From a virus, in the IMG/VR virus record IMGVR_UViG_3300000116_000094, positions 3,428 through 33,595 of that record: 30,168 nucleotides of DNA; one strand, 5' to 3'. This document shows positions 1-30,168 of the stretch, in pieces; the first letter of the stretch is position 1; every line of letters begins with the position of its first letter. Below the pieces are notes generated by a model. It saw only the letters and a program-made list of their open reading frames with translations, was not told where the DNA came from and searched no databases. The translations under genes were made by a program, and so were the position numbers.

Positions 1-546
1 AATAACTTCTGCATCCAAGATCGTTCTAAGGCGGTTGAAGAACTTGGATGCCATTTCTGGTCTCTTTCCATTGGGGATTGAGAATTCAATGACTGCACAT
101 CTACTGTGGAGAGGTTCGATGATTTTGTTTTTGTAATTGCATGTGAAGATGAATCTGCAGTTGCCACTAAACTCCTCAGTAAACGCCCGTAAGAGGAGTT
201 GTACATCATGGGTTGTGTTATCTGCCTCATCAATGATGATGACTTTGTGTTTAGCAGTTGACGTAAGCGATACGGTCGAAGCGAAGTTTTTCGCATTGTT
301 TCTGACAGTATCGAGGAATCGTCCCTCATCGGATCCATTGATGACATAAACGTCTACTCCTAATTCGTTACATAATGCTTTTGCGATAGTAGTTTTACCA
401 CAACCTGCAGGTCCCGCAAGAAGTAGGTTGGGAACTTCACCATTATTCAAAAATTCCTTAAAGGTTTTTTTGATATCAGGTGGTAGTATACAATCCTCAA
501 TAGTTTTGGGTCGATACTTTTCAACCCAGAGAAATTCATCTCTCAT
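1..546 (-). CDS. 44: Sliding clamp loader ATPase subunit gp44, N-terminal 182 residues (3' end outside window)
   Basis: AAA+ ATPase of the phage DNA polymerase clamp loader, which with gp62 opens the gp45 ring and loads it on primer-template DNA. The translation starts MRDEFLWVEKYRPKT, the usual opening of clamp loader ATPases. Walker A is GPAGCGKT at about residues 45-52, Walker B IIIDEAD at about 103-109, and the SRC arginine-finger motif of clamp loaders is at 148-150. T4 gp44 is 319 residues, so a little over half is present; the frame is open to base 1. The start lies 2 bases after the stop of the glycosylase-like gene, with only a weak GGA upstream, so translation is probably coupled. 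It sits in the same operon as gp45, as in T4. Confidence 0.95.
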   Translation of the reverse strand, partial: MRDEFLWVEKYRPKTIEDCILPPDIKKTFKEFLNNGEVPNLLLAGPAGCGKTTIAKALCNELGVDVYVINGSDEGRFLDTVRNNAKNFASTVSLTSTAKHKVIIIDEADNTTHDVQLLLRAFTEEFSGNCRFIFTCNYKNKIIEPLHSRCAVIEFSIPNGKRPEMASKFFNRLRTILDAEVI

Positions 547-548
547 AA

Positions 549-1061
549 TTAAATCCAGTCAGGTTTACGATGGGGGAGACGAAGATAATTATCACACACC
601 CATGGTTTAGATGCAATATACATCTTGTATGCTTCGAGGGTAGAGATACTATCATCAAACTTAAACTCCTCAGGCATTGCGCGAACAAAAGGAGTATGAT
701 TATCCCATTTCACATAAGGAATGATTTCATCAGCAGCAAGGAGAGTCTTGAAGCAAGTATGGATTTTACCATATCGAGTAAAATACTCTTCACATAATGC
801 AAGACCATGAGCAAGTAACCATCTAGAGTTTGCTACAGTTTCATTCGCCCATTTAGTGCAAGGGTGATTACGGAATGCTCCTTTGTCCGTAGCATAGGGT
901 GTTCCATCTTTCTTAGGCAGTGTGCCATAACCATGCCCCCACTTGTCTGAGGCGACTATAGAGAGCATCTGGCAGGTCTCTAGAGGCATCTTGACGATGT
1001 GCTTGTCTGGTAGGACAGAAGCAGATTTCCGTGGATCTTGGTCAGTAACAAAGATGTTCAT
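549..1061 (-). CDS. Pyrimidine dimer DNA glycosylase-like protein (Pyr_excise type)
   Basis: A 170-residue protein starting MNIFVTDQDPRKSASVLPDK and continuing into HIVKMPLETCQML, a pattern I associate with a widespread phage family annotated as pyrimidine dimer glycosylase (DenV-like) or as hypothetical. Similarity to T4 DenV itself is not obvious by eye, so a repair function against UV photoproducts is family inference, not demonstrated. The start is the ATG at 1061, whose ATGA overlaps the stop of the upstream membrane-protein gene. A longer reading from a TTG at 1118 would run into that gene and is not supported. Position between clamp (gp45) and clamp loader (gp44) places it in the replication operon. 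Confidence 0.6.
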   Translation of the reverse strand: MNIFVTDQDPRKSASVLPDKHIVKMPLETCQMLSIVASDKWGHGYGTLPKKDGTPYATDKGAFRNHPCTKWANETVANSRWLLAHGLALCEEYFTRYGKIHTCFKTLLAADEIIPYVKWDNHTPFVRAMPEEFKFDDSISTLEAYKMYIASKPWVCDNYLRLPHRKPDWI

Positions 1062-1267
1062 AACAAATGCGATAGAGAGATCACTAGTAGGAATGTAACC
1101 ATAATAACGATGTCCCAAGATTTTGTCTTTATGAAGTAAGGAATTGAAATACTATCACCCACCATCTGTAATACTACACCAAGTGTTGTATTGATATGGA
1201 GGATAGTAAAGTAAGCAATGATCACAAGACCACTACCCAATACTCTCATTGGAACAGTGATGTTCAT
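1058..1267 (-). CDS. Small membrane protein between gp45 and the glycosylase-like gene
   Basis: A 69-residue protein with two or three hydrophobic stretches: about residues 9-21 (LGSGLVIIAYFTI), 28-36, and a clear C-terminal segment at about 52-69 (IVIMVTFLLVISL). I do not recognise the family. The gene is likely real because its ATG overlaps the gp45 stop by one base (TAATG) and its TGA overlaps the next ATG (ATGA), so it is exactly fitted into the operon. It would probably sit in the host inner membrane. Function unknown; phage small membrane proteins of this kind are often host-takeover or superinfection factors, but nothing in the sequence shows that here. Confidence 0.65.
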   Translation of the reverse strand: MNITVPMRVLGSGLVIIAYFTILHINTTLGVVLQMVGDSISIPYFIKTKSWDIVIMVTFLLVISLSHLL

Positions 1268-1929
1268 TAGAACGACGAGTCTGGTTCTAAAGCAATATAG
1301 TAAGTCAAATTATAATCGTTACTGACAAACCGTGACAAAAGTTTATTAGAGATTGCTACTTGGTAGGATCCAGGGAGAATTTTAATATTTTCAACTTTAA
1401 AATTAAAGCAAAACTCAGATTGAGTTTCTCCAACATTGACTTGAAAGTCGTTGGAAGTATCGTTCTTTTTATCATGAACAATAAGTTTGACAATACCATC
1501 TTCACCAACAACAGAAAGATCTGGAAGTTGGAACGCTAGAACTGCTTTGCGAACTTTATCTAATTGCTCAGAAGAAATCTGGAATTCAACATCTGTAGTT
1601 GGAAGAGTCAGTTCTTTATCAGGAGGTGTAACAATAACACTTGGATCTGCAAAGAAGTACTTAGATCTATTTTTACCCTCTCTAATAACTACATGACCAT
1701 CATTAGCAAAATCAAGTTCTGGTTTATTGTGAAGGAAAACTCCACGAAGGAACTGATTGAGATCATAGATTCCAAAATCTTTAGGAAAATCTTCTGGAAT
1801 ATCTGCTTCAGCAAGGATATTCTTCATCACAGAAATTGTACGAAGTTTGTTTCCTTTCTTAAATAGAATTGACTGATTAATATCAGAGAAGTTTTTAAGC
1901 AGGTTGATAGTCTTTTCAGAAAGTTTCAT
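1267..1929 (-). CDS. 45: DNA polymerase sliding clamp gp45
   Basis: Trimeric processivity clamp for the phage DNA polymerase; in T4 it also activates late transcription through the gp55/gp33 polymerase. The 220-residue translation begins MKLSEKTINLLKNFSDIN and ends YYIALEPDSSF, closely matching my memory of the T4 gp45 ends (MKLSKDTTALLKNFATIN and YVVALEADSTHDF; T4 length 228). The reading frame stays open up to 2097, but the start at 1929 is preferred because it matches the family start and has an AAGGA ribosome site 5 bases upstream. It overlaps the end of the DUF3310 gene by 14 bases. Confidence 0.93.
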   Translation of the reverse strand: MKLSEKTINLLKNFSDINQSILFKKGNKLRTISVMKNILAEADIPEDFPKDFGIYDLNQFLRGVFLHNKPELDFANDGHVVIREGKNRSKYFFADPSVIVTPPDKELTLPTTDVEFQISSEQLDKVRKAVLAFQLPDLSVVGEDGIVKLIVHDKKNDTSNDFQVNVGETQSEFCFNFKVENIKILPGSYQVAISNKLLSRFVSNDYNLTYYIALEPDSSF

Positions 1930-2509
1930 AGGATTCCTTAATTTCATTGTGTAGTCCAGAGAAATGATAAAGAAGAACGCAATAGTGAATTGCTTTAAGG
2001 ATGTCCATCTTGGACTTACCACCCTTCTTACCAAATCTGGAAAGGTATTTAATAGCATTAGAACGACAGAATGGTTCTGCGTCTCCAATAGCTTCAATTA
2101 AATCAAGAGTCTGAGTTTTGCTATCTTTAGAAGTGTAATGTGCTTTGTATGTTCCTGAGAGGTATTCACGAACCTCCTTCATAGTCAGGTCTTCTTCATA
2201 CTTCCAGAAACCATTCCTGGAAGTAGCATCAAGATTTAGGTCAATTGAACCTAGTGCTTCCATGTCACTATGTCCCCAAGGAGGCATATTATCCTCAGTA
2301 TTGAATGAAATTGTATCGTCACTCATAGTATAGTTAAAGTTTAATGTGTCTGGTGAACTAGTACCAGGGTTGCCCAGCATGCTGATTCTATCATGTTCCA
2401 AAAATTCTTGATTAGAATTTATCATGGGGTCAGTAAAAGGATTTGTTCGATTCAAATCATTACGACCATAATCGTAATAATGTTTTGAATACTTAGTTGT
2501 TTCTTTCAT
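1916..2509 (-). CDS. DUF3310-containing protein with long disordered N-terminus
   Basis: A 197-residue protein. The C-terminal part (about residues 118-185) carries the DUF3310 pattern: a YKAHY start, an LDLIEAIG helix, NAIKYLSRFGKKGG at 151-164, and a DILKAIHY helix at 169-176. In other phages this domain is often labelled 'nucleotide kinase', but it has no P-loop here and the biochemical role is unknown. The first 100 residues are polar, rich in Asn, Asp and Ser, and probably disordered. It is the first gene of a unit with gp45, the membrane protein, the glycosylase-like gene and gp44, behind a good sigma70-type promoter. The start at 2509 has no clear ribosome site (TTTGATTT precedes the ATG). 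Confidence 0.8.
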   Translation of the reverse strand: MKETTKYSKHYYDYGRNDLNRTNPFTDPMINSNQEFLEHDRISMLGNPGTSSPDTLNFNYTMSDDTISFNTEDNMPPWGHSDMEALGSIDLNLDATSRNGFWKYEEDLTMKEVREYLSGTYKAHYTSKDSKTQTLDLIEAIGDAEPFCRSNAIKYLSRFGKKGGKSKMDILKAIHYCVLLYHFSGLHNEIKESYETF

Positions 2510-2528
2510 AAATCAAATATCAAAGGAT

Positions 2529-2556
2529 TTGAAGGAAGGCACTAGAATCCTTCCTC
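2529..2556 (-). promoter_or_regulatory. Stem-loop in the 5' leader of the DUF3310/gp45 transcript
   Basis: The minus strand can pair AGGAAGG with CCTTCCT around a 9-base loop. It lies just downstream of the predicted -10 box, so it would sit at or near the 5' end of the mRNA, about 25-45 bases before the start codon. There is no T run after it, so a terminator for the preceding cobS-like gene is less likely than an mRNA-stabilising or translation-control hairpin. Confidence 0.4.
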
Positions 2557-2585
2557 AGTATATCAGTTAAGTGGCGAAGCGTCAA
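2557..2585 (-). promoter_or_regulatory. Sigma70-type promoter for DUF3310-gp45-gp44 unit
   Basis: On the minus strand TTGACG (2585-2580) and TATACT (2562-2557) are separated by exactly 17 bases, with TGA before the -10 giving an extended -10. This is one mismatch per box from the sigma70 consensus. It lies over the last codons of the cobS-like gene. Such a promoter would be read by host polymerase early in infection, fitting the replication genes downstream. Confidence 0.65.
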
Positions 2586-3657
2586 CGACATCAATCTCTC
2601 CAGGCATCTGGAAATCTGCATCAACCTTATCATAAAGTTCTATAAATGATTGCCTAGTCTCATCATCAAAACGATTGACACATACTTGAATTGATTTTGC
2701 CTTATCTTTGAAGATGCTAAAGGCACGGATAATATGAACTAGACGGCGGGTGCTGATAATTTCATCAATCCCACCATCATTAAAGGTCTTACGAATGATG
2801 TCTGCCCAATCCACAAGACGTTTGCAGAAGTCACGATCTTCCACGCCAAGATCTAAAGCAATACCCTCAAGAATTTTTTGTTCAATTGAAGGAGTTGGAT
2901 ATTCTTGTTCAAAGGTTACAGGAAACCTCTCAAGGAATGCTTCGTTAAGAACATTTGTTCCAATAAACCGACCATCTTCAGAACCCTTACCCTTAGTATT
3001 GGCAGTAGCAATGACGTTAAATCCATTTTTAGGTGTTACATACGTACCAATCTTCTTCAAGAACACCCCCTTACCCTCAAGGATTGATTGAAGACAAAGG
3101 ATTTTATTGGAGGCGAGGTCAACCTCATCAAGGAGCAAGATTGCTCCACGCTGGAGTGCTTCGATGACTGGACCATTATGCCAGACAGTGTTGCCGTCCA
3201 CAAGACGAAACCCACCAATAAGATCGTCTTCATCAGTTTCTACAGTAATGTTTACACGAATCAATTCACGACCGAGAGTAGCACATGCTTGCTCTACAGA
3301 GAACGTTTTACCATTGCCCGAAAGACCCGTAATAAACGTTGGATAAAATAGACGGGACTGAATAATTTTTTTAAGATCACCAAAGTTCCCAAACTTGACG
3401 AAGGTATCATCTTTATAAGGAATCAAGTTTTGCTCATCATTAGGCATAACAGGAGATGCCTGATATGTATGCTCTAGTTTTTCTTGAGCAGTAAGATTCC
3501 AACGACCACGAGAAACTTTACAATCCGATAGTTTATTTGTGATTGTTTGATAATTAGATCCGTTCATAGCACACCAAGCACGAATGTCCGCAGAAGTTAC
3601 GGACTCACCATATAGATTTTGAAGGGAGGATACGATGTACTCGGAAGTGAGAGACAT
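2563..3657 (-). CDS. cobS: MoxR/CobS-like AAA+ ATPase
   Basis: A 364-residue AAA+ ATPase. Walker A GLSGNGKT is at 111-118, Walker B LLLDEVD at 174-180, a sensor-1 Asn in ATANTKG near 220, and the arginine-finger stretch FLERF at 241-245. The family is routinely called CobS (cobaltochelatase subunit, vitamin B12 synthesis) in cyanophages, where it is near-universal. It also belongs to the MoxR group, which works with VWA-domain partners. Directly upstream is such a VWA protein with a protease motif, so a MoxR/VWA remodelling pair is at least as plausible as metal chelation; no CobN-like large subunit is present in this window. N-terminal residues 1-50 look like a small helical DNA- or partner-binding region. 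The leader resembles that of the upstream gene. Confidence 0.85.
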   Translation of the reverse strand: MSLTSEYIVSSLQNLYGESVTSADIRAWCAMNGSNYQTITNKLSDCKVSRGRWNLTAQEKLEHTYQASPVMPNDEQNLIPYKDDTFVKFGNFGDLKKIIQSRLFYPTFITGLSGNGKTFSVEQACATLGRELIRVNITVETDEDDLIGGFRLVDGNTVWHNGPVIEALQRGAILLLDEVDLASNKILCLQSILEGKGVFLKKIGTYVTPKNGFNVIATANTKGKGSEDGRFIGTNVLNEAFLERFPVTFEQEYPTPSIEQKILEGIALDLGVEDRDFCKRLVDWADIIRKTFNDGGIDEIISTRRLVHIIRAFSIFKDKAKSIQVCVNRFDDETRQSFIELYDKVDADFQMPGEIDVVDASPLN

Positions 3658-3685
3658 TTGATTGGTTTGAACTGAGGTTATTGTA
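3655..3685 (-). promoter_or_regulatory. Leader element of the cobS-like gene, shared with the cobT-like gene
   Basis: The 31 bases ending in the start ATG align without gaps to the same positions before the cobT-like start (5866-5896), with 21 identities including CAGTTCAAAC at 12-21. A TACAAT at the upstream end could be a -10 box. No Shine-Dalgarno sequence is present, so this element may be a promoter and translation start signal in one. Confidence 0.45.
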
Positions 3686-3689
3686 CTTG

Positions 3690-3716
3690 ATAAAATAGGG
3701 ATCCTAGGATCCCTAT
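3690..3716 (-). terminator. Perfect 22-base palindrome, likely terminator after the cobT-like gene
   Basis: Bases 3695-3716 read the same on both strands. As RNA from the minus strand it folds as ATAGGGATC, loop CTAG, GATCCCTAT, followed by TTTATC. It lies 19 bases after the stop of the cobT-like gene and before the leader of the cobS-like gene. The T run is short, so termination may be partial. A protein-binding site is the alternative, as the palindrome is perfect through its centre. Confidence 0.6.
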
Positions 3717-3735
3717 GTGGCAGTTTTGAAATTGG

Positions 3736-5868
3736 TTACGCAATTAGTTGAACAAATTCATTAAGTATTTTTTTATTAAATTTTTTAGTCTTAAGACTTT
3801 TAACAAATGCACTCTTAATCTGAGTCTTAGTTGCACATTCTTCAACTTCAAATGTTTGTTCTTGGGAGAGAGAAGATGCAGAAATAGCAAAATAAGAATG
3901 ATATCCAGAGTTTTTAATCACACATGATCGATTCTTTCTCCAAGATCTCTGGAGTTCATCAAACTCATCACCCCAACCAGTGTATCGTCTAATAAAACTA
4001 TTAGCATCGCGAGATGCAATTACACGCATACCAATAAAGTTAATATCAGAAAATTTATCCTTTAAGTGACGAAGAAGAGTGTCGGTAACATTCTGCCAAT
4101 TACCATTTAAAGAATACGTAGTTCCCATCTTGCGATCACGAATAAAACTAGTAGGACCAACCGAACGAATACCAAGATAAGGTTCATACTCCCAATGACG
4201 TTGAACAGTTTTATGAAATTTTAGTGGAGGAGCTTCACCATCAGTAAGAACTATACACTGAACCTTTTCAACATTATTATCCCTCTTAAATTTAGGAAGA
4301 ATCTCATGCAAACAAATAAGAGCATCATTCAAAGGAGTTCCTGAAAGAGTAAGACCTAAAGGAACTGGATAACTGGTATAGTAATTGCGATCAAATACTT
4401 CAGCAATACGATATATAGTTCGCATTTGGGTATCAAGTTCCTTTGCCCGAGTCTTACTTGTAAATAGATTTAATAATGAGAATTGCAAATAAACTTGAGC
4501 AACACCTTCACGCTCCTTATATGCTGGTTTAGGAGTAATTGCTTTATAAGTATCTCCAACCATCTCATATTTAATTTTAGGATAATCTGAAGTAAAAGCA
4601 TAAACATCAAAAGGAATATTTGTTTTTTTACAAAACCAAACTAAATTATACAATTGCTTGAGTGTATCTACAATAACATCTGCCATAGAACCAGACCAAT
4701 CAAGGATAAAAACAAGTCCATGATTTTTACCGTCAGAAAAAACACTTACTTTTTTAAATAAATCTTCACTATATTTGTACGTATGAAGTTTAGAAGTATC
4801 AAGAACACCTGTTCGGGAAACAGAGGAACGAGCATATGCGCTCGCAGATTTACGACACTCAAACTCCTTTATTAAATAATTAACTTCCTTTTGTGCAGAT
4901 TTTTTAAATTCGTTATAATGACTATCAACATTATCAAATACTTGAGGATTTCTGTCAAGAACTTCTTCCCACTCAGAAGGCACTTTAGAATATACCTCAG
5001 TATTACTAATAATAATACGATTAAGGTCTACTTTTGGGATTTCAATATAATCATTTTCAAAACTTTCCCTATCATCAATCAAATCTTTAAGTGATTCGTC
5101 AAAAGACTTCATAGTCTCAACATCAAATTCACCAATATCTTCTTCAGTTATCCCTTCAGATCCCTGAAGACCAGTATCGACAGAATCTTTGGTTCCTCCA
5201 TGGGATGATATTTCGGACTGGGATTCTGATTCTCCGCCCTTACTATCTGCCTCTTGTGGTTGGGAGGAAGACTGACCATTATTCTGCTGTAGTTGTATAT
5301 CTGTAAGGGACTCTTTTGATTCATTTTTACAATAGTTATAAATTTTTTCTGCTGCTAACAAAACATCATCAAATGTTTCGCAACCATTAACCATATCTAG
5401 GCATTCAAGTTCCTTTTGATTAAAATAAATAATATCAATATGATTGCCAATTTTACAACAAAGATTAATTTTATCTGCTAAGTTAAAACTATTCAGATCT
5501 TCATCTTCAATACCAAAAAAATCATCTTCAGAAAGTTGTTGGTAACCACGATAAAATGTTTTACTTAAACCACCATACCGACGCTTCATCATTTTTTCAA
5601 TACGAGCATCTTCAACAACATTAACAATTTGTGGGGGAATCTTTCTATCCTTAATCCAATCTATATCTGGTGTATATAGTGCATGACCAACTTCATGACC
5701 AACAAGAAGATCATAAACTGCGTTAGATGCATTCTTCCATTGAGGAAGAGTTAAAACACGAGTATGAACATTAAACTGTGCTGTTTGAATAGCACGATGC
5801 TCAACAACCAAGTCTTCGGTAGCAAGAAGTTTAGCAAGTTGTCCTTTGACTTCGTGGTTGACAGTCAT
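3736..5868 (-). CDS. CobT-like protein: HEXXH metalloprotease-like domain plus VWA domain
   Basis: A 710-residue protein. The N-terminal part has GHEVGHALYTP (His58, Glu59, His62), a zinc-binding HEXXH motif, followed by NVVEDARIE (83-91) with a likely third ligand or supporting acidic residues. Residues 190-245 are low-complexity, rich in Ser, Gln, Glu and Gly. The C-terminal VWA domain starts at VFILDWSGSMAD with the DxSxS metal-binding motif at 389-393. The N-terminal domain is that of a zincin protease and the whole resembles CobT-type partners of CobS/MoxR ATPases. The start is taken at the ATG at 5868 (MTVNHEVKG), because the frame further upstream opens only at a TTG and crosses a terminator-like hairpin. 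Substrate unknown; cytoplasmic, since no signal peptide is seen. Confidence 0.8.
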   Translation of the reverse strand: MTVNHEVKGQLAKLLATEDLVVEHRAIQTAQFNVHTRVLTLPQWKNASNAVYDLLVGHEVGHALYTPDIDWIKDRKIPPQIVNVVEDARIEKMMKRRYGGLSKTFYRGYQQLSEDDFFGIEDEDLNSFNLADKINLCCKIGNHIDIIYFNQKELECLDMVNGCETFDDVLLAAEKIYNYCKNESKESLTDIQLQQNNGQSSSQPQEADSKGGESESQSEISSHGGTKDSVDTGLQGSEGITEEDIGEFDVETMKSFDESLKDLIDDRESFENDYIEIPKVDLNRIIISNTEVYSKVPSEWEEVLDRNPQVFDNVDSHYNEFKKSAQKEVNYLIKEFECRKSASAYARSSVSRTGVLDTSKLHTYKYSEDLFKKVSVFSDGKNHGLVFILDWSGSMADVIVDTLKQLYNLVWFCKKTNIPFDVYAFTSDYPKIKYEMVGDTYKAITPKPAYKEREGVAQVYLQFSLLNLFTSKTRAKELDTQMRTIYRIAEVFDRNYYTSYPVPLGLTLSGTPLNDALICLHEILPKFKRDNNVEKVQCIVLTDGEAPPLKFHKTVQRHWEYEPYLGIRSVGPTSFIRDRKMGTTYSLNGNWQNVTDTLLRHLKDKFSDINFIGMRVIASRDANSFIRRYTGWGDEFDELQRSWRKNRSCVIKNSGYHSYFAISASSLSQEQTFEVEECATKTQIKSAFVKSLKTKKFNKKILNEFVQLIA

Positions 5869-5896
5869 TGAATTTGTTTGAACTGGATACAGTATA
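5866..5896 (-). promoter_or_regulatory. Leader element of the cobT-like gene, shared with the cobS-like gene
   Basis: TATACT, then CAGTTCAAAC and AATG at the same spacing as in front of the cobS-like gene (21 of 31 positions identical). No Shine-Dalgarno sequence lies before the ATG. It follows a hairpin with a T run, so it would be a natural place for a new transcript to begin; no convincing -35 box is seen. Confidence 0.45.
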
Positions 5897-5899
5897 TAC

Positions 5900-5923
5900 A
5901 AAAAGATGCCCCTTAGGACACCC
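5900..5923 (-). terminator. Probable terminator after the epimerase gene
   Basis: On the minus strand GGTGTCC pairs with GGGCATC around a TAAG loop (seven pairs including two G-U), followed by TTTTT. It lies 12 bases beyond the epimerase stop codon and before the cobT-like leader, separating the gp47/46/epimerase unit from the next one. Confidence 0.55.
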
Positions 5924-5935
5924 CACAGACACTAA

Positions 5936-6658
5936 TTAAACTGGCACAGTATCTAAAACATTGATAGTAGGAACCCATCCAGTACTACTCAGCAGACTAA
6001 TGTCCGCCACATTATCCTGCCTCTCACCAGGTGTCAAGTTTTTAACTGGCAAATGCCCCATTCCCATTTTTTTAGCAAGATCCTTAACAAACACAGACTT
6101 TCCAGAACCCACAGAAACTGGTCCACAAATATCACTGGTAGCAAGATAAGCAATAGCACGACAGACATCATGTACATGTATCCAATCTCTTTTATGATTA
6201 GTTACATAGGTTGCAGTTCTATCTTCAAGCATTCTATACATCATATCTGAGCGACTATCTGAACCATAAACCGTAGTGAATCGCATTCCAACTGAATTGT
6301 GTGGTGCCATCTGCTCATTAATCCACTTGGTCATTGCATATGGATTTTCCCAATATTCTTCTTCTACTGCACTGGAAGAAGCATAAAGGAGTCTGGTGTT
6401 TGTTTCTCTACACCAATCAAATAATTTTTTTGCTTTAATTACATTATTTTCATAAAACTTTTTAGGGTTCTCCAAACTCTCTCGAATATTAGCAAATGCT
6501 GCAAGATGAATGACTAGATCATAATCACCACCATCAAAATTTTCAACACCATCTGGTATATCAATACCGTCTATATTTGAATCTTTTAAATTGTCTTGAA
6601 AATAAGAAAATACATTTTTACCAATAAATCCTTTATGCCCAGTAATTAAAATTTTCAT
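5936..6658 (-). CDS. NAD-dependent epimerase/dehydratase (short-chain, extended type)
   Basis: A 240-residue Rossmann-fold protein. GHKGFIG at 7-13 is the dinucleotide-binding GxxGxxG, LAAFA lies at 52-56, a Ser-rich stretch ASSSAVE at 93-99 supplies the catalytic Ser, and Tyr107/Lys111 in NPYAMTK form the YxxxK pair. This is the nucleotide-sugar epimerase/dehydratase group; the exact sugar cannot be read from the sequence. At 240 residues it is shorter than typical members (about 300), with a trimmed C-terminal substrate domain. The start ATG overlaps the gp46 stop (ATGA), so it is co-translated with recombination genes. It may modify host or phage surface sugars or DNA-base sugar precursors; that is inference. 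Confidence 0.88.
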   Translation of the reverse strand: MKILITGHKGFIGKNVFSYFQDNLKDSNIDGIDIPDGVENFDGGDYDLVIHLAAFANIRESLENPKKFYENNVIKAKKLFDWCRETNTRLLYASSSAVEEEYWENPYAMTKWINEQMAPHNSVGMRFTTVYGSDSRSDMMYRMLEDRTATYVTNHKRDWIHVHDVCRAIAYLATSDICGPVSVGSGKSVFVKDLAKKMGMGHLPVKNLTPGERQDNVADISLLSSTGWVPTINVLDTVPV

Positions 6659-8367
6659 ACAGATAATCTACTAAATCCTTTAACTTTTTCAAATTTCAAA
6701 ACATTCAAAAACTTATCTTTCATACCTTCCTTATGAGATATAACAAACACATTTGCACCTTTGAGAACAAATCGTATTATTTTCATAAACTCATCAGTGC
6801 CAAATCCATCTAATGAAGAGTCAAAAGTTTCATCAAAAATAAGAATATTGCAATTGAGAGAATTTTTTATCTTAGCAACCTCTCTCCAAGTAAACAACAA
6901 TGCAAGATCAATACGCATCTTTTCGCCTTCGCTGAATGATGCATATGAAAAATCTTCATGTATAGGAGATTCAATAGACTCATTAAATTCCTCATCCAGA
7001 CGGAAGTTAATATAAAACTCCATCATTTGAAGGTAACGATTTGCTTCTTGATTAATTAGAGGCAAATATTTTTTAATAACTTGGGTCTTAACGCCACCAT
7101 CTTTAAGAAGATCAGAAATAAACGCATAGTTAATTAACTGATTCTTTTTACTATCAGATTCTAAAATAGCAACGCTAAGTTTATCTTGTAGTTCTGCTAA
7201 CTTCTCATGTTCAGTATTCTTTTTTGCACGTCTATCGGCAACAGTTTGAATTTCTTGTTCAAAATCTCGGACTTGTCGCTGATATCCAGAGATTTGAGTA
7301 TTGATTTGAGAAATTTCATGCGTTAGTCGAGTTACCTCTTTAGAAACTGTGGAGAAGTGACGCTCTCGGACTTCTTCTTCTTTAATTGCCTGCTCTAGTT
7401 CCTTATACCCAGATTGCAACTCTTTCGCTTTATTTTGAGCGTCGTCAACTTTATTTATTCTAAAGTCCTCTTCTATGGGTTGTGTGCAGGTAGGACAAAC
7501 CGTATTCTCTGTGAAGAATTTGTGATCATCAATAATAGAAGATACCTTTTGAGATATCTTACCCTTAAGATTACCAAGTTTTCTCAATTTTACTGACGCA
7601 CCAGAATATTTTTCAAGTTCTTTTCTTGCATCTAGCAATTGATTCTCATTTTCAAGAGCATCTTTTAGGAGAGAATCTTGAGTATTAGTCAAGACTTTAA
7701 TTTGATCCAATTTAATATTTACATCTTCAGCAGCAAGTCGTTCAATTTCTTCAATAAACTCATGCTGCATATGAACCTTTTCATTAAGAGATTCTTTTTT
7801 AAGTTCTACAATTTTAACATCATCGCGTATATCTTTAACGTTATTCTTTAAAACCTGATTCATAGAAGAGAAAATTTTAATATCTAATAAGTCCTCAATA
7901 ACTTCCCTCCTAGATGAAGCAGAAAGTTGCATAAAAGGTACAAAGTTACTACTACCAAGAATTACAATTTGAGTAAATGATTTATAATTCATTTTGAGAA
8001 CTGCACTCTCAAACCAAGTCTGCTGATCTTTAGCGGCAGCATCAGAATTTAACAATTCATTATTTTTATAAATTTGAAATATTGATGGTTTAATTCCCCT
8101 AACAATCTTCCACTCAACTTTGCCAATTTTAAACTCAATTTCAACTAAACATTCTTTTTCATTGGTCGAATTGATTAATTGTGGTTTATTTACTCCACGA
8201 TAAGATTTACCAAATAAAGAAAAAGTTAATGCATCAAGCATTGTACTTTTTCCAGCACCGTTATTCCCAACAATTAACGTTGTAGAAGATGTATTAAAAT
8301 TTATCTCTGTGAATTGATTTCCTGTGCTTAGAAAGTTTTTATAGCGAAGTTTTTCAAATAAAATCAT
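6655..8367 (-). CDS. 46: Recombination endonuclease subunit gp46 (Rad50-like SMC ATPase)
   Basis: ATPase half of the gp46/gp47 complex, which resects DNA ends for recombination-dependent replication and host DNA degradation. The 570-residue translation has Walker A GNNGAGKS at 34-41, long coiled-coil arms around a zinc hook CPTC at 291-294, the ABC signature SFSEGEKM at 477-484 and Walker B ILIFDE at 508-513. T4 gp46 is 560 residues, so it is full length. The start overlaps the stop of the small upstream gene (TAATG). It pairs with gp47 two genes upstream, the usual phage arrangement. Confidence 0.97.
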   Translation of the reverse strand: MILFEKLRYKNFLSTGNQFTEINFNTSSTTLIVGNNGAGKSTMLDALTFSLFGKSYRGVNKPQLINSTNEKECLVEIEFKIGKVEWKIVRGIKPSIFQIYKNNELLNSDAAAKDQQTWFESAVLKMNYKSFTQIVILGSSNFVPFMQLSASSRREVIEDLLDIKIFSSMNQVLKNNVKDIRDDVKIVELKKESLNEKVHMQHEFIEEIERLAAEDVNIKLDQIKVLTNTQDSLLKDALENENQLLDARKELEKYSGASVKLRKLGNLKGKISQKVSSIIDDHKFFTENTVCPTCTQPIEEDFRINKVDDAQNKAKELQSGYKELEQAIKEEEVRERHFSTVSKEVTRLTHEISQINTQISGYQRQVRDFEQEIQTVADRRAKKNTEHEKLAELQDKLSVAILESDSKKNQLINYAFISDLLKDGGVKTQVIKKYLPLINQEANRYLQMMEFYINFRLDEEFNESIESPIHEDFSYASFSEGEKMRIDLALLFTWREVAKIKNSLNCNILIFDETFDSSLDGFGTDEFMKIIRFVLKGANVFVISHKEGMKDKFLNVLKFEKVKGFSRLSV

Positions 8368-8624
8368 TAGTTCTCTGGAGGTATTACAAGATCATTTTTA
8401 GTTATTATGGCATATTGATACTCCTGCATTTCACAAGTACTTACTATCAATTCATCATCAACTTCAACAACTGAAAGTTCTGTATATAATTTATCCTCTA
8501 ACATCATACAGAATCTTTTGGCATCATCTTCTCCCTCGAATATATAAAGAATTTCATCTCCATTTGCATCGGTAACAGAATATGCACCTTCTTTTTCAGA
8601 ACCTGATAATGTGAGTATAAACAT
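8367..8624 (-). CDS. Small conserved-position protein between gp47 and gp46
   Basis: An 85-residue acidic protein starting MFILTLSGSEKEGAYSVTD. I do not recognise a domain. The alternating beta-like pattern (FILTLSG, YSVTDANGDEILYIF, VVEVDDELIVSTCE) suggests a small beta-rich fold. It is fitted into the operon: its ATG is one base after the gp47 stop and its stop overlaps the gp46 start. A role with the gp46/47 nuclease is possible by position only. Confidence 0.75.
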   Translation of the reverse strand: MFILTLSGSEKEGAYSVTDANGDEILYIFEGEDDAKRFCMMLEDKLYTELSVVEVDDELIVSTCEMQEYQYAIITKNDLVIPPEN

Positions 8625-8625
8625 T

Positions 8626-9669
8626 TCAAATTATCTCACATGCTTCTCGGTAAACTTCATGAATCAATTTGCTAATTTCAGATTTATTTATCTTTTGATC
8701 AGACTCTTCAACATACTTAGTTAAGATAGAAACTGTATCTTCAGATTCTGGATCATACTTATCAAGATCAACTACGTCACCAACATTCAATTCAACAATA
8801 TTTAATTCTGCAATATTGGAATCAAGTAATTTATCTACAAACTTATTGTATTTTTTAGAATCAGTTTTTTTATGTACAAATAATTTGACAATTTTACCTA
8901 CATACGGTCTACTATCAAATGTTTGATATGGAGTATCTTCATAGTAAATACTATCATACATTGTGTATGGGTTATTTACTGGTTCTAACTCATGTGACTC
9001 CGTATCAAAAATATGGAATCCTCTATCATCTCCCATATCATTAGAGTAAATCTCATATGGATTACCTAAGTAGAAGACTTGTCCATCGGACGATCTAGTG
9101 TGATAGTGACCAGAGAAGACTTGCTTGAAGTTCTTAAATAGTTTGCCATCAAGACCCTCCGCCATGATGTGTCCACGATTAGCTGGATATCCATTAAGTT
9201 CAAGGTGCCCCATCGCGTGTACGCCAGAGAAATCTTTGACAGATTGGAAAGTATTCTGATAGTTCTCTTCATTAATCCATGGAACAAATAATACGGGTAG
9301 TTTACCAATTTTTACTTCAGTTGGTTCCGAATATACAACAACATTTTCATATTCTCGTAAAAGTAAATCAACTGCATTTACTGAATTTGTATTTTTATAA
9401 TATGCAGTATGATTACCAACAATAGTATGAACCTTTACTCCCATTTTAGCAAGACGATCATAATAGTTGTCTTTTGCCCATGCTAAAGCAGAAAAATCAA
9501 TACCTTTCCTACTATCAAATGTATCACCCATATCAACTACAACTTTAATATCTTCTTTTTCTAAGGTGGGAAAAAAGATATCATTATAAAATTTTAAAAA
9601 ATAATCATGAAATAGTTTTGAGTTTTTACGAGCACCAAAATGTTGATCTGTAATTATTGCTACTTTCAT
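8626..9669 (-). CDS. 47: Recombination endonuclease subunit gp47 (Mre11-like)
   Basis: Nuclease half of the gp46/gp47 complex. The 347-residue protein shows the calcineurin-type phosphoesterase motifs in order: D8-Q-H10, DMGD at 46-49, GNH at 85-87, a His pair in HAMGHLELNG near 151-155, and GHYH at 187-190. T4 gp47 is 339 residues. The start ATG overlaps the gp55 stop (TAATG), tying late sigma factor and recombination nuclease into one message. Confidence 0.97.
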   Translation of the reverse strand: MKVAIITDQHFGARKNSKLFHDYFLKFYNDIFFPTLEKEDIKVVVDMGDTFDSRKGIDFSALAWAKDNYYDRLAKMGVKVHTIVGNHTAYYKNTNSVNAVDLLLREYENVVVYSEPTEVKIGKLPVLFVPWINEENYQNTFQSVKDFSGVHAMGHLELNGYPANRGHIMAEGLDGKLFKNFKQVFSGHYHTRSSDGQVFYLGNPYEIYSNDMGDDRGFHIFDTESHELEPVNNPYTMYDSIYYEDTPYQTFDSRPYVGKIVKLFVHKKTDSKKYNKFVDKLLDSNIAELNIVELNVGDVVDLDKYDPESEDTVSILTKYVEESDQKINKSEISKLIHEVYREACEII

Positions 9670-10148
9670 TAATATCTAGATTTATTATGTACAGCATCCT
9701 TAATTTGATTATAGTCTGAATAGTTCAAACCGTCAATTTGATTGTCATCAAAAAAGACTTCATCATAACCAGTCTTCTCTAGAATTTTATTTTTAATCTC
9801 CAGTTGTTTCTTTTCTTTTTGTATACGACGTAAAAATGCATAGTAAATAATTTGCGTAAAATATGCAAATGGATTCTGAGACTTCTTGGGATCAAAATTA
9901 TGAATATATTGAACACAATTTTCAATACCATCAGAAATCATATCATCCTTAAAGATATAATTTACAAAATTTGGTTTAAATGATAAATGTGTTGCAATTT
10001 TTAAAAAACACTCCCCAAGATAATTTGTAATGCGGGGTTTTGGTTCAGATCGTATCTCTGCCAACTCCACACTGTCCCTATATTCAATTAGAGCAGCTAA
10101 AAATTCTTTATTGTTTACGTAATGTACAGATCGCTTTACTTTACTCAT
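9669..10148 (-). CDS. 55: Late-transcription sigma factor gp55
   Basis: Divergent sigma factor that directs host RNA polymerase to late promoters. The translation from 10148 starts MSKVKRSVHYVNNKEFLAAL, which lines up without gaps with the T4 start as I remember it ([20 protein letters not shown]), and continues with DGIENCVQYIHNFDPKKSQNPFAYFTQI, the sigma region 2 core. The alternative start at 10166 adds MPPIGP, lacks a ribosome site, and is absent from the T4 alignment; a TTGGA precedes the chosen ATG. The product is 159 residues against 185 in T4. Its expected targets, ATAAATA elements, occur seven or more times in this window. Confidence 0.93.
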   Translation of the reverse strand: MSKVKRSVHYVNNKEFLAALIEYRDSVELAEIRSEPKPRITNYLGECFLKIATHLSFKPNFVNYIFKDDMISDGIENCVQYIHNFDPKKSQNPFAYFTQIIYYAFLRRIQKEKKQLEIKNKILEKTGYDEVFFDDNQIDGLNYSDYNQIKDAVHNKSRY

Positions 10149-10192
10149 GGGTCCAATAGGAGGCATTTTACTATAATTCTATCAATACATAA

Positions 10193-10201
10193 ATTATACC
10201 A
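10193..10201 (-). promoter_or_regulatory. Extended -10 promoter for gp55
   Basis: On the minus strand TGGTATAAT, a perfect TATAAT with an extended TGn, lies 45 bases before the gp55 start. No good -35 box is found at 16-18 bases upstream, which extended -10 promoters can lack. It would allow gp55, gp47 and gp46 to be made by host polymerase before late genes. Confidence 0.55.
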
Positions 10202-10288
10202 CTATTACTAGTATTTAAACAGCTTGACAGTAATGACGGATACCTGTACAATTACCTTTGTGGAGGTTCATAGGGATAGCTTAGATAC

Positions 10289-10696
10289 TTAGCTTTCTTT
10301 AAATAGTCTCTCTAAGATCTCTTTGGTATCTTGTACATTACCGATTCTACCCATCTGTCTATTTATTTTAGTTCTGTATCCAGTAGGATCTTCTTTATCA
10401 GTAAAGTCTTTTGACTCTCGCATCCAAGATTGATACATCATTATCATTTCAATATCTCTAGATTCACTCATAGTAATAATATCTTTCATATCAATAATGA
10501 ACATATCATCTTTAGTTGTCTTTAACCAAGGTTCCAATTTATATCCAGTATTAGAACCTCTAATTTTAACTTCAGAAAAAGTAATAGGATTTGATACTAA
10601 TAAAAAAGTAGTATCCTCTTCATTACAAGGAGACACCTTTGAAAATATTTCCTCACCTGTTTTTAATTTTATTGTTGCGTAGAAATCATCTTCCAT
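10289..10696 (-). CDS. Conserved phage protein, possible Sm/Lsm-like fold
   Basis: A 135-residue protein between UvsW and gp55. The N-terminal half (ATIKLKTGEEIFSKVSPCN, then FLLVSNPITFSE) has the strand pattern and the NP turn seen in Sm/Lsm-like small beta barrels; this fold guess is mine and weak. Residues 75-105 are methionine-rich and helical. The ORF starts 4 bases after the uvsW stop, so it is translated from the same message. About 140 bases without a gene follow it, up to gp55. Function not known. Confidence 0.75.
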   Translation of the reverse strand: MEDDFYATIKLKTGEEIFSKVSPCNEEDTTFLLVSNPITFSEVKIRGSNTGYKLEPWLKTTKDDMFIIDMKDIITMSESRDIEMIMMYQSWMRESKDFTDKEDPTGYRTKINRQMGRIGNVQDTKEILERLFKES

Positions 10697-10700
10697 TTAT

Positions 10701-12173
10701 CTATACCTTTAGATTAACATTTATTATGTCGTAATTAAATTGTTCTTCATTGTATACTTTTATTCGTTCAATTAAATGATTTAATGTATAATTTCTTCTT
10801 GAGTTGTGAGTACAATCATCAGATATATCATATAGCATTGCTTTAGTCTTGTTTTTACCTTTTCTCAAGACTCTTCCAATAGATTGTAAGTTTCTTATTC
10901 TGGATTTGCTAGGTGATGCAAAAACTACGTTGTGTAGGTTTCTTATATTTATTCCAGTAGAAAACACACCATAAGATGCAACAATAATTGCATCACTTTC
11001 TCTTTCGGTAATTTCTCTTACAAGTTCCCTTTCTGAAGTATTCACACCACCATGTACAAAAAACACTTTCCTATTATTTTTTTTAGAAGAATTAATCATC
11101 TCATAAAGAGGTTTGCCATGAGTTTCAACTCTTGAAAATAATATAAGAGTATTACCTTTTAAATCTAATGCCAAGTTCTTAATAAAATTATTTCTTTTTT
11201 CATGGGTTATTATAAATTGGACTTCATCTTCATAGGTTGCAAATAATTGAGGATTATGTTTTAATACTAGACAGGTAATATCTAACTTTGACAAATGACC
11301 TTGAGCCATAAGTTCAGCAGTTCTAATAATTTTATATGATGGTCCAAATAAACCTTCAAGAACCCACTTATGGGTTTGAGTTCCATCTAAAGTACCAGTA
11401 AATCCAAATCTATATTTGGCATGATGAAGTTTAGTCATTATAGATATTAACGACTTACTTTTAAATAAGTGTGCTTCGTCACCTATTATCACTTCATAAT
11501 CTTCAAAAAATGATCTGTCCAGTTTATAGATTGATTGCCAAGTTGTAATAGTTACGGGAGCATCAGTATTTTTTTCTCTTCCCGAATAAATCTTGTGACA
11601 ATATGACTCAGAATCCCAACCATAATCTTGAAAATCTTTATACATCTGCTCTACAAGAGATGTCGTTGGAACAACTAAGAGAATTTTTTTCTTTTTATCT
11701 GAGTAATATCGAACTACTGAATAAATCATCAATGATTTGCCTGAGGCAGTCGGTGATATCAATAGTTTTCTATTATGTTTTAAAGCATCATATACTCCAT
11801 CAATCTGATAGTCTCTGGGACTAATAGATGTAATAGAATTGATATAATCTTTAACACCTTCTTTTGATATATTATCGTTAGACTCAAAAGGCATTCCATA
11901 GAATTTATTATCTGCAAAAGCATAAGAATAATTATAATTCTCACAAAATGATATAAGTTTATCTAATAGACCAACATATAGTTGCTTAGATCTCATATCA
12001 AATAAATGAATCTCACCATTCCAATTTCTACCTCTGTATTGAGGCATAAATTTTGCATTTGGCACTTCAAATTTAAAGTGGTCTCTTAATTCATATTCGA
12101 TATGAGGTTCGCATGATATTTTTAAAAATACCTCATTTGATTTTTGAATAGTAACATCATTAATATTATCCAT
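10701..12173 (-). CDS. uvsW: RNA-DNA and DNA-DNA helicase UvsW
   Basis: Superfamily 2 helicase that unwinds R-loops and branched DNA, shutting off origin replication and driving recombination-dependent replication in T4. In the 490-residue product (T4 503), PRDYQ at 119-123 is the Q-like motif, Walker A SPTASGKS at 140-147, the DEAH box at 232-235, the SAT-like FGFTGTLDG motif III region follows, and QSIGRVLRKG is motif VI. The N-terminal 100 residues match the small substrate-binding domain position. It overlaps the uvsY stop by 8 bases. Confidence 0.95.
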   Translation of the reverse strand: MDNINDVTIQKSNEVFLKISCEPHIEYELRDHFKFEVPNAKFMPQYRGRNWNGEIHLFDMRSKQLYVGLLDKLISFCENYNYSYAFADNKFYGMPFESNDNISKEGVKDYINSITSISPRDYQIDGVYDALKHNRKLLISPTASGKSLMIYSVVRYYSDKKKKILLVVPTTSLVEQMYKDFQDYGWDSESYCHKIYSGREKNTDAPVTITTWQSIYKLDRSFFEDYEVIIGDEAHLFKSKSLISIMTKLHHAKYRFGFTGTLDGTQTHKWVLEGLFGPSYKIIRTAELMAQGHLSKLDITCLVLKHNPQLFATYEDEVQFIITHEKRNNFIKNLALDLKGNTLILFSRVETHGKPLYEMINSSKKNNRKVFFVHGGVNTSERELVREITERESDAIIVASYGVFSTGINIRNLHNVVFASPSKSRIRNLQSIGRVLRKGKNKTKAMLYDISDDCTHNSRRNYTLNHLIERIKVYNEEQFNYDIINVNLKV

Positions 12174-12600
12174 ATCCTGCCTGGAATTTTAGGAAATCTA
12201 TAGCATTCTTGATTTGATAAGTTCTATTGTGAATTACCTTTAAAATACTGTCCAAATAATTTAAAGTAACATCATAATATTCAACCTTCAAACTTATTTG
12301 TGATAATTTATCGTCTGCATCAAGATATTTTTGAAGAGTATCTTTATCTCTTATTTTTTTGGGGAATGGGTTATCGACATATATGTCAGGATCCGCTTTA
12401 CCAGTAAAGTATTCGTATCTTTCATGTCTAACATTTTTACGGGATTGTTCTGCTCTTTTTTTGAGAAGAATTGTTGCATTGTAAATCTCAAAATATTTAG
12501 CATGCAATGTGGGGACTTTTATTGACTCATTATGTAGATTATCCATATCAATGTGAGAATCTTTCTCCCACATTTTTTGAATACTATCAAGATCGATCAT
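12166..12600 (-). CDS. uvsY: Recombination mediator UvsY
   Basis: Loads the UvsX recombinase on gp32-covered single-stranded DNA. The 144-residue protein (T4 137) keeps the family layout: an N-terminal MW.KDS.ID pattern, a basic middle with YEYFTGKADPDIY (T4 has DYYSGRGDGDEF), and a C-terminal helical oligomerisation part ending AIDFLKFQAG. The start overlaps the gp3 stop (ATGA). Its place between gp3 and uvsW is typical of cyanophages. Confidence 0.9.
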   Translation of the reverse strand: MIDLDSIQKMWEKDSHIDMDNLHNESIKVPTLHAKYFEIYNATILLKKRAEQSRKNVRHERYEYFTGKADPDIYVDNPFPKKIRDKDTLQKYLDADDKLSQISLKVEYYDVTLNYLDSILKVIHNRTYQIKNAIDFLKFQAGYG

Positions 12601-13160
12601 AAAGGGTTTCCTGTAGGGGTTACTATGTTGTAGATAGTATACTTGAATGCTACCTCAGCAGTAAAGTATCGAGTTTCTTCAGATGTTGCATCAAATTCTA
12701 AATCTGATAAGTCATATGGGAACATGTCCTCAAATACAACTTCAAATTGAACTCTATTATTACTATTAACTACTTGCAAAGTTCCATCTGAATATATGTT
12801 CATTGAGTTACTTTCATATCCAATATTATTTTTTGTCTCAGATTGTAAATCAAAGATTTCATTTAAAGACTCTGGATATCCAAGACCTCTCATCCAGTTT
12901 TGTATTTGCATATAATTCTCAAGATTTTCATCTACAAGAAATCTTAATGTAAAATCATTAAAAGAAATCTTATCTCCTGGAATATCTATATTTTTTAAAT
13001 ATGTTGGTTGTTCTGTAACACCCAAATTCATTCCTGGAATATTTGCAGAATTTGCGAAGAAGGATACTTTTCTTGCTCGATTTAATGTAAATCTAAATCC
13101 AACAGAAGATAAAAAATTTCTATTCTGAACTTGATTTGAATATGCATTTCCAGTTGTCAT
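12597..13160 (-). CDS. 3: Tail completion and sheath stabiliser protein gp3
   Basis: Caps the tail tube and sheath at the end joined to the neck. The 187-residue product (T4 176) begins with MTTGNAYSNQVQNRNFLSSVGF and contains RARKVSFFANSANIPG, the tube-like fold start it shares with gp19-type proteins, and YMQIQNWMRGLGYPES in the middle. The start overlaps the upstream stop (TAATG) and its stop overlaps uvsY. Identification rests on these motifs and gene order. Confidence 0.85.
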   Translation of the reverse strand: MTTGNAYSNQVQNRNFLSSVGFRFTLNRARKVSFFANSANIPGMNLGVTEQPTYLKNIDIPGDKISFNDFTLRFLVDENLENYMQIQNWMRGLGYPESLNEIFDLQSETKNNIGYESNSMNIYSDGTLQVVNSNNRVQFEVVFEDMFPYDLSDLEFDATSEETRYFTAEVAFKYTIYNIVTPTGNPL

Positions 13161-13945
13161 TAGATAACCTTTTCTAATTTGTTTATAAAATACTTACCAA
13201 TTTCTTGATAGTATTTTGGTTTGGGGTGATAACTATAATTATTTAATAATCCATTGCTAGTGCAGTATTCAAAATCGTTTACTGATAATAATGGTTTATT
13301 GATGTTATTATCCTTCCTATGAACATTTGCTACAACTGATACAAGAGATCTATTTTTATTACCAATATCAAAAAAGTTATTTGGTTTAATTTTGTAATCA
13401 TATGAACCGAGTGTATCATACCAATAATTTTGTACACCAAACAATTTAAAAAATTGATTCCAATGCAATATTTCTAATTCTAATTCTTTTAATCTCATTG
13501 ATTCATTGTATGAATATTTATCAAGAGCAAATGCAAATATGTCTTGGTGTGTTCCATATTTGATTAAATCAAAATCTACTTGATTTAATAATATTTTTTC
13601 GTATGTTTCTGTAGAGTTTAACCAAATGTCATATCTATTTAAAGAGGTTGTTCCCCAAAGAACAATAATTTTAGTTTTTTTCTGAAGTAAATTTAAAAAT
13701 TCTTTTGATAAAAAATATCTTTTTGCTAAGCGATATTGTCTGTCATTACTACTCCCATACTCAGCAATATTTTTATGAGTACAATCAAAATGTTCTACAA
13801 CTGATCGTCTCCACCCATTTTGCCAACATATTTTTTCGTCATGCTGAATACGTTCATATTCCCATTCACGCATACCTTCAGAATAACCAGAACCTTCACC
13901 AAATGCCCAACTACAACCTAAAGTTATTAAATGGGGTTTATTCAT
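13160..13945 (-). CDS. SGNH/GDSL-hydrolase-like protein of unknown role
   Basis: A 261-residue protein between the major capsid gene and gp3. Near the N-terminus LGCSWAFGEG resembles SGNH block I (G-x-S-x-x-x-G, Ser12), a later EYGSSNDRQ resembles the G-x-N block, and NYSYHPKPKYYQEIG near the C-terminus gives the final block His. The Asp normally three residues before that His is missing, so catalysis is uncertain. The middle is rich in Asn, Tyr and Lys. An alternative ATG lies 9 bases upstream at 13954; the one at 13945 is preferred because a TTGGA stands at proper distance. A CTAAATA late-like element lies just upstream. It could act on cell-surface acyl or glycan groups, which is speculative. 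Confidence 0.7.
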   Translation of the reverse strand: MNKPHLITLGCSWAFGEGSGYSEGMREWEYERIQHDEKICWQNGWRRSVVEHFDCTHKNIAEYGSSNDRQYRLAKRYFLSKEFLNLLQKKTKIIVLWGTTSLNRYDIWLNSTETYEKILLNQVDFDLIKYGTHQDIFAFALDKYSYNESMRLKELELEILHWNQFFKLFGVQNYWYDTLGSYDYKIKPNNFFDIGNKNRSLVSVVANVHRKDNNINKPLLSVNDFEYCTSNGLLNNYSYHPKPKYYQEIGKYFINKLEKVI

Positions 13946-13965
13946 AATACGCATTCCAATTAAAT

Positions 13966-13973
13966 ATATTTAG
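13966..13973 (-). promoter_or_regulatory. Late-like promoter element for the SGNH-like gene
   Basis: CTAAATAT on the minus strand, 20 to 28 bases before the start codon and directly after the T run of the gp23 terminator. It differs at the first two bases from the TATAAATA core of T4. It would restart transcription for the SGNH-like gene, gp3, uvsY and uvsW. Confidence 0.45.
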
Positions 13974-13975
13974 AC

Positions 13976-14000
13976 AAAAAAAAGACCCCGAAGGGTCTTT
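13976..14000 (-). terminator. Strong intrinsic terminator after gp23
   Basis: On the minus strand AAAGACCC, loop TTCG, GGGTCTTT, then a continuous run of T (eight in total). The TTCG loop is the extra-stable tetraloop type. It ends 26 bases after the gp23 stop codon and would isolate and stabilise the abundant capsid message. Confidence 0.9.
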
Positions 14001-14025
14001 GTGAAGTGATTGGAATATATCCGAC

Positions 14026-15429
14026 TCACATAAGGTTCTTGATTTGAACTCTTCTGTAGTAACGGTTCTGGTTGACCTTGAGGCGTCCCAGTCCTTGATC
14101 GGTTCCTTCTGCGAAGGGGTTTGCAACAAGACCATAACGGGTCTTGAATCCAATTTTTGGTTGGAAGGTGTTTTCTCCAACTGCACGAACCATCTGAAGA
14201 GGAACGTATGGGCAGTAGAAGAGTCCTGCATCGTAAGGTGAGCTACCCTTGTAACCAACAACGTAGTACTGGTTAGCAGCAACGTTAGCGGCGTAAGGAT
14301 CGATGTAGACTCTATACTTACCAAGCAGAACACCAGCGAAGGTGTTGCCAGTGTCATCAACGTTAAGATTAGCGTTGAGTGCTGGGGTGTAGTCGAGTAC
14401 GCCAGCCATAGACAGTGCGGATGCAACGTCGGCGGAGCACATTACGATATTGCCCTTTCCTCTACGAGTTCTTTGTGCAATTGCGTTAGCATCGCGCTCG
14501 ATTTGGAATAGAAGTCCTTTGAACTTCTCAACAGACCAACGACCATTAGAGTCGATGTCAAGGTCAAATACACCAGCAGTAGCAGTGTTTGCTTGAGCAC
14601 CTTGCTCAGCAACCTTGTAGACGGTTCTGATGACTTCGCGGTTGATCTCGGCAAGAATCTCTGTGGAGAGAATGTTTGCGAGTTCTGCTTCAGCGTTCAG
14701 ACCATGGATTGCCTTAAGGTCTTGTGCAAGCTCAAGGCTGTATTCTGCCTTCAGTGCTCTTGACTTGGCTTCAACAAGAACCTTCTCAATAGAGAATGCC
14801 ATCTCGTTGAACTGATTACCATTGCCATTGCCCAGGTTCTCAGCATCGCCAGTTTGCATTCCCTGACCTACGTTGTAGGCGGTAGAGGATGCAGTTCCAA
14901 CAGGGTTGAGGAGACCAGGGTTAGAACCAAACTGACTGGTAGTACCCATACCTGCAACGCCGTCAGAGAATCCTGCGGGTTCGTCAAGGCCATCAGGTTG
15001 TCCAGAGAATGCAGTATCTGCTTCGTTGAACAGTGCTTCGGTTCCGCTCTGATTGGTGTAGCGGGAACGCATTGCAAAGATGAGTCCAGTAGGACCACTC
15101 ATTGGTTGTACGCCTGCGAGGTCGTATGCGACCAGGTTAGGCATAGAGCGTCTGATCAGAGAGATCAGAACGGGGTCGAAACCTGCAACAGGACCACCTG
15201 CTGCAGCACTTCCACCAAAACCGCCTGAAGCACCAGCAGCATTACCTGCATTGGTTGGTGATTCGCTGAGGATTCCGCCTTGGAATGCTTGTTGTTCGCG
15301 GAGGAACTTTTCTTGGTTTTCTAACAGGACTGCGGTTACTGCTCTTCTGTGGTTGTCCTTAATAGGATCGATACCATCATAGTCGAGAAGTGGTGCCCAC
15401 TTTTCCTGCAGATGTTCGGATTGAAACAT
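14026..15429 (-). CDS. 23: Major capsid protein gp23 precursor
   Basis: Forms the hexamers of the head shell (HK97 fold). The 467-residue product (T4 521) starts MFQSEHLQEKWAPLLDYDG and has the typical IRRSMPNLVAYDLAGVQPMSGPTGLIFAMRSRY stretch (cited in parts: RRSMPNLVAYD and VQPMSGPTGLIFAMR). A gp21-type cleavage site (Ile/Leu-x-Glu) is likely at ILSE, after residue 56, as T4 gp23 is cleaved at residue 65. Base composition is clearly richer in G+C than in neighbouring genes, with codon choice typical of a highly expressed gene. It has an AGGT ribosome site but no late element of its own; it is probably read from gp22/gp21 promoters. Confidence 0.97.
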   Translation of the reverse strand: MFQSEHLQEKWAPLLDYDGIDPIKDNHRRAVTAVLLENQEKFLREQQAFQGGILSESPTNAGNAAGASGGFGGSAAAGGPVAGFDPVLISLIRRSMPNLVAYDLAGVQPMSGPTGLIFAMRSRYTNQSGTEALFNEADTAFSGQPDGLDEPAGFSDGVAGMGTTSQFGSNPGLLNPVGTASSTAYNVGQGMQTGDAENLGNGNGNQFNEMAFSIEKVLVEAKSRALKAEYSLELAQDLKAIHGLNAEAELANILSTEILAEINREVIRTVYKVAEQGAQANTATAGVFDLDIDSNGRWSVEKFKGLLFQIERDANAIAQRTRRGKGNIVMCSADVASALSMAGVLDYTPALNANLNVDDTGNTFAGVLLGKYRVYIDPYAANVAANQYYVVGYKGSSPYDAGLFYCPYVPLQMVRAVGENTFQPKIGFKTRYGLVANPFAEGTDQGLGRLKVNQNRYYRRVQIKNLM

Positions 15430-15472
15430 TTGCTTTTACCTAATAGTTTGTTTTGTTTGAATTATGTTAAAT

Positions 15473-16630
15473 TCACTTTTTGCTAACAGCACCAAGTGTT
15501 CTGAGATAATTATTCATGTAATCAGGTACAATACCTGTTACATCAATATCAACTTCCTCAGAAAGATTTTCGGTCTGTGCTTTTGGAGACTTCTTAGTTG
15601 AGAAGTAGGACTCCTTCAACATCTCCAGTTTTTCACGATATTTTGCTGCACTTTCAAACTCAACACTTTCGGCAAGTGAAGCGAGCTTCTCTTTTTGCGA
15701 GAGTGCAAGACCCTCTGCTACTTCATCGATGATTCCGTCAGCAACCGACTCAGAAAGTCGCTTGTTTAGATGAATGTTTTTCTCGATCTGCTCGTTGAGT
15801 TTTGTCTCCATATCATCAAGTTTTTCTACCATACTCTCAAGTACATCATATTTTTCTTCAGGGATTGATACATAATGTTCTTCAAAAAGATTCTTCATTC
15901 CAGCGAGGAAGGATTCTGTCATTTCTGACTTCAGACCACCTTCAATAGAAAGTCTGTTTTCTGTTACCCATTCTTCGGACACATACTCAAGATAGGAATC
16001 TACTCTTTCAGTAAGAGCAGATTTGATTTCTTTAACTTCTTCTACGAGGCGCTCCTCGTATACTTCATCATAAGCGGCAACCATACCTTCCTTGATCTCT
16101 TCGACCTTGGAACGAAGTGCTGCTTCAAAGATTGTACGTGCTTTCTCTTGGAATTCTTCCGAGAGATCTTCGCCTTCGAGGAGAGCACTAACATCTTCAG
16201 AGACATCAAACTCTTCTTCAGCAGTTTCATCTGCCTCAGCGACAACTTCTTCTTCTGTTGTTTCTTCTTCAGATACAACTTCTTCTGCTTCGGCAGTGAT
16301 TTCTTCGTCCTCTTCGATTACCTCTTCAGAGTCGAATTCCTCTTCTTCCTTAACACCCGCCATGGCATCGGCAGGTTTAGCACCTTTGGTTACAATATCC
16401 TTAACTTGCTTAAGGGTTTGTCCAGGTGTTTTAATTTTAGCAGATTCATCATCAGACTTATAATTGTCTGGTGTTGGTCCACCAAGATCCTCATATGATC
16501 CAGTTGCGCCTGCTACTGCACCAGCAGCAAGTTTTTGCATTGGATCACCTGCCTTTGCGCCAGCATTGACAGCGGTCTTGGATTGAGTTGTGCCTGCTTC
16601 CATTTCCTGTAAATTGTTGTCACTAGACAT
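15473..16630 (-). CDS. 22: Prohead core scaffolding protein gp22
   Basis: Main scaffold of the prohead, later degraded by gp21. The 385-residue product is longer than T4 gp22 (269). It has a low-complexity N-terminus (GAKAGDPMQKLAAGAVAGATG), then a strongly acidic stretch at about 95-160 made mostly of Glu with Asp, Val and Ala, then long helices (160-345) likely to form coiled coils, and a C-terminus SEEVDIDVTGIVPDYMNNYLRTLG. Many Glu residues give many possible gp21 cuts. It has a good GGAG ribosome site and two overlapping late elements upstream. Identification rests on position between gp21 and gp23 and on composition. Confidence 0.9.
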   Translation of the reverse strand: MSSDNNLQEMEAGTTQSKTAVNAGAKAGDPMQKLAAGAVAGATGSYEDLGGPTPDNYKSDDESAKIKTPGQTLKQVKDIVTKGAKPADAMAGVKEEEEFDSEEVIEEDEEITAEAEEVVSEEETTEEEVVAEADETAEEEFDVSEDVSALLEGEDLSEEFQEKARTIFEAALRSKVEEIKEGMVAAYDEVYEERLVEEVKEIKSALTERVDSYLEYVSEEWVTENRLSIEGGLKSEMTESFLAGMKNLFEEHYVSIPEEKYDVLESMVEKLDDMETKLNEQIEKNIHLNKRLSESVADGIIDEVAEGLALSQKEKLASLAESVEFESAAKYREKLEMLKESYFSTKKSPKAQTENLSEEVDIDVTGIVPDYMNNYLRTLGAVSKK

Positions 16631-16669
16631 TTTGAGACTCTCCGATTAACCTTTGATAGTTTTAATCTA

Positions 16670-16681
16670 TATTTATTTATT
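16670..16681 (-). promoter_or_regulatory. Late promoter element(s) for gp22
   Basis: Two overlapping AATAAATA octamers on the minus strand (16681-16674 and 16677-16670), 40 to 51 bases before the gp22 start. They match the ATAAATA core shared by the other late elements here. The duplication may raise promoter strength for gp22 and gp23. Confidence 0.6.
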
Positions 16682-16706
16682 AAATTATATAATTGACGAG
16701 TTTTGT

Positions 16707-17360
16707 TTACAGTGAACTTAAAAAATCGTTAAATAGACTTAATTTATTCTCTTCCAATACTCTTTGCTTACAAGCAGATTCAATTTTTAATTTTGCTTGT
16801 GCTGCGAGTTTTTCGCGAAGTATACCTCCTTCCCAAACCCAATCTTTTCCTTCCATAATTCCCTGAACAAATGCATCAGGTGCAGAAGGATCTGCAACGA
16901 TATCAGCAGCAGTTGCTAACATGAAATCTTCACCAACTTCTTTGCAACCAGTTTTGGTATTGTCTCTTAATGATCCAATACCACGAGAAGAAACGCCAAG
17001 AGTTACTCCGTCTTTTAGTAAAGATTCTGCAATCTTGCCCATTGGAGTAGATAGAATTTGTGCCTTACCTATAAAATTATTCCCAGACTGCTTTAGTTCG
17101 GTAATTTTATGAGATACCCTATCAAGATTTACTGTGGGTCCATCGGGATGACCCAATTCACCAAGAGCTCTTCCTTTATCAATATAATCTTTACAATAAC
17201 GATTTACTTCCCTTTCCATAATTTGAAAGGGATATAATCTATTATTGCGATTTACCATCTCACTTTGAAGAAATACGCCCTTAATGAACATATTTTTCTT
17301 ACCATTAACAGTCTCGGTAATAACCTCTACTTTTTCAATTTCTTCTCTTATTAATTTCAT
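16707..17360 (-). CDS. 21: Prohead core protein protease gp21
   Basis: Serine protease that matures the prohead by cutting gp23, gp22 and other core proteins. The 217-residue product (T4 212) has GELGHPDGP with the catalytic His at about 71, and TLGVSSRGIGS with the catalytic Ser at 124 or 125, the assemblin-like arrangement. The N-terminal FLQSEMVNRNNRLYP is typical of the family. No ribosome site is visible before the ATG; a late element lies 26 bases upstream. Confidence 0.93.
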   Translation of the reverse strand: MKLIREEIEKVEVITETVNGKKNMFIKGVFLQSEMVNRNNRLYPFQIMEREVNRYCKDYIDKGRALGELGHPDGPTVNLDRVSHKITELKQSGNNFIGKAQILSTPMGKIAESLLKDGVTLGVSSRGIGSLRDNTKTGCKEVGEDFMLATAADIVADPSAPDAFVQGIMEGKDWVWEGGILREKLAAQAKLKIESACKQRVLEENKLSLFNDFLSSL

Positions 17361-17385
17361 TGTGAAAAAAATGATCTTTATATTT

Positions 17386-17393
17386 TATTTATG
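17386..17393 (-). promoter_or_regulatory. Late promoter element for gp21
   Basis: CATAAATA on the minus strand followed by AAATA, 26 bases before the gp21 ATG, in the 70-base gap after the small core gene. Confidence 0.6.
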
Positions 17394-17430
17394 AAATTGT
17401 CCAATAGAGACATTGACTATTTTATTACTA

Positions 17431-17595
17431 TCATTCTTTGTCGTCAGAATCTGCATTATCAAACATTGAATTGTTAACATCTGGTCGAATTGCTTCTATT
17501 TTTTCCGAAGTTTTTGAGTAAAGAAGATCTTTAATCTTGTCAGAAACATCAGAGGGTGACGAGTCACCAATAACCATATCTAAAATATCATCCAT
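17431..17595 (-). CDS. Small acidic prohead-core-like protein (gp67/gp68 position)
   Basis: A 54-residue ORF starting MDDILDMVIGDSSPSDVSD and ending FDNADSDDKE, acidic and helical with an amphipathic middle (DKIKDLLYSKTSEKIEAIRP). It occupies the slot between portal and protease genes where T4 has 67 and 68, small prohead core components, and cyanophages have a short gene of this sort. Assignment to 67 or 68 is by position and composition, not by strong similarity. A late element lies 24 bases upstream of the start, part of a divergent promoter pair with the radical SAM cassette. Confidence 0.75.
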   Translation of the reverse strand: MDDILDMVIGDSSPSDVSDKIKDLLYSKTSEKIEAIRPDVNNSMFDNADSDDKE

Positions 17596-17618
17596 TATAA
17601 TATTGTATAATACCTAGT

Positions 17619-17626
17619 TATTTATG
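17619..17626 (-). promoter_or_regulatory. Late promoter element for the small core gene (minus half of a divergent pair)
   Basis: CATAAATA on the minus strand, 24-31 bases before the start at 17595. It shares its first base position with the plus-strand element at 17626-17633; together they form TATTTAT-G-ATAAATA. Confidence 0.65.
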
Positions 17627-17633
17627 ATAAATA
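17626..17633 (+). promoter_or_regulatory. Late promoter element for the radical SAM cassette (plus half of a divergent pair)
   Basis: GATAAATA on the plus strand, 21 bases before the ATG at 17654, with a GGGA ribosome site between. It uses the same ATAAATA core as the virion genes, which predicts gp55-dependent late expression of the cassette. Confidence 0.6.
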
Positions 17634-17653
17634 TGTAAGATGGGAATTTTGTA

Positions 17654-19456
17654 ATGAATAATATATATCTTTTTCAACCCCAATATACTGTAGAAGTTCG
17701 TACTGAAGAAAATCATTGGATGCCATACAGTGTTGGATGTTTATGGAGTTATTGTAGTCAATTTGATGATATAAATGAACATTATAATTTAAAAAGATTT
17801 ATTTTCAAAAGAGAAAATCCAGATGAACTTATAGATAGTTTGGAAGATCCATTCTTATGTGCTTTTAGTTGTTTTATATGGAATGAGCAATATAATCTCA
17901 CAGTTGCTAAAAAAATAAAAGAAAAATATCCGAACTGTATTATTGAGTTTGGTGGTCCTCAGGCATCAGAAGCAATGCTGGATACGTATGATTTTATTGA
18001 CTGTATTATGCTTGGTGGTGATGGAGAAGAAAATTTTTTAGATCTTTTAAGATTATTATATAAAGGAAATACTTTCCCAAGAGTTTATCAAAGAGGTCGA
18101 ATAACTGATTTAAATATACCCAGTCCATATACTTCTGGTGTATTTGATAAACTTGTTGCTGATAATCCAGAAGTAATTTGGGCATCTATGCTTGAGACTA
18201 ATAGAGGATGTCCTCATAGATGTACTTTTTGTGACTGGGGTGGAACAACATATGGCAAAATACACCAGTTTGCTTTAGAACGTGTTGTTGAAGATATAAA
18301 TTGGATGGTTGAAAATAAAGTTGCTTATATCTTTGTCACTGATGCTAACTTTGGAATATTTGGTGAAAGAGATATCTATCTAGCAGGTCTTTTGAGAGAG
18401 GCAGGACAAAATATTAAAAGTGATATTGAAGATATTGTTATTCAATATAGCAAAAATTCAAATGAAAATGTTTTTAAAGTTGCAGAAGCATTGGGAGAAT
18501 ATTGTAAAAGAGGGATTACGATTAGTGCTCAAAGCATGAATCAATCAACACTTAAAGCAGTAAAGAGGAAAAATTTAAGCATTAAAGATTATTCTCATCA
18601 TATGAAACTTGCTAAAGAGTATAATGTTCGTACATACACTGAAATGATATTGGGATTACCTGAGGAAACCTTAGATTCTTGGAAAGATGGTTTTACAACA
18701 TTACTTGAAAATGGGCAACACGAATCAATTGATGTATGGTTCTGTCAAGTTTTTGGAAATACTGAATTGAATAGTAATTTATCTAGAGAAGTATATGGTA
18801 TAGAAACTATTAAAGCTGAAGATTATCTTTCTTTTACTAACAATAAAAACTGCATTGAAATAAAGGAGATTGTTGAAATAATCAATAAAACAAATACTAT
18901 GTCAACTAAAGATATTGTTGATGCGTATCTTTATAGTTGGATGATAATACAATTTCATATAAATGGTTACTCTCAGATAGTTGCAAAATATTATAAAAAA
19001 GTAAAAGGAATATCATATCGAAAGTTTTATGATAAGTTGTTGGAATATATAAAGTCCGATGATAGTTTATATGGACTTCATTATAAAAGTTTATATGATA
19101 GACTTCATATTTACTTATCTACTGGTAAGATTGTAACTGACGGAGATACTGGTCACTCATTAGAAATGTCAATGGCACATGACTTTAATATATTTTGGGA
19201 TAACAAAAATGATGTATTTAATTTAGTAAATTCTTGTTGGGAAACACCTGAAGATATATTTGCAATTCAAAAGAATTTTGTATATAATCCTGATACAGTA
19301 TATCCATATGAATTTGAATCTAGTATTGACTTTGAAACTGGAGATCTGACACCAGTCAAATATAGTATGACTAATCATGTAAGTGAAGAGAATAGATATA
19401 ATTTATGGCATATAAGGAGATGTGGTTTTGATAAAAATATTCTGGTAAAATTATGA
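17654..19456 (+). CDS. Radical SAM protein with B12-binding-like N-terminal domain (cassette copy 1)
   Basis: A 600-residue protein. Residues 1-150 form an alpha/beta region with IYLFQPQY at the start and IIEFGGPQ at 96-103, as in the cobalamin-binding domain of B12-type radical SAM enzymes, but the DxHxxG cobalt-ligand motif is not visible. The radical SAM core starts at ETNRGCPHRCTFCDWGG with CX3CX2C at Cys186, Cys190 and Cys193, which binds the 4Fe-4S cluster; VTDANFGIFGERD, AQSMNQSTLKAVKRKN and ILGLPEETLDSWKDG follow as later core motifs. A C-terminal region of about 200 residues is unassigned and has no second cluster motif. Substrate unknown. Every neighbour is on the other strand; the stop overlaps the next start (ATGA), so the two are co-translated. 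Confidence 0.9.
   Translation: MNNIYLFQPQYTVEVRTEENHWMPYSVGCLWSYCSQFDDINEHYNLKRFIFKRENPDELIDSLEDPFLCAFSCFIWNEQYNLTVAKKIKEKYPNCIIEFGGPQASEAMLDTYDFIDCIMLGGDGEENFLDLLRLLYKGNTFPRVYQRGRITDLNIPSPYTSGVFDKLVADNPEVIWASMLETNRGCPHRCTFCDWGGTTYGKIHQFALERVVEDINWMVENKVAYIFVTDANFGIFGERDIYLAGLLREAGQNIKSDIEDIVIQYSKNSNENVFKVAEALGEYCKRGITISAQSMNQSTLKAVKRKNLSIKDYSHHMKLAKEYNVRTYTEMILGLPEETLDSWKDGFTTLLENGQHESIDVWFCQVFGNTELNSNLSREVYGIETIKAEDYLSFTNNKNCIEIKEIVEIINKTNTMSTKDIVDAYLYSWMIIQFHINGYSQIVAKYYKKVKGISYRKFYDKLLEYIKSDDSLYGLHYKSLYDRLHIYLSTGKIVTDGDTGHSLEMSMAHDFNIFWDNKNDVFNLVNSCWETPEDIFAIQKNFVYNPDTVYPYEFESSIDFETGDLTPVKYSMTNHVSEENRYNLWHIRRCGFDKNILVKL
18194..18240 (+). repeat. 47-base direct repeat, copy 1 (radical SAM cluster motif)
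   Basis: Identical in sequence to 19987-20033; encodes ETNRGCPHRCTFCDWG. All third codon positions agree, unlike flanking parts of the two paralogues. Confidence 0.85.
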
Positions 19457-21219
19457 GAAATGTTTACATGTTTCAACCACAGTATTCTGTAGAAGTTAGA
19501 AAAGAAAATACTTATTGGTTACCATATAGTGTTGGGTGTCTTTGGGCATATTGTATGCAATATGAAGATGTTGCTAGTGCATTTTATCTTGCCGATCTTA
19601 TATTCAAAAGAGAAAATCCACAAAAACTTATTGATCGACTTATTGACCCAGTTGTATGTGCATTCAGCTGCTATGTATGGAACGAACAATATAATTTGCA
19701 TGTTGCAAAACTAATTAAGGATAAGTATCCTGATTGTATAATTGAATTTGGAGGACCTCAAGTAACAAAAAAATATGAACAGTATGAATTTATAGATTGT
19801 TTAATTTTGTCTGAGGGCGAAGAGGCATTTTTAGATCTTCTTAGTAGTGTGCTAAGAGAGGAACCGTTTGAAAAAATATACAATAAGAATAGAATAAATG
19901 ATTTAGATTTTCCAAGTCCATATCAAATGGGAGTTTTTAATAAAATTGTCAAATCAAATCCAGATGTTCTTTGGTCAATGACTGTAGAGACTAATAGAGG
20001 ATGTCCTCATAGATGTACTTTTTGTGACTGGGGAACTGTTACATATGGTAAGATTAATAAATTTGGGTTGGAAAGAGTGTCTCAGGATATTGCCTGGGCA
20101 GAAACTCATAATGTTGGTTTTATATTTAATGCGGATGCAAATTTTGGCATTTTTAAAGAACGTGATATTGAAATTGCCAAAATGTTTAGAAAGGCAGCAG
20201 ACAATGGAAAGTTAGAAGCAGTAAATGTTCAATATTCAAAAAACTCTACTGAGGTTATTTTTGAAATTGCTAAAATTTTAGATGATATTAGTAGAGGTGT
20301 AACTTTAAGTGTTCAGAGTATGAATGAACCAACTCTTAAAGCAATTAAGAGAAAAAATATGAGTATCAATAAAATATCTGACCAAATTAAAAAGAGTAAA
20401 GTATGGGGAGTAAAAACATATAGCGAACTGATTCTTGGACTTCCTGAAGAATCATTAGATAGTTGGAAAGAAGGATTCTCAAAAATTTTAGAGTGTGGTC
20501 AGCATGAGTCTATCGATGTTTGGTTTTGTCAATTATTTGGTGATACTAGTTTAAATAGTTCTACTTCGAGAGAAGTGTATGGAATTAAAACAATCAAAGC
20601 AGAAGACTACATGTCTTTTAGTAGTGATCAAGGTGATGTTAGAGAAATAATAGAATTGGTATGTGAAACAAATACTATGAGTAATGATGAACTTATTGAA
20701 TCATATATGTATGGGTGGTTGATAGTTCAATTTCATATTGCAGGTTATACTCAACTTATTGCAAAATATCTTTATGAAAATATGAATATATCATATAGAA
20801 ATTTTTATGATACTTTATTTGAATATGTTAAAAATAGTTCTGGAATAATTGGTAATCATTATAGTGAAATTGAAAGATCTGTCTCTTGTTATATGAAAAC
20901 TGGCAAAATTTTGACTAATGGTAAGCATGGACATACACTTCATGCAGAAAGTTTTGCCTTCATGTTTACAAATAAATCTGCAGTATTTGAAATTGCTGAG
21001 GAAGCAATTAAAATATTCTCTTTAACAAATACTGATATTATAAAGATGCAGAAAGCGTTTATTTTTGATGAAAATATTAAGTATCCTTTTTATTTAAAAT
21101 GTTCAGATAGTACTTATAAAGTTGATAGTGAATTTAAACAATTTGATAAAAATGACCCTCACACCGTTTTTATTCTGCGGCGTAAAGGTCTTTTAAAAAA
21201 TCAATTAACTATTATTTAA
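19453..21219 (+). CDS. Radical SAM protein with B12-binding-like N-terminal domain (cassette copy 2)
   Basis: A 588-residue paralogue of the preceding gene, similar along its whole length (about 60% identical by eye in the first 100 residues). The cluster motif is CX3CX2C at Cys184, Cys188 and Cys191 in NRGCPHRCTFCDWG, followed by NADANFGIFKERD, VQSMNEPTLKAIKRKN and ILGLPEESLDSWKEG. The HESIDVWFCQ.FG and SREVYGI.TIKAEDY blocks are shared with copy 1. The cobalamin ligand motif is again absent. Retention of all catalytic motifs in both copies suggests two working enzymes with different substrates or a heterodimer. The TAA stop directly abuts the gp20 stop on the other strand. No terminator is seen after it. 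Confidence 0.9.
   Translation: MRNVYMFQPQYSVEVRKENTYWLPYSVGCLWAYCMQYEDVASAFYLADLIFKRENPQKLIDRLIDPVVCAFSCYVWNEQYNLHVAKLIKDKYPDCIIEFGGPQVTKKYEQYEFIDCLILSEGEEAFLDLLSSVLREEPFEKIYNKNRINDLDFPSPYQMGVFNKIVKSNPDVLWSMTVETNRGCPHRCTFCDWGTVTYGKINKFGLERVSQDIAWAETHNVGFIFNADANFGIFKERDIEIAKMFRKAADNGKLEAVNVQYSKNSTEVIFEIAKILDDISRGVTLSVQSMNEPTLKAIKRKNMSINKISDQIKKSKVWGVKTYSELILGLPEESLDSWKEGFSKILECGQHESIDVWFCQLFGDTSLNSSTSREVYGIKTIKAEDYMSFSSDQGDVREIIELVCETNTMSNDELIESYMYGWLIVQFHIAGYTQLIAKYLYENMNISYRNFYDTLFEYVKNSSGIIGNHYSEIERSVSCYMKTGKILTNGKHGHTLHAESFAFMFTNKSAVFEIAEEAIKIFSLTNTDIIKMQKAFIFDENIKYPFYLKCSDSTYKVDSEFKQFDKNDPHTVFILRRKGLLKNQLTII
19987..20033 (+). repeat. 47-base direct repeat, copy 2 (radical SAM cluster motif)
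   Basis: Second copy of the repeat at 18194-18240, at the equivalent codons of the second radical SAM gene. Flanking bases diverge at once on both sides. Confidence 0.85.
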
Positions 21220-22878
21220 TTAAATTTCTGGTGCTTCTGTACTTCCTCCATCTTTTACACCATCAAGATCTGGTTCTTGAATTGGTTTTCCTAAATCCTC
21301 TCCTCCTGTAGGAATTGGTTCTCCAGTTGTAGGATCAATTGGTGCATTGGGATCTGGAATAATTCCAGCGGCAATTTCCATTTTAATAAGTTTATCCTGC
21401 TCAATAATCTCCTCATCAGTCTGACGCAACATCTTACGTCTTACAAAATCTTGAGAATAGTACTTACCAATATAAGGTTCAGCAGTAGCAACAATATTCA
21501 GTCTTTCTGTCATTAACTCAGCATCTTTAAGTTCTGAGAAGTGGTTATCATACAAGAAGTCATATTGAATATGTTCACTCATAATCTCCCAATCTTCAGG
21601 AGAAACAATATTTTTGAGAAGAAGTTGAGTTCTTAAAAGATCACTGAACATATTTGAGAATCTTTTTCTCAACCTACCAACAAATTTAGTAAACTTAAGT
21701 TCATCTCTCAAAATTTCTGAGGATCGACCAAGATTAAATCCTTCTTGACCACCAATTCTGGATGATGGCACATTTAGTGAGCGATATAGTTTTTCTTGGA
21801 AGTACTTAATGTCAGACAACTCTCCCAGATTTTGTCCACCAGGTAATGTAGTGATCTCAGTTCCTCTACCACCTTCACGCCTAGGAAGCCAAAAATCTTC
21901 AAGCATAGACATATGCTTTTTATCATCACGAACTTCTCCAGTATTAGAATCATAAACAAGTTTGTTACGATATCTCATCATAACATCACGAAGATATTGT
22001 TCTGCTTTCATTTTAGGCAGATTGCCAACATCAATATAAAAGATGCGACGTTCTGGTGCTCTTGACATTCTGTAGATTACCAAAGAGTCTTCGATCATAC
22101 GGAGTTGATTAAGACCTTTGATTGCTTTGTGCAAATATGAAAGTGTTAGATTTTTATTGCGGTCTACAAGACCTGAAGTGCAGTATGTAATAGAATCTTT
22201 AGAGAATTTGACACCATTAGATGCTTGATTATTTCCTCTATTAATAATACCAGTTTGACTTGCTGACTGATTGTATATAAAGTATTCTTGAATATCTGGA
22301 AAATCTGTATTTTTTTGTTCTTGTTGACTGGGAAGATATCTAGCACTATTATCTTCTTTTTTCTTACCTGCTTGTCTTACAAAACGCATTTTTAATGCGT
22401 CAATATAACGCAATTCTTGAATCCCTTCTGTAGGATTCTTCATATCAATTACTTTATGATAATAAAGTCTACCATCAACATACCAATTTCTGTAAATTTC
22501 ATGGCACTTTTTGTCAAAATCTAGTAATGATAAAATATATTTAAATTCTTCTCTAATTTTTCTTTTTAATCCATCACTTACGTTCAAATTAGATAACTCA
22601 ATTTGAACTGGAGTATCATTAGTATCACTTACAATAGCTTCATTAACAATATCCTCAATTGCACCATCAACCTCTGGGTGCAATGCCATCTCTCTATATC
22701 TTCTAATTAAATCGTATTCTGATTTATAAACTCCTTCAATATCAACATAAGAACCAAAAAATCCACTAGTTAGATAGTGATCAACTCCATCCTCATTATT
22801 TTGAGGGACAGGAGAAGACACTTCTTTAGTGGATTTTTTATTATTATCTTCTATCGAGAATCCAAATAACTTGGCCAT
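21220..22878 (-). CDS. 20: Portal vertex protein gp20
   Basis: Dodecameric portal at the head vertex, through which DNA is packaged and the tail joined. The 552-residue product (T4 524) contains YREMALHPEVDGAIEDIVNE near the N-terminus, SYLHKAIKGLNQLRMIEDSL and RAPERRIFYIDVGNLP in the middle, all hallmark blocks of the cyanophage g20 marker gene. The C-terminus is proline- and glycine-rich (PDPNAPIDPTTGEP). A late element overlaps the gp19 stop upstream. No ribosome site is evident. Its stop abuts the oppositely oriented radical SAM gene. Confidence 0.97.
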   Translation of the reverse strand: MAKLFGFSIEDNNKKSTKEVSSPVPQNNEDGVDHYLTSGFFGSYVDIEGVYKSEYDLIRRYREMALHPEVDGAIEDIVNEAIVSDTNDTPVQIELSNLNVSDGLKRKIREEFKYILSLLDFDKKCHEIYRNWYVDGRLYYHKVIDMKNPTEGIQELRYIDALKMRFVRQAGKKKEDNSARYLPSQQEQKNTDFPDIQEYFIYNQSASQTGIINRGNNQASNGVKFSKDSITYCTSGLVDRNKNLTLSYLHKAIKGLNQLRMIEDSLVIYRMSRAPERRIFYIDVGNLPKMKAEQYLRDVMMRYRNKLVYDSNTGEVRDDKKHMSMLEDFWLPRREGGRGTEITTLPGGQNLGELSDIKYFQEKLYRSLNVPSSRIGGQEGFNLGRSSEILRDELKFTKFVGRLRKRFSNMFSDLLRTQLLLKNIVSPEDWEIMSEHIQYDFLYDNHFSELKDAELMTERLNIVATAEPYIGKYYSQDFVRRKMLRQTDEEIIEQDKLIKMEIAAGIIPDPNAPIDPTTGEPIPTGGEDLGKPIQEPDLDGVKDGGSTEAPEI

Positions 22879-22903
22879 TATAATTGTAGTTGAAGTGTTC
22901 TAC

Positions 22904-22911
22904 TATTTATT
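22904..22911 (-). promoter_or_regulatory. Late promoter element for gp20
   Basis: AATAAATA on the minus strand followed by GTAG, 26-33 bases before the gp20 ATG; its upstream bases overlap the gp19 TAA stop codon. Confidence 0.55.
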
Positions 22912-23509
22912 ATACAATAGCAGTACCAGTTTGATCATTGGCTTCTGCTTGCCACCACTGAACCTGGAAGTCTACAGTATATTCCTCAATGGTATCTGAA
23001 GTATCATATGAAAGATCAATTTGGGATACGTTTGTTGGGAATATATCGTAGAATTTGTAAGTTCTCAATGGAAGACTTGATCCAGAATCAGTATTGGAAG
23101 TTGAGAATTTAGTCTCTCCTCTACCATGTTGGTGTACATATGCATCAACCATATAGGAAGATGGATTTGTAGCACCAGTTGCATTGTCTAATTTACTTAT
23201 CTGATTCATCCACTGCTCGAATGCAGTTCTCAATTTAAAGTCTTCATCATTAATAACTGTAACAGTCCAAACGTCGAAGGTTCTGTCTCCAGCAACCTTC
23301 AATACACGTCCTCTAAATGGGATTTCAATTTGTGCAACGTTAGAAGCAGGCAATGCTGCTGATTTGCACATAAAATTGAATGTTTCATCATCCCATCCAC
23401 TTACAGTGGCTGGAAATGATGGGATACTGACTTCAAATAAATTTGGTCTTGCTGCACCGCCTTGAAGTTTTGCCTTGAAGTCGGTGATAGTTCTAATAGC
23501 TCGTGCCAT
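22910..23509 (-). CDS. 19: Tail tube protein gp19
   Basis: Subunit of the inner tail tube. The 199-residue product (T4 163) begins MARAIRTITDFKAKLQGG, followed by ARPNLFEVSIPSFP, with MCKSAALPASNVAQIEIPFRGR and later VQWWQAE, the usual tube-fold blocks. It has a very strong ribosome site, AAGGAGGAA, 8 bases before the ATG, in keeping with a major structural protein. It follows gp18 by 40 bases without an ATAAATA element, so it is probably read from the gp18 promoter. Confidence 0.93.
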   Translation of the reverse strand: MARAIRTITDFKAKLQGGAARPNLFEVSIPSFPATVSGWDDETFNFMCKSAALPASNVAQIEIPFRGRVLKVAGDRTFDVWTVTVINDEDFKLRTAFEQWMNQISKLDNATGATNPSSYMVDAYVHQHGRGETKFSTSNTDSGSSLPLRTYKFYDIFPTNVSQIDLSYDTSDTIEEYTVDFQVQWWQAEANDQTGTAIV

Positions 23510-23549
23510 TTTAGGTAATTCCTCCTTGTTTACTTAATCATCTAGTAGA

Positions 23550-26354
23550 TCAAACTCTACCAGCAACTTCTTCAAACGAGATACCTGTTCTCGTTGCAAC
23601 GAATGTGAGTGTTACATAATTAATTGACTTAGCAGGCTTCAGGAAGATGTCTGCTCTGAATTCATTATTGTCAATAACATCAGGTGTATTATTGGTCTCA
23701 TCACAAATTACAAGATAGTCATAAATACCGCGCTTAGATTGAATGTCGCGGAGATATGGTTCAACAATATTTACGAAGTTAGTTCTTGTAATTTGATCGT
23801 TGAATTCAAAGAGTTGTGCTTCTGCTGCTTTTTTCAGAGATTGCTCAACTGTAAGGAACAAGCGACGAACATTGATTCTATCAAATGCCGATGAATATGC
23901 CAGAGCAGTTTTATCTCCGAAGAGAAGAATACCAGCACCTGATTGATTAATTACAGAGTTGACTCTATTTGTATAAAGTATATCTCTTTGTGTCTTATCT
24001 GGATTAAATGCTAATTTGATAGCATTTTTAATAACACCTCTCTGCTGACCTGCGGGGGAGAACCATGGGAAAGAAATAATATTTGTTCTACACATCAATC
24101 CTGCAATATCTGCATTAGTTGGAATGTATCTGAACAGATTATTAAATCTATCATATGTATACTTATAACCACTATCAAAAATTGCATATGATGAAGATGA
24201 AAGTGGACCAAAGAACTCAACTATATTGGCAGTTTGAGTTACTGGATTTGGAATATCAACAATTGATGCTCTATGAGGACCAATTAAAGCAATACAATCC
24301 TTTCTTCCATCTGCAATTGAGATCAGTTTATTTGCCTTTGCTTGAGACTCATTAAGAGTATCAAGTCCAGGACCCATCAGTAAATAATCTACAGCGACAT
24401 CTTCTACATTATTGAAGAGATCATATGCTTCTACAATTCCACCAAGATCAGTCTTCATATTTCCAGTGGTAGTATAATTACTACCTATTCCCATTGTGTA
24501 AGTTGCTTTACTAATAGAACTAAATGCTCGGTTTTTAGCTGGAAGATCCCAAGACATTTCTGAAGCAACATTAGGATATGAGAATGTTGTTGATGGATCA
24601 CCAGTATATGGTGATGGAGTTGCAGTTTCCGAGAATATTGTGCTTGCAGGGAATGTGTTGTGGAAAGGATCGTTCTGAGTACTTTGATTTGCTCCTGCGT
24701 AGATATACTTGGAGAAATTTGCAAGATAATTCTTGTACCACATTTTTTGTGGTGAATTTACTGCAGATACGGTATCTACTGCTTTAGAGAGGAATAAATG
24801 CTTCTCTACAACGTTACCACGAACTCCAGTCAAATCTCCACTGTCATCAACGACGACGACGTGCATCTCATCATTTTCACCACCACGTTCTGCAGCATAT
24901 GCAGATGTTCCAGGTTTTGGTGCAATAGTTTTCCAGTAGATCTTTGAATTTTCCAATCCAAGATCTTGACCATTATACCAATCATCAATACCTGAAACTT
25001 GAACTCTAGAATTACTTTCTGTAACTGAGAGAATTACTTTATCATCTCTTAGTGATACAACAGAAATAGTCGCATTATCGGTAGGTGCTGTACCTCCAAT
25101 CGTATTGCCTTCAAGTGTAATTACTGTACCGACCTCGTATCCAAGACCAGTATTAATAGCAGTTACAGTTCCAATACCACCACCAGAATCTCTATAGACA
25201 TTAAATGATATTCCAGAACCAACAGTACTTACCCCTGCGACCGAGAGATATTGTCCATTAGATGCAGCAGGTATTGTTGTGAATGTTGTTACTCCACTAA
25301 CAGAACTAACTGCACCTTGAATGAGATCAAAACCACCAACAGATGAACCACCAATTGATACTGTATCATTTACAGTATATCCTGCACCAGCATTTACAAT
25401 AACAACACCAGTAAGATCTATATTTCCATCTGTATTGTTACGTGTAATATTAAATGTTGCACCACCACCACCACCAGCAGTTGTTCCACCAACCCCAGTA
25501 TATGTTTGACCTTGTTCTCCATTGATAGGTGTTGTAGTTGTAATACCTACAGATGCAACTGAATCAGTAGGTGATGTAACTAATCCGTTATTGTCAGTAA
25601 AAGTAAGTCTTTGGCCAATTAGGAATGATGCGTAGCTGCTATTCTGTGAATACTTCTGTCTAAAATGTCTACCTGGTTCTGTACCACCTGTAGATACTCT
25701 AGAGTGAATTTTTACAGTACACGTACTAGTTTCAAAAGTTTCACCGTCAATAACGTTAGTAATAATACCTTTAAGATATCCTTGGAATGATTCAGTAGTT
25801 CCTGCTCCAGGAATTACTTGTCCAGAAATATCTACTGTAACACCATAACCAATAGCAGCACCTAAACTTGTAATTGATGTTGTAGCAAAACCAACAATTT
25901 GATCTCCACCATCATCAATTACACAAACCTTCAGGTCATTTGCCCATTCCCCTGGATTCTTTGATGCATAATACCAATCTGCCGCTGAGGAAGAGAAGTT
26001 GCTATTGTAGTCATCAAAGTTTTTAATTTTGATTCCACTTTTAGCAGAAGAACCTACGCCAACGTTAGCATTTGTAAGTAGATCTCCGTCAGTACGAACA
26101 ACTTTCAATACACCGCCGTATGATAGATACGAAGATGCACTCATCCAGTATTCATACTGATTGTCGCCCGTCTTTGGTAAACCAAAGTTGTTGATTAATT
26201 CTTGTTCTGTTGATACCGTAACGGGTTCGTTTACAGGACCAATCTCAAAAGGACCCGCAATACCCCCAATGTTATCAAGAACGTTTTCAGCTCTTCCTAC
26301 GGTTAGATCAATCTCTCTAGTGATTATCCCAGGAGATAATTGAGGAGTCGCCAT
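23550..26354 (-). CDS. 18: Contractile tail sheath protein gp18, enlarged
   Basis: Forms the contractile sheath around the tail tube. The start SPGIITREIDLTVGRAENVLDNIGGIAGPFEIGPV and the C-terminal third (GRKDCIALIGPH, IKLAFNPDKTQRDILY, FLKPAKSINYVTLTFVATRTGISFEEVAGRV, each a short known block) match sheath proteins. At 934 residues it is well above T4 gp18 (659). The extra mass lies at about residues 150-435 and includes a Gly-rich run and two related blocks (NAGAGYTVNDTV and NTGLGYEVGTVI). These probably form an additional surface domain. The ribosome site AAAGGAGAT is strong and a late element stands 39 bases upstream. Confidence 0.95.
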   Translation of the reverse strand: MATPQLSPGIITREIDLTVGRAENVLDNIGGIAGPFEIGPVNEPVTVSTEQELINNFGLPKTGDNQYEYWMSASSYLSYGGVLKVVRTDGDLLTNANVGVGSSAKSGIKIKNFDDYNSNFSSSAADWYYASKNPGEWANDLKVCVIDDGGDQIVGFATTSITSLGAAIGYGVTVDISGQVIPGAGTTESFQGYLKGIITNVIDGETFETSTCTVKIHSRVSTGGTEPGRHFRQKYSQNSSYASFLIGQRLTFTDNNGLVTSPTDSVASVGITTTTPINGEQGQTYTGVGGTTAGGGGGATFNITRNNTDGNIDLTGVVIVNAGAGYTVNDTVSIGGSSVGGFDLIQGAVSSVSGVTTFTTIPAASNGQYLSVAGVSTVGSGISFNVYRDSGGGIGTVTAINTGLGYEVGTVITLEGNTIGGTAPTDNATISVVSLRDDKVILSVTESNSRVQVSGIDDWYNGQDLGLENSKIYWKTIAPKPGTSAYAAERGGENDEMHVVVVDDSGDLTGVRGNVVEKHLFLSKAVDTVSAVNSPQKMWYKNYLANFSKYIYAGANQSTQNDPFHNTFPASTIFSETATPSPYTGDPSTTFSYPNVASEMSWDLPAKNRAFSSISKATYTMGIGSNYTTTGNMKTDLGGIVEAYDLFNNVEDVAVDYLLMGPGLDTLNESQAKANKLISIADGRKDCIALIGPHRASIVDIPNPVTQTANIVEFFGPLSSSSYAIFDSGYKYTYDRFNNLFRYIPTNADIAGLMCRTNIISFPWFSPAGQQRGVIKNAIKLAFNPDKTQRDILYTNRVNSVINQSGAGILLFGDKTALAYSSAFDRINVRRLFLTVEQSLKKAAEAQLFEFNDQITRTNFVNIVEPYLRDIQSKRGIYDYLVICDETNNTPDVIDNNEFRADIFLKPAKSINYVTLTFVATRTGISFEEVAGRV
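25047..25487 (-). repeat. Tandem Gly-rich repeat domain inside gp18
   Basis: Two related blocks of about 50 residues, residues 290-345 and 378-436. The best-conserved part is N-x-G-x-G-Y-x-V-x-x-x-V-x-x-x-G-x-x-x-G-G at 321-341 and again at 401-421. The first block begins with five glycines encoded by a GGT-type trinucleotide run (25461-25475). Confidence 0.7.
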
Positions 26355-26392
26355 GGATTCTATCTCCTTTGTGGTCTCAGTTTATCTGAAAA

Positions 26393-26400
26393 TATTTATT
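26393..26400 (-). promoter_or_regulatory. Late promoter element for gp18
   Basis: AATAAATA on the minus strand preceded by TTTTT, 39-46 bases before the gp18 ATG, in the 84-base gap after the small zinc-finger ORF. Confidence 0.6.
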
Positions 26401-26438
26401 AAAAAGTGACTTTTCACATGGGAAACATAGCGTGAACA

Positions 26439-26693
26439 CTACCAATCTGGATATACATCTCTAATCCTAGGAACTGAATCATATAATATATCTAGTTTGT
26501 TTTTTCTAGATTTAATAACTCTTTTGATAGTACAATCCTTACATTCATATGAATATGATGATGCAACAGCACCTCTATCTTTTCTAGTTCTATAAAATCC
26601 CTCAACTAAATTTTTTACTTCCCCACATACTTTACATTTTCTATCGTGAAATAGTAAATGACCTAATTTTAGTTGACTATCTAAATCCATCAT
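26439..26693 (-). CDS. Small zinc-finger / HNH endonuclease-like protein
   Basis: An 84-residue basic protein between gp17 and gp18. Two CxxC pairs (KCKVCG and ECKDC, about 27 residues apart) form a likely zinc site, and the spacing with RTRKDR and SYSYECKDC resembles the N-terminal part of phage recombination endonuclease VII/HNH proteins. A clear HNH catalytic triad is not visible, so it could be a trimmed or regulatory form. The start is the ATG whose ATGA overlaps the gp17 stop; a GTG 12 bases upstream is less likely. A role in packaging or resolution of branched DNA is inference from family and from its terminase neighbour. Confidence 0.7.
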   Translation of the reverse strand: MMDLDSQLKLGHLLFHDRKCKVCGEVKNLVEGFYRTRKDRGAVASSYSYECKDCTIKRVIKSRKNKLDILYDSVPRIRDVYPDW

Positions 26694-28339
26694 TTGTAAT
26701 CCCACATATATGACATATCGCCATATTCATCAGTATGCCATCTATCTCCTTCAGAATCTACAAAAGATGCTTCATCATTAATTCCATCAACAATAAAACC
26801 AAAGGGAGACATATCTTGTTCTAATTGATTTTTTTGTTCTTCATATAATCTTTTTCTTATATCTTGATCAGTAAGTTCTTTAAAATAATCGGATTGAACT
26901 AACCAGGCATAAATGACCAGGCACATTGCAAGGTCATCATGGCAACCATCTTCTGCTTCAAATGAATTGTGCTTTTGAATAAATGTGGTTAACTCTGCAA
27001 TAATATCATAATCTTTGAATATTAGTTTATCCTCTTCAATAAGAGTTTTAAGATTTAGACATCCAATTTTCTTAACTGTCTTAGACATCTTGACTCCAAG
27101 TTGAGTCTTTTTCCCAGAAAATCCTTGTCCCACAATTTGTCCTGCTCTACCTCTCATAGAACACATAAGAACATTCTCATATTCTAAGTCATAATTTAAA
27201 ATTGATGCTACTTGGTCACCAACATCGTTAACTTCACAAAGTATGAATGCTTTATTATAATTATCTGCAACTTCTTTAATCACACCTGGAAACATAATTG
27301 GTTTGATTTCATTATTCTTATATTTGCATACCAATAAATGAGGAAATGTTGTTATGTCAATCACAGTAAATGCTGAGTAATCAATACCAACACCTCTAGC
27401 AACATCAACTGTTATTACATAATTGTGTTCTTGTTTAACTTCCTCAAAGATATCTAATCCTTGATGACTAATTTGAGGTTGTTCATAAACCATTGTCCTA
27501 ATTTTAGCGGGACTTATTAATGTATCAACAGATCCAAGAAACTCACATTCAAACTCTACCTTAAACTGTTGTTGAGAAGTGTTTGCAATTGTCTGTCTCT
27601 TCCACTCATCATCTCTTCCTGGAACATCACTCCAATGAACCTCAGTTGGAATATATTCGTTCTTTTGCCTTTCGGCATCATGCCAAATCTTATAAAAGTG
27701 ATTCATACCGTGAGGTGTGCTCACGATAATGACTTTAGTGTTTTTGCCCGAAGAAATTGTTGGATATACTGAACTGAAGAATTGATCTGCAATATGATTT
27801 GCAACGAATGCAAATTCGTCCAGGAAGATGATGTTATAAGATCCACCACGAACAGCAGATGCTGAGGTAGATGCTGCGATAATTTTGGAACCATTCTCTA
27901 GTTCAAGAGATGCCTTGTTCCATGTCAATACACCTTGCTGCAACCAGCGAGGTAAATTTTCATATGCGGTCTGCAATCTATCTAAAAGATCTTTCGCTGT
28001 AGATGCTTTATTGGCAAGGATTGCAATATTTACGTTGTCGTTGAAAAGTGCATAATGAAGAAGATAGGATACCACAATAGTTGACTTGCCCGATTGTCGG
28101 GGAAGTTTACATACATTAAATCGATTATGATGGAATCGATCCAACATAACCTTTTGGAACTCATATGGTTCAAAATTTTTCAGACCATAATCCAGAGTAA
28201 CAATTTGGATATAATTTTCTGCAAAATATACTGGATCATCAATACATCGCGCAAATTCAAGAACTTGTTCTTCTGTAAATTCTTGAGTTATATTTGCTTT
28301 TTTTAGTAATGGATTACCAAGATAGTGCTCAACAGACAT
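26690..28339 (-). CDS. 17: Terminase large subunit gp17
   Basis: DNA-packaging motor ATPase and nuclease docked on the portal. In the 549-residue product (T4 610) Walker A is RQSGKST at 81-87, Walker B IIFLDE at 170-175, the coupling motif VSTPHG near 206-211. The nuclease domain shows VITVDVARG with Asp312, ILCEVNDVGD with Glu369 and HDDLAM toward the C-terminus, fitting the three acidic residues of an RNase H-like centre. The start is 9 bases after the upstream stop. No intron or interruption is seen. Confidence 0.96.
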   Translation of the reverse strand: MSVEHYLGNPLLKKANITQEFTEEQVLEFARCIDDPVYFAENYIQIVTLDYGLKNFEPYEFQKVMLDRFHHNRFNVCKLPRQSGKSTIVVSYLLHYALFNDNVNIAILANKASTAKDLLDRLQTAYENLPRWLQQGVLTWNKASLELENGSKIIAASTSASAVRGGSYNIIFLDEFAFVANHIADQFFSSVYPTISSGKNTKVIIVSTPHGMNHFYKIWHDAERQKNEYIPTEVHWSDVPGRDDEWKRQTIANTSQQQFKVEFECEFLGSVDTLISPAKIRTMVYEQPQISHQGLDIFEEVKQEHNYVITVDVARGVGIDYSAFTVIDITTFPHLLVCKYKNNEIKPIMFPGVIKEVADNYNKAFILCEVNDVGDQVASILNYDLEYENVLMCSMRGRAGQIVGQGFSGKKTQLGVKMSKTVKKIGCLNLKTLIEEDKLIFKDYDIIAELTTFIQKHNSFEAEDGCHDDLAMCLVIYAWLVQSDYFKELTDQDIRKRLYEEQKNQLEQDMSPFGFIVDGINDEASFVDSEGDRWHTDEYGDMSYMWDYK

Positions 28340-28348
28340 GAATTAAAC

Positions 28349-28618
28349 TCAATAAATTGCGATACCTACACCTTCAATTGTTCCAGATACTGTTTTAAAT
28401 ATATCAGTTGGATCTTTTCTGAGAGTTACTTCTTTTGCTTCATCTACAGCAAAAATATGATATCTACCAAATTCAGTTCCTAAAGAATCTGTTCTGATAA
28501 TTGTTGTTGAAGTTAGACCAGAAGTGCTAAATTGGAAAAAAGTAATCTCAGTCTGACCACCAAAATCAGTTCCACCAGTTCCTACTGTTGTAATTCCAGT
28601 TTTTACTTTGACAGACAT
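28349..28618 (-). CDS. Small unknown protein upstream of terminase, possible virion protein
   Basis: An 89-residue protein starting MSVKVKTGITTVGTGGTDFG, rich in Thr and Gly with strong beta-strand alternation and ending GVGIAIY. I do not recognise a family. It occupies the position where the small terminase subunit gp16 lies in T4, but it has no helical DNA-binding look and I do not call it gp16. It has its own late element (CATAAATA) and an AAAAGG ribosome site, which suits a structural or morphogenesis protein. Confidence 0.7.
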   Translation of the reverse strand: MSVKVKTGITTVGTGGTDFGGQTEITFFQFSTSGLTSTTIIRTDSLGTEFGRYHIFAVDEAKEVTLRKDPTDIFKTVSGTIEGVGIAIY

Positions 28619-28637
28619 TTTTACAAAACCTTTTTTC

Positions 28638-28645
28638 TATTTATG
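28638..28645 (-). promoter_or_regulatory. Late promoter element upstream of the 28618 gene and gp17
   Basis: CATAAATA on the minus strand followed by GAAAA, 20-27 bases before the ATG at 28618. It is likely to drive the small unknown gene and the terminase. Confidence 0.6.
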
Positions 28646-28652
28646 ATTGATA

Positions 28653-28967
28653 TTATTTTTTATTTTTCTTTTCCGTTGCAACATTAATCGCTTTACCTTT
28701 ACGATTTGGATTGCTATCCTGTCGATTCTTTCTTCGGAATGCACTATCCTCTTCTTTATCGGAGAGGTTGCGCTTCATTTTTGAAGAACCACATTTTGGT
28801 TTGGTTGTTTGACCTGGTTGTTTTGCACATGGTTTTCCTGCAAATTTACCACCCAATTGAACCCAACCAGGATTGCCATCACTAGAACGACTCTTGCCAA
28901 ACCAGTCACGCAGAGAACTATCACCACTTTTGTTAGACTCATTAATAAATTCCTCAAATGTTTTCAT
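28653..28967 (-). CDS. Small basic cyanophage protein (MKTFEEFI type)
   Basis: A 104-residue basic protein. It starts MKTFEEFINESNK, an N-terminus common among phage virion-associated proteins. The middle has WVQLGGKFAGKPCAKQPGQ and TKPKCGSSKMKRNLSDKEE, with Cys residues that could bind metal, and a Lys/Arg-rich tail DSNPNRKGKAINV. I remember near-identical short proteins in marine cyanomyoviruses, always uncharacterised. The start codon overlaps the preceding stop (TAATG), so the two basic proteins are translated together. A DNA-binding internal head protein is possible given the charge; no evidence settles it. Confidence 0.75.
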   Translation of the reverse strand: MKTFEEFINESNKSGDSSLRDWFGKSRSSDGNPGWVQLGGKFAGKPCAKQPGQTTKPKCGSSKMKRNLSDKEEDSAFRRKNRQDSNPNRKGKAINVATEKKNKK

Positions 28968-29269
28968 TAGTTGCAATTCCAACGACGAAGTGCTTTATTG
29001 ATTTTAGAGTCTGGATCTCTTGCAGTTTTTGCAGAGGTCAGTCTCTTCTTCATACCCTTCATCCTGGAGCAGAATGAAGATCTGCGCTTAGCATCTTTAG
29101 ATCCCTTCTTAATTTTAGAAGGTTTAGTAGTAACTGCAGTCTGAAGTTTAGAATTTGGATTCTCTCTCTTATAAGCATTTACTGTGCTTTGACTTAGACC
29201 ATCTGTCTTATCTTTGCGATTAGCTTTTTGCCAATCTTCATCTACTTTCCCAGGCGGTCTTCCTCTTTT
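28967..29269 (-). CDS. Out-of-frame C-terminal part of the upstream basic protein
   Basis: An open frame of 100 residues without an ATG or other good start near its beginning. From 29269 it reads KRGRPPGKVDEDWQKANRK and continues NAYKRENPNSKLQTAV, KKGSKDAKRRSSFCSRMKGM, and RDPDSKINKALRRWNCN. This is a domain I recall (DUF6321-like, from memory) as the usual C-terminal part of cyanophage proteins whose preceding part resembles the end of the upstream ORF. It can be joined to that ORF by one base gained or a -1 shift at the run of six A (29266-29271). Conservation to the very end suggests it is translated. RGRPPG resembles an AT-hook, so DNA binding is possible. Confidence 0.65.
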   Translation of the reverse strand, partial: KRGRPPGKVDEDWQKANRKDKTDGLSQSTVNAYKRENPNSKLQTAVTTKPSKIKKGSKDAKRRSSFCSRMKGMKKRLTSAKTARDPDSKINKALRRWNCN

Positions 29270-30168
29270 TTACGTGTCTGTAAAAACTTCTCCTGAATCT
29301 GATGGAATGTCATTCCTTCAGACTTATTGCCATAGTTAGAAGCGCCCTTCTTACGGCACTGAACTAATCTACCGCTAGCATACGCAGAAGGCCAAACCTT
29401 TGCACTTGCTTTTACTTTCTTATAACAAGCATCCTTTTCTCCTGCTCCTTCTTCTACTTCTTCAAGTCCAGGACAACACTTTTTACCATGAACTCCACAG
29501 TCTGTTCCTTTTGCAGTTTGAGCACACTCGGTCTCTTCAAATCTTGCTTTGGCCTTTACTTTTTTACCATCGGGTCCAGGTACATACTCGCCAGTGTCAG
29601 AACTTTCCATGTCACTGCTGTTTACAGTGCCATCAACATTTGAATCAACTCTCTTGACTGCCTGACTAGTAAGTTTCTTTAGATTCCCACCACCAATAGT
29701 GGACTCATCTTTTGATTCTTTTTGTACTCTTACAATAGGTGAATTGTGAGGAGAATACTCACTAGGTAAAGAAGTTCTTTGGAATTGAGTTACCCTACCG
29801 CCAGGATATACTTTTTCAATCTCTGTCTGAATTTCTGACTTCTTAGGCATTGTTGCCTGAGGAAAGAACATTTTGATCATCAGAGATCTACCTCTCCATA
29901 TAACAACAACTGCCAACAAGTTACCATACTCTGCTGGAAGTCTCATTGCTTCATCAACCCCAACCTCTTCTTTCTTTAGTGATGCTTTACGTCCAGCAGG
30001 ATTTTGCATTGCAATCCGACGTTGCATCTGCTTATTAGCCTCCTTCTCTTTACCAAAACGAGCAGCAACAACTTCCTTAGCATATGCTTTATTAGACTGA
30101 CGTTCTATCTTTTCCTTCTTTGCAGAATCCATAGGGACGAAACTTTCAACCTCAACCTCTGCGTTCTC
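29242..30168 (-). CDS. Basic/mosaic accessory protein, 5' end outside window, apparently frameshifted at its 3' end
   Basis: The frame is open to the window edge, so the first in-window Met (30132, MDSAKKEKIERQ) need not be the start. Regions in order: a Lys/Arg-rich helical N-part (to about residue 60 of that reading), a globular block with YGNLLAVVVIWRGRS and a VYPGGRVTQFQ segment, a Ser/Asp-rich linker, a Cys-rich stretch ETECAQTAKGTDCG with CC, and a block KDACYKKVKASAKVWPSAY followed by LVQCRKKGASNYGNKSE that I recall as a separate cyanophage domain (DUF5872-like, from memory). It ends abruptly at RKKEEDRLGK, while the usual continuation is found in the -1 frame. Possibly a virion-packaged DNA-binding protein; function unknown. 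Confidence 0.65.
   Translation of the reverse strand, partial: ENAEVEVESFVPMDSAKKEKIERQSNKAYAKEVVAARFGKEKEANKQMQRRIAMQNPAGRKASLKKEEVGVDEAMRLPAEYGNLLAVVVIWRGRSLMIKMFFPQATMPKKSEIQTEIEKVYPGGRVTQFQRTSLPSEYSPHNSPIVRVQKESKDESTIGGGNLKKLTSQAVKRVDSNVDGTVNSSDMESSDTGEYVPGPDGKKVKAKARFEETECAQTAKGTDCGVHGKKCCPGLEEVEEGAGEKDACYKKVKASAKVWPSAYASGRLVQCRKKGASNYGNKSEGMTFHQIQEKFLQTRKKEEDRLGK

Follow-up and report, generated by a model that had tools for sequence, protein, structure and literature searches.

Paired, predicted cobalamin-dependent radical SAM methylase genes between the prohead protease and portal genes of an uncultured T4-type phage and its relatives

What is the role of two enzyme genes that stand among the virion genes of a T4-type phage but read in the opposite direction? 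We address this question for two adjacent genes, here called A and B, in a 30,168-nucleotide stretch of viral DNA (the window) taken from a 33.6-kb source record, itself a fragment. All T4-like core genes recognised in the window (gp45, gp46-like, uvsW, gp23, gp22, gp21, gp20, gp19, and gp18) read on the minus strand, whereas A and B are on the plus strand between gp21 and gp20 (Table 1). Both are intact open reading frames, the start of B overlaps the stop of A by 4 nt (ATGA), and the products are 51% identical over their full length. A sequence-only reading had described a coupled, paralogous pair opposed to the virion block; that observation is confirmed, and the interpretation offered with it is partly supported. 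The portal protein is nearest to those of cultured cyanomyoviruses (75% to Synechococcus phage S-SM2 and 74% to S-SCSM1), which suggests a T4-like phage with a cyanobacterial host. Comparison of the window with the related loci L003 and L010 gives dN/dS values of approximately 0.09–0.16 for A and B, similar to those of gp20 and gp21, and both genes are under purifying selection.

Table 1. Features at and around the A/B cassette, in window coordinates.
Feature	Coordinates	Strand	Remarks
gp21 prohead protease	16707..17360	-	left flank of insertion site
Small acidic ORF, 54 aa (MDDILDMVIGDSS...)	17431..17595	-	divergent from cassette; left border of cassette
Divergent late-promoter-like element TATTTATGATAAATA	17619..17633	both	motif described in cyanophage S-PM2 (PMC2984593)
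A: TokK-like cobalamin-dependent radical SAM methylase (predicted)	17654..19456	+	600 aa; CPHRCTFC 186-193, W76, W195 (C-x-W)
B: TokK-like cobalamin-dependent radical SAM methylase (predicted)	19453..21219	+	588 aa; CPHRCTFC 184-191, W76, W193 (C-x-W)
gp20 portal protein	21220..22878	-	right flank; convergent with B, the two stops (21219 and 21220) directly abutting with zero gap

Both proteins belong to the radical SAM superfamily, with PF04055 scores of 57.2 and 39 bits against a curated cutoff of 29.5. The earlier assignment to this superfamily stands, but it was too general, missing an N-terminal cobalamin domain and a narrower class of methylases with solved structures. The best PDB sequence match is TokK (7kdx; E 3e-71 for A and 3e-79 for B), followed by CysS (E about 1e-37). 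The best NCBIfam model is that of the KedN5-type methylcobalamin C-methyltransferases (NF033712; E 4e-46 and 8e-48), although the scores of 157.5 and 163.1 bits are far below the curated cutoff of 700 and membership in the KedN5 subfamily was rejected. A PHROGs search returned no family for either protein. An AlphaFold model of B (pLDDT 83.5, pTM 0.83) aligns closely with TokK by Foldseek (E 3e-42, TMq 0.87) and by VIA (Z 32.0, rmsd 2.6, 566 aligned residues), with CysS at Z 28.2 by VIA and other cobalamin radical SAM enzymes at Z 16–17. The fold match to TokK and CysS begins at residue 1 and takes in the N-terminal B12-binding Rossmann domain, for which Pfam gives a weak score with B (24.8 bits, below the 32.1 cutoff) and no match with A. 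The active-site loop of the model (residues 184–199) has low pLDDT, which may be due to modelling without cofactors.

The individual residues are consistent with this assignment. The CX3CX2C motif CPHRCTFC is present in A and in B, intact as first described, and its cysteines are invariant in 21 of 21 aligned viral proteins. The hallmark tryptophans of TokK are W76, which lies under the cobalt, and the C-x-W residue W215 (PMC9692996), and roles for the bulky residue under the cobalt (Trp76/Trp75) and for the C-x-W tryptophan have been described for TokK and CysS (PMC9692996, PMC12846815). Both tryptophans that mark the TokK/CysS-type class B enzymes are found in A and B, and they too are conserved without exception in the 21 aligned viral proteins. 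The prediction that A and B are TokK/CysS-type cobalamin-dependent radical SAM methylases is thus well supported by fold and residues, and by the same comparisons they would be expected to act as methylases and to use the cofactor.

The most familiar cobalamin-dependent radical SAM methylases are those of antibiotic pathways and of enzyme modification in methanogens. TokK, the Streptomyces carbapenem C6 methylase (7kdx/7kdy), shares with the viral proteins the whole-chain fold, the cluster motif, the cobalamin-binding N-domain, a similar C-terminal domain, and both tryptophans, at 28% identity to the B model in structural alignment. Unlike TokK, A and B are virus-encoded, form a tandem pair, stand outside any antibiotic cluster, and have only a candidate substrate. 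CysS, a cystobactamid methylase (9n1b-d), and KedN5 (NF033712) are of the same methylcobalamin-dependent C-methylase class with the same domain order, although CysS is about 20% identical and its gate residue Trp271 is not kept. Only ten positions are fixed differently between A and B, and we rejected an argument for different substrates from these differences as insufficient.

Relatives of these proteins are common in uncultured viruses and are not a single-genome oddity. A profile scan of IMG/VR found at least 580 stretches that encode them, and most relatives add the further genes described below; a search of 50,697 phage records found no close relative and just two distant matches at about 24%. 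The best cellular relative among the matches listed by a pattern-based scan, from gut Clostridia, is about 36% identical, and the best 80 cellular loci of that scan are without cyanobacterial genomes apart from one Sericytochromatia MAG; an origin of A and B from the host was rejected on these grounds. The viral proteins form one clade with support of 100, except for two strongly divergent extra genes, which fall with cellular rows. Within a T4-type subclade A and B are sister clades (97/95), and L158, a locus with one gene copy at the gp21-gp20 site, branches off before their duplication; L004, a contig of another context, falls in the B clade. The tree indicates that a single duplication, in one cyanomyovirus-type lineage, gave rise to the pair.

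The site of the cassette is constant. It lies between gp21 and gp20, on the opposite strand, in 26 of 26 T4-type loci with both flanks, and adjacent A/B pairs overlap by 4 nt in all but one (L014, 8 nt); a third copy is present in L111 and L131, and L113 has a single copy. In a gp20 tree that also has 44 non-carriers, the 31 carrier rows form a single clade (support 95), and in a sample drawn by gp20 rather than by the cassette, the cassette is present in each of the 13 clade members whose sequence extends 1.7 kb or more past gp20. Every sampled member of the lineage keeps the cassette at this site. The sequence-only reading had proposed a working pair, and the coupling of two conserved genes at a late-type promoter, their lineage-wide retention as a pair, and their intact catalytic motifs agree with this and fit two differentiated enzymes. 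Cyanomyoviruses have a hyperplastic region between g15 and g18 with variable insertions inside the structural module (PMC2984593), but the cassette differs from it in occupying the gp21-gp20 site as one fixed unit whose alleles vary more than its gene content.

The region upstream of A argues for late expression. The cyanophage late element NATAAATA is known from S-PM2 (PMC2984593), and GATAAATA stands 20 nt upstream of A, a distance in keeping with promoters of T4-type late genes; a plus-strand ATAAATA (17627–17633) faces the cassette and a minus-strand ATAAATA (17619–17625) faces the small ORF. Across the whole window NATAAATA is not enriched (15 found, 15.45 expected), and window-wide enrichment was rejected as promoter evidence, support coming from positional and comparative tests alone. 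By position, ATAAATA is found upstream of gp20 in 23/23 loci, gp22 in 33/33, gp21 in 27/36, and gp18 in 13/20. Of 36 related loci, 34 have a divergent TATTTA(0–3 nt)NTAAATA ahead of the cassette, with 0.16 expected from shuffles that preserved mononucleotide content only, the 36 loci having common ancestry. Because the divergent motif is conserved and ATAAATA recurs by position at virion genes, these promoter data support late expression of the cassette, and the suggestion that it has a late promoter of the virion-gene type holds.

Most T4-type loci carry an extra gene for a protein of approximately 305 residues before A, and many carry a minus-strand gene for one of approximately 220 residues after B; the window has neither at the gp21-gp20 site, so A and B may function without either of them in this phage. 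We assign the 305-residue protein as a GT25-like glycosyltransferase, which its match to phrog_2835 glucosyltransferase (E 4e-28) and its predicted fold (VIA Z 12.6 to mimivirus R655 and 12.4 to COLGALT1) settle; it also matches GT25-annotated genes in cyanophages and groups with the LPS-type glycosyltransferases annotated there, and Pfam and PDB profile searches gave little (Pfam GT25 at E 0.036 in 6 of 14 members). From its HxD...H...R pattern alone we would guess that the 220-residue protein is a 2OG-Fe(II) oxygenase. For this protein Pfam and PDB profile searches gave little, with no Pfam support for an oxygenase, tblastn in phages gave no match, and an attempt to place it through hhalign to a 172-residue HxD...H family gave no support.

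The wider contexts are rich in sugar genes, with the neighbour annotation having been done partly by eye. The GT25-like gene occurs in 25 relative loci, and epimerases and DegT aminotransferases only in non-T4 loci, of which the 30 viral examples hold a nucleotide-sugar epimerase in 21, DegT in 19, a glycosyltransferase in 17, the 172-residue HxD...H family in 20, GTP cyclohydrolase in 20, and a weakly matched PhyH-like gene in 14, these counts being non-independent. The cellular relatives L079 (Elusimicrobia) and L046 (Pelagibacteraceae) likewise lie among epimerase, DegT, and sugar-kinase genes. A and B might instead make or edit a diffusible small molecule or cofactor used in infection, natural-product-like or pantetheine-linked, as TokK does for carbapenems and CysS for cystobactamids, and the likeness to both enzymes extends over the whole length, including the C-terminal substrate domain. 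However, carrier-protein, NRPS, and PKS families were not found among the annotated neighbours, the recurrent partners are sugar genes, and we regard this model as quite improbable.

The cassette is also a site of allele exchange. Among 60 pairs of loci with gp20 at least 95% identical, A falls below 70% identity in 25, and the glycosyltransferase does so in 19 of 33, whereas B, the 220-residue protein, gp19, gp21, and gp22 never do; these pairs are non-independent, and swapping is read from the identities and is seen on several backbones, five of nine backbone groups holding two or more A alleles. Sliding identity plots have sharp breakpoints at gene borders with flanks mostly 90–100% identical, and the swapped block comprises the glycosyltransferase and A in L115/L116, these two with B in L110/L127, and the glycosyltransferase by itself in L118/L119. 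A, the faster-evolving of the two, is more variable than B in all domains. These comparisons indicate that near-identical phages exchange A and glycosyltransferase alleles, with B mostly spared. A simple model is that these are ordinary auxiliary genes without a special role, carried at a tolerant site and varying by neutral recombination, and since other small genes occupy the gp21-gp20 junction in other cyanophages, such as cultured S-SCSM1 and S-SKS1, the junction does tolerate insertions. This model is already weakened by the dN/dS of about 0.1, the retention of the cluster cysteines and both tryptophans, the conserved promoter motif, and a site never lost in the sampled lineage, as well as by the concentration of swapping in A and the glycosyltransferase, and we consider it very unlikely.

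Taking the GT25-like partner, the sugar-gene contexts, and the allele swapping together, a glycan or nucleotide-sugar is the best candidate substrate. We therefore propose, at about even chances, that the cassette is expressed late, as a module with exchangeable alleles, to C-methylate and glycosylate a sugar or a surface structure on the virion or host. That the virus-only methylase clade and the swappable glycosyltransferase alleles form a variation system for such a methylated, glycosylated surface is a more tentative suggestion, and on balance a doubtful one. A and B would be two differentiated cobalamin-dependent radical SAM C-methylases, made late and in most relatives alongside the GT25-like glycosyltransferase. 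A first SAM would charge cob(I)alamin, which in a cyanobacterial host would probably be pseudocobalamin, reportedly the only form produced by more than 95% of cyanobacteria (PMC5816740). A second SAM would be cleaved at the CX3CX2C [4Fe-4S] cluster to give a 5'-deoxyadenosyl radical, which would abstract a hydrogen from an sp3 substrate carbon, and methylcobalamin would then donate the methyl group. The product would be a C-methylated sugar or glycan-linked group attached to a virion protein or to the host envelope, with B perhaps performing a common step and A and the glycosyltransferase setting the variant, although both this division of labour and the location of the product are conjectural. 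The locus would stay fixed in the virion block of these lytic phages while A and glycosyltransferase alleles were traded by recombination between near-identical phages, under pressure for a changing surface chemistry. Considerations against the proposal include the oxygen sensitivity of radical SAM clusters, which is awkward in an oxygen-evolving host, and the substrates of the structurally solved relatives, TokK and CysS, which are pantetheinylated small molecules and not sugars.

The acceptor could be protein. In this model A and B add C-methyl groups to amino-acid side chains in a virion protein, and the putative oxygenase and GT25-like enzyme hydroxylate and glycosylate the same protein, with parallels in Mmp10 acting on methyl-coenzyme M reductase and in collagen hydroxylysine glycosylation. 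The late-type promoter adjoins virion genes, the GT25-like fold matches COLGALT1 and R655, and the tail sheath, which could be the acceptor, is 912–940 residues long in carriers and 718–824 in non-carriers, owing to an insertion at residues 257–447. However, sheath enlargement and cassette are confounded, both being tied to one single lineage, and we set this trait aside as acceptor evidence. The sheath is also nearly constant when A and glycosyltransferase alleles swap (L115/L116), the closest structures are of enzymes that work on small molecules, and we consider side-chain modification rather unlikely. Phage DNA is another conceivable acceptor, with a methyl group and a sugar added to a base and host restriction driving the exchange of alleles. 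Swapping fits escape from restriction, and a glycosyltransferase, a possible oxygenase, and a methylase are the make-up of some DNA hypermodification pathways, but expression from a late-type promoter would come after most replication, base-modification families were not found, the GT25-like enzyme groups with LPS-type glycosyltransferases, and the cellular relatives sit in polysaccharide clusters. We regard DNA hypermodification as highly improbable.

Modification of a sugar or surface structure gives a narrower form to the sequence-only reading, which had a virion or host molecule (peptide, sugar, lipid, or cofactor) as the possible target; the surface option fits the gene contexts, and the enzymes are of a known methylase class. 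That reading also knew of no described system of this form. The enzyme class is known. A literature search for phage-encoded cobalamin radical SAM methylases returned none on point, and we did not find a described phage counterpart of this form, but there are systems related in kind. Cyanophages carry LPS/glycan gene clusters with glycosyltransferases and epimerases (PMC3037559), and those of P-SSM2, S-SM2, and S-SSM7 include GT25 enzymes and nucleotide-sugar epimerases, although these records are without a close cobalamin radical SAM methylase and their clusters lie near hli03/phoH and not in the virion block. Synechococcus phage S-SCSM2R has a glycan-like cluster in which GT25-like enzymes, 2OG oxygenases, and a radical SAM protein occur together, although that protein is annotated as SkfB/NifB/PqqE type, not B12, and the cluster is at another site.

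A large virus-only clade of such predicted methylases would place the demanding chemistry of radical C-methylation under viral control, and phage infection would be tied to the B12 supply of the host, pseudo-B12 in cyanobacteria. With a fixed site and swapped A and glycosyltransferase alleles, what a phage gains from its glycan genes would be directly testable, because near-identical phages naturally differ at just this locus.

The tail sheath protein gp18, which contains a Gly/Thr-rich insertion, is longer in the phages that carry the cassette (912-940 aa) than in those that lack it (718-824 aa), if two ORFs that are split or partial are set aside; this comparison is confounded by single origin. 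The small acidic ORF beside the cassette has a late-type element of its own. We also note that the epimerase/dehydratase gene adjoins a gp46-like recombination gene, an unusual location for a sugar gene.

Features of the window and of compared viral contigs
Feature	Location	Remarks
NAD-dependent epimerase/dehydratase gene	window 5936-6658	short, 240 aa
Acidic ORF	window 17431-17595	54 aa; divergent from cassette
gp18 tail sheath	window 23550-26354	
Gly/Thr-rich insertion in gp18	window 25014-25586	residues 257-447
Second B12-type radical SAM gene	L005:7833-9896	near viral-clade copy
Second B12-type radical SAM gene	L142, from 14332	near viral-clade copy
Second radical SAM protein	L007:7036-7995 (130-kb viral contig)	directly upstream of viral-clade methylase

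The extra B12-type genes of viral contigs L005 and L142 are highly divergent from the viral-clade copy and cluster with cellular rows. In the cultured cyanophage S-SCSM2R (L175, PQ898602), one gene cluster encodes a radical SAM protein of the SkfB/NifB/PqqE type together with several GT25-like enzymes and 2OG oxygenases; it also includes an inosamine amidinotransferase and an AHBA-synthase-like gene. The nearest cellular relatives among the matches listed are two gut Clostridia MAG contigs (L028 and L029), where three or four TokK-like cobalamin radical SAM genes share one neighbourhood.
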